DNA of 53,303 bases, from assembly GCA_015069095.1 (NCBI GenBank), contig SVJH01000015.1, positions 1 through 53,303 on the forward strand, in the 5' to 3' direction. A program made the translations under genes and the position numbers. Below the pieces are notes generated by a model. It had not been told where the DNA came from. It did not search any database and saw only the letters and a program-made list of their open reading frames with translations. Shown here piece by piece: positions 1-53,303 of this stretch. How positions within the stretch are numbered: position 1 is the stretch's first letter; each line of letters opens with the position of its first letter. Source of the DNA: Oscillospiraceae bacterium (GTDB lineage Bacteria; Bacillota; Clostridia; UMGS1810).

Positions 1-2
1 GC

Positions 3-3000
3 ACTCAAGCCAGTGAATCGACATCACTAATCGATGGCGATTATAGCAAGAATGCTTCTAATAATAGTATACTCAATTCTGACAAAAATGTCAAGGAAAT
101 GTTTTCTGAAAAAGAAATAAATGATGACAATACTGTTTATAGTGAGAAGGTTACAGATGAAGAAACACTTGATTTTCTAAACAATCAAGAAACCTTGAAA
201 GTTTACAGAGCAATGCAAGTGATTGACGGAAAACTTTATCCACCAATGGCTGCACGAATCAAAGGTGCAAATGGCAAGAAGGAATTAGTATATTCAAGTG
301 AAATTGGAACTTGGGAACAAGCCACAGAACATCCCGAACTCATAAAGGAAGGTAAATTTAAATTAGATAAAGCGAATGGAAGTAGTATAAATGCAGCATA
401 TAATCCGTATATACACACATCGGCATCTCCTTTAAATGACCAATTTTCAAGTGCTTACAAAAGAGCAAACCTTGTTACAGTTGAAGGAGAAATTCCTATT
501 AGCGAATTATCAAGTGGTTATAAAGCTGAATATGCAAAGGATTCTGTTGGGGAAACAAAATGGCATAGTGGGCCTGTCGCATCAAAATTGAAAGGCGAAA
601 AATCAAGAAGAGTTTATCTTTCTAGATGGTTTAAACCTACAAGAATTGTGCCTGATTATGAAGTTGCTTCTATCATAGCGAAAACACTTGAAGGCGAAAA
701 TGTTAGTGTTCCGTACAATGTTGTAACACCTTCTTTGAGAAACGAACTTGAGAAAAATGGTGTATCAATATTATATAGTGATAAACATTCCGCAGATGAA
801 GATGTGTTGAATAATTCCACAAAAAGTGATAAAATGGAAATAAAGGGTAATATTGAATTCGATGATGAGTTTGATACACTTTTCAATGAAGCTATTTCCA
901 AAGTGAAAATTACCAAAGTAAGTATGAAGGTATTTCCACCTTATAATATAAGCCATAGTGATGCAAATCAACACGCAACAAGGTGGGCGCATAAAGAAAG
1001 TGTAGAAACAGGAGCACAAGCTATTGCGTTTTATAAAAACGGAAGTTATATTATTGAAAAATTCGATAATACCGAGTTGAAGTATATTATAATAGGTCGA
1101 ATAAACTATGATGACTATCGAAATATTCGAAGGGAGTTAGAAGCAAATGCAAAAAATAGGAAAACAGAATCCGTCGAGGAATTGGCTACTATCTATGATA
1201 AACGCAATCGACAGAGAGATACAACTCAAGGAAGAGGACAAAGTGCTGATAGTGTTGCAATTGAACACAGAGAACAAAGTAAATTTATTCAACGATTGGA
1301 TAAAGACAAAAATAGTAAATGGAAAGCTAAAAGCAACTCCGATAGAAGTGATGAACGAAACGGCACGAATAAGCAAATTGGAAGTTTAGAAGAAACAGAG
1401 TTCTTCTCCGAAAAAGAGGAGTCCATTTATGATACAATGGGCGAAACTGACCGCATTAAGAAGGAACACGAGAAATTTAAAGCAGAGGTTGAAAGACTCA
1501 AGGAAAGACTTGCAATTGAGAAAAAGGTTACAAACGGAAAGGTGTTAAACGATAGCCATATCCTAAAAGCAGCAGGGCATCTTCGCAATATATCGAGAAG
1601 TAACATCGACAAGGTAACACTTGCTAAAAAACTCAAGGAACTTTACACCTTTATCAATCAGGCAGAAAATCTTACTTGGGAAGAAGTGTACGAAAAAAGT
1701 TACCATATAGCCGATGCAATGCTTAAAGAAGCTACACCTGAAAAAGTTATTGATGACTATTCAAAACATATTTTAAGAGAAATTAAAAACCAAAGAATAT
1801 CGTTATCAGAAGCACAGAAGAAGGAAGCAGGGTACATATTTGGCAAGAATTGGAACAGAAACTTCTTTGGTAGGGTTGTTATTACTGATGATGCTATTTC
1901 TCTTGAAAGACAATGGCAAGAATGGGCAAGTGAATATCCTGACATATTCGATGCTGATATTACCGATACAGATATGCCGGGCGAACTTTATGACATCATA
2001 GGCACATTACAAGATGCGTCCGAAACAATAATGGAATATGATATGGCAGAGCGCACAAGATGGTTGGCAAATGAAGTGTATAATCAGTATTGGAATATTT
2101 CTAACATTACAACTACGGCAGATAAGTATGACAAGAGAATAAAACTACTTAATGCCGAGCATCGTAGAAATATGAACGAAATCCGTACAGATTATGCAGC
2201 AAGACTTCAAGACCAAAAAATTGCAGATGACATTTATTATGGTGGAAAGCTCGGAGAACAACAGAGAAAGTACGAATCAAAAATTGCCGAGAAAAATGCG
2301 CAGATTGAAAGACAGAAGGAACTCTACAAAAAACTTCGTGAACGTAAAGAAGAGCAAATTGCTCTTGCAAAAGAACATGGCAAGGAAAGACTTGATAAGT
2401 ACAAGGAAAATGCACAGAGAAAGACATACATTCAAAGAATTACTGCGAATGCTCTTTCTTTAAATGATATGCTTGTGAAAAATTCAAAAGATAAGCATAT
2501 TCCTGAAGTTATGAAAGATACCGTTATTGAACTTCTTCAGGCAATTAACTTCTCTTCAAAAAGACTTCTTGAAAATGGTGTATCTACTCAAAAAGATGAG
2601 AGATTGGCTAATGCTCTAAAAAATCTTAACAAGGAAATACTTGAACAAACAACAGGCATCAAGGAAACACTTGACGATATGTATGCAAGTGAAATAGACA
2701 AAAAGACAAGCGCATTGGTAGAATCTGTAGATAGAATTATGAAAAACATTAAAGATAATGAATTTATTCTTAATAAGATGTCTGCAGAAGATTTGAAAAG
2801 ACTTGATGAAATAATAAAAATTGTTAAGAGTACTGTTAACAGAGTAAATAAATTCCATGTTGCACAACACAATGCAGGGGTAGAATCTCTCGGTATACAA
2901 ACAACACAAGAACTAAAGAGTCGCAAGAAGGTATACAAAGACAACAAGAAACATTTTGATAAACTCAAAACCGAAACATTTTGGAATAATCTTAATCCGT

Positions 3001-4943
3001 ATTATGCATTTAAACATTTGGGCGAAGGCGCACAGAAAATATTTAAAGCATTTATGGATGCACAAGACAAGATAGCTTTTTTAGCCAAAGAGATTATTGA
3101 CTTTACTGAATCTTTGTATACTGACAAAGAATACAAAAAATGGAGTAAAACATTCTTTGAGTTTGAAGTTACTCAACCAAGTGGAGAAGTAAAAAAATTC
3201 TCAATGAACGTTCCACAAATTATGTCATTGTATTGTGTTACTAAACAAGAAGATGCTTTAAGACACATTCTTCATGGAGATGAAAATGGAGAAGGTGGTG
3301 GTATTACCATTGTTGAAACGGATAAAACAGAAGCTATTCGTAACAACATCAGACTTACAAAAGCAGACCTTGATATAATTATTGGAAAGCTCAATGATAA
3401 AGGAGTGGTAGGCAATGCAAAAGAGGTTGCAGACAAACTTCAAGATTTTATGGCTACAAGAGGTGCAGAGTTAGGTAACGAAATTTCAATGGCTAGATGG
3501 GGAATAAAATCATTTGGTATTGAAAACTACTTCCCTATCAAAGTTTCGGATGGTGCAGTACCGGAAAAAGGAGATGCTCCGGGAGTGCAAGGAAATCCTT
3601 TAATTGCATTACTTAATATGTCTTTTACACATTCTCGTAACGAATTTGCTAAACAGAGTATTGAAGTTGGAGATGTATTTGATGTTTTCGCAAACCATAT
3701 GTCTTCTATGATACAGTACAATGCAATGGCTCTTCCTGTACTTGATATGTACAAATGGATGAACTGTAAAGTAACAGATGAATATGGCAATGAATTTAGT
3801 GTAAAAACATCGGTAAAAGATACATTCGGAGATTTTGCATGGGGTTATCTTAACAAATTTATGAAGGATGTTAATGGCACTACAAAAGACATCACAAGAG
3901 ATAATTTAGGTCTTAAATTCTTTAGAAATGCAAAGATAGCCAAAGTTGCTAACAATTTAAGAGTTGTTCTATTACAGTTTACATCTTATATGAGAGCAGG
4001 TGCAGTAATGGATAACAAATATCTGTTAAAAGCACTATTCCACAAACCGAAGATTGCAAAATCTCAAGAACATTGTGGAATGGCTCTGTTTAAATCTTTA
4101 GGTTATTATGACACAGACATAACAAAACCTTTAACCGATAAAATCAAACACGTTACATCAGTAAGAGAAAAGATTATTGATTTCTCATTAAAGGGTGCTG
4201 AAACTGCAGATAAAGTAACATTGGGTTACCTTTGGAATGCCTGTGAACTTGAAGTAAGAGAAACACGAAAAGATTTAAAAGTAGGTAGTGATGAATTCTT
4301 TAAAGAAATCGGTCTTCGCTTAAGAGAAGTAATATACCGTACTCAAGTTGTTGACTCACAACTTACAAGAAGTCAAATGATGCGTGGCTCTGCTTGGGAT
4401 AAGATGCTTACATCTTTCGCATCCGAAAATGCCCTATCCTTCAACTTAATAACAGATGTATTTGTTACAAACAAACTTGATGAACGAAGCATGGGCAAAA
4501 AAGTAGCACATGAAAAGAACAAGAAGTATACACGAAAAGCAATTACTGCCTATGTTGTAGGGGGCATTGTTCAATCTGCAATAGCTACAATGTTTGATGC
4601 ATTCCGAGATTATGATGAAGATGATAAGGATGAAGAATACTACGCAAAACTATTAATTGGCAACTTTGCTAATAACGTAAGTTTTATAAATAAACTTCCT
4701 TATATCAATCTTATGATTTCAGCCATTTCGGGATTTAGTGGCTCAAGATTAGAAGGAGATTGGATGGAAGAAACGGCAAAAGCATTAAAAGAAATAAGCA
4801 AACTGGCCGTAGGAAAAGGTAGTGTAGAAAAACTATTAAAATACATTGAAAAAGCTGCATCAGATAGTACAGGAGTTGGTATATACAACTTGAATAGAGA
4901 TTTAAGAGCAATGTACGAAATGTTTGAAGACTTTTTAGACTAA
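3..4943 (+). CDS. Giant phage polyvalent/virion-associated protein, 5'-partial
   Basis: The frame is open from base 3, so the first in-frame ATG (99) is probably internal and the N-terminus lies outside the window. At least 1646 residues are visible. The early part (about bases 200-780) resembles the accessory domains of large polyvalent phage proteins (KVYRAMQ, then SPLNDQFSSAYKR). Two FSEKE motifs (near bases 99 and 1400) act as linkers. Bases about 1440-2960 encode long charged, probably coiled-coil stretches. The C-terminal third (from about 2990) is globular. Such proteins sit in phage structural modules and are thought to be packaged or ejected with the DNA; that role is inferred from family and context. 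No enzymatic site was assigned. Confidence 0.7.
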   Translation, partial: TQASESTSLIDGDYSKNASNNSILNSDKNVKEMFSEKEINDDNTVYSEKVTDEETLDFLNNQETLKVYRAMQVIDGKLYPPMAARIKGANGKKELVYSSEIGTWEQATEHPELIKEGKFKLDKANGSSINAAYNPYIHTSASPLNDQFSSAYKRANLVTVEGEIPISELSSGYKAEYAKDSVGETKWHSGPVASKLKGEKSRRVYLSRWFKPTRIVPDYEVASIIAKTLEGENVSVPYNVVTPSLRNELEKNGVSILYSDKHSADEDVLNNSTKSDKMEIKGNIEFDDEFDTLFNEAISKVKITKVSMKVFPPYNISHSDANQHATRWAHKESVETGAQAIAFYKNGSYIIEKFDNTELKYIIIGRINYDDYRNIRRELEANAKNRKTESVEELATIYDKRNRQRDTTQGRGQSADSVAIEHREQSKFIQRLDKDKNSKWKAKSNSDRSDERNGTNKQIGSLEETEFFSEKEESIYDTMGETDRIKKEHEKFKAEVERLKERLAIEKKVTNGKVLNDSHILKAAGHLRNISRSNIDKVTLAKKLKELYTFINQAENLTWEEVYEKSYHIADAMLKEATPEKVIDDYSKHILREIKNQRISLSEAQKKEAGYIFGKNWNRNFFGRVVITDDAISLERQWQEWASEYPDIFDADITDTDMPGELYDIIGTLQDASETIMEYDMAERTRWLANEVYNQYWNISNITTTADKYDKRIKLLNAEHRRNMNEIRTDYAARLQDQKIADDIYYGGKLGEQQRKYESKIAEKNAQIERQKELYKKLRERKEEQIALAKEHGKERLDKYKENAQRKTYIQRITANALSLNDMLVKNSKDKHIPEVMKDTVIELLQAINFSSKRLLENGVSTQKDERLANALKNLNKEILEQTTGIKETLDDMYASEIDKKTSALVESVDRIMKNIKDNEFILNKMSAEDLKRLDEIIKIVKSTVNRVNKFHVAQHNAGVESLGIQTTQELKSRKKVYKDNKKHFDKLKTETFWNNLNPYYAFKHLGEGAQKIFKAFMDAQDKIAFLAKEIIDFTESLYTDKEYKKWSKTFFEFEVTQPSGEVKKFSMNVPQIMSLYCVTKQEDALRHILHGDENGEGGGITIVETDKTEAIRNNIRLTKADLDIIIGKLNDKGVVGNAKEVADKLQDFMATRGAELGNEISMARWGIKSFGIENYFPIKVSDGAVPEKGDAPGVQGNPLIALLNMSFTHSRNEFAKQSIEVGDVFDVFANHMSSMIQYNAMALPVLDMYKWMNCKVTDEYGNEFSVKTSVKDTFGDFAWGYLNKFMKDVNGTTKDITRDNLGLKFFRNAKIAKVANNLRVVLLQFTSYMRAGAVMDNKYLLKALFHKPKIAKSQEHCGMALFKSLGYYDTDITKPLTDKIKHVTSVREKIIDFSLKGAETADKVTLGYLWNACELEVRETRKDLKVGSDEFFKEIGLRLREVIYRTQVVDSQLTRSQMMRGSAWDKMLTSFASENALSFNLITDVFVTNKLDERSMGKKVAHEKNKKYTRKAITAYVVGGIVQSAIATMFDAFRDYDEDDKDEEYYAKLLIGNFANNVSFINKLPYINLMISAISGFSGSRLEGDWMEETAKALKEISKLAVGKGSVEKLLKYIEKAASDSTGVGIYNLNRDLRAMYEMFEDFLD

Positions 4944-4954
4944 CCAAAGGAGAG

Positions 4955-4984
4955 TTGTGTTGGGGTAGAAATACCCTAACACAA
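4955..4984 (+). other. 13-bp GAAA-tetraloop hairpin between phage genes
   Basis: Arms 4955-4967 and 4972-4984 pair over 13 bp with one G-U, closed by a GAAA (GNRA) tetraloop. Only a weak T-rich stretch (TTCTTTATAATTT) follows. It may be a leaky terminator or an mRNA processing/stability element lowering expression of the baseplate gene relative to the giant protein upstream. Confidence 0.6.
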
Positions 4985-5016
4985 TTCTTTATAATTTAAT
5001 TAAAGGGGGATGAGAA

Positions 5017-6627
5017 ATGGAACTTATAAAATACAGAAAAACACTTGATGTACATAAAAATGGTGTTCAGTTTATGTTACAGGGATTTCAAACGGCAGAT
5101 AATATGTCAAGAGTAATTGAAATAAGTCTTATGGCAAGTGGAGATGCGATTGACTTTCCGTTAGAACGAATTGTAGCAATGATGTATGTTACAACTCCGG
5201 GAGCAGAAGAGCCAAGCATAAACAGTTGTACAATCAAGGACAATAAAGTTATATATGATGTGCTTCCTATTGTTGAAGAAGGCATCACAAAAATGCAACT
5301 TAAAATAATCGAAGCAAGTCCTGACGGAGCAAAGAGAGTACTTTGTGCGCCTGAATTTGCCGTTGAGGTAACCAAAAGTGGCGCAGATGATGAGAGTGTA
5401 GAACAGACTACAACATTTACTGCACTTGAAGATGCCGCAGCAAAGGCAAAAACTGTGTATGACGAGAGATTTCTTCGTATGGAACTTACATCCGATTGTA
5501 TATTTAAAGCATATTACGCAGACGGAACAACATACGAAACGGACCTTTTGAAAAAACTATTTCACGAGGGAAATTCTGTTCTTGCAGAATCGTTTGCTAA
5601 AGGTGGCACAGGAGTAAGAGCAGGAGAAGACACAGACAACTCAAAGTATTATTCCAATGTATCAAAAAGCGAAGCGCTTAATGCGAAGGATATAATGGAA
5701 AATAGCGAAAAGATTTTGGAAGAAGTAAGACTTCATGGTGTGTATACTGCATTTAAAGTTGACTTTGAAACAGGGAATGTTGAGTATGTAAGTCCTTCGT
5801 TTAAATTCAAAGTAAATATGGAAACAGGCGAACTTGAAACAGAAGGTCAATCTTATACATTCAATGATGAAATTGGAAGAGTTGTTTCCGATTGGCTGAA
5901 AGCAAATAACATTGTATTGGCAGATTTGCAGAAAATGGCTACAGAACATGGCAAATATATTGAAGAACTTAAAAAATTAACTCAAAGCCATGAAGGAAAA
6001 ATAAATAGTGTAAGACCTATTGAAAAAGGCGGTACGGGGGCAACTACAAAAGAGGAAGCAAGAGCAAATTTAGAAATCACTCCCGAAAACATAGGCGTAC
6101 CGGAGTATTTTGCTTGGAATGTAGATGATAATTTAACGTATATATCGCCTGAAGCCGTTTCTTTTTGCTTTACGGGGAATATCGGTAATGATTCTGCCAA
6201 TTTAAACGGTACATATCGAGAAGAAGAATCCGAAAAAATTTATATGAAAAATTCGGGACAGATTTATTTATCGTACTCGCTCGAGAGCCAAAAAGAAAGT
6301 TATTTCTCGTTAGTTTCTTGTCAAATTCGAGTAAACGGTACGGCCGTTAAAACTTATGATAGCTCGACTTTTACAAATACTAGTAGTACACAAACAATTA
6401 ACGAAAATTTACTTTTAACGGTCAATAAAGGCGATATTATAACGGTATATATAAAAAGTTTGATAGTCCGGGAAAGCGCAGACTCAGATGACGGTCATCA
6501 TAGATTTAATCTTAATGGTATTATTGCTAATGCCGAAACTCCTTATATTTATAGAACTCTTTACGACGGAGCGGAAGAAATCACGGTATCAGATATATTA
6601 AACGCGTTAACTGGAGGTGTTGAATAA
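5017..6627 (+). CDS. BppU-family baseplate/tail fibre protein
   Basis: 536 aa after a strong AAAGGGGGATGAG ribosome site. The first ~120 residues have the BppU-type N-terminal jelly-roll pattern that anchors receptor-binding proteins to the baseplate. The middle has fibre-type segments (AKGGTGVRAGEDTDNSKYYS) and a typical tail-fibre repeat (EKGGTGATTKEEARANLEI, residues ~333-351). The last ~170 residues are beta-rich with many S/T/N, probably a receptor-binding tip. The tip-encoding DNA (from about 6120) is clearly richer in CG dinucleotides (TCG, ACG, CGG) than the rest, suggesting an exchanged domain. The stop overlaps the next start (TAATG). Confidence 0.8.
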   Translation: MELIKYRKTLDVHKNGVQFMLQGFQTADNMSRVIEISLMASGDAIDFPLERIVAMMYVTTPGAEEPSINSCTIKDNKVIYDVLPIVEEGITKMQLKIIEASPDGAKRVLCAPEFAVEVTKSGADDESVEQTTTFTALEDAAAKAKTVYDERFLRMELTSDCIFKAYYADGTTYETDLLKKLFHEGNSVLAESFAKGGTGVRAGEDTDNSKYYSNVSKSEALNAKDIMENSEKILEEVRLHGVYTAFKVDFETGNVEYVSPSFKFKVNMETGELETEGQSYTFNDEIGRVVSDWLKANNIVLADLQKMATEHGKYIEELKKLTQSHEGKINSVRPIEKGGTGATTKEEARANLEITPENIGVPEYFAWNVDDNLTYISPEAVSFCFTGNIGNDSANLNGTYREEESEKIYMKNSGQIYLSYSLESQKESYFSLVSCQIRVNGTAVKTYDSSTFTNTSSTQTINENLLLTVNKGDIITVYIKSLIVRESADSDDGHHRFNLNGIIANAETPYIYRTLYDGAEEITVSDILNALTGGVE

Positions 6628-7061
6628 TGAGTAATAAAGCGAAACAATTACAAGCATTGGAACAGTTAAGACGAGCAATTCAGTTTTTCATATCTTCATT
6701 GACCGATGAACAGGCGATGGAAGTTGCCACAGTTTATCCTAAATATGAGGTTGGAAAATCATATAAGGTTGGAGATAGATTTACAGAAGGTGTCAATGGT
6801 GTTGGAGACCCACAACTATACACAGTAGTTACAGACCATATATCTCAATCAGATTGGCATCCAAGCAACTCTCCTTCATTATACAAAGCAATTGGTGTTG
6901 TAAATGGTTATGATGAATGGAGTCAACCTACAGGCGCACACGATACATATGCCAAAGGAGACATTGTTTGGTATCAGGAAAAATTATATATATCTACAGT
7001 AGACGGAAACGCATATGCTCCGGGTGTTGTAGATGGACAATGGATAATTTACGAAGGTTAA
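6627..7061 (+). CDS. Small phage tail protein with CBM5/12-like repeats
   Basis: 144 aa, translationally coupled to the fibre gene by a TAATG overlap. After an N-terminal helix (residues 5-32, rich in L/Q/R) come two short aromatic modules of the chitin-binding CBM5/12 style: one around YKVGDRFTEGV...LYTVVTDHISQSDWHP, the other around YAKGDIVWYQEKLYIS...GQWIIYEG. In phages such modules sit at fibre tips or on lysins and bind cell-surface glycans. Here it is probably an accessory host-recognition or tail protein; a chaperone role for the fibre is possible. Confidence 0.65.
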   Translation: MSNKAKQLQALEQLRRAIQFFISSLTDEQAMEVATVYPKYEVGKSYKVGDRFTEGVNGVGDPQLYTVVTDHISQSDWHPSNSPSLYKAIGVVNGYDEWSQPTGAHDTYAKGDIVWYQEKLYISTVDGNAYAPGVVDGQWIIYEG

Positions 7062-7077
7062 AAGGGGGAATTTTTAA

Positions 7078-7323
7078 ATGGCAAGTGCAGGAAGAATTTT
7101 AATTATGCCAAAAGGCAATTGGAATGTAGAAACCGAATACGAAATGCTTGATTTAGTGTTCCATAGCGGAACATCTTGGATAGCAAAGGAAACATCAGTA
7201 GGATTAGAGCCAAGTGATGCGAATGCAAAGTATTGGCAAAAAGTGTTTGATGTAGATGCATTTACCGATGCCAAAATTGAAGAAAAAGTTAATGCGTATA
7301 TGGAAAATAATGCTACGGCATAA
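7078..7323 (+). CDS. Small phage protein, carbohydrate-binding-like
   Basis: 81 aa, RBS AAAGGGGG 9 bases upstream. It has one aromatic module of the same kind as in the preceding protein (WNVETEYEMLDLVFHSGTSW, then W-x-K-V) and a helical C-terminus (DAKIEEKVNAYMENN). It is the last gene of the tail operon, followed at once by a strong terminator. Similar small proteins occur next to fibre genes in Clostridia prophages; the function is inferred from position only. Confidence 0.6.
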   Translation: MASAGRILIMPKGNWNVETEYEMLDLVFHSGTSWIAKETSVGLEPSDANAKYWQKVFDVDAFTDAKIEEKVNAYMENNATA

Positions 7324-7328
7324 AATGT

Positions 7329-7358
7329 GGGAAACTTAATGTTTCCCTTTATTTTTTT
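7329..7358 (+). terminator. Terminator of phage tail operon
   Basis: Stem GGGAAAC (7329-7335) and GTTTCCC (7341-7347), 5-base loop, then TTTATTTTTTT. Confidence 0.85.
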
Positions 7359-7394
7359 ATCTAATAAAAAGTTGCCGAATTTTCCGAATTTTAT

Positions 7395-7548
7395 GTGATA
7401 GGATGAATGGGGAAGGGTTTGTTTAAAAAGGTAGTTTAAAAATTTAAACGCAATTTTAAAACATTTTAAAAGGTTTTGGGGAATTTTAAAAGAGAAATGT
7501 TATAATTTTGCAGATGTTTAAAAAATTTTTAAGAAATTTTAAAGAAAT
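7395..7548. repeat. TTTAAA-rich intergenic stretch
   Basis: Within about 150 bases TTTAAA or TTTTAAAA recurs many times, for example near 7430, 7445, 7455, 7470, 7480, 7500, 7518 and 7538. It has no open frame of note and lies directly upstream of the promoter of the protease gene. It could be an AT-rich binding region for a silencing protein or simply low-complexity spacer. Confidence 0.4.
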
Positions 7549-7549
7549 A

Positions 7550-7577
7550 TTGCAAAAAAATTTTTTTATGATATAAT
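7550..7577 (+). promoter_or_regulatory. SigA-type promoter of protease gene
   Basis: TTGCAA (7550-7555), 16-bp spacer, TATAAT (7572-7577), 41 bases before the start codon of the ClpP-like protein gene. Confidence 0.7.
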
Positions 7578-7618
7578 GTATATATGAGACATCAATAGTA
7601 CACAAAGGAGTTGCCATT

Positions 7619-8530
7619 ATGCCAAGTTGGAGCGAAGTGTTGCAAGAGATACAAGGAACGGTAGTGCAGAATCCGCTTGATTCTGTTAGAAAAAAATATT
7701 TGCAAACGCTTACTAAATATACGGGCAGAAATGTTATATCATATTATTCTGGATTTTTGCAAAAGCCAGGTAATGCCGGAGCAGGTATTGATGATAATGA
7801 CAAAAATGCTTTCATGCAAGCAGTTTATAAACTCGATAAGAGTAAAGGATTAGATTTGTTGCTTCATACTCCTGGTGGCGATATTGCAGCGACGCAGTCG
7901 ATTGTTGATTATCTAAAACAAATTTTTGGAAATAATATACGAGCTATTATACCTCAAATAGCGATGTCTGCTGGTACTATGATTGCTTTATCGTGCAAAG
8001 AAATTATAATGGGAAAACAGTCGAATATTGGTCCGATTGACCCGCAATTTGGTGGAATGTCATGTGCAGGAATAATTGAAGAATTTGAAAATGCTGTAAA
8101 AGATGCGCAAACTAACCCTGCTTCTATTCCAATATGGCAAACGATAATATCAAAATATCATCCGAGTTTTTTGGGCGATTGTCATAAGGCAATAAAATGG
8201 TCTAATGATATTGTACAAGATTGGTTGATGAATAATATGTTTAATGGCGAACAAAATAAAACCGATGTGGTTTCTCGCATAGTAAATGAACTTAGCGATC
8301 ATACAAATACAAAAAATCATGCAAGGCATATTTCGCGCACTGAGTGTGAAAACTTAGGAATTAAGATTGTATCATTAGAGGGATTAGATAATCGAAAAAT
8401 AGATGAATGTTTAGATTTGCAAGATTGTATTCTAACGATACATCATTCATATATGCATACTTTTTCTAATTCACATGCAATAAAAATTGTAGAAAGTAAT
8501 CTTGGAAATACTATGGTAATGAATATATAG
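7619..8530 (+). CDS. SDH/ClpP-class serine protease-like protein
   Basis: 303 aa behind AAAGGAG. It matches the serine dehydrogenase proteinase (SDH_sah) group of the ClpP/SppA crotonase fold: LLLHTPGGDIAA (residues 80-91) is the oxyanion-type loop and AMSAGTMIALS (115-125) carries the probable nucleophile Ser117; IGPIDPQFGG follows as in the family. No signal peptide or membrane segment is seen, so it is probably cytoplasmic. It has its own promoter after the phage operon terminator, so it is likely a cargo (moron) gene. Substrate unknown. A defence or stress role is possible but not shown by the sequence. Confidence 0.75.
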   Translation: MPSWSEVLQEIQGTVVQNPLDSVRKKYLQTLTKYTGRNVISYYSGFLQKPGNAGAGIDDNDKNAFMQAVYKLDKSKGLDLLLHTPGGDIAATQSIVDYLKQIFGNNIRAIIPQIAMSAGTMIALSCKEIIMGKQSNIGPIDPQFGGMSCAGIIEEFENAVKDAQTNPASIPIWQTIISKYHPSFLGDCHKAIKWSNDIVQDWLMNNMFNGEQNKTDVVSRIVNELSDHTNTKNHARHISRTECENLGIKIVSLEGLDNRKIDECLDLQDCILTIHHSYMHTFSNSHAIKIVESNLGNTMVMNI

Positions 8531-8543
8531 GGAGGAAGAGAAA

Positions 8544-8711
8544 ATGGATAAATTTTTAGAAGGTTTTATGCAACTTGGAATTCCTGTAGGAACAAATGTA
8601 AAAAGAGAGGATCCAATTTTGGTTGCTCAAAACATAAAAAAATTTACGTTATTAAAATCGAACAACATAAAATATGGTTGTCAAAGTGATTGTTACGAAA
8701 AAACACATTAA
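8544..8711 (+). CDS. 55-aa hypothetical protein paired with the protease
   Basis: Short gene (MDKFLEGFMQLGIPVG...) 13 bases after the protease stop, with a perfect GGAGG five to six bases before ATG, then a terminator. No family recognised. Two cysteines near the C-terminus (YGCQSDCYE) could bind metal or form a disulfide. Co-transcription suggests a partner or substrate of the protease. Confidence 0.6.
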   Translation: MDKFLEGFMQLGIPVGTNVKREDPILVAQNIKKFTLLKSNNIKYGCQSDCYEKTH

Positions 8712-8737
8712 AAAGAGAGTAAATGCTCTCTTTTTTA
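8711..8737 (+). terminator. Terminator after protease pair
   Basis: AAAGAGAG and CTCTCTTT arms around TAAATG, followed by a T-run (8731-8736). Confidence 0.8.
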
Positions 8738-8836
8738 TTTCCATTTAATATTATCCCATTTTAGTGCTTGACCACATCTATTGCATGTGATAGTTTCAAC
8801 GGGAATGTAAATAACCCACTTTTTAACCCACTTTGA
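8735..8836 (-). pseudogene. Remnant of a zinc-ribbon protein C-terminus
   Basis: On the minus strand a short open stretch encodes ETITCNRCGQALKWDNIKWK and stops at 8735-8737. It has half of a zinc ribbon (CNRCG), is limited upstream by a stop codon at 8837-8839, and has no start codon. It lies between the prophage and tRNA-Leu, so it may be a decayed end of a gene cut by integration. A short direct repeat (AACCCACTTT twice) is at its start. It may be chance. Confidence 0.35.
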
Positions 8837-8872
8837 TTATTTTTTTAAAACAAATGAAAATTTTACAAAAAA

Positions 8873-8917
8873 TAAAAAACCTTTTAAACACGCATTTATA
8901 ACGTTTTTAAAAGGTTT
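8873..8917 (-). terminator. Probable terminator downstream of tRNA-Leu
   Basis: Arms 8877-8888 (AAACCTTTTAAA) and 8906-8917 pair over 12 bp. On the minus strand the stem is followed by a T-rich tract. Confidence 0.6.
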
Positions 8918-8932
8918 ATTATTTTTAAAAAT

Positions 8933-9016
8933 TGGTGCGGCAAATGGGACTTGAACCCATACGTCGAAGACACACGCCCCTCAAACGTGCCTGTCTGCCT
9001 ATTCCAGCACTGCCGC
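8933..9016 (-). tRNA. tRNA-Leu (anticodon GAG)
   Basis: Minus strand. Acceptor GCGGCAG pairs with TTGCCGC, discriminator A and encoded CCA. Anticodon loop TTGAGGG on a CACGT/GCGTG stem gives GAG. A long variable arm (TGTCTTCGACG) fits a class II leucine tRNA. Its 3' end faces the prophage. Confidence 0.93.
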
Positions 9017-9080
9017 AAATTAAGTACTTTTGATATGATATACCAAAAACTAAAAAAAGTCAACAGTTTTTATTCAAAAA

Positions 9081-9114
9081 AATGAAAAAGCCGGATGAAT
9101 TTTTCATCCGGCTT
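9081..9114 (-). terminator. Terminator of the lysine transporter gene
   Basis: AAGCCGGATGAA and its complement with a short T loop (9088-9114). On the minus strand a T-rich run follows. Confidence 0.85.
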
Positions 9115-9127
9115 AAATTTTATTTAG

Positions 9128-10930
9128 TTATGCTTTTTTTCTTTCTGTAACAAGTTTAATACCAAATATTGTTGCAGCCATAAGAATTAGTGCGATTGGT
9201 AAGCAAATCCAAACATTTTGAATGTATCCTGCGATAATATATGAAACACAAGAAACTATTGCAACTGTAATTGCATAAGGAAGCTGAGTTGAAACGTGAT
9301 TTATGTGATTACACTGTCCGCCTGCTGATGCCATAATTGTTGTATCTGAAATAGGTGAGCAGTGGTCGCCGCAAACCGCACCTGCCATAGCAGCAGAAAT
9401 TGCAATAACACTGATTTCGTTTTCGATTGAGCCGCCAAATACTGCAAGTACGATTGGAATTAAAATACCAAATGTTCCCCAAGATGTACCTGTTGAGAAC
9501 GAAAGTCCAACAGCGATAAGGAATACAATTGCAGGTAGAAGCGGAATAAATGCTGTAGCATAAAGTCTTACAAATTCAGCAATATATACTTTTGCGCCAA
9601 GTGAATCTGTCATTGTTTTAAGTGTCCAAGCACAAGTTAAAATAAGTATTGCAGGAACCATTGCTTTAAATCCTTCAGGGATAGAATCCATGCAGTCTTT
9701 AAATGTAAGTGTACGTCTTATTAGGAAATATATTACAGAGAATATAAGTCCTGCAAATGAACCGTAAACAAGACCAACAGAAGCATCTGCTTGAGAGAAT
9801 GCAACCATAAAGTTGTTAAAGCCTTCTTCGCCTGCTGTAAAGAATCCGCCTGAGTAGATAAGACCTAATATACATGAAACAATAAGAACAACTACAGGAA
9901 GAATAAGGTCAAGAACTTTACCTTTTTGATTTCCCTGTTTTTCTTGTACTTCTTCTATAAATTCTCTTCCGGTTTCAGAGAAGATATCTCCGTTTTTAGC
10001 ATTTTCTTCGTGTTTTTTCATTGGGCCGTAGTCAAATTTCATAAGCGCAATCATAACCATCATAAGAATTGTTAAAAGTGCATAGAAGTTATAAGGGATT
10101 GCTCTTATAAATAGTCCGAAGCCGCTGATTTGTTCTTCTGAAACAAATCCTGCAACTGCTGCTGCCCATGATGAAATAGGGGCTATAATACAAATTGGTG
10201 CTGCAGTAGCATCGATAAGGTATGAAAGTTTTGAACGCGAAATGTTGTGTTTATCTGTTACAGGACGCATAACAGAACCAACTGTCAAACAGTTAAAGTA
10301 GTCATCAACAAAGATTAAAACACCAAGAGCAATTGTAGCAAGTTGTGCGCCAACTCTTGATTTAATGTGTTTTGAAGCCCATCTTCCAAATGCTGCGCTA
10401 CCACCTGATTTGTTCATAAGTGATACGATAGCACCAAGTATAACAAGGAATATGATAATACCAATGTTATAAGAATCAGCAACAGATGCTATAAATCCAT
10501 CCTGGAAAAGATGATCGATTGTTCCGGTAAAATTAAAGTTTGCATAAAGAAGTGCACCCGAAAGGATTCCTAAGAACAAGGAAGAATATACTTCTTTTGT
10601 TATAAGTGCAAGTATAATTGCAACAATCGGTGGAATTAGTGCATACCATGTTGCATAAAAAGGTACGCTCTGTTTTTTTGTGTTTAATGCAGTATTTAAA
10701 TTTTTTGTAAATTCAGGTGTGTTTTCAACCTGATCAGCATATTCGCCGATAAAAATATCTGCATCTTCTGCGTTTTTAAGGTCAAGCGGTCTTTCTTCTT
10801 CTACAGACATTGGACCTATTGGTGCTTCTGCTTTTTCTTCAGTTGCAAATGCAGTAAACGGAGCAAAAACGCTTACAGTAAGAACAACTAAAAGTAGAAA
10901 AGCAAAAATGCTTTTTCTTGAACAGTTCAT
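9128..10930 (-). CDS. lysW: NhaC-family transporter, LysW-type lysine permease
   Basis: 600 aa, AAAGGAGAG ribosome site eight bases upstream. About 100 N-terminal residues form an extension starting with a signal-peptide-like helix (residues 8-30) ending AFA, then an acidic stretch; the remainder has about a dozen membrane segments and NhaC signatures (FSTGTSWGTFGILIPI; FVDDYFNCLTVG; GDHCSPISDTT). The family is annotated as Na+/H+ antiporters, but the upstream lysine riboswitch marks this member as the LysW class, which comparative genomics assigned as lysine transporters. Lysine uptake, probably cation-coupled, is therefore the best call. It is monocistronic, bounded by terminators. Confidence 0.85.
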   Translation of the reverse strand: MNCSRKSIFAFLLLVVLTVSVFAPFTAFATEEKAEAPIGPMSVEEERPLDLKNAEDADIFIGEYADQVENTPEFTKNLNTALNTKKQSVPFYATWYALIPPIVAIILALITKEVYSSLFLGILSGALLYANFNFTGTIDHLFQDGFIASVADSYNIGIIIFLVILGAIVSLMNKSGGSAAFGRWASKHIKSRVGAQLATIALGVLIFVDDYFNCLTVGSVMRPVTDKHNISRSKLSYLIDATAAPICIIAPISSWAAAVAGFVSEEQISGFGLFIRAIPYNFYALLTILMMVMIALMKFDYGPMKKHEENAKNGDIFSETGREFIEEVQEKQGNQKGKVLDLILPVVVLIVSCILGLIYSGGFFTAGEEGFNNFMVAFSQADASVGLVYGSFAGLIFSVIYFLIRRTLTFKDCMDSIPEGFKAMVPAILILTCAWTLKTMTDSLGAKVYIAEFVRLYATAFIPLLPAIVFLIAVGLSFSTGTSWGTFGILIPIVLAVFGGSIENEISVIAISAAMAGAVCGDHCSPISDTTIMASAGGQCNHINHVSTQLPYAITVAIVSCVSYIIAGYIQNVWICLPIALILMAATIFGIKLVTERKKA

Positions 10931-10961
10931 AAATAAACTCTCCTTTGTAATTTTTTATATA

Positions 10962-10997
10962 ACAAAAACGGCTGACATGCCTTGAGCAAATCAGCCG
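10962..10997 (-). terminator. Riboswitch expression-platform terminator
   Basis: Minus-strand stem CGGCTGA...TCAGCCG (10969-10997) followed by TTTTTG, between the lysine aptamer and the transporter gene. It is suited to ligand-dependent premature termination. Confidence 0.85.
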
Positions 10998-11032
10998 AAA
11001 AATTTAATATATGCATATTAAAATTTTAAGAT

Positions 11033-11187
11033 GATAGCTCTCCACATTCGTGACAGTCCGTTACATGTTCTGTAATGGCCCAGCATATACAATTATCAGG
11101 ATTTTGCATATGCTTCGGCGATATTTCCTTTTAGGCAATGGTACCTGAACTTTAAATTGCCTTACTTATAAATATCGCACCTCTATC
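11033..11187 (-). promoter_or_regulatory. Lysine riboswitch (L box)
   Basis: Minus strand, about 155 nt. It starts GATAGAGGTGCG and closes with GGAGAGCTATC, forming the P1 helix. Conserved internal pieces are present in order: AAGTAA, CGCCGAAGCA, GCTGGGCC, ACGGACTGTCAC. Together with the downstream terminator this gives lysine-dependent repression by termination in the 5' leader of the transporter gene. Confidence 0.93.
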
Positions 11188-11212
11188 TAAGTTAAAAAAA
11201 TATGTTATATAT

Positions 11213-11240
11213 ATTGTAACACAAATAAAAAATATGTCAA
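11213..11240 (-). promoter_or_regulatory. SigA promoter of the riboswitch transcript
   Basis: Minus strand: TTGACA (11240-11235), 16-bp spacer, TACAAT (11218-11213), about 25 bases before the aptamer. Confidence 0.8.
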
Positions 11241-11301
11241 CAAAATTTTTGTTTGTATGAAATGTACAACATAATGCTAACTTTATTGTGAAAAATTCCC
11301 C

Positions 11302-11330
11302 TTTACTTTTATACAAAAATATGGTAAAAT
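11302..11330 (+). promoter_or_regulatory. Promoter of secreted-protein gene
   Basis: TTTACT (11302-11307), 17-bp spacer, TAAAAT (11325-11330). Transcription would start near 11337, leaving a leader of about 100 nt with two hairpins. Confidence 0.6.
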
Positions 11331-11353
11331 AATCTATCACGAAAAATTGTAAC

Positions 11354-11391
11354 AAAGGGGTACCCCTTTGTAGTATGTGAGCACATACTAC
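11354..11391 (+). repeat. Two adjacent palindromes in a 5' leader
   Basis: AAAGGGGTACCCCTTT (11354-11369) is a perfect 16-bp palindrome. The next base begins a 10-bp inverted repeat, GTAGTATGTG / CACATACTAC (11370-11391), with a 2-base centre. No T-run follows, so a terminator is unlikely. They may be protein-binding sites or a structured leader that stabilises the mRNA. Confidence 0.75.
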
Positions 11392-11434
11392 AAAAACCTT
11401 TTAGTTACTTTGAAAATCGAAAGGAGAAAGAAAA

Positions 11435-12634
11435 ATGGCAAAAAAATTATTAAGCATCTTAGTAATTGCAACTATGGTTTTATCACTTTTTAGTGTAACT
11501 GCATTTGCATCAGAAACACAAAAAGCAGAAAAAGTTGTATTTGTGCAGACTTTTGACGGTGTAGATAACAGCACTGACGGAAATTTGGGATGTGGCGTTT
11601 ATGGTGAATTAAATGGAGATTGGACAGAGTATAATAGTAAACAGACAACAGCAACGGCAAAACGCAAAGGTAACAGAAGATGGACAGTTGGTGGTGCGGC
11701 ATCGAGTTCAGTTTCAGGTGTTAAGACAAGTGATGATAATTCTTATTTTGTTGCAGCCGGAAATCACCAAAGTTATTATGCAAAATATAAAGTAAATCTT
11801 GATAACACTGTATTTGAAAATGGCGCAACTTACAAACTTGCAATGGATGTTACATACACATTAGACAATACATATGACAAAGAAAAAAATTCAATCGATA
11901 TTTATTTGTGCGGATTAAAAAACACCACTACAGATGATTCAGCACTTAATAATGGTTTGGGAAGAAAAACTACAACGGTTTACAAAGATACACCAGTAAC
12001 AATATTTACTAATGAATTTGTTTATGCTCCACCTGCTGCTACAGTTACAGGTATGGATTTAGATAATGCTGAAATTAGTTGTGCATTCCGTGTCAAACTT
12101 ACAGACGCTTCGTCTTTAGGAACATTTGATGATAAAAACGGAAATGGTGTTCGAGATAAATACACTGATGCAACAACTGGTAAAGAACTGGATGAACCTT
12201 TAAAATATGGTAAAGCTTCATCAGAAAGATTGACAATTGACAATGTAAGAGTTATCAAAATTGTAGACGCTTGTGTTGCAGATGCAGAAGCAGACGCAGG
12301 TTACTACGCAGAAGCATTTGATAGTGAAAACAAAAACGGTACAATTGCATTCAGCAGTGAAATCACAGAAGGTATTGACGATGCAGCAAAATACGGAATC
12401 TGGGTTTACAGAGCAGACGACAACACAAAAGAAGATACAGTTACTGTAACAGATATCGATTCACTAAAAGAAGCAGAAGGAAAATTCAGCGTAGTAGTTG
12501 AAGATATTCCTCAAGAACACTTTGCAACAGGCGTATGTGCAAAACCATTTATGATAATAGGTGATACAACAGTTTGGGGCAACGTTACAACATTTAGCGT
12601 AAATGAAGCTCTAAAATGGCTTGGAAATAATTAA
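11435..12634 (+). CDS. Secreted protein of unknown function
   Basis: 399 aa, ribosome site AAAGGAG. Clear signal peptide (MAKKLLSILVIATMVLSLFS, cleavage after AFA near residue 25). The mature protein has a beta-rich region (residues ~35-280) resembling a jelly-roll or carbohydrate-binding fold, and a C-terminal domain (~285-395) with GIWVYRADD and KFSVVVEDIP patterns seen in modular secreted Clostridia proteins. No catalytic motif or sorting signal is seen. It shares an operon with a 51-aa peptide. Extracellular glycan binding or a surface/matrix role is a guess. Confidence 0.7.
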   Translation: MAKKLLSILVIATMVLSLFSVTAFASETQKAEKVVFVQTFDGVDNSTDGNLGCGVYGELNGDWTEYNSKQTTATAKRKGNRRWTVGGAASSSVSGVKTSDDNSYFVAAGNHQSYYAKYKVNLDNTVFENGATYKLAMDVTYTLDNTYDKEKNSIDIYLCGLKNTTTDDSALNNGLGRKTTTVYKDTPVTIFTNEFVYAPPAATVTGMDLDNAEISCAFRVKLTDASSLGTFDDKNGNGVRDKYTDATTGKELDEPLKYGKASSERLTIDNVRVIKIVDACVADAEADAGYYAEAFDSENKNGTIAFSSEITEGIDDAAKYGIWVYRADDNTKEDTVTVTDIDSLKEAEGKFSVVVEDIPQEHFATGVCAKPFMIIGDTTVWGNVTTFSVNEALKWLGNN

Positions 12635-12644
12635 GGAGGGGATA

Positions 12645-12800
12645 ATGATGGAAAAGTACATAAAACCGGAAGTAAAAATCAATTCTTTCATTAGTGAAGA
12701 TGTAATCACAACAAGTGGTACATCAACAACTCCTATAAAACAGGAACTTGTTGCTAAAGGATATAGCATTGGTAAAGTTAACAACTTATTTAAAAACTAA
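12645..12800 (+). CDS. 51-aa peptide with YxxPEV...SEDVITTSG motif
   Basis: It starts with ATGATG behind AAGGAGGGG, 10 bases after the secreted-protein gene, and ends before a strong terminator. Sequence features: N-terminal YIKPEVKINSFISEDVITTSG, a layout common to short, poorly described peptides in gut anaerobes, then a basic tail. It has no signal peptide or cysteines. It could be a modified-peptide precursor or a small partner of the upstream protein. No maturation enzyme is adjacent. Confidence 0.65.
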   Translation: MMEKYIKPEVKINSFISEDVITTSGTSTTPIKQELVAKGYSIGKVNNLFKN

Positions 12801-12815
12801 TTTAAGAGTTAATTT

Positions 12816-12855
12816 AAAAAGCTCTGTTGCAATTTGCAACAGAGCTTTTTTATTT
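12816..12855. terminator. Bidirectional terminator
   Basis: AAAAAGCTCTGTTGC and its complement (12816-12850) with A-run and T-run on opposite sides. It serves the plus-strand peptide gene and the convergent phosphatase gene. Confidence 0.9.
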
Positions 12856-13310
12856 TAAAAAACACCAAGTTTTTTAAGTAACGCCTCGCACCCTTCTTTA
12901 ATGTCTAAATATGTCTTGTCAAAATTTCCTGTGTACCAGGGGTCGGATATATCGTCATCTCTGCCTGCAAAATCAAGCAGTTTATATACCTTGTGTTTAT
13001 AATCTTCGCCAACAATTCTGAAAATATTTCTTATGTTGTAAAAGTCCATGCCAATTAAATAATCGTAATTGTCATAGTCATCTTCTGTAAGCTGAACTGC
13101 AACTTTCCCGTCGGTTGAAATTCCAAATTCTTTAAGTTTTTTTCTTGTGCCATAGTGAACTCCGTTTCCTATTTCCTCGCGGCTTGTGGCACTTGATGCT
13201 ATATAAAAATCTTTTTCAAGACCTTTCTTCTTAACCATATCTTTAAGCACAAATTCTGCCATAGGACTGCGACAAATGTTCCCGTGGCATATAAACATTA
13301 TTTTAATCAT
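12855..13310 (-). CDS. Low-molecular-weight protein tyrosine phosphatase
   Basis: 151 aa, the usual family length. The P-loop CHGNICRS has Cys8 as nucleophile and Arg14 as phosphate binder, and DPWY near residues 121-124 supplies the general acid Asp. Such cytoplasmic enzymes remove phosphate from tyrosine (or arginine) residues. RBS GGAGAT six bases upstream and a near-consensus promoter. It stands alone; no tyrosine kinase or exopolysaccharide genes are next to it, so the substrate is unknown. Confidence 0.92.
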   Translation of the reverse strand: MIKIMFICHGNICRSPMAEFVLKDMVKKKGLEKDFYIASSATSREEIGNGVHYGTRKKLKEFGISTDGKVAVQLTEDDYDNYDYLIGMDFYNIRNIFRIVGEDYKHKVYKLLDFAGRDDDISDPWYTGNFDKTYLDIKEGCEALLKKLGVF

Positions 13311-13338
13311 AGTTTATCTCCTTTTTGAAAGTAATTAC

Positions 13339-13367
13339 ATTATATAATAACATAATAAAAATTGCAA
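13339..13367 (-). promoter_or_regulatory. Promoter of phosphatase gene
   Basis: Minus strand TTGCAA (13367-13362), 17-bp spacer, TATAAT (13344-13339). Confidence 0.75.
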
Positions 13368-13374
13368 TAAATTG

Positions 13375-13403
13375 TTGAAAAAAATTGTGTTTTATGATAA
13401 TAT
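13375..13403 (+). promoter_or_regulatory. Promoter of esterase-AraC pair
   Basis: TTGAAA (13375-13380), 17-bp spacer, TAATAT (13398-13403), divergent from the phosphatase promoter and only 8 bp from it. Confidence 0.65.
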
Positions 13404-13435
13404 GATGTTGATGCTATATTTTTGGAGTGATGAAA

Positions 13436-14449
13436 ATGGATTTAAACAAAATATTTACTTCCAATATGGTTTTCCCAAGACGAAAACCGATAAGAATTTA
13501 TGGTAGTGGAAAAGGAAAAGTTGAAATTCTATTTGGCGGATGCAAAAAAACTTTAACTTCAGATAGTGAAAATTGGATGGTAGAATTTCCTCCTATGGAG
13601 TACGGCGGACCGCATATAATGGAAGTTATTTTTGAAGATAAAACTGTTACTCTTACTAATATTTATATTGGTGAAGTGTTTTTGTTTGCAGGTCAGTCAA
13701 ATATGGAATTTAAAATGAAAGAAACAAACTATCCGAAAGAAAAATATGCTTCAAACAGTAAAATCCGTATTTTTTCTACTGACAGAATAGAAAAAGGCAA
13801 AGATAAATTTTCATCAGATGACGGATGGGTTGTTTGCAATGAAAATAATGTAGCCGATTTGTCTGCTCTTGCGTATCTTACATCAATTAACCTTGCCCAA
13901 AATACGAATATTGCAATAGGTGTTATTGTGTGCTATCAGGGAGCGTCAGTAATTGAAAGTTGGGTGCCGTGTGGTGCGTTTAAAAAGATTGACATTGATA
14001 TTGCGCCTGAAGGAAAATTTATTGACCACAGAAACGAAAAATACAGCGCGTGGAATAAAGACGGGACTTTATACTCGTTTGCACTTTCTCAGGTTATGCC
14101 GTTTTCTTTATCTGCTGTAATATGGTATCAGGGGGAAAGTGATACAAGTGAGGAAGAAGGAAAAGTTTATCTTGATGAATTATGCACACTTATAAAGATT
14201 TGGCGCAAAGATTTTTCAAACGAAAATCTGCCGTTTGCAGTTGTTCAGATTGCAGATTGTAAAAGCAGATTAACAAATGGGTGGTTGCTTGTTCAAAAGG
14301 CACAAAAAGATGTGGAAGAAAAACTTTCAAACGTAAAAACTGTTATTTCAAAAGATGTATGTGAAACAGACGAAATTCACCCTAAAACAAAAGATAAACT
14401 TGCAAAAAGAATTTATATGGTTTTAAAACAATTATGTGATTTGGAGTAA
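13436..14449 (+). CDS. SGNH-type sialate O-acetylesterase-like enzyme
   Basis: 337 aa from the ATG at 13436, chosen because GGAG ends 8 bases upstream; GTG 13427 and ATG 13430 are in-frame alternatives. Motifs: FLFAGQSNMEF (block I, catalytic Ser), VIWYQGESD (block III), and a late DEIHP supplying Asp/His. This is the SASA carbohydrate-esterase pattern, removing O-acetyl groups from sugars. No signal peptide, so it acts on imported sugars. Four bases separate it from an AraC regulator. Its substrate may be an acetylated plant sugar rather than sialic acid, since no sialic acid genes are seen. Confidence 0.82.
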   Translation: MDLNKIFTSNMVFPRRKPIRIYGSGKGKVEILFGGCKKTLTSDSENWMVEFPPMEYGGPHIMEVIFEDKTVTLTNIYIGEVFLFAGQSNMEFKMKETNYPKEKYASNSKIRIFSTDRIEKGKDKFSSDDGWVVCNENNVADLSALAYLTSINLAQNTNIAIGVIVCYQGASVIESWVPCGAFKKIDIDIAPEGKFIDHRNEKYSAWNKDGTLYSFALSQVMPFSLSAVIWYQGESDTSEEEGKVYLDELCTLIKIWRKDFSNENLPFAVVQIADCKSRLTNGWLLVQKAQKDVEEKLSNVKTVISKDVCETDEIHPKTKDKLAKRIYMVLKQLCDLE

Positions 14450-14452
14450 AAA

Positions 14453-15262
14453 ATGGACATAAAAAAGTATTTTGATACGTTAAATATTAAACTTATATGT
14501 GCAGGATTTTTAAATAATAAAGAAGATATTTTCTGCAAGGATGAAATATGCGAGTACAACAAAATATTTTATCTTAAATCAGGCAGTATAAGTGTTACTC
14601 AGGACAGCGAAGTTAAAAAAGTAACAGATGACAGCCTTGTTATAATTCCTGCAAATAAAAAACATTCAATAACAATTAAAAAGAACGGGAGGGTAGAGGC
14701 ATACTGGATTTATTTTGATGCAACTGTATTTTCGAAAAACTTTTTTGATACAGTTATTTGTCCTGTATTTGTAGAGGTTGACAACGACGAACTTATTACC
14801 AGACTATTTGAAAGTATACTTTATAACGTTGAAAACCTTCCTGAAGTTTCAAAAGTTATAAATGACAAATGTTATTTAATAAGAATGATTTCATATTTTA
14901 TAGAAAAAGGCGGATGCATTTTAAGGGATACGCCACTTAAAACTATTGAAGATTTTATTGAAGAAAACATGGAAAGAAAGATAAGTGTAGGGGAGTTCTC
15001 AGATATTTTAAAAGTTAAGAACAATCACTGCACAAATCTGTTTAATGAAACTTTTGGATTATCTCCGCTTAAATTTTTAAATGATATACGCCTTTTAAAA
15101 GCAAGAGAACTTCTTGAAAATACCGATATGAAAATAGGCGAGATAGGAAAGACGTGCGGACTTGGAAGTGTTCAGGCATTTTCTAAAACATTTAAACTTA
15201 ATGTAGGACTTACGCCTTCAAAATACAGGCACATATTTGGTAAAACATTTAAAGTTGAATAA
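14453..15262 (+). CDS. AraC-family transcriptional regulator
   Basis: 269 aa. An N-terminal cupin-like ligand domain (residues ~1-140, with IIPANKKHSITI) and a C-terminal pair of HTH motifs (~165-265; GEIGKTCGLGSVQAFSKTF, then GLTPSKYR). It is coupled to the esterase gene (its RBS GGAG lies in the last codons of that gene) and probably senses the deacetylated or acetylated sugar. A strong terminator follows. Confidence 0.88.
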   Translation: MDIKKYFDTLNIKLICAGFLNNKEDIFCKDEICEYNKIFYLKSGSISVTQDSEVKKVTDDSLVIIPANKKHSITIKKNGRVEAYWIYFDATVFSKNFFDTVICPVFVEVDNDELITRLFESILYNVENLPEVSKVINDKCYLIRMISYFIEKGGCILRDTPLKTIEDFIEENMERKISVGEFSDILKVKNNHCTNLFNETFGLSPLKFLNDIRLLKARELLENTDMKIGEIGKTCGLGSVQAFSKTFKLNVGLTPSKYRHIFGKTFKVE

Positions 15263-15300
15263 AAAGATGCTTGTTACTTGTGTATTTAAGAAAAAATTAA

Positions 15301-15335
15301 CCCCGAAACAAAATTTTGCTTCGGGGATTTTTTTA
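15301..15335. terminator. Bidirectional terminator
   Basis: CCCCGAA (15301-15307) and TTCGGGG (15320-15326), then ATTTTTTT on the plus side and an A-run upstream that serves the minus strand. It separates the AraC gene and the glycyl-radical operon. Confidence 0.88.
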
Positions 15336-15349
15336 TTGTGAATACAATA

Positions 15350-16225
15350 TTATATTTTAAAATAAGATTTGGCTTTTTTTATATCATCTTCTGTCGGCAA
15401 CATATCCGGCAGTGTATTTTCCATATTCAGCGCTATATATTTTGATTTAGCATAATTATGGTACGGTAATACCTTTACCTTCTCTATATTTTTTAAATTT
15501 CTTAAAAAATCTGCAATTTTTGTGATTTGATCATCATTGAAATCCGGAACATACGGAATGCGTACTTCTATCTTCTTTCCACATTCATCAAGATATTTTA
15601 AATTTTCAAGTATAATTTTATTTGATTGACCTGTGCATTTTATATGTACATCTTCATCTATTGCTTTTATATCGTAGAGAAAAATGTCGGTATACGGTAT
15701 AACTTTGTCAAGTGCTTCTTTTGAAACAAATCCGCACGTATCTACTGCCGTATGTATGCCGTTTTCTTTAAGCTTTTTTAAAAGGGAAGCACAAAAATCT
15801 ATTTGCATAAGACATTCTCCGCCGGAGAGTGTAACACCGCCGTTTGAATTATCATAAAATTCTTTATCTTCCATAAGAAGTGGAAAAATTTCGTCTACAC
15901 TCATTTCTTTTCCGTAAAAATATAAAGAATTTCCAAGACATACATCTTGGCATTTTCCGCAATATACGCACTTTTCTCTGTCATAAATGTGAAGACCGTT
16001 TTCAAAATAATGAGCGTTATTTGTGCAAACATTTACACATTGTGCGCAGCCGATACATTTTTCTTTATAATAAGCAAGTTGACTTTTAAAATCAATTCCT
16101 TCGGGATTATGACACCAAACGCATTTAAGAGGACATCCTTTAAAAAATACAGTTGTCCTTATTCCATCGCCATCGTGCACGGCAAAGCGTTTAATCTCAA
16201 ATATTTTTGCTTTTATTAAAAACAT
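15350..16225 (-). CDS. Glycyl-radical enzyme activating protein (radical SAM)
   Basis: 291 aa from ATG 16225, preferred over 16243 because AGGAG lies 5 bases before it. Cys31, Cys35 and Cys38 (CPLKCVWC) bind the SAM-cleaving cluster. An inserted ferredoxin-like region with two CxxCxxCxxxC sets (Cys57/60/63/67 and Cys86/89/92/96) is typical of activases of dehydratase/decarboxylase-type glycyl radical enzymes, not of classical PflA. TLSGGECLMQ follows as in the family. It installs the radical on the partner encoded two genes upstream. It overlaps the lactonase gene by 29 bases, showing translational coupling. Confidence 0.93.
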   Translation of the reverse strand: MFLIKAKIFEIKRFAVHDGDGIRTTVFFKGCPLKCVWCHNPEGIDFKSQLAYYKEKCIGCAQCVNVCTNNAHYFENGLHIYDREKCVYCGKCQDVCLGNSLYFYGKEMSVDEIFPLLMEDKEFYDNSNGGVTLSGGECLMQIDFCASLLKKLKENGIHTAVDTCGFVSKEALDKVIPYTDIFLYDIKAIDEDVHIKCTGQSNKIILENLKYLDECGKKIEVRIPYVPDFNDDQITKIADFLRNLKNIEKVKVLPYHNYAKSKYIALNMENTLPDMLPTEDDIKKAKSYFKI

Positions 16226-17060
16226 ATGGTCTCCTTCCTTCAAAACTCATTTTCTCTACAAATGTGAATCCAGCATTTTCATCGTTACTTAAATCGGCTT
16301 TATAACTTGCAGTAGTAATTGCAAGTAAATCCATTTTTTCGCCAACAAAACTGCAACTTGCAGGAATTTTTGCGGGAATCTGCATATAAGAGGTAATCTG
16401 CATTGCTTTTGTATCAACTTTGCAGATGTGCCCATATCCCCAGCATGCAACTAAAAGATTATCATTTTTGTCTATCGTAAATCCATCAACACCGATCACT
16501 TTTACTTGTCTGCCGGTAAAAGATATTTTGCCGTTTGTTTTATCAAAATAATATTCTTTAATTATACCGGTATCGCTGTCAGTATGATAAAATCTTTTTT
16601 CATTAACAGACCATTCAAGACCATTGGACAAAATCAGATTATTTAATAAGACTCTAACATTTCCATCTTTGTCAATAGAATAGAGTTTGCCATCTGTTTT
16701 GGTAGAAACACCTTTTCGTTTTCCGCTTTGTGTTCCTACGTAAATTCTGCCATCGGGACCAACTTTCATATCATTGGCATATAAAATGTTGTGCTTTGCG
16801 GTGTCGTATAATTCTTCTAAAGTATCGTCCTCATTTAATATAAAAACACCATCGGGGCGGGATACAATGAGACGGTTATTTTTATCAAAGGCAATGGCTG
16901 CAACATCTGTTTTTACAGGGCGAACCTTAAGTTCTTTTGTGTAAATATTGAGCATACATATTTCTCTTCCCATTGCATTTGTAAAATAAAGAAGTTTTTC
17001 TTTGTCGTTCCAAATTGGACCTTCGCCAATTATACAGCGTTTTTTATCAAATACTTGCAT
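16197..17060 (-). CDS. SMP-30/gluconolactonase-family protein
   Basis: 287 aa, six-bladed beta-propeller family. GEGPIW (residues 12-17) gives the metal-binding Glu13; YANDMKVGPDGRIYVGTQSG and LSNGLEWS carry the conserved Asn residues, and VDGFTIDKNDNLLVACWG the late Asp. Members hydrolyse sugar lactones with a divalent metal. It sits between the glycyl radical enzyme (5 bases away) and its activase, so it probably acts on the same substrate or product. That placement is unusual. Confidence 0.85.
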   Translation of the reverse strand: MQVFDKKRCIIGEGPIWNDKEKLLYFTNAMGREICMLNIYTKELKVRPVKTDVAAIAFDKNNRLIVSRPDGVFILNEDDTLEELYDTAKHNILYANDMKVGPDGRIYVGTQSGKRKGVSTKTDGKLYSIDKDGNVRVLLNNLILSNGLEWSVNEKRFYHTDSDTGIIKEYYFDKTNGKISFTGRQVKVIGVDGFTIDKNDNLLVACWGYGHICKVDTKAMQITSYMQIPAKIPASCSFVGEKMDLLAITTASYKADLSNDENAGFTFVEKMSFEGRRPYVFNKSKNI

Positions 17061-17065
17061 AATTA

Positions 17066-19288
17066 TTAAACCAGACTTTCTGCCTGACGGATAAATCCGT
17101 CTTGTTCTTCTTTATTGATATTGTTCCAAAGCACATTCCATCCGCATACTCTAATTTGCAAATCCTGATATTTTTCAGGATGCTTTTGGGCATCTTTTAG
17201 CGTATCGGCATCAAATACATTTATGTGCATTGCATGACCGCCACGTTTTATAAATGTCATAAGAAGTCCGTACATCGCATTAAGTCCATCATCATCTTTT
17301 ACTGCTGACGGCAAAAGACCAAGGTCGAGAGCAGCATCACACGCAAATGCGGTAGCATCGATTTTTGTGGCTGATAAAATAGCGGCAGTTGCACCTTCGC
17401 GGTTTTGACCCATAGAAGATGAAATGTTTTTGGAAAGTTCCTCGCCAAGAAGTCTTCCGTTTGGAGATGATAGAGTTTTTTTGCCTTGTATATACGACAT
17501 TCTTGCAACATGAAAACCAACAGTCCATTTGCCACCGCGTTTTTTTGCATTTGGTCTGCCACAGATATATTTTGATAAAAAGCCAGTAATATCTGTTGCA
17601 AAAAAGTCGGGCAATTCTTTGTTGTTGCCATATTTATCACGGTCGGCAATTAGTTTTTGACGAATAAGTTCGTATCCTTCAAAGTTTGCATCAAGCATTT
17701 TTACAAGTTCTTCTAAAGTAAATTCTTTTTTGTCAAAAACATATTTTTTAATAATTGCCATTGAATCGGCGAAATCGGCAAGAAAGCCGAACTCACAAAC
17801 ACTGCTGTTAAAAGTTCCGCCACCGCAAAGTGCATCTTTTGCTTTTTCAAGACAGGATGGATATGTTGCCGAAAGCATTGACTGTGGGTTTATATAAGCA
17901 AGATAATCTTCAAATGTATTTACTATTTCAATGGTGGCATCTACAGATGCACACAATTGTTTTTTGTATTCTTCATAAAAATCCTCAAATGTAGCATATG
18001 TGCTTACCTTTGGACTTTTTTTAATGGCAAAATTACCTGTTACTCCGTCACAGCCCTCATGGAGCGCATGTTCAAGCGGTTTTAAAAGATTAAAATAATT
18101 CATTCCGCAACTCATACTGCTTTGTACAGAGTACTCATAGCATCCTTTTATATTGCAAAGACGTGCCTCGTCTTTAGTTGCACCCTCACGCATAAGTGCC
18201 TTTCTTATGGTGCTGTCGGAAACAAATACAATAGAGTTATTTCCACGTCTTATCATATCAAGTGCTTTTAGTAAAAAGTCTTTAGGAGTGCTCTCTGCTA
18301 CCTTTATCTGTATTTTAGGGTTGTAGATATTCATTTTGTCATAAACATCCAAAAACAAATATGAAAGTTCGTTTATTTCAGTCGTTTCATCTTCTTTGCA
18401 TCCGCCTAAAAATACAGGTTGATTCCAGTAGTTTCCAATAGATGTAAACTGCAAAAAGAAATATGCAAGATCTGTGCGGATTTCTTCTTCTGTAACACCA
18501 CCGCTTATATCATCTTTGTAAAACTTATAAAACAATCTGTCAAAGTTAGAAAGCGAGCGAACCTGCAATCCTTCAATATGCTCACTGAGCATAAAATAAA
18601 TATAATTAGTCAAAAGCGCTTCATAAAATGTTTTTGGTGGGTTATTCTTTATGTTTTTGAGTGCTGTAGCCATTTTTTTAGCGCCTTCTGTTTTTGAGGC
18701 AAGGTCATATAGTCTGCCTATGAAATTTATAATTGCTGTGTAAGTAATTTTAATTCCCTCAAAAAAGGTGTCTTCTTCAAACGTAAGTTTTTTTGAAAGG
18801 CGTATATTTTCACTTTCATTTAAAATGCCTGAAAAACCAAGTTCAAAAACTCTGTCCCAAAAAGGCACGCTATGGTCATAGTCGGGCCACATAGCAACAA
18901 TTCCGTCATTTTCAAAGCGACGTCTTTTTTCTTCAGTTTGGGGGATGATTTTGTCAAAAATTTCATTTTTCCATTCTTTTATAAGAGTAGAGTTGAGCGG
19001 ACGGTCAATCATATTTATCGCAGGAAAAATGTCGTGACTATCGCAAGAAATTTTTGTTTTTTCCAAAATAAATTCAAATGCCTTTGCTTTTCTTATAGGA
19101 TGGGGCAGATGTTTTATTTCTTTGTCGCGATAGATTATTTCTTCTTTGATTTTATCTGCGTCCATACCCGTTTCATCAGAAAATATATCGTCGTGTCTTA
19201 TAAATCTGTTATAAGGATCAAATTCTTTTGTCTGGTCATGATATTTGTTCATTATATAATCGTAGTCTTTGTTTTTGATGTATTCCAT
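17066..19288 (-). CDS. Glycyl radical enzyme of unknown substrate
   Basis: 740 aa, start supported by GAGGTGAT six bases upstream. The C-terminal glycyl loop reads IRVCGWNVLW with Gly716 as radical site, then EEQDGFIRQAE. The active-site loop reads KGCYEYSVQSS: Cys383 and Glu385 give the CxE pattern of the eliminase/dehydratase class (glycerol, propanediol, choline lyase) rather than the Cys-Cys of pyruvate formate-lyase. It is shorter than most members. No microcompartment genes are nearby. First gene of an operon with an SMP-30 lactonase and the activase, divergent from an AraC regulator, so the substrate is probably a sugar-derived polyol or acid. Oxygen-sensitive, cytoplasmic. Confidence 0.9.
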   Translation of the reverse strand: MEYIKNKDYDYIMNKYHDQTKEFDPYNRFIRHDDIFSDETGMDADKIKEEIIYRDKEIKHLPHPIRKAKAFEFILEKTKISCDSHDIFPAINMIDRPLNSTLIKEWKNEIFDKIIPQTEEKRRRFENDGIVAMWPDYDHSVPFWDRVFELGFSGILNESENIRLSKKLTFEEDTFFEGIKITYTAIINFIGRLYDLASKTEGAKKMATALKNIKNNPPKTFYEALLTNYIYFMLSEHIEGLQVRSLSNFDRLFYKFYKDDISGGVTEEEIRTDLAYFFLQFTSIGNYWNQPVFLGGCKEDETTEINELSYLFLDVYDKMNIYNPKIQIKVAESTPKDFLLKALDMIRRGNNSIVFVSDSTIRKALMREGATKDEARLCNIKGCYEYSVQSSMSCGMNYFNLLKPLEHALHEGCDGVTGNFAIKKSPKVSTYATFEDFYEEYKKQLCASVDATIEIVNTFEDYLAYINPQSMLSATYPSCLEKAKDALCGGGTFNSSVCEFGFLADFADSMAIIKKYVFDKKEFTLEELVKMLDANFEGYELIRQKLIADRDKYGNNKELPDFFATDITGFLSKYICGRPNAKKRGGKWTVGFHVARMSYIQGKKTLSSPNGRLLGEELSKNISSSMGQNREGATAAILSATKIDATAFACDAALDLGLLPSAVKDDDGLNAMYGLLMTFIKRGGHAMHINVFDADTLKDAQKHPEKYQDLQIRVCGWNVLWNNINKEEQDGFIRQAESLV

Positions 19289-19316
19289 AAAATCACCTCA
19301 ATATTAGTTTATGCAT

Positions 19317-19345
19317 TTTATATCATAAATCGGGAATTTTGTAAA
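19317..19345 (-). promoter_or_regulatory. Promoter of glycyl-radical operon
   Basis: Minus strand TTTACA (19345-19340), 17-bp spacer, TATAAA (19322-19317). It lies back to back with the AraC promoter, 17 bp apart, leaving room for shared AraC-type control. Confidence 0.7.
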
Positions 19346-19362
19346 TGTATAATTCAAAACAC

Positions 19363-19391
19363 TTGACTATTTCAAAACAAAATCATATAAT
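19363..19391 (+). promoter_or_regulatory. Promoter of AraC regulator
   Basis: TTGACT (19363-19368), exact 17-bp spacer, TATAAT (19386-19391). Transcription would begin about 19398, right at the GAGGTGA ribosome site, so the leader is almost absent. Confidence 0.8.
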
Positions 19392-19409
19392 GTAATCGAG
19401 GTGATTTTT

Positions 19410-20189
19410 GTGGATGAATTTATGAATTATGATTTTAATATAAATAAGATTGTTCTTGCTTGTTTTGTAGCTGCAGGCACGGGAAACGCAATCCATAAAA
19501 ACCGACCAAGCCACGGACTTGCAATAAATAAATCAGGGAAAAAAACGTATATTTTTTCTGACGAAAAAAAACTTACTGTAAAAGAAAATGATATTATCTA
19601 TCTTCCAAAGCACTCAACTTACACAGTTAAATCAGAAGTGCTTGGCGATTGCTATGCAATAAATTTTGATATTGACGAGGATGCCATATTTGAACCATTT
19701 GTTATAAATATAAAAAAACACAATGAAATCACAGATTATTTTCGCATAGCCAATAAAGTGTGGGCATATAAAAAGAACGGTTATATTATAAAATGCAAAG
19801 CCGAACTTTATAATATTATTTATGCTATGCAAAAGGAATATTTTTCGGAATACTTTCCTAAAGAAAAACTGGACATCATAAAACCTGCGCTTGAATATAT
19901 ACATGAAAGATATACAAAAGAACTTATAAGTATTGAAACACTTTCAAATATGTGCGATATAACTCCTGAATATTTCAGAAGAATATTTAAAAGTTTTTAC
20001 GGAATTTCTCCGGTTAAGTACATAAATAATCTTAAAATTACAAGAGCAAAGGAACTACTTAAATCAAAAATGTATTCTGTAACCGAAGCCTTGCAATTAT
20101 CAGGATTTGCTGAAATGTCTCACTTTAGCAGAGAGTTTAAAAAATCAACGGGCATATCACCATCAGAATATAAAAAAAGTGCACAGTAA
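19410..20189 (+). CDS. AraC-family regulator, divergent to glycyl-radical operon
   Basis: 259 aa from GTG 19410, chosen because GAGGTGA ends 6-7 bases before it. Cupin-like sensor domain (residues ~15-110; IIYLPKHSTYTV) and C-terminal double HTH (~160-258; IETLSNMCDITPEYFRRIFKSF and ALQLSGFAEMSHFSREFKKS, ending GISPSEYKK). The shared 110-bp intergenic region suggests it controls the glycyl radical enzyme operon and itself. Followed by a terminator. Confidence 0.88.
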   Translation: MDEFMNYDFNINKIVLACFVAAGTGNAIHKNRPSHGLAINKSGKKTYIFSDEKKLTVKENDIIYLPKHSTYTVKSEVLGDCYAINFDIDEDAIFEPFVINIKKHNEITDYFRIANKVWAYKKNGYIIKCKAELYNIIYAMQKEYFSEYFPKEKLDIIKPALEYIHERYTKELISIETLSNMCDITPEYFRRIFKSFYGISPVKYINNLKITRAKELLKSKMYSVTEALQLSGFAEMSHFSREFKKSTGISPSEYKKSAQ

Positions 20190-20216
20190 GTGCGTTGGTC
20201 TTAAGGATAAAATAAA

Positions 20217-20250
20217 ACCGAGTGAAAGTAAATCACTCGGTAATTTTATT
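20217..20250 (+). terminator. Terminator after AraC gene
   Basis: ACCGAGTGA / TCACTCGGT stem (20217-20241) followed by AATTTTATT. Confidence 0.75.
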
Positions 20251-20263
20251 GTTTGAATATTGT

Positions 20264-20421
20264 AGGGACGGCGCGAAACGACGTCCCGTAAAGCCTCCCT
20301 TGCCTAAAGGGAGGGGGACCACTTTAGTGGTGGAGGGATTGTAAATGTTAAAATTGCTACAGAAACAATCCCTCAGTCTTTCCTTACGGAAATCCAGCTC
20401 CCTTTAGGCAAGGGAGCCTTT
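20264..20421. repeat. Palindromic intergenic repeat (MITE/REP-like)
   Basis: Two long near-perfect inverted arms, 20290-20312 (AGCCTCCCTTGCCTAAAGGG) and 20398-20421, enclose shorter inner inverted repeats (GGAGGGATTGT near 20332 and ACAATCCCTC near 20365). A hairpin GGGACG...CGTCCC (20264-20286) precedes it. GC content is much higher than nearby DNA. No gene inside. The form fits a non-coding dispersed element; copy number cannot be judged here. It lies between convergent genes and may help end transcription of either. Confidence 0.75.
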
Positions 20422-20475
20422 TTAAAAAATCCCTAAGTCGCATGCTCTTAAACTGTGCACTTTACTTTTTTGAAT

Positions 20476-21657
20476 TTATTCGTTTATAAATTTCATAAGC
20501 ATGTCTGCGCTTTTTTCAACGTATTCGTCGAAAAGTCCGTTATCTCTAAGATAGAAAAGAACTGTGTAACGGTCGCGAAGGATAAGCGCTTTTTTAAGAC
20601 CTTTCACAATTGTTTCTCTGTCTTTTACAACGTATGGCATTTTCATATCTTTACAGAATTTTTCAACTGCATCAAAATACGGAATGTATTTTTCAACAAG
20701 TTTTTTCATTTTTTCGTCGTTGAATTCTTTATATAAAAGTTTGTAAATCATACCGATTAAAAGTGTTGCTTCGCAAACTTCAAGGCCGTGAAGATTTGGA
20801 ACTTTTCCTTCTTCAACGTCAAATAATTCCCATGAATGAGCAACAATGTGTTCACTTCCTGATGCAGGACGTGAGTTTCCTGTATACGCCATTCCAAGAC
20901 CTGTAACTAAAAAGCCTTCCATAACGTTTTTAATACACTCTGGGTCGCGTCCTTTAAGGTTATATCCGTTTTTGAGGCATTTATCTGTTGCGTCTATAAC
21001 ATCGTTTGCAATTTTTTCACAGTAATATTCGCCTGTGTAATCTCTTGCCATTTCCCAGTCAATCATACCTGTGTATTTACCAAACATATCGCCAATACCT
21101 GCAAGCATCATATCCCAAGGTGCATCTTTTAAAATGTCAAGGTCAGCAATTAAATATTTTGGTGTTGTACCCTGAACAGTAGATTTTGTTCCATCGTGTA
21201 AAAACGGTGTTCCGGCGCTAACATATCCGTCCATTGAAGGAGCAGTTGCAACAACACCATAAGGAATGTTCATTCTATAACTTACAAGACGTACAGAATC
21301 GTTAACTGTTCCTGAACCTACTGCAAGCATAAAGTCAGGAAGAGGAGAGTACCCCATAAGATTTCCTTTTGCGTTAGGGTCTTCAATGTTTAAAAGTATT
21401 CTTCCTATTGTGTATTCGTTTGGAAGCACCAAATCGTCATCAATAACAAATACTCTTGAAAGTTTTCCTGCATTTTTAAGGATTTCTTCAACTTTTTCGC
21501 CTGCTGCTTTGTATGTGTTTTTGTCGGCAACTACGTAAATTTTGTTGTAATCTTTTAAAATTTCAGGAATTTTGTTTAATGCGCCGCTTGAAATTTCATA
21601 TCCTTCAAGTGGTGCGCGATGGCTTTTCATATCGCAGTTACATGTAAATTCAATCAT
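20476..21657 (-). CDS. araM: AraM-type sn-glycerol-1-phosphate dehydrogenase
   Basis: 393 aa from ATG 21657, preceded by AAAGGAGAATTAAAA. It is an iron/metal-dependent dehydrogenase of the AraM/G1PDH type: AVGSGTVNDSVRLVSYRMNIPYG is the nucleotide-binding and Asp region, VATAPSMDGYVS follows as in the family, and SGSEHIVAHSWEL supplies metal-binding His. AraM enzymes interconvert dihydroxyacetone phosphate and glycerol-1-phosphate with NAD(P)H. They often sit in arabinose/arabinan loci, as may be the case here. Last gene of the run after the CE12 esterase (15 bases). Confidence 0.85.
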   Translation of the reverse strand: MIEFTCNCDMKSHRAPLEGYEISSGALNKIPEILKDYNKIYVVADKNTYKAAGEKVEEILKNAGKLSRVFVIDDDLVLPNEYTIGRILLNIEDPNAKGNLMGYSPLPDFMLAVGSGTVNDSVRLVSYRMNIPYGVVATAPSMDGYVSAGTPFLHDGTKSTVQGTTPKYLIADLDILKDAPWDMMLAGIGDMFGKYTGMIDWEMARDYTGEYYCEKIANDVIDATDKCLKNGYNLKGRDPECIKNVMEGFLVTGLGMAYTGNSRPASGSEHIVAHSWELFDVEEGKVPNLHGLEVCEATLLIGMIYKLLYKEFNDEKMKKLVEKYIPYFDAVEKFCKDMKMPYVVKDRETIVKGLKKALILRDRYTVLFYLRDNGLFDEYVEKSADMLMKFINE

Positions 21658-21671
21658 TTTTAATTCTCCTT

Positions 21672-24600
21672 TTATTTTGTTAAATAATTGCAAAGCGGAT
21701 GGTTTAATCTTTTGAGTTCGCTTACGAAATTATCGCAAACCCAGGTTGCACCAAGTACGCTTAAATGTCTGTTGTCAGATAAATAATGCTCGCGGTATTC
21801 GCTTTTTTTGCCGTCGATATCATTTTTTGTAAGTTCGTGTATATCAATAACAGGAACATCAAAAAGTGTACCAATAAGACGTGTTGTGTCCATAAATGCA
21901 TCCATTTTTGTTAAAACACTTCCGTCTTCGTTAAAGTCAAAACGTGCAACAGATGTTGCAACAAGCACATATGCACCTTTAGAACGTGCAGCTTCTACAA
22001 AAGTTTTAAAGTTATTAAAAAAGCTTTTGCCGTATCCAGGTTCTGTAAGTTTTCTGTAGTCATCGTTATGACCAAACTGGAAGATTATAAAATCGCCCGG
22101 TTTAAGTTTATCAATAACGCTTTTTAAAGTTCCGCCAGAAATTGCAGTAGCAGTTGATGCACCGCCTTTTGCATATGTATTGTCGAGCGCTAAATTTTCG
22201 TTGAAATATCCTGCAATATCAAGCATTTGTGTCCATCCACGCTGTGAACTTGTGTTAACATCACAAGTAGCCATAAGCGAATCGCCTACTGTGTAGAAAG
22301 TTGCTTTTTTATCTTTTTGGCTGTTTGAAACGCTTGTAACAAGTGGCGAATTATTTGTTTTGTCAAATGCAAAAACTTTTACTTCTGTTTTTGAAACGTC
22401 AGTTGGAAGTGTCATTTTTACATCGTAAACACCATCATAAAATATTTCAATCGGTTTTGCGTCTTTAAGTGAGCCGTCATCGTAAATTGCAACAATTACA
22501 TTTACTTTTTTGCCTGTGTTGTTTGTAATAAATACTCTGTCAACGCTTCCTTCGTTTACTAAATTGAATGCATCAACATTATCTTTTGTTTTGTAAATAA
22601 CGCTTTGACATTCTACATTTACAGGATTGTAGTTATATGCTGTAAGCGGAAGCGGTGTTACTGTTAAATCGTCAATATATATAGTTGATAGATGATTTAT
22701 TAAAAGAGCATCTTTTTTGATATCACTAACTTTGTGTCTGAATTTAACTTTTACCCATTTATCATTTGGAATATCAAATTCATAAATAGTTTCATAACCG
22801 ACATTTATTTTTGTGATTTCTTTTGATTTAACATAGAACGAAACAAGGAATTCTTTTTCTATATCATCTTCTGTAAGTTCTTCACTTTTAAGTGTGTTTA
22901 AAAGACTTATATTTGCGCTTTCTTCAATTTTCAAACTTTTTGTTCCGAGATAAGTGTTGTTTTCATCAGTAGAAACAGTATATCCATCAAATGATTTATC
23001 GTCTTCAAAATTGAAAAAGCATCCGTAGGTGGCGTCTGATTTTGTTTTCTCTGTAATATTTCCAACTAAAAGATTTTCTTTTTCGCCATAAGTGGTTTTT
23101 GAACCGTCGCCACTGTCGATGTATGTATCTTCACTTACATAAGTTTTTTTGCCATCGTGCGAAATGTATGCTTTTTTATCGTCGCTTTCTTTAACTTCGT
23201 TTACGCTGATGTTATCAATATAAAACGATTTGTTATCGCCTGATAAAGTTAAAACAGCAATTCTTTCGTTAATATTTGTCTGGTCAATTGTGTAGTTGAA
23301 TGTACACTCTGTCCAGGTATTTTTCTTAATATCGAATGTATTTGTACCATTGTAGTATTTGTATGTATAACTTGAAGCAGGACCTTTTGTTAAGCCGTCT
23401 CCGTTATATGTGCTCATAATACCTGCTGTAATGTCATCATCGGTAAGTGAATAAACATAAAAAGTAATTTTAAATGTTTTTCCAAGGTCTGTCTGGTCAA
23501 GTTCTGTTGTTTTAAATGTGTTAAAGAATTTAAGTCTTCCATTAGATAAAGTCTTTGTATATTTTAAACTTTTTCCGCCGCTTGTCATTGAATAGTCAGA
23601 TGATAAAACTGCACTTCTTCCGCTTTCCGGATCTCCGCCAAAATAGCAGTCATAACTGGTTGAAACACTCACGTTAGAATCTGTTGCGCTTGTTTTTAAA
23701 ACGAATGCGCTTTCATCATCAAAGTTTTTGTTTAAACCTGAAAGGCCGCCGTTTGAGTCCATCGTTTCTTTTGAGAAAACCTTAAACTCATCAAGACGTG
23801 TTACGCACATATCGTCAATATAAATTGTTCCGCAAGTGTGGGTAAGTGTTAAGTTTGCAATTCTCTGGTCTATGTTTGTCTGGTCAATTTTATAAATGTA
23901 AGAACATTTTGTCCATTTATTTGCCTCTACATTAAATGTCATTGAATTTGAATTGTTGTATCCATCATAAAAATTTGTGGCGTAACTTGACGAAGGATTG
24001 CCTTCTTCACCTGTACCTTTATTGGCACTCATCATACCAACTACAACACTTCCGCCCGATTCAGAATATACATAAAATGAAATTTCGTAAAATTTGTTTA
24101 AATCGTCTGCATTAAGTTCTGTATTTTTAAATGTATTGTAAAATTTTAATCTTCTTGTGCTTGTAGATGTGTATTTTAAACTTTTTCCGCTATTGCCTCT
24201 TGCAAAATCTGTTGAAATCTGGGCAAGACCTGTACCGCTTCCACCATAGTAATAATCGTATGTATCATCTACGCTGACATTTTTTGAAGGTGCTTTGGAA
24301 GTTCCAAGACATTTAAATGTGTCGTCTGTTTCATTGTCAAAATTTTTATTAAGTCCCAATGTTTCAACAGGAACTATTGCAAGGCCAAAATTATCTTTTT
24401 CATGGTTTATTTTTTCAAGATGAGCAAAAGATGAAACATCAACTGTATTTACATTTGTTCCTTTTGGTATGTCAATGTATCCTAAAAGATTTCCTGCAAC
24501 AGAGCCGTTTGCAATGTCGGCGCTATTTGAATATGTAAGTGCGTTTTCACTCCATGTATCTGTTACGCCGTAAACTGCCGCTTTTTGCTCGCTATCTGAT

Positions 24601-24767
24601 TCTGATGTAAACGAAAGTTTTACATCATCGGCGTTTGTAACATCTTTTAAACTGAATTTTAAAAATGTACTTTTAAGGCCTTTGTTTGTTTCAGCAAATA
24701 CACTAATAGGAAATGCAAGTTGAAAAACTAAAACAATAGCCATCAAAATGACAAATATATTTTTCAT
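21672..24767 (-). CDS. Secreted modular CE12-like (rhamnogalacturonan) acetylesterase
   Basis: 1031 aa from ATG 24767 (AAAGGAG just upstream). Signal peptide residues 1-25. Residues ~30-105 look like the C-terminal half of a DNRLRE/CBM96 domain (FLKFSLKDV...DTWSENALTYSNS). Two similar jelly-roll modules follow (~150-300 and ~340-500; FDNETDDTFK and FDDESAFVLK starts). Residues ~530-565 look like the N-terminal half of a CBM96 (DTYIDSGDGSKTTYG). A third jelly roll, then a catalytic SGNH domain: GDS with Ser830, QFGHND (His900-Asp902), DNRH with Asp998 and His1001. CE12 enzymes deacetylate pectin-type rhamnogalacturonan outside the cell. Confidence 0.85.
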   Translation of the reverse strand: MKNIFVILMAIVLVFQLAFPISVFAETNKGLKSTFLKFSLKDVTNADDVKLSFTSESDSEQKAAVYGVTDTWSENALTYSNSADIANGSVAGNLLGYIDIPKGTNVNTVDVSSFAHLEKINHEKDNFGLAIVPVETLGLNKNFDNETDDTFKCLGTSKAPSKNVSVDDTYDYYYGGSGTGLAQISTDFARGNSGKSLKYTSTSTRRLKFYNTFKNTELNADDLNKFYEISFYVYSESGGSVVVGMMSANKGTGEEGNPSSSYATNFYDGYNNSNSMTFNVEANKWTKCSYIYKIDQTNIDQRIANLTLTHTCGTIYIDDMCVTRLDEFKVFSKETMDSNGGLSGLNKNFDDESAFVLKTSATDSNVSVSTSYDCYFGGDPESGRSAVLSSDYSMTSGGKSLKYTKTLSNGRLKFFNTFKTTELDQTDLGKTFKITFYVYSLTDDDITAGIMSTYNGDGLTKGPASSYTYKYYNGTNTFDIKKNTWTECTFNYTIDQTNINERIAVLTLSGDNKSFYIDNISVNEVKESDDKKAYISHDGKKTYVSEDTYIDSGDGSKTTYGEKENLLVGNITEKTKSDATYGCFFNFEDDKSFDGYTVSTDENNTYLGTKSLKIEESANISLLNTLKSEELTEDDIEKEFLVSFYVKSKEITKINVGYETIYEFDIPNDKWVKVKFRHKVSDIKKDALLINHLSTIYIDDLTVTPLPLTAYNYNPVNVECQSVIYKTKDNVDAFNLVNEGSVDRVFITNNTGKKVNVIVAIYDDGSLKDAKPIEIFYDGVYDVKMTLPTDVSKTEVKVFAFDKTNNSPLVTSVSNSQKDKKATFYTVGDSLMATCDVNTSSQRGWTQMLDIAGYFNENLALDNTYAKGGASTATAISGGTLKSVIDKLKPGDFIIFQFGHNDDYRKLTEPGYGKSFFNNFKTFVEAARSKGAYVLVATSVARFDFNEDGSVLTKMDAFMDTTRLIGTLFDVPVIDIHELTKNDIDGKKSEYREHYLSDNRHLSVLGATWVCDNFVSELKRLNHPLCNYLTK

Positions 24768-24817
24768 TATATTCTCCTTTGAAAGTGTAAAGGACAGCAA
24801 TTTTGCTGTCCTGTTTT

Positions 24818-25666
24818 TTAGATTTGATTTAATATTTCTCTTAAATGCTTGACAGCAAGTTTGAATTTATCCTGCGTATTTGTTGAAATTGCTTCTTTGT
24901 CTTTTCCTTCTTCAAGCGATGCAAGACCTACAAAGTTTGCAAGATGAGGTTCAAGTGATAAGAAACCTTCGTAACCTGACGCTTTAAGGTCAGTTAAAAT
25001 TTCTTTTACTTTTCCTTCACCCATGCCTGCAGGAACAACACTTCCGTCGCTTAGGGCATCTTTAATGTGCATATATTCAATGTGAGGTTTAAGCATATTA
25101 TAAGCTTCAGGGAAAGTTTCCTGACCGCACTGAATAAAGTTTGCAGGGTCAAAAACCGCTTTTAAATCTTCGCTTCCGATACTTTCTAAAACGTCAAGAC
25201 ATCTTTTAGCGTTGTCGCCGTAAATGCCTTTTTCATTTTCGTGAAGAAGAATAAGTCCTGAGCCTTTTGCAGTATCAACAAACATCTGCATTCTTTTTAA
25301 AACTTCATCTCTGTATTTTTTAGGGTCTTCTTCTTTTGGCATAAAGAAACTGAAAAGACGGATGTATTTTGTATCCATGATTTTTGCAATTTCAATTATG
25401 TTTTTAAATTCATTTATGTGGTCATCCATAGGGTCTGTGATTTTAATTTTACCTATTGGAGAACCGATTGAAGAAACCTTCATATTAGCAGCATCAAATT
25501 TCTTTTTAATTTCTTTCATCTGCTCCGGTGTATATTTAGAAACGTTTATTCCGTCAATACCCCTTACTTCAATATGACCGATTTCAAGTTCATTCATAAC
25601 TTTAAGTTGAATATCAAGTTGCGGATCAATTTCATCTGCAAAACCAGATAGAATAAATTTAGCCAT
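24818..25666 (-). CDS. Sugar phosphate isomerase/epimerase-like TIM barrel
   Basis: 282 aa, xylose-isomerase-like TIM barrel (AP endonuclease 2 superfamily). Conserved strand-end acids: IEVRGIDG, LLHENEKGIYG, AVFDPANF, YMHIKDAL, FLSLEPHL, giving the Glu/Asp/His set that binds a divalent metal. Family members isomerise or epimerise ketoses or keto-sugars. It follows glyQS by only 19 bases and precedes the secreted esterase. Specific substrate unknown; context suggests a pectin-derived sugar. Confidence 0.82.
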   Translation of the reverse strand: MAKFILSGFADEIDPQLDIQLKVMNELEIGHIEVRGIDGINVSKYTPEQMKEIKKKFDAANMKVSSIGSPIGKIKITDPMDDHINEFKNIIEIAKIMDTKYIRLFSFFMPKEEDPKKYRDEVLKRMQMFVDTAKGSGLILLHENEKGIYGDNAKRCLDVLESIGSEDLKAVFDPANFIQCGQETFPEAYNMLKPHIEYMHIKDALSDGSVVPAGMGEGKVKEILTDLKASGYEGFLSLEPHLANFVGLASLEEGKDKEAISTNTQDKFKLAVKHLREILNQI

Positions 25667-25685
25667 TTTAGTTTCTCCTTAATAA

Positions 25686-27077
25686 TTAGAATTTTAGTTT
25701 TTCTTCAATATATGGAACAACTTCTTCAAATTTTAGTGTAATCTGTTCCATTGTATCTCTGTCACGAACAGTAACAGTGCCGTTTGCTTCAGAATCGAAA
25801 TCGTATGTAATACAGAATGGTGTACCGATTTCGTCCTGTCTTCTATAACGTTTACCAATACTTCCTGCATCGTCATATTCGCAGTTGAAGTGTTTTGAAA
25901 GTTCATCAAATAAAACTTCTGCTTTGTCGTTAAGTTTTTTAGATAGAGGAAGAACTGCTGCTTTAACCGGTGCTAATGCAGGATGAAGTCTTAAAACAAC
26001 TCTTGTATCGCCTTCGCCAACTTGTTCTTCGTCGTATGCTTCAACTAAGAATGCAAGAGCAACCCTGTCAGCACCAAGTGATGGTTCTACGCAGTAAGGA
26101 ACATAACTTTCGTTTGTAATAGGGTCGTGGTATTCAAGGTTTTCACCAGAATGATTCATATGCTGTTTAAGGTCAAAATCTGTTCTGTCTGCAATACCCC
26201 AAAGTTCGCCCCAACCGAATGGGAACATAAATTCGATATCTGTTGTAGCATTTGAATAGTGAGAAAGTTCTTCAGGAGAGTGATCACGCATTTTGATGTT
26301 TTCTTCTTTTATGCCAAGGCTTAAAAGGAAGTTTTTGCAGTAATCTTTCCAGTATTTGAACCATTCAAGGTCTGTACCAGGTTTGCAGAAGAATTCAAGT
26401 TCCATCTGTTCAAATTCACGTGTACGGAAAACAAAGTTACCAGGTGTAATTTCGTTTCTGAAAGATTTACCAACCTGACCAATACCAAAAGGAACTTTCT
26501 TTCTTGTTGTTCTTTGAACGTTTTTAAAGTTTACAAAAATACCCTGTGCTGTTTCAGGACGGAGGAAAAGTTCTGCTTTAGAATCTTCTGTAACGCCCTG
26601 GAATGTTTTAAACATAAGGTTAAATTTTCTGATTTCTGTGTAATTTACTTTTCCGCATTTAGGGCAAGCAATTTTGTTGTCGATGATAAAGTTGTACATT
26701 TTTTCGTTGTCCCAACCGTCAACAACCTCTGTTTCGCCTTTTTCGTGGAAGTAGTCTTCTATAAGTTTGTCTGCTCTGTATCTTGATTTACATTCTTTAC
26801 AGTCCATAAGAGGATCGCTAAAGCCGCCAACATGACCTGAAGCAACCCAAGTCTGAGGGTTCATAAGTATTGCAGCATCAAGACCAACGTTGTATTTTGA
26901 TTCTGTAACAAATTTTTTCCACCATGCTCTTTTTACGTTGTTTTTAAATTCAACGCCAAGAGGACCATAGTCCCAAGTGTTTGCAAGACCACCGTATATT
27001 TCTGAGCCAGAATAAACATAGCCTCTGTTTTTGCAAAGAGCTACAATTTTTTCCATAGTTTTTTCTGTATTAAGCAT
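25686..27077 (-). CDS. glyQS: Glycyl-tRNA synthetase (single-chain, dimeric type)
   Basis: 463 aa, the usual length of the alpha2 class II enzyme. N-terminal [15 protein letters not shown]; motif 2 region [28 protein letters not shown]; motif 3 [17 protein letters not shown]-terminal anticodon-binding domain from about residue 365. A CxxC...CxxC zinc insertion is present (CKECKS, then CPKCGK). It charges tRNA-Gly. No T-box leader is seen upstream; the promoter is only about 40 bases away. It heads a run into carbohydrate genes without a visible terminator. Confidence 0.96.
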
Positions 27078-27115
27078 ATTGGTTCGTTCCCTTCTATGTA
27101 AGTTAAATATATATT

Positions 27116-27144
27116 AGTTTATAGTAAAAATGCATTTTTGTCAA
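27116..27144 (-). promoter_or_regulatory. Promoter of glyQS
   Basis: Minus strand TTGACA (27144-27139) with TAAACT at 17 bp (27121-27116) or TATAAA at 15 bp. No T-box or riboswitch fits in the short leader. Confidence 0.65.
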
Positions 27145-27205
27145 GAAAAACAAGGAATTTTAGGGGATTATCTACATATTTATATATAAAAAAGGGGTGG
27201 AATAT

Positions 27206-28267
27206 GTGAAAAATGCGATTAAAACGGCATTTTGCATACTTGGGGCAATAATAGGCGCGGGATTTGCCACAGGAAAAGAAATTTCGTCATTTTTTGTAAG
27301 ATTTGGAACAAAAAGTTTTTTTGGAATAGTTTTATCATCTTTGATGTTTGGAATGTATGTATTTTTTGTTATAAGCAAAATAAAAGAAGAAAAAATACCT
27401 ACACCGTTTGAATATATAAAAGGAATTTCAAATACATTTTTTTCAAAAATATCGATGATTGTTACATATCTTTTTTTGTTTGTTTCGTTTTCAGTAATGA
27501 TAACAGGCGGTGCGTCTTTACTAAGTGAGTTTTTCAATGCAACGCATTTTGTATCTTCGCTTATTGTGTGCCTGATTTGTTTTTTTGTACTTGTTTTTGG
27601 AAAAAGTGGTGTATTAAATGCATCGTTTATACTTACACCATTTATGATTTTGGGAATTGTAATTCATGGAATTGTAACGGCAAAAGAAAGGGCGGTTTTT
27701 TTATCTTTCGACAATACTTTAACTTCATCGGTAGTTTATGTAAGTTACAATACGCTTCCACTTCTTACGCTTTTGTGCGCAATTTTGGGTGATTTAAAAA
27801 GTGAAAAAGAAATAAAAAAGACAGCATATGTTTTAACTTTTTTGATATTTGTATTGATGTTTTGCCTTTGGTATGTACTTATTGTAAATGATTTTGGTTA
27901 TCTTACTTACGATATGCCAATTGTAAAAATAGTAGAAAAATACGGGATATATCCTAAAATGCTTTATGGAATTGTTTTATTTTTTTCAATGCTCACAACT
28001 GCATTTTCAAGTGGAATAGGACTACTTGACATTATGAATAAAAAAATAAAAAACACAAATAATACTGTTAATACGCTTGTTTTGTGCGTTTTTTCGTTTT
28101 TTATGTCGTATATAGGTTTTTCAGGATTTATAAACTATGTTTATCCGCTTTTTGGATATCTTGGACTGAGTATATTTTTATTGATAATTTTAGATATTCT
28201 AAGAAAAATAAAGAAAAAGTACGAAAACGAGAGGAAAACATATTTATTTTCAAAAAATGACAAATAA
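27206..28267 (+). CDS. YkvI-family membrane protein
   Basis: 353 aa from GTG 27206, five bases after AAGGGGTGG; GTG 27197 is an in-frame alternative but lies inside the ribosome site. About ten membrane helices. The opening CILGAIIGAGFATGKEISSFFVRFG matches the YkvI group, distant relatives of APC-type amino-acid transporters (the GAGFATG loop breaks helix 1 as in those). Probable cytoplasmic-membrane solute transporter, substrate unknown. It stands alone before a tRNA gene. Confidence 0.78.
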   Translation: MKNAIKTAFCILGAIIGAGFATGKEISSFFVRFGTKSFFGIVLSSLMFGMYVFFVISKIKEEKIPTPFEYIKGISNTFFSKISMIVTYLFLFVSFSVMITGGASLLSEFFNATHFVSSLIVCLICFFVLVFGKSGVLNASFILTPFMILGIVIHGIVTAKERAVFLSFDNTLTSSVVYVSYNTLPLLTLLCAILGDLKSEKEIKKTAYVLTFLIFVLMFCLWYVLIVNDFGYLTYDMPIVKIVEKYGIYPKMLYGIVLFFSMLTTAFSSGIGLLDIMNKKIKNTNNTVNTLVLCVFSFFMSYIGFSGFINYVYPLFGYLGLSIFLLIILDILRKIKKKYENERKTYLFSKNDK

Positions 28268-28273
28268 CCGTTG

Positions 28274-28302
28274 TTGATAACTTTTTGAAAATATAATATA
28301 CT
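28274..28302 (+). promoter_or_regulatory. Promoter of tRNA-Pro
   Basis: TTGATA (28274-28279), 17-bp spacer, TATACT (28297-28302). Confidence 0.7.
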
Positions 28303-28335
28303 ATCAAAGTCGCATTTGAGATGTGGCTTTGATTT

Positions 28336-28412
28336 CGGGGTTTAGCGCAGTTTGGTAGCGCATCTGGTTTGGGACCAGAGGGCCGGGGGTTCGAATCCCT
28401 CAACCCCGACCA
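28336..28412 (+). tRNA. tRNA-Pro (anticodon TGG)
   Basis: 77 nt. Acceptor CGGGGTT/AACCCCG, discriminator A and encoded CCA. Anticodon loop TTTGGGA on TCTGG/CCAGA stem. T loop GTTCGAATC. Confidence 0.95.
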
Positions 28413-28455
28413 CTTAAGTACAGGTTAACACCTAACAGAAATTGCAAAATTTTTG

Positions 28456-28484
28456 TTGACAAACTTTGTTTGTTATGATAGAAT
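28456..28484 (+). promoter_or_regulatory. Promoter of Val-Thr-Tyr tRNA cluster
   Basis: TTGACA (28456-28461), 17-bp spacer, TAGAAT (28479-28484). Confidence 0.8.
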
Positions 28485-28501
28485 AGTTTTTGCTAGTCTA
28501 T

Positions 28502-28577
28502 GGGCGGTTAGCTCAGCTGGGAGAGCATCTGCCTTACAAGCAGAGGGTCACAGGTTCGAGCCCTGTACCGCCCACCA
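28502..28577 (+). tRNA. tRNA-Val (anticodon TAC)
   Basis: 76 nt. Acceptor GGGCGGT/ACCGCCC, encoded CCA, anticodon loop CTTACAA on TCTGC/GCAGA. Confidence 0.95.
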
Positions 28578-28593
28578 TTTAAAAACTTAATAT

Positions 28594-28669
28594 GCTGGTG
28601 TAGCTCAATTGGCAGAGCAGCTGATTTGTAATCAGCAGGTTGCGGGTTCGAGTCCCATCACCAGCTCCA
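28594..28669 (+). tRNA. tRNA-Thr (anticodon TGT)
   Basis: 76 nt. Acceptor GCTGGTG/CACCAGC, discriminator T, encoded CCA, anticodon loop TTTGTAA on GCTGA/TCAGC. Confidence 0.95.
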
Positions 28670-28676
28670 TTTTTTT

Positions 28677-28761
28677 GGGGAGGTTCCCGAGTGGCCAAAG
28701 GGGGCAGACTGTAAATCTGTTGCGTCTCGCTTCGGTGGTTCGAATCCACCCCTCCCCACCA
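28677..28761 (+). tRNA. tRNA-Tyr (anticodon GTA)
   Basis: 85 nt with a long variable arm (class II). Acceptor GGGGAGG/CCTCCCC, encoded CCA, anticodon loop CTGTAAA. Confidence 0.95.
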
Positions 28762-28770
28762 TATAAAAAA

Positions 28771-28804
28771 CCTCTTTTGTCTACCAAGACAAGAGAGGTT
28801 TTTT
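28771..28804 (+). terminator. Terminator of tRNA cluster
   Basis: 12-bp stem (28771-28782 with 28787-28798), ACCA loop, followed by TTTTTT. Confidence 0.9.
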
Positions 28805-28812
28805 ATAATGAT

Positions 28813-28969
28813 ATCCGTTCTATGCAGAACGGATGATATATCTTCGATATGATGTCTGCTTTGCAGATGATATACGCTTCGCGTATGAAGAGAACGGATA
28901 TTATATCATACTTGCGGTAAGCAAGTATATCATGCGGCAGAGCCGTATATCATATTGCGAAAGCAATAT
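28813..28969. repeat. Hairpin array 1 (TGATAT/ATATCA spacers)
   Basis: Seven short stem-loops of unrelated sequence stand side by side: ATCCGTTCT..AGAACGGAT (28813-28834), ATATC-TTC-GATAT (28838-28850), TCTGC-TTT-GCAGA (28855-28867), ATACGC-TTC-GCGTAT (28872-28886), ATACTTGC..GCAAGTAT (28908-28928), ATGCGGC-AGA-GCCGTAT (28932-28948) and ATATTGC-GAAA-GCAATAT (28952-28969). In the left half they are joined by ATGATAT, in the right half by its complement ATATCAT. A second AGAACGGAT (28891-28899) can pair with the first arm. The array lies between the tRNA terminator and the four-helix-bundle gene. Confidence 0.85.
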
Positions 28970-29024
28970 ATCATTGAAAAATGCAACATTTAATGATAAA
29001 ATTTACTCGAAAGAAGGTGCGTTT

Positions 29025-29378
29025 ATGTCTGAAAACAAATTATTGGATATGTCTTTTGAATTTGCAGTTGCTATTGTAAATCTTGTCGATGGTGTAACTG
29101 CACCCAAAAGTTCTTATATGACCGATCAGCTTGCAAGATCAGGCACATCTGTCGGAGCGAATATCCACGAGGCACAGTATGCACAAGGCAAAAAGGATTT
29201 TGTTTCAAAATTAGAGATTGCACTCAAGGAGTCTAACGAAACAAGTTATTGGCTGAAATTGATGTATGAAACAAAAAGAATAGATATTACTACTTATCAA
29301 TATACCGAGAAATTATGTGGAAATATCCGCAGACTTTTGATTGCTTCCTGCAAGACAGCAAAGGAGAATGCAAAATGA
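29025..29378 (+). CDS. Four-helix-bundle protein (S23/Avd-like)
   Basis: 117 aa from ATG 29025 (GAAGGTG six bases upstream); the open frame extends upstream through the hairpin array but that part is not protein-like. Core motifs of the family: LLDMSFEFAVAIVNLV, YMTDQLARSGTSVGANIHEAQYAQGKKDFVSKLEIALKES, ETSYWLKLMYE. Relatives are the protein encoded in 23S rRNA intervening sequences and the Avd accessory protein of diversity-generating retroelements, which binds nucleic acid as a pentamer. No reverse transcriptase or variable repeat is near. ATGA overlap with the next gene. Confidence 0.88.
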   Translation: MSENKLLDMSFEFAVAIVNLVDGVTAPKSSYMTDQLARSGTSVGANIHEAQYAQGKKDFVSKLEIALKESNETSYWLKLMYETKRIDITTYQYTEKLCGNIRRLLIASCKTAKENAK

Positions 29379-30034
29379 TTGCTATTGAAAACTTTATGAA
29401 TATATTTCTCAATGTCTTGAACGATACTTTTAGAGAGCGTGTTTGGTTTGTTGGTTTACAAGGCAGTTATGGTCGTGACGAAGCAACAGAAACAAGTGAC
29501 ATTGATGTTGTTGTAATTATCGACGAATTGTCTGCTATGGATATCCAAACTTATAATGATATGTTGGATACTCTGCCTCACAGAGAACTGATTTGTGGTT
29601 TTATTTCAGGCAAAGAAGAGATTATGAATTGGGAGCCATCCGACCTTTTCCAGTTTTGCCACGACACCACACCAATCAAGGGAAGCCTTGACGAAGTAAT
29701 GGCAGTTATTGACGAAAGTGCTGTGAACAGGGCGATCAAAATCGGTGTCTGTAATATATACCACGGATGTGCTCACAATATGCTTCATGAAAAAAGCGAA
29801 GATATTTTGCGAGGGTTATATAAATCGGCTTCTTTTGTTGTACAGGCAATTGCTTACAAGCAAACGGGGAGCTATATCAACCGTCAAAAAGAATTGCTCC
29901 AAGTTGTATCTTCCAATGAACAGGTCATTGTTGAAACATTTATGAATTTGAAAATTGGCGGAGCGATAGATTTTAATTTGATGTCCGAAACATTGTTTTC
30001 TTGGTCAAAGAAATGGATTTCAGAAAACAGTTAA
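29375..30034 (+). CDS. Nucleotidyltransferase-domain protein
   Basis: 219 aa, coupled by ATGA overlap to the four-helix-bundle gene. N-terminal polymerase-beta-type NTase: LQGSYGRDEATETSDIDVVV with the GS...DxD motif (about residues 29-47). The C-terminal half is all-helical, of HEPN or substrate-binding type (GVCNIYHGCAHNMLHEKSEDILRGLYKSASFVVQ). Such proteins transfer NMP or AMP to small molecules or proteins, as aminoglycoside adenylyltransferases or MNT antitoxins do. Exact substrate unknown. The pair lies between two hairpin arrays and may be a cassette. Confidence 0.82.
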   Translation: MIAIENFMNIFLNVLNDTFRERVWFVGLQGSYGRDEATETSDIDVVVIIDELSAMDIQTYNDMLDTLPHRELICGFISGKEEIMNWEPSDLFQFCHDTTPIKGSLDEVMAVIDESAVNRAIKIGVCNIYHGCAHNMLHEKSEDILRGLYKSASFVVQAIAYKQTGSYINRQKELLQVVSSNEQVIVETFMNLKIGGAIDFNLMSETLFSWSKKWISENS

Positions 30035-30100
30035 ACTAATTCAAATTTGTGAGTAGGTAGATAGATTTACGCATCAAATTACGTTTTTTTCAATGAAGCA

Positions 30101-30256
30101 TTCCTGCGGAACATTAAGTAGCCTCAGGCTATGAAGTCGCTTCGCGAATGATGTGTGCCTTGCGGCACATTTTGGAACGCTTCGCTTCATAAAGAATGCA
30201 AAGCAGATTTGCATTATAGTGGCAAAGCCACTGCTTCATATTTGCAGAAAGGCAAA
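30101..30256. repeat. Hairpin array 2 (ATGAAG/CTTCAT spacers)
   Basis: A second set of short hairpins follows the nucleotidyltransferase gene: TTCC-TGC-GGAA (30101-30111), TAGCC-TCA-GGCTA (30119-30131), TCGC-TTC-GCGA (30137-30147), GTGCC..GGCAC (about 30155-30168), ATGCAAA..TTTGCAT (about 30196-30214), AGTGGC-AAA-GCCACT (about 30218-30232) and ATTTGC..GCAAAT (about 30240-30257). Spacers are ATGAAG-like on the left and GCTTCAT on the right, so the array is inverted about its centre, as array 1 is, though with a different spacer word. No gene is seen in 30035-30421 apart from this array, a terminator and a promoter. Confidence 0.8.
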
Positions 30257-30310
30257 TGCTTCATTTAAAAGTATATTTTTTAATGTCCTAAACTGTTTGG
30301 TTTTTCCAAA

Positions 30311-30339
30311 AAACGCACTGAATTTCAGTACGTTTTTTT
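30311..30339 (+). terminator. Terminator after cassette
   Basis: AACGCACTG / CAGTACGTT imperfect stem, then TTTTTT. Confidence 0.7.
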
Positions 30340-30349
30340 ATTTTTATCG

Positions 30350-30378
30350 TTTACTTTTTTAGAAAAATGTGGTATTAT
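30350..30378 (+). promoter_or_regulatory. Promoter of CLC channel gene
   Basis: TTTACT (30350-30355), 17-bp spacer, TATTAT (30373-30378). No fluoride riboswitch motif is seen in the short leader. Confidence 0.6.
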
Positions 30379-30421
30379 CTATTAGGATTAACATATTTAA
30401 AGCGCAAAAGAGGACAAATAA

Positions 30422-31666
30422 ATGGAAACACTAAAAGAAAATTTGAAAATTTTATTAAGTTATATAAAAATGTTTATAAAATGGCTTGTTTTATCAACAA
30501 TTGTAGGTGTAATAAGCGGACTTATAGGTACTATATTTCACAAATGTCTTGATTTAGCAACTTATTTTCGTACAAACAATACATATGTTATATACTTTTT
30601 ACCTGTTGCAGCTCTTGTTATTACATGTATGTATGCAAGTTTTAAGGTAAAAGGCAACATAAATACAAACCGCGTTATAGAATCTGTAAGAAAGGACTCA
30701 GATATACCGCTTGTTATGGTTCCGCTTATTTTTGTAAGTACTGTTATAACTCAGTTTGTGGGCGGTTCTGCAGGACGTGAAGGTGCTGCACTCCAGATTG
30801 GCGGAGGTATAGGATACAACTTATCAAGAGTATTTAAACTTGGGAAAAATGATGTAAGAATTATCACAATGGCAGGCATGTCAAGCGTATTTTGTGCGCT
30901 TTTTGGTACACCGGTTGCGGCGGCAGTTTTTTCACTTGAGGTAATAAGTGTAGGAACAATAAACTTTACAGGGTTTTTAGCGTGTATAATAGCATCTGTA
31001 GTATCTTTTTGTGTTTCAATGTCGCTTGGTGTTGATGCAGTAAGTTTTAATCCTGTACTGATTGATACAATATCATTAGGAATTATTTTAAAAGTAGCCA
31101 CGCTTGCTCTTTTATGTGCATCACTTAGCATAGTTTTTTGTGTATCGATAAAACAAGGCAGAAAAGGTATAGAAAAAATAATAAAAAACAGTTATTTACG
31201 CTCTTTAATCGGAGGATGCGTGATTATACTTTTAACTTTAGTATGTAAAACTTATGATTACAATGGCGCAGGTATGGATGTAATTGAGAAAGCACTTTTG
31301 GGTGATGCAAAATTCTATGACTTTATACTTAAAATAGTGTTTACAACAATTACAATTTCAGCAGGATTTAAAGGCGGAGAAATTGTACCTTCGTTTTTTG
31401 TAGGTGCGACGTTTGGATGTGTTATGGGCACGCTTCTTGGAATAGAGCCTACACTTAGCGCAGCAATAGGGCTTATTGCAGTTTTTTGCGGTGTTGTAAA
31501 CTGCCCGATTACATCTATAATTTTGTCGGTGGAACTTTTTAGAGCGGAGGGGATACTTCTTTTTGCACTTGCAAGTGGAATAAGTTACATTATGTCAGGT
31601 AATTTCAGCCTTTATAAGAGCCAGAAAATTGAATTTTCCAAACTTACTGCATCGCGCAATGATTAA
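30422..31666 (+). CDS. CLC-family anion channel/antiporter, CLC-F-like
   Basis: 414 aa, about ten to twelve membrane helices. GGSAGREGAALQIGG (residues 114-128) holds the gating Glu120 (GREG motif). FGTPVAAAVFSLEV follows. GFKGGEIVPSFFVGAT (315-330) resembles the GGEVTPLFFIGA loop of the fluoride/proton antiporter clade more than the GGIFAPML of chloride exchangers. The typical CLC-F route is H+-coupled fluoride export, so that is a reasonable but unproven call. RBS GAGGAC about seven bases before ATG. Followed after 48 bases by the choloylglycine-hydrolase gene. Confidence 0.85.
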   Translation: METLKENLKILLSYIKMFIKWLVLSTIVGVISGLIGTIFHKCLDLATYFRTNNTYVIYFLPVAALVITCMYASFKVKGNINTNRVIESVRKDSDIPLVMVPLIFVSTVITQFVGGSAGREGAALQIGGGIGYNLSRVFKLGKNDVRIITMAGMSSVFCALFGTPVAAAVFSLEVISVGTINFTGFLACIIASVVSFCVSMSLGVDAVSFNPVLIDTISLGIILKVATLALLCASLSIVFCVSIKQGRKGIEKIIKNSYLRSLIGGCVIILLTLVCKTYDYNGAGMDVIEKALLGDAKFYDFILKIVFTTITISAGFKGGEIVPSFFVGATFGCVMGTLLGIEPTLSAAIGLIAVFCGVVNCPITSIILSVELFRAEGILLFALASGISYIMSGNFSLYKSQKIEFSKLTASRND

Positions 31667-31714
31667 AGAAATGATATTCGGAAACAATAAGTAAAAAAGT
31701 AACGGAGAATAAAA

Positions 31715-32683
31715 ATGTGTACAGCAATAACATATAAAACAAAAGACTCATATTTTGGCAGAAATCTTGACCTTGAGTACTCATATGACGAAAAAATTGT
31801 TGTTACGCCAAGAAATTACAAATTTAAGTTTAGAAAAATAGAAGATATACAAAATCACTATGCAATAATCGGCGTGGCAACAGTAATAGATAATTATCCG
31901 CTATATTACGATGGAGCAAACGAATTTGGTCTTGCTATGGCGGGACTGAATTTTCCGAATAATGCACACTATTTTGATATAAAAGAAGATAAAGAAAATA
32001 TTTGTCCTTTTGAATTTATACCATGGATACTTTCAAGTTGCAAAACCGTTTATGAAGCCGAAAAACTTATTTCAAAAACAAATCTTTGCAATATAAATTT
32101 CAGTGAAAATTTACCTTTATCACCGCTTCATTGGATTATTGCAGACAAAGAAAAAGCGATTACTGTTGAAAGTACAAAAGAAGGACTTAAAATTTATAAA
32201 AATAAAGTAGGAGTTCTTACGAATAATCCGACTTTTGATTATCATATGACGCGTCTTTGCGATTTTTTAAGCCTTACAAATGGTGAGATTAAAAATAATT
32301 TTGAAAATTTTGATATTATTCCTTATTCTAAAGGTATGGGGGCGTTAGGACTTCCCGGCGATTTTTCATCTTCTTCAAGATTTATAAAGGCAACTTTTGT
32401 AAAACTCAATTCGGTACATGGAAAAAGCGAAGAAGAAAGCGTAAACGAATTTTTTCATATTATAAACTCCGTTTCAATGCCAAGAGGAAGCGTGAAAACA
32501 GGGGATAAATACGAAATTACAGTTTATACATCGTGTATAAATCAAGATAAGGGAATTTACTATTATACTACTTATGAAAACAGCACTATAAATGGCGTTG
32601 ATATGAATAGATGTAACCTTAATAGCGACAAACTTTTTTTGTATGAACTTGAAAGAAATTATAATATAAATATGCAAAATTAA
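31715..32683 (+). CDS. Choloylglycine hydrolase family (bile salt hydrolase-like)
   Basis: 322 aa, RBS CGGAG. N-terminal nucleophile hydrolase: Cys2 is exposed after Met removal. The catalytic set of bile salt hydrolases can be placed: Arg16 and Asp19 (GRNLD), Asn79 (MAGLNF), Asn171 (LTNNP) and Arg222 (SSSRF). The C-terminal SVKTGDKYEITVYTSC and YYYTTYEN are also typical. It deconjugates glycine/taurine bile salts or acts on penicillin V or acyl-homoserine lactones; the sequence fits the bile-salt group best. No signal peptide, so cytoplasmic. A gut habitat is implied. Confidence 0.88.
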   Translation: MCTAITYKTKDSYFGRNLDLEYSYDEKIVVTPRNYKFKFRKIEDIQNHYAIIGVATVIDNYPLYYDGANEFGLAMAGLNFPNNAHYFDIKEDKENICPFEFIPWILSSCKTVYEAEKLISKTNLCNINFSENLPLSPLHWIIADKEKAITVESTKEGLKIYKNKVGVLTNNPTFDYHMTRLCDFLSLTNGEIKNNFENFDIIPYSKGMGALGLPGDFSSSSRFIKATFVKLNSVHGKSEEESVNEFFHIINSVSMPRGSVKTGDKYEITVYTSCINQDKGIYYYTTYENSTINGVDMNRCNLNSDKLFLYELERNYNINMQN

Positions 32684-32736
32684 GAAGTCAATAATTATGT
32701 CATTTCGGACAGTTTTTAAGAAAGTGGTAATAACTG

Positions 32737-32765
32737 TTGAATTTGCATTTTTGGTGTGATATATT
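32737..32765 (+). promoter_or_regulatory. Promoter of GH127 gene
   Basis: TTGAAT (32737-32742), 17-bp spacer, TATATT (32760-32765). Confidence 0.7.
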
Positions 32766-32796
32766 AAACTTAAAGTTATATCTGGAGGGAATATAA

Positions 32797-34620
32797 ATGG
32801 ATTTTTTGTTTGATAATGTAACCATTGAAGGCGGATTTATAAAAGAAAAACAAAACCTAAATATTGAAACAACAATTTGGGCGGTATATAACCGGTTTAA
32901 AGAAACAGGGAGATTTGATGCTTTAAAATGTCTTTGGAAAGAAGGATGCGAGGATATTCCAAAACCGCACTTTTTCTGGGACAGCGACGTTGCAAAGTGG
33001 ATTGAAGCAGCATCTTACGTAATTTCCAAAAATCCAAGCAAAGAACTTGAAGATATAATTGAACAGGCGATTGATGATATAGAAAAGAATCAATGGGAAG
33101 ACGGATATATAAGTTCATATTATACAGTAGTTAAAGATGAACAGCGCCTTACAAACCGCGACAGACATGAACTTTATTGTATAGGTCATTTTATTGAGGC
33201 AGCAATTGCATATTACTACGCAACAGGAAAAGACAGATTATTAAAAATAATGGAAAAGTGCGTAGATTTTGTGTACAAAGTGTTTTTTGAAGAACATTCT
33301 GCTGCATTTGATACACCTGGGCACGAAGAAATTGAAATTGCACTTTTGCGTCTTTATGAGTGCACAAACAACAAAAAATATTTTGAATTGGCAAAATATT
33401 TTCTTTTAACACGCGGAAAAAGTGAAAAAGATATTCATCACAGACCTGATTTGGAAATGAAATATTTTCAGTCGGATAAAGATGTTTATAACCTTGAAAC
33501 AGCAAAAGGCCATGCGGTAAGAGCGAGTTATCTATACACGGCAATGGCACATTATGCAAAACTTTCGGGCGACGAAAAAATGCTTGAGTCGTGTCGTACT
33601 CTTTTTAATGATATAGTAAACAAAAAAATGTATATAACAGGCGGTACGGGTTCTATAAGCAGAACGGAAGCATTTACTTACGATTACGATTTGCCAAATG
33701 AAGTTGCATATGCAGAAACTTGTGCAGCAATTGCACTTATGTTTTTTTCTCAAAAAATGCTTCATGTTGAAAACAAGTCGGTATATGCTGACATTGTTGA
33801 AAAATGCTTTTATAATGGAATGCTTTCAGGTATATCTGTTGACGGTGAACACTTTTTCTATGTAAATCCACTTGAAATACGTCTTTTAAACAGAACAAGA
33901 AGTGATAATATAAAAGATGAAAGCAAAAGAAGTGAGCGTTATCCTATAACACAACGTGTAAAAGTGTTTAATTGTTCATGTTGCCCTCCAAATGTAAATA
34001 GAGTTCTTGCATCATTTGAACAGTATATTTACCACAAAAACGAAGATGTTTTCTTTGTTGACCAATATGTAAAAAGTACATACGATGACGGGAAAATAAA
34101 AGTTATTACAGATACGCTTTATCCTGTAACGGGAGATGTTAAAATAAAATGCGAAGGTGTAAAAAAACTTGCTGTAAGAATTCCTGCGTGGTGTGATAAC
34201 TTTGCACTTAATGCATCTTATGAAATTAAAGATGGCTATGCTTTTATTGAAAATCCAGACGAAATTGAACTTTGTTTTGAATTAAAACCAAAACTTGTAA
34301 GTGCAAATCCTTCTGTTTTTGCAGTATCAAATAAAGTAGCTCTTATGCTTGGACCTGTTGTTTACTGCTCAGAAAGAATTGATAATATTGTTGACAACTG
34401 CAAACTTTATATTGATAAAAATATCAAAGCCGAAATTGAGTATTCTGATGAGTTTATGCTAAATACGGTTACTGTAAAAGGTTATGAAAGAAAATCGTCA
34501 GATGCACTTTACGAGAATTTTAATGAAGAATTTACCGAAACAAAAATTAAACTTATTCCATATTCTGTATTCGCAAATCGTGGCGAAAGCGATATGGCTG
34601 TATGGCTAAATTACAGATAG
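32797..34620 (+). CDS. GH127 beta-L-arabinofuranosidase-like enzyme
   Basis: 607 aa, RBS GGAGGG. (alpha/alpha)6 barrel of the DUF1680/GH127 family. The zinc/thiol site is clear: AETC (Glu307, Cys309) and NCSCCPPN (Cys393, Cys395, Cys396), which match the Glu, Cys-x and Cys-Cys zinc ligands and nucleophilic Cys of characterised enzymes. TGGTGS and HFFYVNPLE are family hallmarks. No signal peptide, so it acts on imported arabino-oligosaccharides, releasing L-arabinose from beta-linked side chains of arabinan or hydroxyproline-rich glycoproteins. Single gene between promoter and terminator. Confidence 0.93.
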   Translation: MDFLFDNVTIEGGFIKEKQNLNIETTIWAVYNRFKETGRFDALKCLWKEGCEDIPKPHFFWDSDVAKWIEAASYVISKNPSKELEDIIEQAIDDIEKNQWEDGYISSYYTVVKDEQRLTNRDRHELYCIGHFIEAAIAYYYATGKDRLLKIMEKCVDFVYKVFFEEHSAAFDTPGHEEIEIALLRLYECTNNKKYFELAKYFLLTRGKSEKDIHHRPDLEMKYFQSDKDVYNLETAKGHAVRASYLYTAMAHYAKLSGDEKMLESCRTLFNDIVNKKMYITGGTGSISRTEAFTYDYDLPNEVAYAETCAAIALMFFSQKMLHVENKSVYADIVEKCFYNGMLSGISVDGEHFFYVNPLEIRLLNRTRSDNIKDESKRSERYPITQRVKVFNCSCCPPNVNRVLASFEQYIYHKNEDVFFVDQYVKSTYDDGKIKVITDTLYPVTGDVKIKCEGVKKLAVRIPAWCDNFALNASYEIKDGYAFIENPDEIELCFELKPKLVSANPSVFAVSNKVALMLGPVVYCSERIDNIVDNCKLYIDKNIKAEIEYSDEFMLNTVTVKGYERKSSDALYENFNEEFTETKIKLIPYSVFANRGESDMAVWLNYR

Positions 34621-34628
34621 AATAAAAG

Positions 34629-34658
34629 GCAAATATCTTAACTGATATTTGCTTTTTT
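34629..34658 (+). terminator. Terminator after GH127 gene
   Basis: GCAAATATC / GATATTTGC stem, then TTTTTTT. Confidence 0.88.
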
Positions 34659-34722
34659 TAATATTAAATCCCACAGAATGATTAAGAAATGTTTTAATTA
34701 GTTTACAAAATGCAAAAAAATG

Positions 34723-34751
34723 TTGTAAAATGTATAATTTTGTGGTATCAT
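34723..34751 (+). promoter_or_regulatory. Promoter of carboxypeptidase gene
   Basis: TTGTAA (34723-34728), 17-bp spacer, TATCAT (34746-34751). Confidence 0.65.
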
Positions 34752-34800
34752 CACATCAAAATAGAGTTATTGTAACTTTTTATAAGGGGATGATACATAG

Positions 34801-36057
34801 ATGAAAACAATATCTAAACTGCTTATTTTTATGCTTACAGTTTGCATAATTTTAACAAGTTTTGTATCTAATATTTTTGCAGCTAAACCCGAAATTGCTT
34901 CATCGTCTGCTGTTTTAATTGATGTGGACAGCATGAGTGTGTTATATGAAAAAAATGCAAATCAGAAAATGGCTCCGGCAAGTACAACAAAGGTAATGAC
35001 ACTTTTACTTGTTGCCGAAAATGCGCAGATGGATGAAAAAGTAAAAGTAGATTCTTCTGTTTTTGCTTCACTACCATATGATGCAACAATTGCGTATTTT
35101 GCGCACGGCGAAACAACAACGGTAGAAGCTTTGTTTATGGCAAGTTATCTTATGAGCGCAAATGATGCTGCACTTATTTTGGCAAATTATGTAGGAACAG
35201 ATGTTGACGGATTTGTTAAAATGATGAATGACAGAGCGAAAGAACTTGGCTGTAAATCAACAAATTTTACAAATCCAACAGGTCTTTACAGTAGCGAGCA
35301 TTACACAACTGCATCGGATTTAGCGCTTATAACAAAAGCATTTTACGAAAACGAAACAGTAAAAAAATTAACTGCAAAAAAAGAATATACTATTCCTTCG
35401 GGTCCTATGCGACCTGATCCGTTTCCTTTAAAAGTAACAAATGGACTTATGTCACCAGAAAATCCAAATTATTATCCAAGTGTGGTTTTAAGTAAAACAG
35501 GATACACAGAAGGTTCAAAATATACACTTGTTGCGGTAGCAAATAAAGACAACAGAACTCTTCTTTCTGTATCGCTTTGTGCACCTGAAAGAAATGATTC
35601 ATATTCAGATATAAGAAAACTTTCAGATCACGGTTTTGCGGATTTTTATTCACTAACAGTTACAAAAACAGAAATAGAAAATCTATTTTCATCAAATAAG
35701 AAACATACAATAAAGGTAGCAAAAGATGTAAAACTTACAATTCCAACATCTGTCCCAAGGGATTCAATACGAAAAAGTGTTGAAGTTGCAAACGGTCAGG
35801 CATATCTTTCTGTAAAAGGAACAGGATATGATTATTCTGTCAAAATATCTGACGTTGCTGCAAAAAAAGGTGGCGGCGGATTTTTCGGTGCTCTTTTTGG
35901 AGGCATATGGTGGCTGATTAAAACGCTTTTTATGCTTGTTTTGTATCTTGTAATTATTGTGGTTGTTCTTTATTTAATTTTAGTAATATACATAAATGCA
36001 CTTAAGAAAAAAAGAAGAAAAGTTAAATCAAAGAGGACATATAGTGGCAAAATGTAA
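34801..36057 (+). CDS. D-alanyl-D-alanine carboxypeptidase (PBP5-like)
   Basis: 418 aa. Signal peptide residues 1-27 (ending IFA). Penicillin-binding motifs: STTK (Ser61, Lys64), SAN (119-121) and KTG (231-233). Residues ~290-350 form a beta-rich C-terminal domain. A hydrophobic segment (~370-395) followed by a very basic tail (KKKRRKVKSKR) anchors it in the membrane, not the usual amphipathic helix. It trims the terminal D-Ala from pentapeptide side chains outside the membrane. RBS GGGG about eight bases from ATG. DacF-like by length and context, but the paralogue cannot be fixed. Confidence 0.92.
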   Translation: MKTISKLLIFMLTVCIILTSFVSNIFAAKPEIASSSAVLIDVDSMSVLYEKNANQKMAPASTTKVMTLLLVAENAQMDEKVKVDSSVFASLPYDATIAYFAHGETTTVEALFMASYLMSANDAALILANYVGTDVDGFVKMMNDRAKELGCKSTNFTNPTGLYSSEHYTTASDLALITKAFYENETVKKLTAKKEYTIPSGPMRPDPFPLKVTNGLMSPENPNYYPSVVLSKTGYTEGSKYTLVAVANKDNRTLLSVSLCAPERNDSYSDIRKLSDHGFADFYSLTVTKTEIENLFSSNKKHTIKVAKDVKLTIPTSVPRDSIRKSVEVANGQAYLSVKGTGYDYSVKISDVAAKKGGGGFFGALFGGIWWLIKTLFMLVLYLVIIVVVLYLILVIYINALKKKRRKVKSKRTYSGKM

Positions 36058-36195
36058 CAAAAAAAGCAACAAAAAATTGTGCAATTTGCACTATATAGCA
36101 GATTTGCTATTGAAAAAAATAAAAAAGTATAGTAATATAACATTGTATATAAATATATACAGGAATTTAGAAATAAATTCCACTCCATCTTTTTG

Positions 36196-36224
36196 CCCCT
36201 TGCTTGCAGTGCGAGGGGATTTTA
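36196..36224 (+). terminator. Terminator after carboxypeptidase gene
   Basis: CCCCTTGC / GCGAGGGG 8-bp stem with a TTGCAGT loop, then ATTTTATTTT. Between it and the upstream gene (36058-36195) only two small hairpins (GTGCAA..TTGCAC and ATAGCA..TGCTAT) are seen. Confidence 0.75.
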
Positions 36225-36254
36225 TTTTGTAAAAATAAATATTTAAAGAAATAC

Positions 36255-36294
36255 TGTAAAATCTCTTGAAATTTTGTCGCATAATTGGTAAAAT
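36255..36294 (+). promoter_or_regulatory. walRK promoter with half WalR-type box
   Basis: TTGAAA (36266-36271), 17-bp spacer, TAAAAT (36289-36294). TGTAAA (36255-36260) stands five bases before TTGAAA, a half match to the WalR box (TGTWAH-N5-TGTWAH), so autoregulation is possible. Confidence 0.6.
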
Positions 36295-36354
36295 GTAATA
36301 TATAGATATAATTCCGGATAGATGCGTATGCATTTTAAAGAAGGGAAGGTAAAA

Positions 36355-37044
36355 ATGGAAAATTTGATTTTGGTTGTTGATGATGAAAAACCTATAGTAG
36401 ACATATTGAAAGTAAATTTAATAAAAAACGGATATAAAGTAATAGAAGCGTATGATGGAGAAGAGGCTGTAAAAAAAGCACTCGAAAATGATCCTGATCT
36501 TATTCTGCTTGACGTAATGCTTCCTAAAATGGACGGTTTTGCAGTTTGCAAAAAAATAAGAGAAACAAAAACTACGCCAATTATTATGCTTACTGCAAGA
36601 GAAGAAGAAGTTGACAAAGTTTTAGGACTTGAACTTGGTGCAGATGACTATATGACAAAGCCTTTTGGTCTTAGAGAACTTTTAGCAAGAGTCAAGGCAA
36701 ATCTTAGAAGAACGGTTGCAGTTTCAACAAGTAAAGATGTTCCTGATGAACTCGTTTTCGGAGATTTGGTTATTATTCCTGAAAGATACGAAGTTACAAA
36801 ATGCGGAAAAGTAATAGACCTTACTTTCAGAGAATTTGAACTATTAAAATTCCTTGCAACTCAAAAAGGAAAGATTTTTTCAAGAGAAAGTCTTCTTAAC
36901 AAAGTTTGGGACTATGAATTTTACGGCGATGTAAGAACAGTTGACGTTACCGTAAGAAGACTAAGAGAAAAAATAGAAGATGAACCAAGCACACCGACAT
37001 ATATTATGACAAAACGTGGTGTTGGTTATTATTTTCATGCATAA
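36355..37044 (+). CDS. walR: OmpR-family response regulator, WalR (YycF) type
   Basis: 229 aa from ATG 36355 (GGGAAGG upstream). Receiver domain residues ~4-115 with Asp53 as phosphoacceptor (LLDVMLPKMDGF), Thr (MLTARE) and Lys (TKPFGLRELLARV). C-terminal winged-helix domain ~130-229 (RYEVTKCGKVIDLTFREFELL; VDVTVRRLREKIE). With the following histidine kinase and YycH/YycI-like genes it is identified as WalR, regulator of cell-wall turnover, rather than PhoP. Confidence 0.9.
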   Translation: MENLILVVDDEKPIVDILKVNLIKNGYKVIEAYDGEEAVKKALENDPDLILLDVMLPKMDGFAVCKKIRETKTTPIIMLTAREEEVDKVLGLELGADDYMTKPFGLRELLARVKANLRRTVAVSTSKDVPDELVFGDLVIIPERYEVTKCGKVIDLTFREFELLKFLATQKGKIFSRESLLNKVWDYEFYGDVRTVDVTVRRLREKIEDEPSTPTYIMTKRGVGYYFHA

Positions 37045-37056
37045 TTAAAAAATACG

Positions 37057-37084
37057 CCGGGTTGTGAAACTTTCGCAGACCCGG
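37057..37084 (+). other. Hairpin between walR and walK
   Basis: CCGGGT (37057-37062) and ACCCGG (37079-37084) with a 16-base loop and no T-run. It may affect mRNA stability or the ratio of regulator to kinase. Confidence 0.5.
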
Positions 37085-37114
37085 TAAAACTGTTTTTCGG
37101 AGGAAGTTTTCATA

Positions 37115-38893
37115 ATGAAAAGTAAACGTATAAGAAGCAGTATCAGTTATAAAGTAGTATTGATGTTTGTGCTTCTTACTATATCGATTATTATTGTAAT
37201 CGGTACTTTTATGATAAACAGAATAGATAACTTTTACCACGAAGAATTTGAATCTCTTATGAATAATGTGTTTAGCGAAGAGTATGTGGGAAGACTTAAT
37301 AAGAATCTTGAAGACGGAAATGTTGAACAGGTTATGACAAGTATAAACACGTATTCAGGGCAGATGGGAATAGACTCTTACAGAAACTATTATATTCTCG
37401 ATGGTAAAAGCGGAAATGCAATAACCGGAACAAATCCCGAACTTGCAAAAACACTTGATATGTCGCCAAATATTATTTCTGCATTGAATGGAAAAATTGG
37501 CGATCGTACAGAAGCAAGTATGGGATATATGGATTTTGCAGTTCCTTTAAAAAACGGAAATAATATAGAGTATATTGTTTATGTTAAGGACTCAAAAGAA
37601 GAAGTAAACTCAATTGTTCAAAATATCTTGTCAATAATATTTAGTTCACTACTGTTTGGTATATTTATTTCCGTGGCATTTGGTATACTTTTGTCAAAAA
37701 CAATTATATCGCCGATTTCATCACTTACCCAAAAAGCAAGACGTATATCGTCAGGAGATTTTGGAAATACCATTGACGTAAAAGCGAGTGATGAAATAGG
37801 GCAGCTTACAAATACGTTTAATGATATGTCAATGGAACTTCATAAAACGCTTAAAGAAAAACAGAGCGAAATTGACAAAACCGAAACAATACTTCAACAT
37901 ATGGCAGATGGAGTTATTGCGTTTGATACAGACGGAAAAATTATGCATATAAATCCTGCTGCTAAAAAACTTATGCGAATTCCAAAAATTGAAAATTCAA
38001 ATTTTGATCTTATATTCAGTGAAATTGACCTTACAATGTCGCAGGTTAATGTAGCAGAAAAGAACCTTGAAAAAGTAATAAAACGAAACGAAAGCGAAAT
38101 AAAACTTTTCTTTGCAAAAATAAAAACACGAGATAAAATGGGTGGTATAGTTGTTGTGCTTCAGGATATCACAGAGCAACAAAAACTTGACAACTCACGA
38201 CGTGAATTTGTTGCAAACGTATCGCACGAACTTAGAACTCCTATTACAACTGTAAAAGGATATGCCGAAACACTTCTTGACAGTGTTAAAGAAAACGATT
38301 ATGACAAAGATATGTTTGAAACGTTTTTAACTGTAATAAACAACGAATCTGATAGAATGACACGACTTGTTAAAGATTTGCTTCTTTTATCAAAACTTGA
38401 TTATTCGAAAAAAGGTCTTAAAAGGGAAGAATTTGATCTTGCATCTTTAATTGAAGGTGTTGTTTCAAGATTTCAGATTACAGCAAAAAATGCTAAAGTT
38501 AACTTGTACTATGAGCCGATAGGAACACTTCCGATTTTTACAGGTGATAGGGATTCAATCGAGCAGGTTATTGTAAACTTGGTTTCAAATGCTGTAAAAT
38601 ATACATCCGCAAATGGAAAGGTAATAGTTTCGGTAGGTAAACTAAAAGGTAATGTTTACATAAAAATAAAAGATAACGGAATTGGTATTCCAAGAGAAGA
38701 TTTACCGCATATTTTTGAGCGTTTTTACCGTGTTGATAAGGCACGCTCACGAGAAAGAGGCGGAACAGGTCTTGGCCTTGCAATTTCTAAAGACATTATA
38801 GTCGCACATGGCGGAGACATAACGATTTCGAGCGATTACGGAATAGGAACGGAAGTTATTATTACTTTGCCGATAAAAAAGCCAATATTTTAA
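37115..38893 (+). CDS. walK: Sensor histidine kinase, WalK (YycG) type
   Basis: 592 aa, RBS GGAGGAAG. Membrane helix residues ~12-35, an extracellular sensor domain, second helix ~178-200, HAMP (~200-252), PAS (~258-350; DGVIAFDTDGKIMHINPAA), HisKA with His371 (VSHELRTP) and HATPase_c (~475-590; DNGIGIP, ERFYRVDKARSRERGGTGLGLAI). The domain order fits WalK. It monitors lipid II or wall state in Firmicutes and phosphorylates WalR. The YycH/YycI-like proteins encoded downstream are expected to bind its transmembrane part. Confidence 0.9.
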   Translation: MKSKRIRSSISYKVVLMFVLLTISIIIVIGTFMINRIDNFYHEEFESLMNNVFSEEYVGRLNKNLEDGNVEQVMTSINTYSGQMGIDSYRNYYILDGKSGNAITGTNPELAKTLDMSPNIISALNGKIGDRTEASMGYMDFAVPLKNGNNIEYIVYVKDSKEEVNSIVQNILSIIFSSLLFGIFISVAFGILLSKTIISPISSLTQKARRISSGDFGNTIDVKASDEIGQLTNTFNDMSMELHKTLKEKQSEIDKTETILQHMADGVIAFDTDGKIMHINPAAKKLMRIPKIENSNFDLIFSEIDLTMSQVNVAEKNLEKVIKRNESEIKLFFAKIKTRDKMGGIVVVLQDITEQQKLDNSRREFVANVSHELRTPITTVKGYAETLLDSVKENDYDKDMFETFLTVINNESDRMTRLVKDLLLLSKLDYSKKGLKREEFDLASLIEGVVSRFQITAKNAKVNLYYEPIGTLPIFTGDRDSIEQVIVNLVSNAVKYTSANGKVIVSVGKLKGNVYIKIKDNGIGIPREDLPHIFERFYRVDKARSRERGGTGLGLAISKDIIVAHGGDITISSDYGIGTEVIITLPIKKPIF

Positions 38894-38899
38894 ACACAT

Positions 38900-38927
38900 T
38901 GTAATGCCGTTGTAATATTTCTGTAAC
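38900..38927 (+). promoter_or_regulatory. Three direct WalR-type boxes
   Basis: TGTAAT (38900-38905), TGTAAT (38911-38916) and TGTAAC (38922-38927) stand at exact 11-bp spacing, matching the WalR consensus TGTWAH-N5-TGTWAH twice in series. They overlap a promoter-like TTGTAA (38910-38915), 17 bp, TATAGT (38933-38938). They precede the secreted-protein gene inside the walRK-yycHI locus. Confidence 0.75.
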
Positions 38928-38996
38928 ATTAGTATAGTATACTATAGTTACCATAGGATTATTGTAGTTTAAACTTATAAAAAGGTGATGATAAAT

Positions 38997-39461
38997 ATGA
39001 AAAAAATTATATGTATGATAGTTTGTCTTATAGTAATGGTTATGCCTATTGCTACATATGCGGCAACACCAGAACTTATTGGTGCTACATATTCAGGAAA
39101 TACAGATGAACTTTTTGACATTTTAAATCCTGATTCATTCAGTACAACAACAACAATTTCAACTTGTATTGTAACAGCAGCTGCACAGCCTGATTCTAAT
39201 ATGGCTATTTATCTATTTGATGAAGCAACACAGCTTTACAGAAAAATAACAACATATTTTGGCGGAATCCGCTTAGAAGAAGCAACTGTTGGTTCTTCTG
39301 GACTTTATGCTCAGCAGGTTCTTTTAAGAGAAGGTCTTAACAAAATTATGGTGTATGCAGAAAATGGAGATAAAATTCAGACTTCTCCACTTGAAATTAC
39401 TTTAGTAAACGAAAAATTTGTAGGTAACATAAAATCATTTATATCAGGAAGATTTAACTGA
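38997..39461 (+). CDS. Small secreted protein, putative WalR target
   Basis: 154 aa from ATG 38997 (AAGGTGAT eight bases upstream; in-frame starts at 38985 and 38988 would shift the signal peptide). Signal peptide residues 1-22 (MKKIICMIVCLIVMVMPIATYA). The mature part is about 130 residues, beta-rich and without recognised motif or repeats (DSNMAIYLFDEATQLYRKIT). Its place between walK and yycH is not part of the standard wal operon, and the WalR-type boxes suggest control by wall stress. No enzyme function can be assigned. Confidence 0.7.
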   Translation: MKKIICMIVCLIVMVMPIATYAATPELIGATYSGNTDELFDILNPDSFSTTTTISTCIVTAAAQPDSNMAIYLFDEATQLYRKITTYFGGIRLEEATVGSSGLYAQQVLLREGLNKIMVYAENGDKIQTSPLEITLVNEKFVGNIKSFISGRFN

Positions 39462-39487
39462 TTTAATACACCCTAATCGGAGTAGTT

Positions 39488-40921
39488 ATGAAAAAGGAAA
39501 GTATAAAAACCATTGTGTTGACATTACTTATTGTCAGCAGTATAGTTTTAGCTTTAAATAATTGGATTGGAGAAAAATTATGGTCTGACGGCTATAATTT
39601 TTTTTCAGGTATAACGAAAAAACTTTTCAGTATTGACGATGATGACTTTACAGGAAGCGGAAGTTTATCAAAAGAAAAACTTGCACTTCCAAAATCTTTA
39701 ATTATAAATAACCTCCCGAAACGAGGAATTTACTATGAGTCTTCAAGTGAATACGATAAAATGATTGGCGATGTAAAACAAATTCTTGTGCTTGCTCTTT
39801 CGTCTGAAAAATTTGAAGATGCAAAAGAGGAGGAGTGGAACAAGGCAATACAGTCAAAATCGATATTTGTATCGTATCCGGTACTTTATGATGTAAGCGT
39901 AATATCCGATATTCTTAACATAAGAAAAACAAATCTTGATATAAAAACTGTAAAAAACTTTGTAATTACAAAAAACACAAGTTCAAAACTTGATGTGTAC
40001 ATAAAAGACAGCGATTTAAGCAGATATAAAAAATGTACGGTTGACTACAATACGGCAGTGTTTGATACAATTACAGGGAAATATGCTATAAATTCAAGTG
40101 GTCTTTTGCCATTTTCTTTTGAACTTAATTTCGATAAAAAATCAACTGATTCTGAACATCAAAAAGTAACAATAGAACCTTATGTATCGCTTTCTATTAC
40201 AAGTACAGAAAATGAAAAAATAATACCTAACAATCCAATATACAATAGTTCAGAAAATAAGTTTAATGAAAGCAAAGTTAATGCTGTTTTAAGGGCGTTT
40301 AACTTTAATCTTAGTAATACACGAAAACACGTAGAGGCAGATAATTCTGTTGTTTATGTAGAAAACTACGGAACACTTAAAATTTTTCCATCGGGACTTA
40401 TTGAATACAAAGCAATATCGCCCGAAAAAGGCATAGAACTTTATTCTTCAAAAGATGTTGATTTTAAAAGGACATTTATAACAACTCTAAATTTTGTAAC
40501 AGATCTTTGGAACAGTGTTGTTCCTGAAAGCGAAATAAACCTTGGAATATCGTCTGACGTTACTGATAAAGGCTCAACACAGTATATGTTAAAAATGGGG
40601 TATTACCACAACGGAATACTTATAAGAGATGATATTGCAAAAACAAGTCTCAATGATGAACTTATAAACGCCGTTGAGATTACCATTCAAAACGGAAGAA
40701 TAGTAAAATACAGACAAAATTTTAAAACATATATGCCGACAGACGAAACTATCGAAAATGGTTCTACAATTGATGCACTTGACAAACTTTTTGATGATTC
40801 GAGCGTGCTTGGAAGTGATAGAATTAAAGAGATTTATCCTGCATATACTTTTGAAAACGGCGAATGTAAAATGAGTTGGATGATAGAGGGACAGGATAAT
40901 TCAGCCGCACTTTTAAAGTAG
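39488..40921 (+). CDS. yycH: YycH-like regulator of WalK
   Basis: 477 aa. One N-terminal membrane helix (residues ~8-25) and a large extracellular domain, the topology of YycH. Like YycH it is followed by a YycI-like gene downstream of walRK. RBS CGGAG. In Bacillus YycH and YycI restrain WalK through transmembrane contacts; in Staphylococcus they activate it. Direct sequence similarity is weak by eye, so the call leans on topology and gene order. Confidence 0.75.
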   Translation: MKKESIKTIVLTLLIVSSIVLALNNWIGEKLWSDGYNFFSGITKKLFSIDDDDFTGSGSLSKEKLALPKSLIINNLPKRGIYYESSSEYDKMIGDVKQILVLALSSEKFEDAKEEEWNKAIQSKSIFVSYPVLYDVSVISDILNIRKTNLDIKTVKNFVITKNTSSKLDVYIKDSDLSRYKKCTVDYNTAVFDTITGKYAINSSGLLPFSFELNFDKKSTDSEHQKVTIEPYVSLSITSTENEKIIPNNPIYNSSENKFNESKVNAVLRAFNFNLSNTRKHVEADNSVVYVENYGTLKIFPSGLIEYKAISPEKGIELYSSKDVDFKRTFITTLNFVTDLWNSVVPESEINLGISSDVTDKGSTQYMLKMGYYHNGILIRDDIAKTSLNDELINAVEITIQNGRIVKYRQNFKTYMPTDETIENGSTIDALDKLFDDSSVLGSDRIKEIYPAYTFENGECKMSWMIEGQDNSAALLK

Positions 40922-40937
40922 GAGGTGCTTAGTTTAA

Positions 40938-41690
40938 TTGAACTGGGGAAAACTAAAGAGTTTTTTAATTATCCTTTTTTTGCTTATTAACATATTTCTT
41001 ATTGTTTCAATGATTGTTACCGAAAAAGTTAAGACAACAATTCCAAACGAAACAATACAGGATACTGTAAATATATTAAAAAGAAACGGTATTTTAATAG
41101 AACCGTCAATTATTGATAACACAGTTAAAAATGTTCACGATATAACACTTAAACCTATCACGAAATCAGATAACTTCACAGGAAAACTTATAGCCGGTGA
41201 TTTAAATACATTTGAAATGAATTTTTCTAAAAAAGTATCAAATACAGAAGAAATGAAAAATATTCTTTCGGATGCATCGATTAAAGATTATAATGTAGAA
41301 AAAGAATTTTCTGACGGTTTTGGAACAGTATTACAAAAGACAGGCGGTTATACTATTTTTGATACACTTATTGAAGTTGAATCAAATGGCGCAGGTTCGC
41401 GCATTATGGGTGAGTGGTATGAAGTAATAACTAAACCTAAAAAAGATAAAAATTATGATAATATTGTTATTTTACCAAGTATTCTTATAAATTATATTTC
41501 AAATAAAGAAAGACCTGTTGGAGAGCAAAAAATAACTGACATTGAGTACGGGTATTATGTAACAAATAAAAATAGCGATTCTGTTATTTATACAGCAATT
41601 CCGTGCTGGCGTATTGAAGTTGATAATGCTATGAATTTTTATTACAATGCAAGAAACGGCGAGTATATGGATATGCTTTCTTTTCAATAA
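40938..41690 (+). CDS. yycI: YycI-like regulator of WalK
   Basis: 250 aa from a TTG codon at 40938, 12 bases after GGAGG; this start gives [20 protein letters not shown], which matches the usual YycI beginning (short charged N-terminus then membrane helix). One helix (residues ~6-25) and an extracellular domain as in YycI. Co-transcribed with yycH. The usual next gene yycJ is missing; ybaB follows instead. Confidence 0.8.
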
Positions 41691-41712
41691 TAAAACTTAT
41701 GGAGGTATAAAA

Positions 41713-42054
41713 ATGGCTAAAGGAAGAATGCCTATGGGAATGGGCGGAAATATGAATAATATGATTAAGCAGGCTCAAAAAATGCAACAGGAAATGCTTA
41801 AAATGCAGGAAGAAATGGAGCAGTCGTCATATGAAGCAACTGCAGGTGGCGGTGCAGTAACTGTTAAAATGAGCGGTAAAAAAGAACTTTTGGAAATTAA
41901 AATATCACCTGATGTTGTAGATGCAGATGATATTGAAATGCTTGAAGATTTAATACTTGTTGCGGTAAATGATGCACTAAAAAAAGTAGATGAAGTAAGC
42001 CAGAGTCAGATGAGCCGTTTAACCGGTGGAATGAATATTCCTGGATTATTTTAA
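41713..42054 (+). CDS. ybaB: YbaB/EbfC nucleoid-associated protein
   Basis: 113 aa from ATG 41713, RBS GGAGG. Met/Gly-rich N-terminus, then [23 protein letters not shown] coiled coil, [22 protein letters not shown] beta hairpin and a C-terminal helix, all typical. It binds DNA as a dimer. In most bacteria ybaB sits between dnaX and recR; here it closes the wal-type operon and neither gene is near. Confidence 0.93.
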
Positions 42055-42072
42055 TTTTTAGGTTGTTTAATT

Positions 42073-42105
42073 AAAAAAGACTGAATATATATTCAGTCTT
42101 TTTTT
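42073..42105. terminator. Bidirectional terminator overlapping a gene end
   Basis: AAAAAAGACTGAATATATATTCAGTCTTTTTTT, with a 20-bp perfect palindrome at its core (42079-42098). On the minus strand it contains the last codon and stop (42093-42095) of the nucleotidyltransferase gene. Confidence 0.9.
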
Positions 42106-43322
42106 AGTATATTTAACTCTTCCATAAGATGTATTCTTTTTTCAGTAATTTCAAAATTTATTTCTTCTTTTTTAGTAAAAATACGTTTAAAACTTTTTGA
42201 AACAATATACCATATATGATGTATATATGCAATTGGAATAAGTAATTTATTCTTTTTTGCATATTGATATTTTGAGTATATATTGCTTAATTTAAACGAT
42301 GCAGATTTTTTAAAGAAATTTTTGTTAAATTTCATTTTGTAAGATATATAGTCGTCTTTTAATTTGTGTTTTAAAAATTCGTCATTAAAGCCTTTTCTTT
42401 CTTTTTCTCCGTTACCAAAAGCACCGCCTTCAATAATATCATTTAACATACTATCAACTTTTTTGTCATCATATGAAATTTCAAACAGGTCAGATTTATC
42501 AAATTTAAAGTACTTAATTCCAATTCCAAGTGCAGTAATAATAAGTGTGTCAAAATTAAGTTTTTTCATTTCGTTAATATATGAGTCAAAATCTATTTCA
42601 TTTTTGTAATGCGAAATATATAAAATAAGGTCCATTAGTTGTTTAAGTCCGCATCCCTTTGATAAGAAATGTTTTATAAAGTGGAATGTATTAAAATATA
42701 AACCATCTGTAGGACTTAGCGTTTTTAGTTTAAAACCATCGTTTGCTTCAACATAGATTAAATTATCTTTTGTTATTTTAAAATTGTTAAAATACAAAGA
42801 GTCAATGTAATCTTCATAAATATCTGTATGAAGTTCAATAAGTCCGCACTTTTTGCTGTTGCATCTTGTATGATGTGAAACAGCAGATTTTTTTTCAATT
42901 TCAAGCCCTAAATCAGCCATTATTTTTGTGGCTTTGTTTTCATCTTTTGCATCGATTAAAAGGTCTGTATCGCTTGATGTTCTAAACATTTTATCGTGGT
43001 AAAGAAACGAAAATGTTTCGCCTTTTAAAACGATAACGTTTATATTTTCATCTTCTAATTTTTCTATTACTTTATGCACATTCTGGCATCTTGCATTATA
43101 TGATGCTATGTTGAATTTAACTGTTTTATCAAGAACAGAAAATGTATCTTTTTCAATTTTGATTTTTGACTGTTTTATGGCAGAAAAAACTATCGGCCAA
43201 ATATTTGCATTATTTGCAAGTTCAAAAATTTCAACAAGATTAACATCATTGTTCAAACTCAATTCTCTGCCAAGAGAAGCACTGCTAAACAATTCTATTA
43301 AATCTAAGTAAGACTGTTTCAT
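42093..43322 (-). CDS. NTP_transf_5-type nucleotidyltransferase family protein (copy 1)
   Basis: 409 aa from ATG 43322, seven bases after GGAG (ATG 43328 is too close to it). The N-terminal half carries the uncharacterised nucleotidyltransferase (NTP_transf_5) pattern: VIVLKGETFSFLYHDKMFRTSSDTDLLIDAKDE with a DTD pair for metal, then HTDIYED. The C-terminal half is helical. It is a paralogue of the next gene and 12 bases from it, so a tandem duplication. Such proteins occur in capsule and peptide loci; the acceptor is unknown. Confidence 0.82.
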   Translation of the reverse strand: MKQSYLDLIELFSSASLGRELSLNNDVNLVEIFELANNANIWPIVFSAIKQSKIKIEKDTFSVLDKTVKFNIASYNARCQNVHKVIEKLEDENINVIVLKGETFSFLYHDKMFRTSSDTDLLIDAKDENKATKIMADLGLEIEKKSAVSHHTRCNSKKCGLIELHTDIYEDYIDSLYFNNFKITKDNLIYVEANDGFKLKTLSPTDGLYFNTFHFIKHFLSKGCGLKQLMDLILYISHYKNEIDFDSYINEMKKLNFDTLIITALGIGIKYFKFDKSDLFEISYDDKKVDSMLNDIIEGGAFGNGEKERKGFNDEFLKHKLKDDYISYKMKFNKNFFKKSASFKLSNIYSKYQYAKKNKLLIPIAYIHHIWYIVSKSFKRIFTKKEEINFEITEKRIHLMEELNILKKD

Positions 43323-43334
43323 AAACATACTCCG

Positions 43335-44522
43335 TTAAATTATATCAAAATCTTTAAAAATAGAAAAAACTTTGTCGTTTATTTCTTTTTTCTTTTTAGT
43401 GTGAAAAATCACTCTAAATACTCTCATAAAATATGTAAAAGGGAGTAAAAACGGCATTTTTTCAAGAAATGGATATATGATTTTCATATGATTAAAATCT
43501 GGGAAAATACGTCTTATTTTTGATACTTTTTTGTATTCAAGTGCGTTTTTAACTCCTGAACGTCTTTCAACAAAAGTATTATAAAACTGAGAGTACGTCT
43601 GGTCTCCGTTCCCAAAAACACCATTTTCCTCTATACAAGTTAAAAATTTTTCAAATATTTCGTTACTTATTTCATATGGAATATTAAAGTCTAAATTAAA
43701 ATAATCGTTACCAAGTTTAAATACTGCACATAAAAGCTTGGAATATCTTAATTTATCAAATGTTTCAAAATACAAATTAAAATCTATCTCGTTTTTGTAT
43801 TTGTCAAAGAAAACAAGCATATCGCTTATTTGTCGAAGTCCGACACCGCCTGCTATAAAGTGTTTTAAAAAGTGAGCAGTTAAGTAAAAAGCATTGTCAT
43901 TAACGTTTAATGTGTTAACTTTGTTTCCGCTTGGAAGTGTGATTTTAACATAATCTTTTGAATAGTTTATCATTCCGTTAAATACCAAATCTTTTGTGGC
44001 ATCTGAATAAAGTTTTATGTGTACTTCTAAAATGGCGTTATCGTAAGAAAAAGCTTCAAAATGATGGTCGATTTCTCCTCTTTCTTTAACATCAAATTCA
44101 AGGTTTTTAAGAATGTCAATTGCCTTTACTTCGTCTTTTTCATCTATTAAAATATCGATATCTCCCGATACTCTTGCATGAGGATTAGCATATAGTCTTC
44201 CAATAGAATCGCCTTTTAATAAACAGCACTTTATTCCGTTTTCTTCAAGTTCTTCTATTGCTTCATACAGTCCTTGTTTTCTTCTTATGTTAAGGGCAAT
44301 ATCGGACATAATTTGCGCATTTAAAAGAGCAAATTTATCTTTTTCTATTTTTATTTTATCTTCATTTGCCAGTTTTTTTATTGCAAAAAATACGCTCTGT
44401 AAAATTTCATGTTTTTTTGCAAGCAATAAAATGTTTTCAATATTATACTCTCTTTTGTCCGGTGTTTTATCATAAATTGCACAGTAATAAAGATGTATAA
44501 GATTTTTAAAATCCAAAGTCAT
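43335..44522 (-). CDS. NTP_transf_5-type nucleotidyltransferase family protein (copy 2)
   Basis: 395 aa, RBS GAGGTA. Same architecture as its neighbour: CCLLKGDSIGRLYANPHARVSGDIDILIDEKDE (DID metal pair), DHHFEAF, EVHIKLY, ahead of a helical half with HFLKHFIAGGVGLRQISD, which matches HFIKHFLSKGCGLKQLMD in the other copy. Both genes share a transcript that starts close to, and divergent from, the cotJ operon, which raises the possibility of a link with the spore envelope. That is only context. Confidence 0.82.
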   Translation of the reverse strand: MTLDFKNLIHLYYCAIYDKTPDKREYNIENILLLAKKHEILQSVFFAIKKLANEDKIKIEKDKFALLNAQIMSDIALNIRRKQGLYEAIEELEENGIKCCLLKGDSIGRLYANPHARVSGDIDILIDEKDEVKAIDILKNLEFDVKERGEIDHHFEAFSYDNAILEVHIKLYSDATKDLVFNGMINYSKDYVKITLPSGNKVNTLNVNDNAFYLTAHFLKHFIAGGVGLRQISDMLVFFDKYKNEIDFNLYFETFDKLRYSKLLCAVFKLGNDYFNLDFNIPYEISNEIFEKFLTCIEENGVFGNGDQTYSQFYNTFVERRSGVKNALEYKKVSKIRRIFPDFNHMKIIYPFLEKMPFLLPFTYFMRVFRVIFHTKKKKEINDKVFSIFKDFDII

Positions 44523-44631
44523 AAATATACCTCAATATCAATAATTTAATATCTTCATTTTACATTATTTTTTAAAATGTGTCAATCTATATGACATAAT
44601 AAAAGATTTTTCACACTTATTTGTCAAAGTT

Positions 44632-44639
44632 CATATAAT
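44632..44639 (+). promoter_or_regulatory. Possible sporulation-type -10 of cotJ operon
   Basis: CATATAAT 23 bases before the cotJA start resembles the sigma-E -10 (CATAnnnT). The -35 is not clear. cotJ of Bacillus is sigma-E controlled, so the match is sensible but weak. Confidence 0.35.
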
Positions 44640-44662
44640 ACATTAAAAAGTGAGGTGATACT

Positions 44663-44845
44663 ATGGATAAAAAAATTGAGTTTATGCCACAAAATCCAAG
44701 ATATGCATTTGCATATGTTCCGTTTCAGAAGTTTGAGAACTTGTATAACACAAACGATGCACTGTGGTGCGGAACACTTTTTAAAGATTTATATATGCCA
44801 TTTTCAGATTATGCAAATAATCCTATAATGAGCCCGTTTAAATGA
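44663..44845 (+). CDS. cotJA: Spore coat-associated protein CotJA
   Basis: 60 aa, RBS GAGGTGAT. AYVPFQKFENLYNTNDALWCGTLFKDLYMPF is the CotJA signature (YVPxQ, then ALxxGTLFxDLYxP). First gene of the cotJABC operon that encodes inner spore-coat components made in the mother cell. Its presence shows the organism sporulates or descends from spore formers. Confidence 0.93.
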   Translation: MDKKIEFMPQNPRYAFAYVPFQKFENLYNTNDALWCGTLFKDLYMPFSDYANNPIMSPFK

Positions 44846-44858
44846 AAGGAGAAATAAA

Positions 44859-45167
44859 ATGAAGTTAGTATATGATGACTGCTTTATGTGTGATAGCGAA
44901 ATACCAAAAAGTCAGTCCAAACTTTTAAACAGCATACGCGAAGTATGCTTCGCAATTGTTGAATTAAATCTGTTTTTAGATACGCATCCAAATAATATGG
45001 AAGCACTTGCACTATTTAAAAAATTATGTGCAAATAAAGAAGTTCTTGAAAATGAATATAAAATGAAATATGGTCCTTTAAAGGTATGCGATGTTTCAGA
45101 TAACACACCATTTTCGTGGGTATCAGAAGACAATAAATGGCCATGGCAAAGGGGGATAAATGAATAA
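44859..45167 (+). CDS. cotJB: Spore coat protein CotJB
   Basis: 102 aa, RBS AAAGGAG. The family core is present: LLNSIREVCFAIVELNLFLDTHP, ALALFKKL, KYGPL, and the terminal WVSEDNKWPW. It ends in TAATG, overlapping the cotJC start by one base. It is needed for the coat assembly of CotJC. Confidence 0.93.
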   Translation: MKLVYDDCFMCDSEIPKSQSKLLNSIREVCFAIVELNLFLDTHPNNMEALALFKKLCANKEVLENEYKMKYGPLKVCDVSDNTPFSWVSEDNKWPWQRGINE

Positions 45168-45373
45168 TGTGGAATTATGATAGAAAACTTATGTACCCGG
45201 TAAATATAAAAAATCCAAATCCATCCCTTGCAAAATTTATCATTGCTCAATACGGTGGACCGGATGGCGAACTTGCAGCAAGTCTTAGATATTTAAGCCA
45301 GAGATATACAATGCCTACTGCTCAAACGAAGGGACTTTTAAACGATATCGGTACAGAAGAACTTGTGCCTTGA
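45167..45373 (+). pseudogene. cotJC: CotJC, 5' part, interrupted by a mobile element
   Basis: 68 codons are open. The first ~65 residues are a normal CotJC start (manganese-catalase family): PNPSLAKFIIAQYGGPDGELAASLRYL, RYTMPT, then LLNDIGTEEL. Full-length CotJC is near 190 aa and goes on through metal-binding residues such as the His that follows TEELAH; here the frame changes to VP and stops. The recombinase gene of an integrated element begins 32 bases further. The 3' part of cotJC should lie beyond the window on the far side of the element. It is either a dead gene or one repaired by excision in the mother cell. Confidence 0.88.
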
Positions 45374-45375
45374 TG
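45350..45375. other. Probable left attachment junction in cotJC
   Basis: cotJC similarity runs through ACAGAAGAACTTG (45353-45365) and is lost in the following bases. The crossover of the serine recombinase is therefore expected near 45360-45372. A perfect inverted repeat AGGGCAAA..TTTGCCCT (45387-45406) stands just inside the element and may belong to the recombinase site or act as a weak terminator. Confidence 0.65.
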
Positions 45376-45405
45376 TTGGATATGGTAGGGCAAAAAAATT
45401 TGCCC

Positions 45406-47043
45406 TTATACTTTCAGTTTAATATCAAGGTGTATTGGCGGTTTTGTCCAGTCACCACCGACTTCAAATCTTGTTCCTTTTGGTTCGCCAGGTTCTTTTT
45501 TCATTCTTTCAGGTTTTTCCCTTTGGTATTCAATGCGGTCAATACATTCCTTCAAAAGTTTGTTTTGTGTTGCTGCATCCGCTTCAGGATTCTTTAATGC
45601 TTCAAGGGCATCTTTGAATTTTTTCATTTTTTCTTCATAATCAACTGGTTCTGGCATGGATGCATGTGCTTTGCACAGTGCCTGTTGGATTTCTTCTTTT
45701 TCCTTCAGCAAGTTTTCATTCAACTTTCTGAAGATTTCCACTGGCATTCTTTGTGAAGGATCAGGATGTGATTGTGCTTCCCATTGTGCCAGTTCTCTTG
45801 CTTCCAGGTCTTTCATTTTCTTTTCAAGGTTTTTAATCAAACTTGCATGCAATTTGATTGAATCACCTTCATCATTTTTGATTCTCAATTCAAAATCTTC
45901 AATGCATTGTTCCAAAACTTCTACAATTCTATTGATTATTTCTTCATATGTGCAAGAACCATTTTTGCAGTATTTCTGACCTTCACAAGACAATCTGGGT
46001 GCTGTTTTTTCACTTCCGTCTTTGTTCTTAAATGTTCTATATGACATTGACCTTCCACATTTACACCACAAAATGCTTGCAAGTGGATTTCTGATTTTTG
46101 TTGTTGGTTTGGCTCTGTGATTTCTTCCCCTTTTTTCTTGTGCTGCATTGAAAAGGTCTTCTGGAACAATTCCTTCATGTCTTCCTTCATAGATTAAATA
46201 TTCACCAATTTTTGCTCTTGGTCTTGTCTTGATGAATTCACCTTCTTCAACAACATCAATGGTTTTTCGCCAATTCCATTTGACTTTGCCAATATAGTGT
46301 ATATTGGAAAGTTTGTCTTTCAATGCAGCTTGTGACCAGTGTTTGCTTTTTGGTGCTTTTATGCCCATATTGTCAAGATAGTTGCATATTTTTGCACATC
46401 CCATGTCTTTGTTTACATACAAATCAAATATCAGTCTTACAACATCCGCTTCTTCTTTGTTTTCTTTTAGTGTTGGACATTTTCTTTTGCCATCCATCAC
46501 ATATGTTTTGTCAAATCCATAAGGGGCAACAGAACCTAAATAATTTCCTTGACTGACTGAAAGCAATCTTCCCCTGTTTTGAATTTTCTTGTAATAATTA
46601 AGATAGTCATTTCCCCTTTTCAATTCACTTTCAATTGCATTCCAGTCATATTCATCCCTTAAATCGTAAATTCTTTCTGGTGTTATAACATAGGTGTTTG
46701 TATGTTTGAACAATTTCATTATTCGCCCAATATCTTCCAAATCCCCACGAGTTAACCTTTGCGGTTCAACCACTTTCACAGCTTTATATTTTGGGGATTC
46801 AATCAATCGAAGCAATTTGTTGATTTCTGGTCTTTCTTTGATTGTTTCACCTGATACAATCTCACGAAAACGATTTTCTTCAGGAACTTTTGCATCAAGA
46901 TGTCTTTCATCCCATTCATCCAAAATTGCTTCATGTTTTTCAAGAACTTCTTCAACTGTCAGCAATGGATCATCACTTTGCGACTTTCTCAAATAGTCAA
47001 GAATTTCTTCTGGTCTGAATTCAATTTTTTCATACCTATACAT
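45406..47043 (-). CDS. Large serine recombinase (integrase/excisionase)
   Basis: 545 aa, RBS GGAAGGTG. N-terminal resolvase domain with Tyr17-x-Arg19-x-Ser21 (YLRKS), Ser21 the nucleophile, and VVEPQRLTRGDLEDIGRI. Recombinase domain (~170-290; YLGSVAPYGFDK, YVNKDMGCAKICNYLDNMGI), zinc-ribbon domain (~315-370, CKCGRSMS...C...YC) and a long coiled coil (~385-470). It catalyses attP x attB integration and, with a directionality factor, excision. The gene end lies 32 bases from the cotJC fragment, the usual place beside an att site. It follows the 190-aa gene on one transcript. Confidence 0.93.
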   Translation of the reverse strand: MYRYEKIEFRPEEILDYLRKSQSDDPLLTVEEVLEKHEAILDEWDERHLDAKVPEENRFREIVSGETIKERPEINKLLRLIESPKYKAVKVVEPQRLTRGDLEDIGRIMKLFKHTNTYVITPERIYDLRDEYDWNAIESELKRGNDYLNYYKKIQNRGRLLSVSQGNYLGSVAPYGFDKTYVMDGKRKCPTLKENKEEADVVRLIFDLYVNKDMGCAKICNYLDNMGIKAPKSKHWSQAALKDKLSNIHYIGKVKWNWRKTIDVVEEGEFIKTRPRAKIGEYLIYEGRHEGIVPEDLFNAAQEKRGRNHRAKPTTKIRNPLASILWCKCGRSMSYRTFKNKDGSEKTAPRLSCEGQKYCKNGSCTYEEIINRIVEVLEQCIEDFELRIKNDEGDSIKLHASLIKNLEKKMKDLEARELAQWEAQSHPDPSQRMPVEIFRKLNENLLKEKEEIQQALCKAHASMPEPVDYEEKMKKFKDALEALKNPEADAATQNKLLKECIDRIEYQREKPERMKKEPGEPKGTRFEVGGDWTKPPIHLDIKLKV

Positions 47044-47126
47044 ATTTTCACCTTCCTTTTATGTTTTTTCTTGTTGCTGGGGCATATTTTTTTGCATCAC
47101 CACCTTTATTTGTGCAGTACAATTAT

Positions 47127-47699
47127 TTATTCTTTATAATGTAAAATGTAACTTTTGCCATGCTTTGTTTTTTCCAATTTACCATCTTTGTGCATTTGAT
47201 AAAGAATATTTGACACATCACTTTGAAAAGGTTCATCAAATAATTCTTTGAATTCTGATTGCAAAATTCCATCATTTGCTTTTAATAGTTCAATCACTGT
47301 CGGCAACAGTTTTTGTTTCTTGATATAAATTTCTTGCAGATGATCGAGATTTGTTGTCAATTCTTCCAGTTCTTTTTTTCGTTTTTCGGCATAGTCTTTT
47401 GTTGTTAAAATTTCATAATACCAAAATTCAAAACATTCACCTTTTGTTTTGCATAGTTTTTCAACATCTTCAAGATATAAAATAAATGACTTTAATGCTG
47501 AATACAATTCTTTTGGGGATTTGTTTTTTGAATCAAGCCACATATTCAAAAAATATGAATATTCAGTGTTGATTTTATCGGTGAATTCTTTTGTGTAAGC
47601 ATACCATCCCCAAGGCAATTCACCTTCTGGTGTTAAATGCTCTAAATCAACTGTTGGCTTTTTATTATCAACACTTTTAAAAAAATTAAAAAACTTCAT
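47127..47699 (-). CDS. Phage protein of unknown function next to recombinase
   Basis: 190 aa, RBS AAAGG. Helical with a coiled coil (~105-135; KRKKELEELTTNLDHLQEIYIKKQ), and a C-terminal winged-helix-like part (ELLKANDGILQSEFKELF...VSNILYQMHKDGKLEKTKHGKSYIL). Similar proteins stand upstream of serine recombinases in Clostridia prophages. It could be a recombination directionality factor or DNA-binding helper; position supports this but there is no direct evidence. Confidence 0.65.
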   Translation of the reverse strand: MKFFNFFKSVDNKKPTVDLEHLTPEGELPWGWYAYTKEFTDKINTEYSYFLNMWLDSKNKSPKELYSALKSFILYLEDVEKLCKTKGECFEFWYYEILTTKDYAEKRKKELEELTTNLDHLQEIYIKKQKLLPTVIELLKANDGILQSEFKELFDEPFQSDVSNILYQMHKDGKLEKTKHGKSYILHYKE

Positions 47700-47734
47700 A
47701 CTTATTTACCTTTCTTATTTAATAAAAATTACCA

Positions 47735-47763
47735 TTGTTTTTAATATTTTGTTATTATAGAAT
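47735..47763 (+). promoter_or_regulatory. Promoter of 32-aa phage gene
   Basis: TTGTTT (47735-47740), 17-bp spacer, TAGAAT (47758-47763). Confidence 0.55.
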
Positions 47764-47782
47764 GTTTTCAGAACATTATTTC

Positions 47783-47796
47783 AGAACAGATGTTCT
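47783..47796. promoter_or_regulatory. LexA-like SOS box
   Basis: AGAACAGATGTTCT is a 6-bp inverted repeat with centre GA and contains GAAC-N4-GTTC, the core of the Firmicutes LexA site (CGAAC-N4-GTTCG). It lies about 15-20 bases past the expected start of transcription, in a good place for repression. Confidence 0.6.
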
Positions 47797-47824
47797 TGCC
47801 CTGGTAAATGAAAGGATGATTCAC

Positions 47825-47923
47825 ATGAAAGAACAGTATATTTCAGAAATTGTCAATCTATTAAATCAATGCAACGATCCTTCATTGTTTGACCTTATTT
47901 TGAAATTACTTCAAAAAAGCTGA
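47825..47923 (+). CDS. 32-aa phage protein
   Basis: ATG 47825 behind AAAGGATG; the frame stays open upstream to 47735 but that part includes the promoter and SOS-like box. Product MKEQYISEIVNLLNQC followed by LFDLILKLLQKS: one amphipathic helix pair, a pattern seen in tiny proteins beside phage repressors. It converges with and overlaps the repressor gene by 18 bases. The SOS-like box suggests it is made on DNA damage, perhaps as an antirepressor. That role is a guess. Confidence 0.55.
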   Translation: MKEQYISEIVNLLNQCNDPSLFDLILKLLQKS

Positions 47924-48259
47924 CAGCATCTGTTTCACACCAACAATTTTTTCAGAATCAAGTTTGTATAATGATTCAACAACAGAAAGAAAATCTTCAT
48001 CAGTTCGCATTCTTATAATGATGTCAGCCATGACATCATTATTTTTTTGCACTTTTTCCCAATCCATCAAGAAAGCCACTGTTGTTCCCATTACTTCAGC
48101 AAATTTCACCACCTTTGATTGTGGGATGTCCACTTTTCCTGATTCTATTCTTGCAACAGTTGAATGATTGGCATATCCCATGCGGTCAGCTAATTCACGC
48201 AATGTCCATCCAAGTTCATTTCTGCGGATTTTTATTTTTTCACCTATATTTTTTGACAT
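47906..48259 (-). CDS. XRE-family phage repressor (cI-like)
   Basis: 117 aa from ATG 48259 (AAGGTGG nine bases upstream). HTH_XRE residues ~7-65 (IKIRRNELGWTLRELADRMGYANHSTVARIESGKVDIP), then a short helical C-terminus. No LexA-type peptidase domain, so it is not self-cleaving, which fits the separate SOS-inducible gene. It faces the Cro-like gene across about 160 bp with repeated operators. Confidence 0.85.
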   Translation of the reverse strand: MSKNIGEKIKIRRNELGWTLRELADRMGYANHSTVARIESGKVDIPQSKVVKFAEVMGTTVAFLMDWEKVQKNNDVMADIIIRMRTDEDFLSVVESLYKLDSEKIVGVKQMLSAFLK

Positions 48260-48261
48260 GT

Positions 48262-48302
48262 AATGCACCACCTTTTTCCCTTATTATAAAGGTTTGTTGC
48301 AT
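48262..48302. promoter_or_regulatory. Repressor promoter with operator halves
   Basis: Minus-strand promoter TTGCTT (48311-48306), 17-bp spacer, TATAAT (48288-48283). Half-operators AATGCACCAC (48262-48271) and TTGTTGCAT (48294-48302) flank and overlap it. The same two words form one full site at 48375-48395. Confidence 0.65.
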
Positions 48303-48341
48303 AAAAAGCAATATAAATATTTAATTTTTTCGAAAAAAGTA

Positions 48342-48370
48342 TTGACTTTTAATTCAAAAGGTGCTATATT
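48342..48370 (+). promoter_or_regulatory. Lytic-side promoter
   Basis: TTGACT (48342-48347), 17-bp spacer, TATATT (48365-48370), driving the Cro-like gene and the early genes. Confidence 0.8.
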
Positions 48371-48374
48371 GATG

Positions 48375-48395
48375 TTGTTGCATTAAATGCACCAC
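48375..48395. promoter_or_regulatory. Full operator of phage switch
   Basis: TTGTTGCATTAAATGCACCAC: a 13-bp palindrome (TGCATTAAATGCA) at its core, overlapping the start of transcription of the lytic promoter. Its left and right words recur singly around the repressor promoter. Confidence 0.65.
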
Positions 48396-48423
48396 AAAAT
48401 GTAGTGGAAGGGGGAAAACGTAA

Positions 48424-48642
48424 ATGAATAATCTTGAATTATTAGAATCAAAGATTGCAGAATCAGGAAAGAAAAAATCATTCTTGGCAAAAAAAGTCGG
48501 TTTGACACCTGCTGGATTCCGTAATTGTTGCACAAACAAGGCAGAATTTAAAGCAAGTCAGATTCAAATTCTTTGCGAAGAATTAAACATTGACAGTCTT
48601 GAAGAAAAGCAGTCTATTTTTTTTGCTGAAGTTGGTGCATAA
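48424..48642 (+). CDS. Cro-like HTH regulator
   Basis: 72 aa, RBS GGAAGGGGG. Single helix-turn-helix (KKSFLAKKVGLTPAGFRNCC) and little more, the size of a Cro protein. Divergent to the XRE repressor. It should switch the element to early-gene expression by repressing the cI-like gene. Confidence 0.8.
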   Translation: MNNLELLESKIAESGKKKSFLAKKVGLTPAGFRNCCTNKAEFKASQIQILCEELNIDSLEEKQSIFFAEVGA

Positions 48643-48709
48643 AAAGCACCAGACATCAGGACAAACATCCTGAACATAAGATGAAATAACAATGAAAGGA
48701 AGTGTTTCA

Positions 48710-48868
48710 ATGAAGGCAATGGACACTTACAAAGAAGTAAAAGAATTTAAGTTCCCAAATATGACAGTGAATGTGTTCATTCCTGACATAACAGAAGAAG
48801 AAAGAAACCAAAGGATGAAAAAAATTGAAAAAGCAGCTGTAAGACTGCTTATGAGTTTGAAAGGATGA
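48710..48868 (+). CDS. Small phage early protein
   Basis: 52 aa, start ATG 48710 behind GAAAGGAAG. FPNMTVNVFIPDITEEERNQRMKKIEKAAVRLL has a form common in Clostridia phage early regions (short beta strand then a helix). Function unknown. Its tight spacing to the next gene (6 bases) shows a single operon. Confidence 0.65.
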   Translation: MKAMDTYKEVKEFKFPNMTVNVFIPDITEEERNQRMKKIEKAAVRLLMSLKG

Positions 48869-48874
48869 AATGAA

Positions 48875-49108
48875 ATGGCAAAAGATTGGTTGACGGATGA
48901 ACAAGTTGAAATGGAAATTGAAAGATTGCTGAATTCTGAAGATGTTCAACTGGCAAAGAAAGAAATCAGAATCAAATATAAAAGAAGACAATACATGTAT
49001 CAGTTGCGAACAATGGAAAAACGAGGTCAACAGCTTGCAACAGATGGTGTGACAATGGAAAACATTGAAGAAAAACTGTTCGGCAAGCTTGAAGACATTG
49101 AAGAATGA
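48875..49108 (+). CDS. Phage early protein, unknown
   Basis: 77 aa, highly charged and helical (EQVEMEIERLLNSEDVQLAKKEIRIKYKRRQYMYQLRTMEKRG), likely coiled coil. RBS AAAGGATG. No family recognised. Part of the early operon ahead of the recombination genes. Confidence 0.6.
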   Translation: MAKDWLTDEQVEMEIERLLNSEDVQLAKKEIRIKYKRRQYMYQLRTMEKRGQQLATDGVTMENIEEKLFGKLEDIEE

Positions 49109-49121
49109 AGGGGTGGACAAG

Positions 49122-49325
49122 ATGAAAAAATCAAAAATCAAAGCATTTGTTTTGAAAACAATCACAAAAATAATGGCGGTTGTCTGGCTGTTGTCAATGA
49201 CTGCACTTGATTCAGAATCAAGCATTCCTGTTGTTGCTTGTTTTATATCACTTGCATGGATTGCCCTGTTTATGTATGCAAACGGATATAAGCCACAGAA
49301 GGAAGTGGTGCAAGATGTCGGTTGA
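49122..49325 (+). CDS. Small phage membrane protein
   Basis: 67 aa from ATG 49122 (GGGGTGG nine bases upstream). Basic N-terminus, then two hydrophobic segments (about residues 14-29 and 33-52), so probably two membrane spans. The 3' end overlaps the YqaJ gene by 11 bases in another frame. Function unknown; superinfection exclusion is one option. Confidence 0.6.
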   Translation: MKKSKIKAFVLKTITKIMAVVWLLSMTALDSESSIPVVACFISLAWIALFMYANGYKPQKEVVQDVG

Positions 49326-49968
49326 AATGAAAATCCTTGCAAGTCATGAAGAATGGTTGGAAGCAAGAAGCAACACAATTGGTGGTTCAGATGCCAGTGC
49401 AATAGTTGGCATGAATCCCTACAAGTCAAACATTGATTTATGGCTTGAAAAGACTGGACAAGTTGTGCCAGAAGATATTTCAGACAAGTCTTATGTGAAA
49501 TTTGGCACAGAAGCTGAACCACTTATGCGGAAACTGTTTGAACTGGATTTCCCTGAATATCAAGTCTTTTATAAAGAAAACAACCTATTTTTGAATGACA
49601 AATACCCCTGGGGGCATTATTCAGCGGATGGTTGGCTGACAGATGAAAACGGCAGAAAAGGGATTTTGGAAATCAAAACAACAGAAATTCTTCAGAGTAT
49701 GCAAAAAGAGAAATGGAAAGACAGACTTCCTGATAATTATTACATACAACTTCTTCATGGCTTTTTGATTATGGAAGCGGATTTTGCCATTTTAAAAGGT
49801 CGATTGAAAACAGTGTTCAATGGTATTCCATACATACAAATAAAACACTATCCAATTGAAAGAATTGATGTTGAAGATGACATTCAATATCTTGCAAAAG
49901 AAGAAAAACGATTTTGGGAAAAGGTTGAATCAAGGCAGAAGCCAGGTTTGATTTTACCGAATTTTTAG
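49315..49968 (+). CDS. YqaJ-family viral recombinase/exonuclease
   Basis: 217 aa from ATG 49315 (GGAAGTGGTG upstream). PD-(D/E)xK-type nuclease of the lambda-exonuclease/YqaJ group: RSNTIGGSDASAIVGMNPY, FGTEAEPLMRKLF, SADGWLTDENGRKGILEIKT (Asp and Glu-x-Lys active site) and YYIQLLHGFLI. It resects double-strand ends to give 3' overhangs for the RecT annealase encoded downstream. Confidence 0.88.
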   Translation: MSVEMKILASHEEWLEARSNTIGGSDASAIVGMNPYKSNIDLWLEKTGQVVPEDISDKSYVKFGTEAEPLMRKLFELDFPEYQVFYKENNLFLNDKYPWGHYSADGWLTDENGRKGILEIKTTEILQSMQKEKWKDRLPDNYYIQLLHGFLIMEADFAILKGRLKTVFNGIPYIQIKHYPIERIDVEDDIQYLAKEEKRFWEKVESRQKPGLILPNF

Positions 49969-49981
49969 AAAGGAAAACAAA

Positions 49982-50581
49982 ATGAAAGATTGGACAGGAA
50001 ACACAACATCAATATATGCAACACATGGTGCAAGCAATCATTCAGAAGGTGTTCGTGCTGATTATGATTATTATGCAACAGATCCTGATGCGGTTGAAAA
50101 ACTTCTTGAAAAAGAAGAATTTTTTCACTATATTCTTGAACCTGCATGCGGTGAAGGTCACATTTCTGAAGTTCTATTGAATCATGGCTATGATGTTATA
50201 TCTTCAGACATTGTTCACAGGGGATATGAGAACCAACAACTGACTGAAGACTTTTTGAAGTCAGGTTCAGTGCCGAGAAATAGCAGGGACATCATCACAA
50301 ATCCACCTTATGCACAAGCAAAAGAATTTGTTGAACATGCACTTGATATTTCACAAGAATCAGTGAAGATTGCAATGTTTCTGAAGTTGACATTTTTGGA
50401 AGGAATCAAAAGAAAAGGGTTGTTTGACAAATATCCACCAAAAACAATCTATGTGTTCAGAAATAGAATTGATTGTTGGAAGAATGGAATCAAACCTGAA
50501 AAACCATCAAAGGCGGTCTGCTATGCATGGTTTGTGTGGGTGAAAGGGTTCAAAGGCAATCCGCAAATTAAGTGGATTTAA
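49982..50581 (+). CDS. Phage DNA N6-adenine methyltransferase-like protein
   Basis: 199 aa, RBS GAAAGG. ILEPACGEGHISEVL (residues 51-65) is the SAM-binding motif and NPPY (107-110) the catalytic motif of amino-methyltransferases. No target-recognition domain is visible and no restriction enzyme is adjacent, so it is likely an orphan phage methylase that protects DNA or regulates it. Confidence 0.85.
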   Translation: MKDWTGNTTSIYATHGASNHSEGVRADYDYYATDPDAVEKLLEKEEFFHYILEPACGEGHISEVLLNHGYDVISSDIVHRGYENQQLTEDFLKSGSVPRNSRDIITNPPYAQAKEFVEHALDISQESVKIAMFLKLTFLEGIKRKGLFDKYPPKTIYVFRNRIDCWKNGIKPEKPSKAVCYAWFVWVKGFKGNPQIKWI

Positions 50582-50612
50582 TAAAAGAAAAAACGAAAGG
50601 AATTGAAATGAA

Positions 50613-51398
50613 ATGGAATTAAAAGTGAATGAAATCATGCTTCCTGAAGCAATACGATTCAATTATGAAGAATTGAAAACGGAACTGTCAGCAAAGATTC
50701 AAAAATATGAAACTATGGTTTACAGTGAAGCGGAAATAAAAACGGCAAAAGAAGATGTTGCCAATTTAAGAAAGTTAAAGAAAGCATTGAATGATGAAAG
50801 GAACAGACTTGAAAAAGAGTACATGCAGCCATTCAATGAGTTCAAACAGCAAGTGAATGAAATCATTGCAATCATTGACAAGCCAGTTTTGATGATAGAC
50901 GGACAAATCAAAGAATTTGATGAATTTAAAAAGCAAGAAAAACACAAAGAAATTGAAGAATGCTTTGATTCATTTACAAAGCCAGAATGGTTGACACTTG
51001 AACAGATATTCAATCCAAAATGGCTGAATGTGTCGGTAAGCATGAAAAGTGTGACTTCTGAAATCATCACAATACTTGAAACAATTGATGCAAACCTTGC
51101 CACACTTCAAAATTTACCTGAATTCAGCTTTGAAGCGGTTGAAGCATACAAAACATCACTGGACATAAACAAAGCCATTCAGGAAGGAAAAAGACTGTCT
51201 GACATACAGAAGAAAAAAGCAGAACAGGAAGAAACAATGAAACAAGCATCTGAAAAGGTTGCACCAACTGAAGCACCAGAAACACCAGAAGCACAAAAAC
51301 TTCAAGAAGTTTGTTTCAGATGCTGGTTGACAACAGCTGATGCGGTGGCATTAAAAGGATTCTTTATGAACAGAAACATCAAATTTGAAGCTATATAG
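50613..51398 (+). CDS. DUF1351-family phage protein
   Basis: 261 aa, RBS GAAAGGAATTG. A long helical middle (residues ~18-130; KTAKEDVANLRKLKKALNDERNRLEKEYMQPF), the mark of DUF1351, followed by an acidic Ala/Pro/Glu-rich linker and a small C-terminal domain. It is often encoded together with YqaJ and RecT and is assumed to assist phage recombination. Function not established. Confidence 0.8.
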   Translation: MELKVNEIMLPEAIRFNYEELKTELSAKIQKYETMVYSEAEIKTAKEDVANLRKLKKALNDERNRLEKEYMQPFNEFKQQVNEIIAIIDKPVLMIDGQIKEFDEFKKQEKHKEIEECFDSFTKPEWLTLEQIFNPKWLNVSVSMKSVTSEIITILETIDANLATLQNLPEFSFEAVEAYKTSLDINKAIQEGKRLSDIQKKKAEQEETMKQASEKVAPTEAPETPEAQKLQEVCFRCWLTTADAVALKGFFMNRNIKFEAI

Positions 51399-51415
51399 AC
51401 GAAAGGAAGATGAAA

Positions 51416-51721
51416 ATGTTTGAAAATTTACTTGCTATGTTGAGCATGGCAGGCAACTATGAACAAAGGTGTGTTGACAACTTTGAAAATGATTTGTTTA
51501 CCATTGACACAGCTTATGTGACAGATAGGAAACAACCTTATGAAACAGCTGTGAAACATAAAGAATTTAACAATGATGATTGGATCATTCTTGAATGGTC
51601 AGATACAAAAGAAGAAGCACAAAAAACACATGACAAATGGGTTGAATTCTTCAAGAACAATGATGTTCAAGAAATAAAAGATTGTTACACTGGCGAAACA
51701 TTCAAAAAGGAAGGAAGATGA
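51416..51721 (+). CDS. Small phage protein, unknown
   Basis: 101 aa from ATG 51416 (GAAAGGAAG six bases upstream; ATG 51410 is also in frame). Soluble, alpha/beta, with many acidic and aromatic residues (YETAVKHKEFNNDDWIILEWSDTKEEAQKTHDKW). Similar small proteins occur beside DUF1351 genes. No function proposed. Confidence 0.6.
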   Translation: MFENLLAMLSMAGNYEQRCVDNFENDLFTIDTAYVTDRKQPYETAVKHKEFNNDDWIILEWSDTKEEAQKTHDKWVEFFKNNDVQEIKDCYTGETFKKEGR

Positions 51722-51724
51722 AAA

Positions 51725-51949
51725 ATGGTGGATTTTAAACCTTTGGGTGAATTCTTTGCTGAATTTGATGTAATAAGCAAGGAAAGACACAATGAATTGC
51801 TGGTTGCAGCACATGACGGAAATGCACTGAAAAATGTGATTCATGAAAAAGCAAAAGAATATGGCAGTCTGTCATGCGAAGAAATCAGATTGCTTGATAA
51901 TTTATATTTTAAAAATGAAAGTGGGGAAAACAAAAATGGCAGTAAATAA
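51725..51949 (+). CDS. Small phage protein, unknown
   Basis: 74 aa behind AAGGAAG. Charged helical protein without known motif (FKPLGEFFAEFDVISKERHNELLVAAHDG). It overlaps the recT start by 14 bases, so it is probably translationally coupled to RecT. Confidence 0.55.
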   Translation: MVDFKPLGEFFAEFDVISKERHNELLVAAHDGNALKNVIHEKAKEYGSLSCEEIRLLDNLYFKNESGENKNGSK

Positions 51950-52841
51950 TTCTTTAGTAAAAAAATCAAACGGAAGATTGGGAATGGCAGCATACTTGAA
52001 CCAGGATGCAGTCAAAAATCAAATCAATTCTATTTTAGGAAGCAAAAGGGGGATTTCCTTCATCACAGCAGTTGTGTCATCAGTGCAAGCAAATCCAGCA
52101 TTGCAGGAATGCACACAACCTTCAATTCTTCAAGCAGCTTTGCTTGGTGAATCGTTGAATCTTTCACCTTCTGCTTCTTTAGGTCAATACTGGATCATTC
52201 CATTCAATAACAAGAAAAAAGGTGTGAAAGAAGCACAATTCCAACTTGGTGCAAACGGATATAAACAGCTTGCAATGCGAACTGGTCAATATAAAGACAT
52301 TGACTTCATTGAAATTCGTGAAGGTGAATACAAGGGCAGAGATAAACACACAGGCAAACAAGTATTTGAATTCATTGAAGATGATGATGAAAGAGAATCA
52401 TTGAATGTTGTTGGATATATGGCATATTTTGAACTTTTAAACGGATTCAGAAAATCTGTGTACTGGACAAAAGCCAAAATGGAAAGACATGCAGACCAGT
52501 ATTCACAAGCATTCAGTTTGGAAGCATACAACAAATTGAAAAATGGTGAAATTCCTGCAAGTGAAATGTGGAAATATTCTTCATATTGGTATTCAAATTT
52601 TGCAGGAATGGCAGAAAAAACATTGATAAAACACTTATTGTCAAAATGGGGAATTCTTTCAGCGGAATTGATTGCTGCACTTGATGCTGATTATGCAGTC
52701 ATAAACGAAGACGGAACAAAAAACTATGTTGAAACAGAATCAGATGTGATTGAAATGCCAGTTCAGGAAGAAACACAGGATGAAATGACTGAATCTTCTG
52801 ACATTGAATCCACTGATGCAAAAGATGCTTTATTTAACTAA
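51936..52841 (+). CDS. recT: RecT-family single-strand annealing protein
   Basis: 301 aa from ATG 51936, chosen because the earlier in-frame ATGs lie deep in the upstream gene and are not RecT-like. Family hallmarks: SFITAVVSSVQANPALQECTQPSILQAALLGESLNLSPSASLGQYWIIPF, EAQFQLGANGYKQLAMRTGQYKDID, and an acidic tail. It anneals complementary strands during phage recombination, using the ends made by the YqaJ nuclease. Confidence 0.95.
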   Translation: MAVNNSLVKKSNGRLGMAAYLNQDAVKNQINSILGSKRGISFITAVVSSVQANPALQECTQPSILQAALLGESLNLSPSASLGQYWIIPFNNKKKGVKEAQFQLGANGYKQLAMRTGQYKDIDFIEIREGEYKGRDKHTGKQVFEFIEDDDERESLNVVGYMAYFELLNGFRKSVYWTKAKMERHADQYSQAFSLEAYNKLKNGEIPASEMWKYSSYWYSNFAGMAEKTLIKHLLSKWGILSAELIAALDADYAVINEDGTKNYVETESDVIEMPVQEETQDEMTESSDIESTDAKDALFN

Positions 52842-52870
52842 TAAAAAACGAATAGAAAGGAATTAAAAAA

Positions 52871-53167
52871 ATGGAAAATTTAATGAATAAAAAAGTAATT
52901 GTAAGAGGTGACAGAAGCGGTGTGTTCTTTGGAACAATCACCAAAAAAGAAGGAAGAGAAGTGACACTGGAAAATTGCAGAAGGTTGTGGTACTGGGATG
53001 GTGCAGCTTCAATTTCACAACTTGCCCTTGAAGGAACAACAAATCCAAGTAGATGTAAATTCACAGTAATTGTTGACCACATTATCATTCTTGATGCAAT
53101 TGAAATCATCCTTTGCACTGATAAATCAATCAGAAGCATTGAAGGGGTGGCAGAATGGAAGCGATAA
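52871..53167 (+). CDS. Phage protein of DUF6948 type
   Basis: 98 aa, RBS GAAAGGAATT. KKVIVRGDRSGVFFGTITKKEGREVTLEN, then RRLWYWDGAASISQLALEGT, matches the small beta-rich phage family annotated DUF6948. Function unknown. It lies after RecT in many Clostridia phages. The end overlaps the next start by 13 bases. Confidence 0.7.
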   Translation: MENLMNKKVIVRGDRSGVFFGTITKKEGREVTLENCRRLWYWDGAASISQLALEGTTNPSRCKFTVIVDHIIILDAIEIILCTDKSIRSIEGVAEWKR

Positions 53168-53303
53168 AAATTGAAAAATGGCTGAAGGTTGAATTTGGCT
53201 ATGGCGATGGCTATGGCTCTGGCGATGGCTCTGGCGATGGCTCTGGCTATGGCTCTGGCTCTGGCGATGGCGATGGCGATGGCTATGGCGATGGCTATGG
53301 CGA
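53155..53303 (+). CDS. Glycine-rich GYGDG/GSGDG repeat protein, 3'-partial
   Basis: Starts at ATG 53155 behind AAGGGGTGG and remains open at the window end. After 14 ordinary residues (MEAIKIEKWLKVEF) every second codon is GGC (Gly), alternating with TAT, GAT or TCT (Tyr, Asp, Ser), so the DNA is a tandem 6-base-type repeat. Such tracts occur in some phage early proteins. Function unknown; the tract should vary in length by slippage. Confidence 0.7.
   Translation, partial: MEAIKIEKWLKVEFGYGDGYGSGDGSGDGSGYGSGSGDGDGDGYGDGYG

Follow-up and report, generated by a model that had tools for sequence, protein, structure and literature searches.

A hairpin array of flipped heptamer words paired with an S23-family four-helix-bundle gene: a probable small mobile element, in two copies, beside clostridial tRNA genes

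Introduction

What kind of unit places two arrays of short hairpins, each threaded on a constant word that flips to its complement halfway along, on either side of a small gene pair directly behind a tRNA cluster? The question is raised by a 53,303-nucleotide stretch of an Oscillospiraceae bacterium (GenBank assembly GCA_015069095.1, contig SVJH01000015.1), the whole of which we call the window. An earlier note, made from the letters alone, had read the two arrays as the paired flanks of one cassette, composed of a four-helix-bundle (4HB) gene and a nucleotidyltransferase (NTase) gene, and had likened it to REP/RAYT pairs. Here we ask what the arrays are, which gene they belong with, and whether the unit is chromosomal or mobile.

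Results

Two arrays, two elements

A scan of the full 53 kb in 1327 overlapping windows found flipped-word hairpin arrays in two places and no third (Table 1). Array 1 (28808-28974) carries four copies of ATGATAT, one of them the variant ATGATGT, followed by four copies of ATATCAT, while array 2 uses ATGAAG(C), with variants ATTAAG and ATGATG, and then (G)CTTCAT, some of its words being degenerate. Both fold better than shuffled sequence, with z-scores of -5.6 and -4.2 and 0 of 200 shuffles as good. The observation of the earlier note is borne out. The start of the NTase gene overlaps the end of the 4HB gene by ATGA, and the genes around the pair encode a class II tRNA synthetase, a chloride channel, a choloylglycine-hydrolase-family enzyme and a GH127 enzyme (Pfam).

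Table 1. Features of the two elements and their surroundings (positions in the window)
Feature	Position	Strand	Remarks
tRNA-Pro, -Val, -Thr, -Tyr cluster	28336-28761	+	ARAGORN; insertion neighborhood, outside the element
Left-end hairpin H0	28762-28807		Immediately 3' of the tRNA-Tyr CCA; core TTTTGTCTACC.AGACAAGA common to relatives at other tRNAs
Left half of array 1	28808-28889		ATGATAT (variant ATGATGT) alternating with hairpins H1-H4; loops of TTC/TTT type
Center of array 1	28890-28904		H1 3'-arm repeat (AGAACGGATAT) and beginning of the first flipped word
Right half of array 1	28901-28974		ATATCAT x4 alternating with hairpins H5-H7; loops of GAAA/AGA type
4HB promoter	28974-29002	+	TTGAAA-17-TAAAAT; read from the sequence, same geometry in relatives
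4HB gene, S23/IVP family	29025-29378	+	117 aa; PF05635 3.6e-23, TIGR02436 2.5e-26
NTase cargo gene	29375-30034	+	219 aa; PF01909 2.6e-6
Array 2	30093-30264		Word ATGAAGC / GCTTCAT; a second element, solo, lacking a 4HB gene of its own
Possible right-end tail	30284-30308	+	TGTCCTAAACTGTTTGGTTTTTCCA; weak match to CATCTAAACCRTTCGGYTCTTCCA of relatives; by inspection
Terminator-like hairpin	30308-30338		AAAAAACGCACTGAATTTCAGTACGTTTTTT; inverted repeat I11; resembles the left ends of L132/L137

The left array, the 4HB gene and the NTase gene form one element behind tRNA-Tyr. Part of its left-end hairpin H0 may be the terminator of the host tRNA, and within this clade the tRNAs' own terminators frequently begin right at the CCA, which weakens H0 as proof of insertion at that point; nevertheless, the H0 core TTTTGTCTACC.GACAAAA is common to elements behind different tRNAs. 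The center of array 1 can pair with the H1 5' arm and word 1 (inverted repeat I7; MFE pairing), a layout also found in loci L005, L007, L142-L145 and L149-L161. At the other end, the -35 box (28974-28979) overlaps the final base of the last word.

Array 2 is a different matter. It is homologous to arrays that lie upstream of 4HB genes in L003/L035 (76-82% identity), and the idea that the two arrays are the ends of a single cassette had to be given up: in relatives the array stands upstream of the 4HB gene, and array 2 is separate. The hairpin that follows the possible tail of array 2 could be either a native tRNA terminator or the left end of a further unit.

Array and gene occur together in clostridial relatives

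PF05635 is present in 37 of 98 related genomes. With loci oriented by strand, a flipped-word hairpin array lies within 350 nt upstream of the 4HB gene at 77 of 96 loci, a rate that holds for this clade, since loci were taken for their likeness to the window protein and for having enough upstream DNA; the corresponding counts are 2 of 960 for shuffles and 7 of 358 for other ORFs of the same loci. Mean hairpin number is 5.2 in the DNA upstream of 4HB genes, 0.87 in shuffles and 1.39 upstream of the other ORFs. The layout across relatives is mostly fixed, with a recurrent order of H0, four word-hairpin units, the H1 3'-arm repeat, four reversed words with three hairpins between them, and promoter. 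Covariation, which the earlier note had proposed as a check on the stems, is present in two families, where 15 and 17 pairs show compensatory changes (0 of 500 shuffles had as many), as compared to 1-3 and 2-10 pairs in register-slid controls.

The word itself differs between families (ATGATAT, GTGAAAT, ATGATG, ATGAAG, AGCTAAAT, TCGATAT and others), and word content follows 4HB identity (Mantel r 0.77, n=76, no permutation as high), a correlation which would fit specific recognition of the word by the protein but also plain co-inheritance. A sigma-70-like promoter lies 3' of 53 arrays, scoring at least 10 of 12 in 66% of cases vs 1.9% of shuffles, and its -35 box typically begins 5-8 nt past the start of the last word.

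Hairpins of DNA or of RNA

Loop type depends on the array half. Among 157 left-half loops, 115 are of the TN(N)C type and 3 of the GN(N)A type; among 120 right-half loops, GN(N)A accounts for 61 and TN(N)C for 2. Once loops are oriented, a C-G pair closes 251 of 275, the GNA type makes up 109 of 175 triloops, and the GNNA type makes up 67 of 100 tetraloops, with GNRA contributing 44 of those 67. Hairpins of the C(GNA)G and C(GNNA)G kind are exceptionally stable in DNA. Because loop type inverts together with the words, and because such loops are stable in DNA, we favor a reading of the array hairpins as DNA, with one strand used per half.

In a competing reading the array is transcribed, either together with the tRNA or from a promoter of its own, and acts as a structured noncoding RNA, of the kind that Gut-1 was proposed to be, to which the 4HB protein binds; mobility would then be either incidental or RNA-based as in the intervening sequences (IVS) of 23S rRNA. 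Gut-1 RNA (RF01706) was described as a noncoding RNA from human gut metagenomes (Weinberg 2010, PMC2864571), and each array half resembles the model: the window matches it with 46.2 bits on the plus strand (28806-28878) and 38.1 bits on the minus strand (28922-28996), both under the 50-bit cut-off, and several relatives pass, among them L007 (72.9 bits) and L005 (59.6 bits). Part of the clostridial branch is already known as Gut-1 RNA, although the model describes a single array half and takes in neither the second, inverted half nor the 4HB gene nor mobility. In addition to these matches, the RNA reading can draw on the covariation of the stems, on TTGNNN-17-TATAAT promoters seen by inspection at the left boundary of several arrays that do not follow a tRNA, and on Avd, a protein of the same fold that is a subunit of the ribonucleoprotein of diversity-generating retroelements (DGR; 8UB7). 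But if the array worked as one RNA strand, the inversion of loop type would leave it with good loops in only one half; its loops are GNA triloops and GNNA tetraloops rather than strictly GNRA (44 of the 67 GNNA), and relatives outside the clade have plain heptamers without hairpins. We regard the RNA reading as a real but lesser possibility, and favor DNA hairpins in what follows.

A -10 box with a -35 box at 17 nt starts the non-tRNA arrays of L006, L008, L009, L010, L022, L031, L058, L118 and L279, and the DNA upstream of these promoter-led arrays differs between loci; the promoter might be an insertion target or might be needed for transcription. The promoters that read into the arrays of L006, L008-L010, L022, L031, L058 and L118 suggest transcription, and possibly action as RNA.

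Distribution points to mobility

The window element (H0, array and 4HB gene) is 74-81% identical to elements of other genomes that lie behind tRNA-Arg (L142), tRNA-Lys (L143) and tmRNA (L145), and 73% identical to L144. Altogether 59 of the 96 loci stand behind a same-strand tRNA (16 isotypes) or tmRNA, and some of the remainder follow a -10 box or the end of a gene. The orthologous tRNA-Tyr 3' site, which the earlier note had suggested comparing among related strains, is either empty or holds different array classes in the 20 genomes compared. From this distribution we infer that the array-4HB elements are mobile, and the picture of a genuine, mobile-looking protein-plus-array pair beside tRNA genes has held up.

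These same observations bear on the possibility that the array is simply a host operator or terminator, serving a chromosomal 4HB-NTase operon (for instance a toxin-antitoxin or defense pair) inherited by vertical descent. The promoter geometry agrees with such a role, and the NTase is weakly similar to MntA antitoxin and PADLOC candidate models, its 21.9 bits against the MntA-type (type VII TA) model lying below the cut-off of 60. However, genomic sites and cargo are varied, solo and tandem copies exist, and the orthologous tRNA-Tyr sites of relatives are empty or occupied by different elements, so we consider host regulation an unlikely account.

Most arrays stand without a gene. Merged Gut-1 loci number 111, in 25 of 98 genomes, and 17 of them lie within 700 nt of a PF05635 gene; by genome, 19 have array and gene, 6 an array only, 18 a gene only and 55 neither (odds ratio 9.7, p 9e-6). 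The question of whether arrays are equally frequent without the gene therefore has a divided answer: few arrays adjoin one, but arrays concentrate in gene-bearing genomes. Gene-less arrays enriched in genomes that carry the gene are the pattern of a non-autonomous repeat. Arrays of one family occur mostly as solo copies, some of which lead directly into a tail, GGCATCTAAACCATTCGGCTCTTCCA, that is found also at the end of other units.

REP/BIME sequences and their RAYT share several traits with these arrays: palindromic units built on a constant foot, pairing in inverted orientation, numerous solo copies and a single cognate protein gene. The REP/RAYT-like logic of the earlier note, with many solo arrays and few gene-bearing copies, survives as an analogy. 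Taken literally, it would mean BIME-like arrays moved by an HUH (Y1) transposase located elsewhere, with the 4HB gene a passenger. We think this very unlikely: no HUH (Y1) transposase was found with Pfam among the two element genes and six neighbors, the constant neighbor of the array is a four-helix-bundle gene instead, the word tracks the 4HB sequence, and the foot is a 7-nt word that varies by family, not GTAG/GGAG.

Signs of how the elements might insert are few. No clean target-site duplication was found among the loci except for one of 16 nt, in L030, where a 4HB gene lies between short inverted repeats and the 5' end of tRNA-Leu is duplicated; this is a single case. L035 has three tandem 373-nt units with truncated 4HB genes, and a nested insertion, for which an exact target duplication was sought, was ruled out there, the copies being tandem and not nested. 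For L009, no empty site was found in genomes of the same genus, its flank being common only to the two genomes that carry the element. Spread by viruses was rejected as a route, the family being rare in IMG/VR (12-13 loci); two gut phage records, L247 (MT835815) and L248 (MT835590), do hold an array with a 4HB gene, one of them behind a tRNA.

Several other small units were seen along the way. A tail CATCTAAACCRTTCGGYTCTTCC(A) closes cassette-like units in L290, L294, L295, L297, L302, L310 and L312 and, in the window's own genome, L298 and L307, often straight after a gene stop and before a terminator-like hairpin; it has 0-5 copies per genome, and a control pattern has 0. In one genome (G010), solo arrays bounded by outer inverted repeats AAATTGGAGTTTA..TAAACTCCAATTT are present in multiple copies (L103-L109). 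Loci L013, L130, L144, L148, L161, L185 and L314 hold another small tRNA-adjoining family with a hairpin such as AAAACAGTCC..GGACTGTTTT, which comprises duplicated tRNA 3' ends, and at L229 and L232 a second copy of the tRNA-Tyr 3' end with its terminator lies downstream of the intact tRNA.

The NTase is cargo

An ORF starts within 90 nt of the 4HB gene at 50 of 95 loci, in 17 of them with an exact ATGA overlap, and the 50 ORFs are nearly all unrelated to one another, with only eight homologous pairs among them. Their Pfam classes include GNAT, NUDIX, methyltransferase, histidine phosphatase and glyoxalase, as well as GDSL lipase, kinase, pyrophosphatase-like, NTase and others, and in these classes, the one basis of the comparison, they resemble integron gene cassettes. 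A homologue of the window NTase, 76% identical, is the cargo of L150, where the 4HB protein is 58% identical and the word is ATGATG. The gene 3' of the 4HB gene is thus exchangeable cargo, and the NTase, which the earlier note had placed at the core of the system, is one such gene among many.

A fold shared with Avd

An AF2 model of the window 4HB protein (pLDDT 92.7) has four helices and matches 2RLD (TM 0.86), 2GSC (Xcc0516; TM 0.85) and the DGR protein Avd (4DWL, TM about 0.8; also 8UB7). Passages of the Coxiella IVS paper, citing Lin 2006, give Xcc0516 as pentameric (PMC4990558), and by analogy the element's protein is probably a pentamer too. The resemblance of PF05635 to Avd has been noted earlier (PMC10053308). 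Avd has the same fold and is probably also a pentamer (4DWL, 8UB7), but identity is 11% and the window element has no reverse transcriptase, none being found with Pfam among its two genes and six neighbors. With neither a reverse transcriptase nor an HUH gene in the element or its neighbors, membership in the DGR or REP/RAYT classes was rejected.

Heptamers frame the gene family across phyla

Beyond the clostridial loci, on plasmids and viral contigs from Cyanobacteria, Treponema, Bernardetia, Chlorohelix and Monoglobus, 4HB genes lie between tandem 7-mers that are inverted from one side to the other and have no hairpins among them; a Nostoc gene, for example, is framed by AATTCGT x4 / ACGAATT x4. 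Among 26 such non-clostridial loci, the best autocorrelation lag (of 4 to 12) is 7 on both flanks in most, the lag-7 signal is strong in 20 of 26 vs 7 of 62 control ORFs, and inverted 11-mers are shared between flanks in 14 of 26 vs 1 of 62. Clostridial 4HB loci without hairpin arrays have a best upstream lag of 7 as well (10 of 10 tested). The word is a heptamer, the family is heptamer-framed across phyla, and the arrays partly match Gut-1 in Rfam, none of which the earlier note had seen; its interpretation was partly right and too narrow.

Two side observations belong here. At L216 (Acholeplasmataceae), hairpin arrays flank one 4HB gene, with GTGCAGT upstream and CTTCAC downstream, an arrangement that may stand midway between heptamer framing and the layout seen in Clostridia. 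Four heptamer-framed 4HB genes (L250, L254, L256, L257) lie amid type I restriction, helicase-methyltransferase and DISARM/BREX-like operon genes.

Tandem heptamers are also found dispersed between genes (cyanobacterial STRR, TAACTGA, GGGAATC) in Cyanobacteria, Bacteroidetes and Xanthomonas, and the passages that describe them state mechanism and function to be unknown, discuss polymerase slippage, and make no link to a 4HB gene (PMC4679880, PMC4692102). One might extend slippage, or template switching, to the present arrays and take both their heptamers and hairpins for artefacts of repeat expansion, the 4HB link being incidental. But the repeats are inverted around one gene family, their layout is fixed, their stems covary, and other gene families mostly lack such framing (7/358 and 7/62 in controls), which makes an expansion artefact highly improbable.

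A close described parallel to heptamer words around a 4HB gene is the 23S rRNA IVS with its S23p ORF (Leptospira, Coxiella), which likewise has a PF05635 protein, inverted terminal repeats and a suspected horizontal spread. In the passages on Coxiella, tandem GACAGAT heptamers precede the S23p ORF, a 28-bp inverted repeat forms the terminal stem, and the heptamers are not generalized beyond that case (PMC4990558); 28 bp is the length of four heptamers. Heptamers and inverted repeats thus occur in both, the window element having inverted 7-nt words. The IVS, however, sits inside 23S rRNA and is excised by RNase III, whereas the window element stands behind tRNA-Tyr, with no rRNA found there in an Rfam search of 27-32 kb, and has hairpins between its words, its own promoter and a cargo gene.

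Discussion

We propose that the window holds two copies of a small mobile element whose autonomous form is an array of inverted heptamer words with a 4HB gene, the protein presumably binding the words, and we judge this account likely to be correct. We speculate that the 4HB protein binds the heptamer words as the ends of the element, that solo arrays are also acted on by it, in trans, and that movement proceeds via single-stranded DNA that folds into the array hairpins. On this account, 23S rRNA IVS whose ORF belongs to the same family of proteins would be copies that came to lie inside rRNA. Since the last word abuts the -35 box, a word-binding 4HB protein would cover its own promoter and might thereby repress it, in a form of autoregulation. 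The PF05635/S23 four-helix family is not known to have a catalytic site, which we have counted against the mobile-element reading.

A broader proposal, which we hold to be evenly balanced between right and wrong, is that the S23/IVP 4HB proteins are the dedicated proteins of a mobile-element class that spans phyla and has heptamer arrays as its ends. Such a class would yield the rRNA IVS, Gut-1, the heptamer-framed 4HB genes and perhaps the dispersed heptamers, by an ssDNA or RNA route and without a known transposase.

Although IVS, Gut-1 and heptamer repeats have each been described on their own, we rate the protein-plus-word-array pair as new as a system; no description of the link between the 4HB gene and the array was found in the open-access literature. 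The finding connects matters that have been studied apart, namely the origin of the 23S rRNA IVS, the Gut-1 motif and possibly the dispersed heptamers of Cyanobacteria, Bacteroidetes and Xanthomonas. It also touches the function of the S23 protein, an open question since about 1990 in a family that has solved structures (2RLD, 2GSC) but no assigned function, and it makes a prediction, that every four-helix protein of this kind would bind its own heptamer array. More generally, it points to a cargo-bearing mobile element without a recognizable transposase or recombinase, and could account for several bacterial repeats that have so far gone unexplained.

Follow-up and report, generated by a model that had tools for sequence, protein, structure and literature searches.

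The window, that is, the whole stretch of 53,303 nt that was analysed (contig SVJH01000015.1), contains a tRNA-Tyr gene followed by an array of hairpins, a promoter, a gene for a four-helix-bundle (4HB) protein, a putative cargo gene and a second array. The parts, in window positions, are as follows.

28677–28761 (+): tRNA-Tyr(gta), the target side, whose 3′ CCA end is the junction; homology between the window and a related locus, L071, runs from the T-arm through CCA onward
28762–28807 (+): P0, a terminator-like hairpin (A-tract, stem, T-tract; inverted repeat I1) and first part of the putative cassette, common to L071, where it lies behind another tRNA
28808–28974 (+): hairpin array 1, 4 + 3 hairpins with linkers ATGATAT, then ATATCAT
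28811–28821 (+): 5′ strand of the long-range helix P1, also 5′ arm of hairpin 1; partner 28891–28901
28891–28901 (+): array centre, the 3′ strand of P1; partner 28811–28821
28974–29002 (+): promoter TTGAAA-17-TAAAAT, with a −35 box whose first base is the final one of the array; arrangement kept in relatives
29025–29378 (+): 4HB protein gene (23S_rRNA_IVP/S23/Avd fold; PF05635, TIGR02436, AlphaFold, PDB 2rld and 4dwl)
29375–30034 (+): cargo gene, nucleotidyltransferase (PF01909, 2.6e-6); its start overlaps the 4HB stop (ATGA)
30035–30089 (+): 3′ tail of cassette 1, truncated in the window; complete in L071, where it ends TTTCGCA
30090–30264 (+): array 2, a second 4 + 3 array of another linker class (ATGAAGC/GCTTCAT), with no 4HB gene behind it
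30308–30341 (+): terminator hairpin behind array 2, in a position that matches native terminators at other sites

P0 begins directly behind the CCA of tRNA-Tyr, to the left of the array, and the hairpin at 30308–30341 is possibly the original terminator of the tRNA operon. The hairpins of array 1 are listed below.

28813–28834: hairpin 1, 9 bp, loop ATGC
28838–28850: hairpin 2, 5 bp, loop TTC
28855–28867: hairpin 3, 5 bp, loop TTT
28872–28886: hairpin 4, 6 bp, loop TTC
28908–28928: hairpin 5, 8 bp, loop GGTAA
28935–28945: hairpin 6, 4 bp plus a G.T, loop AGA
28952–28969: hairpin 7, 7 bp, loop GAAA

An earlier sequence-only reading had described seven hairpins with stems of 5 to 9 bp between ATGATAT-type linkers. 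All seven were found at 28813–28969, but the stems measure 4 to 9 bp, hairpin 6 having 4 bp plus a G.T, and the linker motif holds for the left half only, as the right half reads ATATCAT. The array thus consists of four hairpins between ATGATAT linkers, a centre, and three hairpins between the reverse-complement linkers, the centre being complementary to the first linker together with the arm. The same reading had noticed that one arm, AGAACGGAT, occurs twice, and it is indeed present at 28826–28834 and 28891–28899. The large enclosing hairpin that it had derived from this repeat can form as the helix 28811–28821 with 28891–28901, and this helix recurs in other linker classes with unrelated sequence. 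The fold of the array has a predicted energy of −64.1 kcal/mol with RNA parameters (z −5.47) and a z of −4.90 with DNA parameters; in either case none of 200 shuffles was as good. The mirror-image halves, the tRNA anchoring, the coupled 4HB gene and cargo, the mobility and the Rfam Gut-1 identity described here go beyond what that reading had reported.

Relatives were scanned for with the 4HB protein, and the best 80 of 469 confirmed relatives were kept (L071–L150). The same array was present in nearly all kept relatives whose sequence reaches far enough upstream, and its start was located by a regular expression in 71 of the 80. Exactly 4 + 4 linkers were counted in 58 of the 69 parsed arrays, and arrays with other linker words retain this plan. 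Since the number of hairpin units is nearly fixed, the growth by addition of units suggested by the sequence-only reading is unsupported. A simple tandem-repeat or CRISPR-like reading was also rejected, because the stem sequences are unrelated and the array has a fixed number of units. In three ATGATAT arrays (L074, L085 and L133) a similar insert lies at the centre, with TTATGAGCGAAGCGAATAACAAGGTTC ... GGTTCTTA in the longer ones. Linker orientation is swapped between the halves, with CAT-ending linkers first, in L160, L214 and L222, two of which lie behind a tRNA.

Covariation was scored in 62 aligned arrays (60 distinct rows) of the 69 including the window; odd-length arrays were excluded, 3 further loci were skipped for length, and hairpin 4 was left out of the scoring because MAFFT had misaligned it. 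Under a structure of 43 pairs, 98.3% of cells were paired compared with 89.7% after shuffling, and 22 of the 43 pairs had changed on both sides compared with 9.4 in the shuffles, a count reached by none of 500 shuffles. This signal was lost when the partner strand was slid. RNAalifold gave 44 pairs, with compensatory change in 20. In the aligned sequences, the architecture is therefore fixed under compensatory change, in agreement with the earlier proposal of a structured single strand whose stems vary under constant linkers. Array 1 is real and not a random cluster of palindromes, since arrays of the same plan occur in relatives and carry compensatory changes. P1 is nearly invariant within the ATGATAT class, where one pair shows change on both sides. 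Across linker classes, a perfect match of at least 8 nt of unrelated sequence was found between array start and centre (position 81–94) in 12 of the 19 arrays tested, the start coordinate being poor for some of the 7 arrays with no match.

In the scored stems, G.T cells outnumbered A.C cells by 79 to 10 with one constitutive G.T pair excluded; 37 of the 79 came from two columns, and the counts were 42 and 10 when these columns were removed. This excess indicates that the coding (+) strand is the folding strand, as RNA or single-stranded DNA. Of 58 relatives, 52 have the −35 box on the final base of the array and 50 have a promoter spacing of 17. Arrays of the tRNA-linked class follow a terminator and end where the 4HB promoter begins, so that only read-through of the terminator would bring them into the 4HB mRNA; this position speaks for DNA as the acting form, as does the insertion of cassettes alike whether or not they contain a 4HB gene. 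In favour of RNA, 7 of 11 arrays without a tRNA had a promoter matching at least 9 of 12 positions within 95 nt upstream (control, 144 of 1000), and in most such cases the −10 box sits just before the first hairpin.

Of the ATGATAT-class loci with enough sequence, 50 of 67 have a tRNA or tmRNA 3′ end no more than 70 nt ahead of their first linker, as do 10 of 21 loci from the remaining classes, compared with 20 of 20,000 random positions; about half of the non-ATGATAT arrays are thus not behind a tRNA. At least 9 of the listed misses end, by eye, in a tRNA-like CCA that was not called by ARAGORN. The upstream tRNAs comprise 11 amino-acid identities, counted by hand, plus tmRNA. Arrays collected by DNA pattern with no reference to the 4HB gene were also found behind a tRNA CCA (L202, L203, L214, L216, L217 and L218). 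In genome G114, many dispersed arrays with GTGATAT linkers (L205–L212) are not behind tRNAs; several lie at contig ends and one is near a 4HB gene. A second type of element, about 100–210 bp long, was observed after tRNA and terminator in L085, L106, L118, L128, L156 and L167; close to the left end of this element stands the reverse complement of the host tRNA T-arm, and at the right end the tRNA 3′ end, CCA included, is copied in direct orientation. In the first four of these loci it stands between tRNA and array, preceding P0.

The 4HB protein of the window matches PF05635 (3.6e-23; 82.2 bits, gathering score 33.8), and so belongs to this Pfam family, as well as TIGR02436 (2.5e-26). Its AlphaFold model (pLDDT 94.0) is a four-helix bundle, for which the best PDB match was 2rld of the S23 family (2rld_E, TM 0.85/0.92), together with 2gsc; the next match was Avd (4dwl, TM 0.78/0.85, E 0.02). 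A passage of PMC10053308 likewise states the resemblance of PF05635 to Avd. The S23 or 23S rRNA IVS protein and Avd thus share the fold and family of the 4HB protein of the cassette; as the source passages describe them, however, IVS are located within 23S rRNA genes and Avd acts together with a reverse transcriptase, and neither is true of the cassette protein. In a plasmid record of Monoglobus pectinilyticus (L151), a 4HB open frame that is not listed as a gene lies in a type I restriction system, flanked by hsdS and hsdR.

For a survey of linkers, 4HB genes were collected by family search, independently of any DNA pattern, and the sequence upstream was scored mechanically for 6-mers repeated ahead of their own reverse complement. 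Of 113 4HB genes with sufficient sequence, 92 had an array score of at least 6 upstream, compared with 5 of 1000 control stretches; outside the L071–L150 set the count was 22 of 39, with the window counted twice. Linker words other than ATGATAT upstream of 4HB genes included GCTAAAT, TGAAAT, ATGAAG, ATGAAT, TCGATA, TGAATT and more. Each of ten linker words was tied to one clade of the 4HB (PF05635/S23/Avd-fold) gene behind the array, and on a 4HB tree, for which 16 rows from L071–L150 were used, the ten classes needed 9 changes, the minimum possible. This agreement could be plain co-inheritance, which would account for part of it; the concerted change of all eight linkers, however, does not follow from co-inheritance.

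The default Rfam scan gave no match at array 1; elsewhere in the window it gave a lysine riboswitch at 11027–11193 (−) with 107.3 bits. At a relaxed threshold, RF01706 (Gut-1) matched the left half of the array at 28806–28878 (+) with 46.2 bits, whereas the right half matched on the opposite strand only (28922–28996 (−), 38.1 bits), both below the gathering score of 50. The alignment covers model positions 1–77, with three hairpins between repeated linkers on one strand. Other ATGATAT-class arrays exceeded the gathering score (62.9, 59.2, 58.6 and 51.4 bits in L089, L123, L108 and L084), and TGAAAT-class arrays reached 66–74 bits (L089, L040, L058, L018 and L166). In the passage on this motif in Weinberg et al. 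(2010; PMC2864571), Gut-1 is judged 'certainly RNA', with no cis-regulatory role and found only in the human gut. Its consensus, hairpins between UGAAAU linkers, corresponds to the left half of the TGAAAT-class arrays. The model comprises 77 nt and three hairpins, whereas the full element, anchored at a tRNA and accompanied by a 4HB gene, has 4 + 3 hairpins around a centre and occurs with many linker words. Because the TGAAAT-class and several ATGATAT-class arrays pass the gathering score, the arrays are Gut-1-like elements seen whole, and Gut-1 is best read as a fragment of the array of a tRNA-anchored mobile cassette.

Evidence of mobility came from comparisons between loci. The window and the L071 cassette are 99.0% identical over 1354 bp but lie behind tRNA-Tyr and tRNA-His, respectively, with different DNA on the right, and homology between loci with the same cargo extends mainly from P0 to the tail; the same cassette thus occurs behind different tRNAs. 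At a tRNA-Tyr gene in two congeners (G015 and G012), the full site L157 contains exactly 1034 bp more than the empty site L158, between CCA and terminator. This is the one complete empty/full pair with both flanks (left, 1717 of 1752 nt identical; tRNA, 85 of 85; right, 438 of 467), and the insertion lies exactly 3′ of a short target with no duplication beyond CA. The insert holds P0, an ATGATGT-class array, a 200-codon gene and a tail ending CCCA, and it contains no 4HB gene, which implies that the 4HB gene is not required in cis. These congeners also differ at tRNA-Thr, where one site is full and one empty (the left flank alone was matched), and at tRNA-Glu, where two different cassettes are found. 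From genus to genus within the family, the array at the tRNA-Tyr site belongs to one of at least four linker classes or is absent. Cassettes of different classes stand in tandem in L089, L105 and L108, and solo arrays are represented by array 2 of the window and by L218. In L038 (genome G010), the unit of array and 4HB gene is itself in tandem, with three array copies seen. Most loci come from metagenome-assembled genomes, in which misassembly is possible at a single locus, though not in dozens alike.

The cargo gene varies from locus to locus. By hand count, an ATGA-type overlap joins the 4HB stop to the following start codon in 40 of 80 loci, and 45 cargo proteins match 38 Pfam families, of which the 25 listed include acetyltransferases, methyltransferases, nucleotidyltransferases, phosphatases and DUFs. 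Behind the cargo, 20 of 73 loci have a conserved tail with the ending TCTTTCGCA, compared with a background of 67 of 2000; it is usually followed by another terminator hairpin or the next P0. No duplicated tRNA 3′ segment was found at the cassette tail; tails end in ..CGCA or ..CCCA whatever the tRNA. Hairpins on one strand are evident at the left end; at the right end, inverted repeats were seen by eye in L157, and the common ATGATAT-class tail has no clear hairpin.

An inserting enzyme or a vehicle was also searched for. No recombinase or transposase, including Y1 TnpA and tyrosine recombinase, was found in the window cassette or in the 25 listed of the 38 cargo families. A generic PF00589 search gave tyrosine recombinases for 15 of 16 family genomes; 30 integrase loci were fetched, and no array lay near any of them. 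Y1 genes, including long RAYT-like ones, were present in 13 of the 16; by hand count they occurred in 17 of 23 genomes with the 4HB gene and 23 of 37 without it, which indicates no link, and no array was near 12 fetched Y1 loci. Four long Y1 proteins with a C-terminal HTH-like extension (L236, L237, L244 and L246), which we take to be RAYT-like, have no hairpin array near them. No guide tetranucleotide was noticed by eye at a hairpin foot. The RVT_1 reverse transcriptase was found in none of the 16 family genomes, 13 of which carry the 4HB gene. A viral or plasmid vehicle was rejected: viral_contigs gave no match for 4HB relatives or for the array or tail patterns, plasmids gave no match for the cassette, and phages gave a single 120-bp 4HB fragment in one unannotated record.

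We propose that the array is probably a recognised structure that forms the left end of a small mobile gene cassette, one that inserts directly 3′ of the CCA of tRNA and tmRNA genes in gut Clostridia. The apparent plan of this cassette is P0, the 4 + 3 array, a promoter, usually a 4HB gene, often one variable cargo gene, and a tail. The + strand, as RNA or single-stranded DNA, would fold into P1 plus the hairpins; the cognate 4HB protein might then bind the folded array through the repeated linkers, a step that we regard as possible rather than probable; and the complex would mark the cassette, which an enzyme provided in trans would then insert.

Among the other explanations, it is rather unlikely that the array acts as a non-coding or leader RNA (Gut-1 RNA), regulating the 4HB protein or serving as its partner, and travels on the cassette with no part in insertion. 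The match of the left half to RF01706, with the verdict 'certainly RNA' in that passage of PMC2864571, the coding-strand fold with G.U wobbles and the promoters ahead of the tRNA-less arrays agree with it, but the terminator and promoter that bracket the array in the tRNA-linked class do not, and solo arrays and a cassette with no 4HB gene are also inserted at tRNA ends. Retro-insertion, with the array RNA and the Avd-like 4HB protein serving a reverse transcriptase, would accommodate the Avd fold known from diversity-generating retroelements together with the coding-strand fold, yet it is highly improbable given genomes that carry the 4HB gene and no RVT_1. One study is said to have found that hairpin clusters can terminate transcription. 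That the array is a neutral or terminator-like palindrome cluster with no further role is nevertheless extremely improbable: the topology is fixed at 4 + 3, the linkers change in concert, and among the sequences compared this reading is contradicted by covariation, by array–4HB linkage and by tRNA linkage.

Two further explanations concern the enzyme. A tyrosine recombinase acting in trans could join a structured cassette end to tRNA genes, as in integron cassettes or tRNA-site islands; tRNA targets, tandem one-gene cassettes, the lack of target duplication beyond CA and the presence of such recombinases in 15 of 16 family genomes agree with this, but we consider it unlikely in view of tails with no duplicated tRNA 3′ end, targets among tRNAs of many specificities and fetched integrase loci with no array nearby. 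Single-strand transposition of the IS200/IS605 or REPIN kind, with the hairpins recognised by a host Y1/HuH transposase that places the strand 3′ of CCA, is decidedly unlikely. It would explain the strand-specific left-end hairpins, the insertion 3′ of CCA by an insert that itself ends CCCA or CGCA with no other duplication, and the frequent Y1 genes; against it stand the missing association of Y1 with the 4HB gene or with arrays, the lack of a tetranucleotide guide by eye and the common tail with no clear hairpin.

Returning to the array as a recognised cassette end, we tentatively suggest a class of cassettes that is undescribed in the papers searched, in which a complex of the 4 + 3 strand and its cognate Avd-fold protein would target the 3′ CCA of any tRNA gene and add single cargo genes. 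The linker words would be concerted specificity codes, giving parallel, mutually blind systems in one genome, and Gut-1 would be the recognition end. The literature search, which did not extend to later Gut-1 papers, brought up no paper recognised as dealing with these arrays or with 4HB–tRNA cassettes. Gut Clostridia may swap single genes between tRNA sites in this way, which points to integron-like single-gene traffic with precise insertion and no visible recombinase. Eight linkers changing in step with the protein clade offer an unusually clean case of possible co-evolution of nucleic acid and protein, testable in vitro with one small protein. The orphan Rfam family Gut-1 and the widely annotated, unexplained 'four helix bundle protein' genes would both gain a context and a testable role.

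Integron gene cassettes (attC) are small and promiscuous, end in a structured single strand, stack in tandem and rely on an enzyme in trans, features they have in common with the tRNA-anchored cassettes. The latter differ from them in having tRNA CCA targets, a promoter of their own in each cassette and the structured module at the 5′ side, and no integron integrase was found in the generic PF00589 search. The double-hairpin elements of fungal mitochondria resemble the arrays as mobile hairpins with variable stems and constant flanks, but they belong to a eukaryotic organelle and have neither a protein partner nor tRNA targeting. Diversity-generating retroelements depend on a reverse transcriptase, which none of the 16 family genomes contains. 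IS200/IS605 elements insert with no target duplication, as the cassette does. A passage of PMC6006769 describes IS200/IS605 and REP/REPIN elements as having hairpin ends that are strand-specific, inserting 3′ of a short target and including non-autonomous copies, which likewise holds for the cassette, where the hairpins are clear at the left end; the cassette, in contrast to IS200/IS605, has no TnpA or recognised guide tetranucleotide, bears 7-hairpin arrays with linkers and has a tRNA target. Tycheposons, according to a passage of PMC10872708, are elements of 4–200 kb with a tyrosine recombinase and cargo anchored at tRNA genes. They and other tRNA-site islands resemble the cassettes as cargo elements at tRNA genes, whereas the cassettes measure about 0.6–1.4 kb and show no tyrosine recombinase in the window cassette or in the 25 listed of the 38 cargo families. 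As a whole, the cassette fits none of the families compared, and the left half of its array is an RNA motif that has already been described.

What the first reader, a model, noticed from the sequence alone, without database searches (positions are those of the whole stretch)
45167..47043. cotJC split by a serine-recombinase element: a possible sporulation-controlled excision switch
Seen: cotJC is normal to LLNDIGTEEL, then stops within three codons, and a large serine recombinase gene ends 32 bases away, at an att-like position. Known: several spore formers carry prophage-like elements inside mother-cell genes (skin in sigK, elements in spoVFB, gerE or spsM) that leave precisely by serine recombinase during sporulation. 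Inferred: this element uses cotJC in the same way, with excision restoring a coat gene in the mother cell. I do not know of a description for cotJC.
Basis: partly seen in the sequence, partly recalled or inferred. Interest (0 to 1): 0.9.

Follow-up and report, generated by a model that had tools for sequence, protein, structure and literature searches.

The report
Spore-coat gene cotJC split by prophage
A virus-like element has inserted itself at one exact spot in a spore-coat gene of a gut-type bacterium, and related bacteria carry the same gene cut at up to three fixed spots by similar elements yet keep it under strong selection, which suggests that the pieces are rejoined when a spore is made.

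Summary
In the window cotJC is intact to codon 65 (GTEE|L) and is then cut by a prophage whose large serine recombinase (SR) ends 32 bases away. The crossover dinucleotide is GA at 45359-45360. Relatives supply it. The closest relatives of this SR sit at the same cotJC codon; related viral contigs carry the intact palindromic attP. About 45 of 256 cotJC-bearing Clostridia in an even sample have cotJC cut at one or more of five recurrent points, up to three elements in one gene. SR lineage predicts the point. With site-specific core dinucleotides, 42 of 44 junctions rejoin in frame. Interrupted cotJC in four pairs of related species evolves under strong purifying selection (omega 0.04-0.08), and in two of those pairs the element has diverged about as much as host genes. 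I found no description of cotJC as such a target. Excision, and its timing in sporulation, is inferred and not observed.

The parts
44612..44640 (+). sigma-K-type promoter-like match (CACA-N16-CATATAATA) upstream of cotJA
   Evidence: the pattern occurs 3 times on both strands of the window; consensus match only, not evidence of function
44663..44845 (+). cotJA
   Evidence: PF11007 E 7e-15
44859..45167 (+). cotJB
   Evidence: PF12652 E 3.8e-24
45167..45361 (+). host-encoded 5' piece of cotJC (codons 1-65); the reading frame runs on to a stop at 45373 in prophage DNA
   Evidence: PF05067 positions 1-67; junction alignment
45359..45360 (+). inferred crossover dinucleotide GA, inside the codon of Glu65 (equivalent to manganese ligand Glu66 of the L. 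plantarum catalase)
   Evidence: centre of the palindromic attP of viral relatives; GA core found by symmetry in other site-2b elements; coordinates; alignment to 1jku
45361..45385 (+). phage half of attL (ACTTGTGCCTTGATGTTGGATATGG)
   Evidence: resembles the reverse complement of the phage arm seen at attR and attP of relatives
45406..47043 (-). large serine recombinase (integrase), 545 aa
   Evidence: PF07508 E 4.1e-20, PF00239; PHROG 95 E 9.6e-73; site-2b clade of the SR tree
47127..47699 (-). prophage gene of unknown function (weak DUF7343, below cut-off)
47906..48271 (-). phage repressor-like HTH protein
   Evidence: PF01381, PHROG 8
49207..49968 (+). RecE-like exonuclease
   Evidence: PHROG 434 E 5e-53
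49982..50581 (+). phage DNA methyltransferase
   Evidence: PHROG 799 E 2e-63
50613..51398 (+). phage protein of unknown function
   Evidence: PHROG 674 E 6.5e-47
51843..52841 (+). RecT-like annealing protein (true start probably lies inside this ORF)
   Evidence: PHROG 148 E 1.4e-62
53205..53303 (.). GGCTMTGGCKATGGC-type simple repeat at which the contig, and the visible part of the prophage, ends
   Evidence: the window is the whole contig C21

Best explanation
A temperate-phage element is integrated at a dedicated attB inside cotJC by its own large serine recombinase. While it is in place no full CotJC can be made. SR-catalysed attL x attR recombination, with an element-encoded directionality factor, removes it exactly and leaves an uninterrupted in-frame cotJC. 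I infer that this happens in the sporulating mother cell, where the chromosome is not inherited and the cotJ operon is read, so host and phage both survive the arrangement, as with skin in sigK. Shown here: the insertion at an att site, the dedicated SR lineage, in-frame restoration on relatives, and purifying selection on interrupted genes in relatives. Inferred: excision in this genome and its timing.
For: Junction and operon. Of 8 loci found in genome contigs with relatives of this SR (33-69% identical), 7 lie next to a cotJC piece. In the SR tree all 17 site-2b SRs form one clade (100/100) and all 20 site-2a SRs another (100/99); the five site labels need 5 changes against 30.6 when shuffled. 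About ten related viral contigs carry an intact, near-symmetric attP about 50 bp behind the SR stop. With the crossover chosen by attP symmetry alone, 34 of 46 junction pairs rejoin in frame (P 2e-8); with the core dinucleotide fixed per site, 42 of 44 do, and most give 180-220 aa CotJC with HMM scores in the range of intact proteins, including genes in three (G137, G301) and four (G157) pieces. Split cotJC: omega 0.080 (G018/G309), 0.067 (G137/G400), 0.073 (G255/G301), 0.037 (G051/G077). For G137/G400 (site-1 element) and G018/G309 the SR or cargo dS (0.69-0.93) is similar to host-gene dS (0.57-1.06), so the elements look orthologous and inherited. In G137 and G400 sigK, the classic skin target, is itself split next to the split cotJC. 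The window genome has spo0A and sigK and only one cotJC match.
Against: No excised form or expression data were available. The 3' half and attR are absent from this assembly. SR genes show no enrichment of sigma-E/K promoter motifs; this fits the C. difficile skin scheme, where only the directionality factor is sporulation-controlled (PMC5025042), but is not positive evidence. The SR dS for G051/G077 (0.33) is below that of cotJC (0.51), the site-2a SR dS for G137/G400 is 0.31, and the SR of G255/G301 is saturated, so long inheritance of the element is supported for two pairs only. In G365 the two pieces lie in the wrong order about 675 kb apart. The window element carries ordinary phage genes and may simply be a phage.
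Confidence: 0.74

Rival explanations
1. Plain lysogeny: phages use cotJC as a conserved, dispensable attB. The gene is off in lysogens, excision happens only on phage induction, and selection on cotJC acts during uninterrupted periods.
For: Several relatives look like active phages with free attP. The window element has RecE/RecT, repressor and methyltransferase genes. Large serine recombinases commonly target conserved sites in genes (PMC10083194). SR genes show no sporulation promoter signal.
Against: Small elements of 3-5 kb, some carrying large secreted-type proteins and no phage genes seen, persist in cotJC. In G137/G400 and G018/G309 elements have diverged about as much as host genes while cotJC kept omega near 0.07. 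G137 and G400 also keep sigK interrupted, which a spore former must repair.
Confidence: 0.2
2. Dead gene: the prophage inactivated cotJC and both are decaying.
For: No 3' half found in this genome.
Against: The 5' piece and att site are intact, the SR is full length, and interrupted cotJC elsewhere is under strong purifying selection.
Confidence: 0.04
3. Assembly or binning artefact joining a phage contig to cotJC.
For: The source is an assembly in 46 contigs.
Against: The same kind of junction recurs independently in many genomes, including single-contig assemblies (G051, G137, G184, G255, G400), and in viral contigs.
Confidence: 0.02

Closest known systems
skin element in sigK (B. subtilis, C. 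difficile)
   Same: Serine-recombinase element inside a mother-cell gene; precise in-frame reconstitution; in C. difficile a constitutive SR plus a small sigma-E-controlled directionality factor (PMC5025042)
   Different: Target here is a coat protein, not a sigma factor; several separate insertion sites in one gene; excision not demonstrated here
SPbeta in spsM; vfbin in spoVFB; gin in gerE; yin in yabG
   Same: Prophage or prophage-like (gin: non-prophage) elements in late sporulation genes, excised during sporulation (PMC4191935, PMC5595907, PMC10747680)
   Different: Each concerns one element in a different gene; cotJC is not among the targets named in the papers read
Interruption elements of heterocyst genes (nifD and others) in cyanobacteria
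   Same: Several recombinase-bearing elements in one gene of a terminally differentiating cell; up to four elements in nifD of Rivularia (PMC4874684)
   Different: Different phylum and developmental program; about half there use tyrosine recombinases; all recombinases found next to cotJC junctions here are large serine recombinases
Roseburia phage Jekyll (LR596902.1)
   Same: Its integrase is 41% identical to the window SR; the two ends of the record form a palindromic attP with similar ATATCCAACAT arms
   Different: Its host integration site was not checked here

Membership tests
Sporulation-gene intervening element (skin-like) | Element interrupts the coding sequence of a sporulation gene | tested here: met
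   cotJC cut at codon 65 in a cotJABC operon
Sporulation-gene intervening element (skin-like) | Element encodes a site-specific recombinase beside the junction | tested here: met
   SR 45406-47043, 32 bases from the cotJC stop
Sporulation-gene intervening element (skin-like) | Second half of the gene behind the other end, in-frame rejoining | tested here: inconclusive
   Absent from this assembly; met in relatives, 42 of 44 junctions in frame
Sporulation-gene intervening element (skin-like) | Host is a spore former that still needs the gene | tested here: inconclusive
   spo0A and sigK above cut-off in G000; no second cotJC found; purifying selection on split cotJC shown in relatives only
Sporulation-gene intervening element (skin-like) | Excision occurs during sporulation in the mother cell | not testable with these tools
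   Needs PCR or sequencing of sporulating cells
Sporulation-gene intervening element (skin-like) | Sporulation-controlled recombinase or directionality factor | tested here: inconclusive
   No sigma-E/K enrichment before SRs; small partner proteins found in site-2a and 2b elements, promoters unclear; none recognised in the window
Temperate phage with serine integrase | Integrase of the large serine family with attachment site next to int | tested here: met
Temperate phage with serine integrase | Complete phage genome with structural genes | tested here: inconclusive
   Only 8 kb of the element is in the contig; early-region genes seen

The most novel reading that the evidence does not exclude
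cotJC is a developmental assembly gene: in roughly a fifth of cotJC-bearing Clostridia it is kept in two to four pieces by elements whose serine recombinases fall into lineages dedicated to five fixed crossover points, most of them at or within three codons of manganese-ligand codons; in one closed genome (G400) a coding piece only about 20 nt long lies between two elements. Several excisions must be coordinated in the mother cell to make one coat protein, alongside reassembly of sigK in some species.
Probability: 0.55. Interest if true: 0.88.

Novelty: new variant of a known kind. Interest (0 to 1): 0.8.

Why it matters
It adds a new and widespread target to the short list of spore genes known to be rebuilt by DNA excision, and shows that one small gene can be cut at several fixed points by distinct recombinase lineages and still be kept. 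That makes the question whether such elements are tolerated parasites or useful developmental switches testable by comparison. It also offers recombinase families with five distinct natural attachment sites inside one gene.

Tried and rejected
A fourth insertion site at the C-terminus was proposed when a cotJC-like 3' end was found on G000 contig C28. Two strong copies on that contig, a weaker third match and a similar copy in G008 turned out to be short dispersed repeats outside the listed genes, so the site is not claimed. Mother-cell sigma promoters upstream of SR genes were looked for and not found enriched. The far attachment site of the window element was sought by its predicted phage arm; only the known attL matched exactly. 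phi027 of C. difficile was considered: published text places its attR upstream of an intact cotJC-like gene, not inside it. Frameshifted cotJC genes (G230, G291, G246, G078) were set apart from interrupted ones. G365, whose pieces are in the wrong order, is kept as an exception.

Full report
What is in the window. The cotJ operon is complete up to the middle of its third gene: cotJA 44663-44845, cotJB 44859-45167 and the start of cotJC at 45167. A sigma-K-type promoter match lies at 44612-44640; the same pattern occurs only three times on both strands of the window, which is suggestive and no more. cotJC is normal to ...LLNDIGTEEL and then reads V-P-stop. Thirty-two bases on, the stop codon of a 545-aa large serine recombinase (SR) begins (45406-47043, minus strand). 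Behind it are phage early genes: repressor-like HTH, RecE-like exonuclease, methyltransferase, RecT. The contig ends at 53303 in a simple repeat. The window is the whole contig C21 of a 2.06-Mb, 46-contig, 98% complete genome.

The junction is an att site. Aligning cotJC pieces from many genomes in register shows that the window belongs to a group in which host sequence runs through GGTACAGAAGAA and then turns into a phage arm (window: GTGCCTTGATGTTGGATATGG), while 3' pieces of the same group are preceded by the reverse complement of such an arm. Unintegrated viral relatives (L193-L195, L197-L199, L202, L205-L207, L212) carry the whole near-symmetric attP about 50 bp behind the SR stop, mostly with TTCA or TGAA at its centre. 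The centre of symmetry puts the window's crossover at GA, 45359-45360, in the codon of Glu65. By alignment to 1jku this is Glu66 of the Lactobacillus plantarum manganese catalase, a metal ligand from established knowledge of that enzyme. The central dinucleotide reads TC on the SR strand in some phages and GA in others. Correspondingly the SR sits beside the 5' piece of cotJC in some genomes (window, L183, L186, L188) and beside the 3' piece in others (L185, L189, L191), as expected if the core sets the orientation.

The missing half. The family search finds only the 5' piece in this genome. A 3'-half query finds nothing but a short C-terminal look-alike on contig C28, which is one of several dispersed repeats. 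The predicted attR arm is found exactly only at the known junction. So the 3' half and the right end are not assembled, and no second cotJC was found.

Relatives complete it. Of the eight loci with relatives of this SR found in GTDB genomes, seven abut a cotJC piece. A search of 60 relatives and of 393 evenly drawn genomes of the class found cotJC in 256 of the 393; about 45 of these, in more than twenty families, have it in pieces, supported by complementary pieces or an adjacent SR (my count). This is a lower bound, because mainly genomes without a strong full-length match were examined. The breaks fall at a few points in a gene of about 190-200 codons: site 1 (QYGG|PDGE), 2c (AK|GTL), 2a (DIG|TEEL), 2b (TEE|L, the window) and 3 (LAAE|QKA). 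Sites 2b and 3 lie in codons of metal-ligand glutamates; 1 and 2a lie two to three codons before one; 2c does not. G137, G171, G301 and G229 have three pieces, G157 has four, and the closed genome G400 has four if a coding piece of about 20 nt between two elements is counted. Whole elements range from 3.3 kb (G255) and 4.7 kb (G142, and site 1 of G137) to 157 kb (G051).

Recombinase lineage predicts the site. In a tree of 57 SRs beside these junctions all 20 at site 2a form one clade (100/99), all 17 at site 2b another (100/100), and both at 2c a third; site 3 needs two changes and site 1 three. In total five label changes are needed against a shuffled mean of 30.6. The tree program warns of long branches between the main groups. 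SRs from the same host family are often sisters.

Exact rejoining. Without using the reading frame, the crossover for 46 junction pairs was chosen as the shared dinucleotide that makes attP most symmetric. 34 of 46 rejoined in frame (expected one third; P 2e-8, treating pairs as independent), and the chosen dinucleotides converged on GG (sites 1, 2a) and GA (2b, 3). With these fixed, 42 of 44 junctions are in frame; the two failures are low-symmetry placements (G309, G171). Most rebuilt proteins have 180-220 residues and HMM scores like intact CotJC (intact 267-332 bits, median 311; for example G184 328, G137 313, G157 289). The two flanks were joined in a script only to show the empty site.

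The broken gene is kept. For pairs of species from one family with the same interruption, cotJC pieces have omega 0.080 (G018/G309), 0.067 (G137/G400), 0.073 (G255/G301) and 0.037 (G051/G077). The elements look orthologous in two of these pairs: for G137/G400 synonymous divergence is 0.84 for the site-1 SR, 0.69 for its cargo gene, 1.06 for cotJB and 0.57 for cotJC; for G018/G309 it is 0.93 for the SR and 0.70 for cotJC. The site-2a SR of G137/G400 (0.31) and the SR of G051/G077 (0.33) are lower, so those elements may be younger arrivals. The simplest reading is that cotJC has long been interrupted in these lineages and yet selected as a protein. That requires reassembly at some stage of life.

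Link to sporulation. CotJC is a spore-coat protein made in the mother cell in B. subtilis (general knowledge). All 17 genomes tested (the window's and 16 with split cotJC) have spo0A, and the window genome has an intact sigK. In G137 and G400 sigK is itself split beside the split cotJC, with its own SR, and in G400 apparently by two elements. SR genes lack a sigma-E/K promoter signal. In C. difficile skin the SR is constitutive, and only a 72-aa directionality factor is under sigma-E and SpoIIID (PMC5025042). Small conserved proteins are present in several 2b elements (G142, G184, G062, G051, L214) and upstream of the SR in 2a elements (G137, G400, G301, G039, G018, G309). They are candidate directionality factors, without a significant Pfam match and without a clear promoter signal.

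Comparison with the literature. The papers read name sigK, spsM, spoVFB, gerE and yabG as interrupted sporulation genes. Searches for cotJC with prophage, serine recombinase or intervening element found nothing on cotJC interruption; only open-access papers could be searched. The nearest precedent for several elements in one gene is nifD of heterocyst-forming cyanobacteria, with up to four (PMC4874684). I therefore call this a new variant of a known kind: the same principle, a new target gene and an unusually dense set of dedicated sites.

What remains inferred. Excision in this organism, its timing, its restriction to the mother cell, and the identity of the directionality factor. Plain lysogeny that happens to use cotJC is the main rival for the window element taken alone.

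Noticed in passing
L128 5140-5760; L129 680-1300; L073 1180-1790; L169 3387-3966: In G230, G291, G246 and G078 cotJC is uninterrupted but carries a single extra C before a Gly codon (YCGGA), a +1 frameshift at or beside interruption sites 1, 2a or 2b. G230 and G291 share both shifts with omega about 0.04 at low divergence. Cause unknown: recoding or scars.
   Followed up: partly
L219, L220 (G137 C1:498501-508000; G400 C1:1668001-1682000): sigK is split next to the split cotJC; in G400 it is in three pieces including a short middle one, with recombinase genes in the gaps.
   Followed up: partly
L058 9509-15758; L062 6667-9252: Elements inside cotJC carry large secreted-type proteins, possibly glycoside hydrolases, with no phage genes seen, so they are more like cargo islands than prophages.
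   Followed up: no
G000 C28:1215-1316 and 20458-20544; G008 C20:1199-1273: Short dispersed repeats resembling the last about 28 codons of cotJC, preceded by TTAAATTACTAA-like sequence, outside the listed genes.
   Followed up: partly
L123 3714-5897: In G391 the SR frame runs on into the 3' cotJC piece, giving one 728-codon open frame that joins recombinase and coat protein.
   Followed up: no
L118, L119 (G365): The two cotJC pieces lie about 675 kb apart and in the wrong order on a single-contig genome, so simple excision could not rejoin them as assembled.
   Followed up: no
L193-L212 downstream of the SR gene: Related phages carry attP with central dinucleotide either TC or GA on the SR strand, which would flip the orientation of integration at the same attB.
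   Followed up: partly
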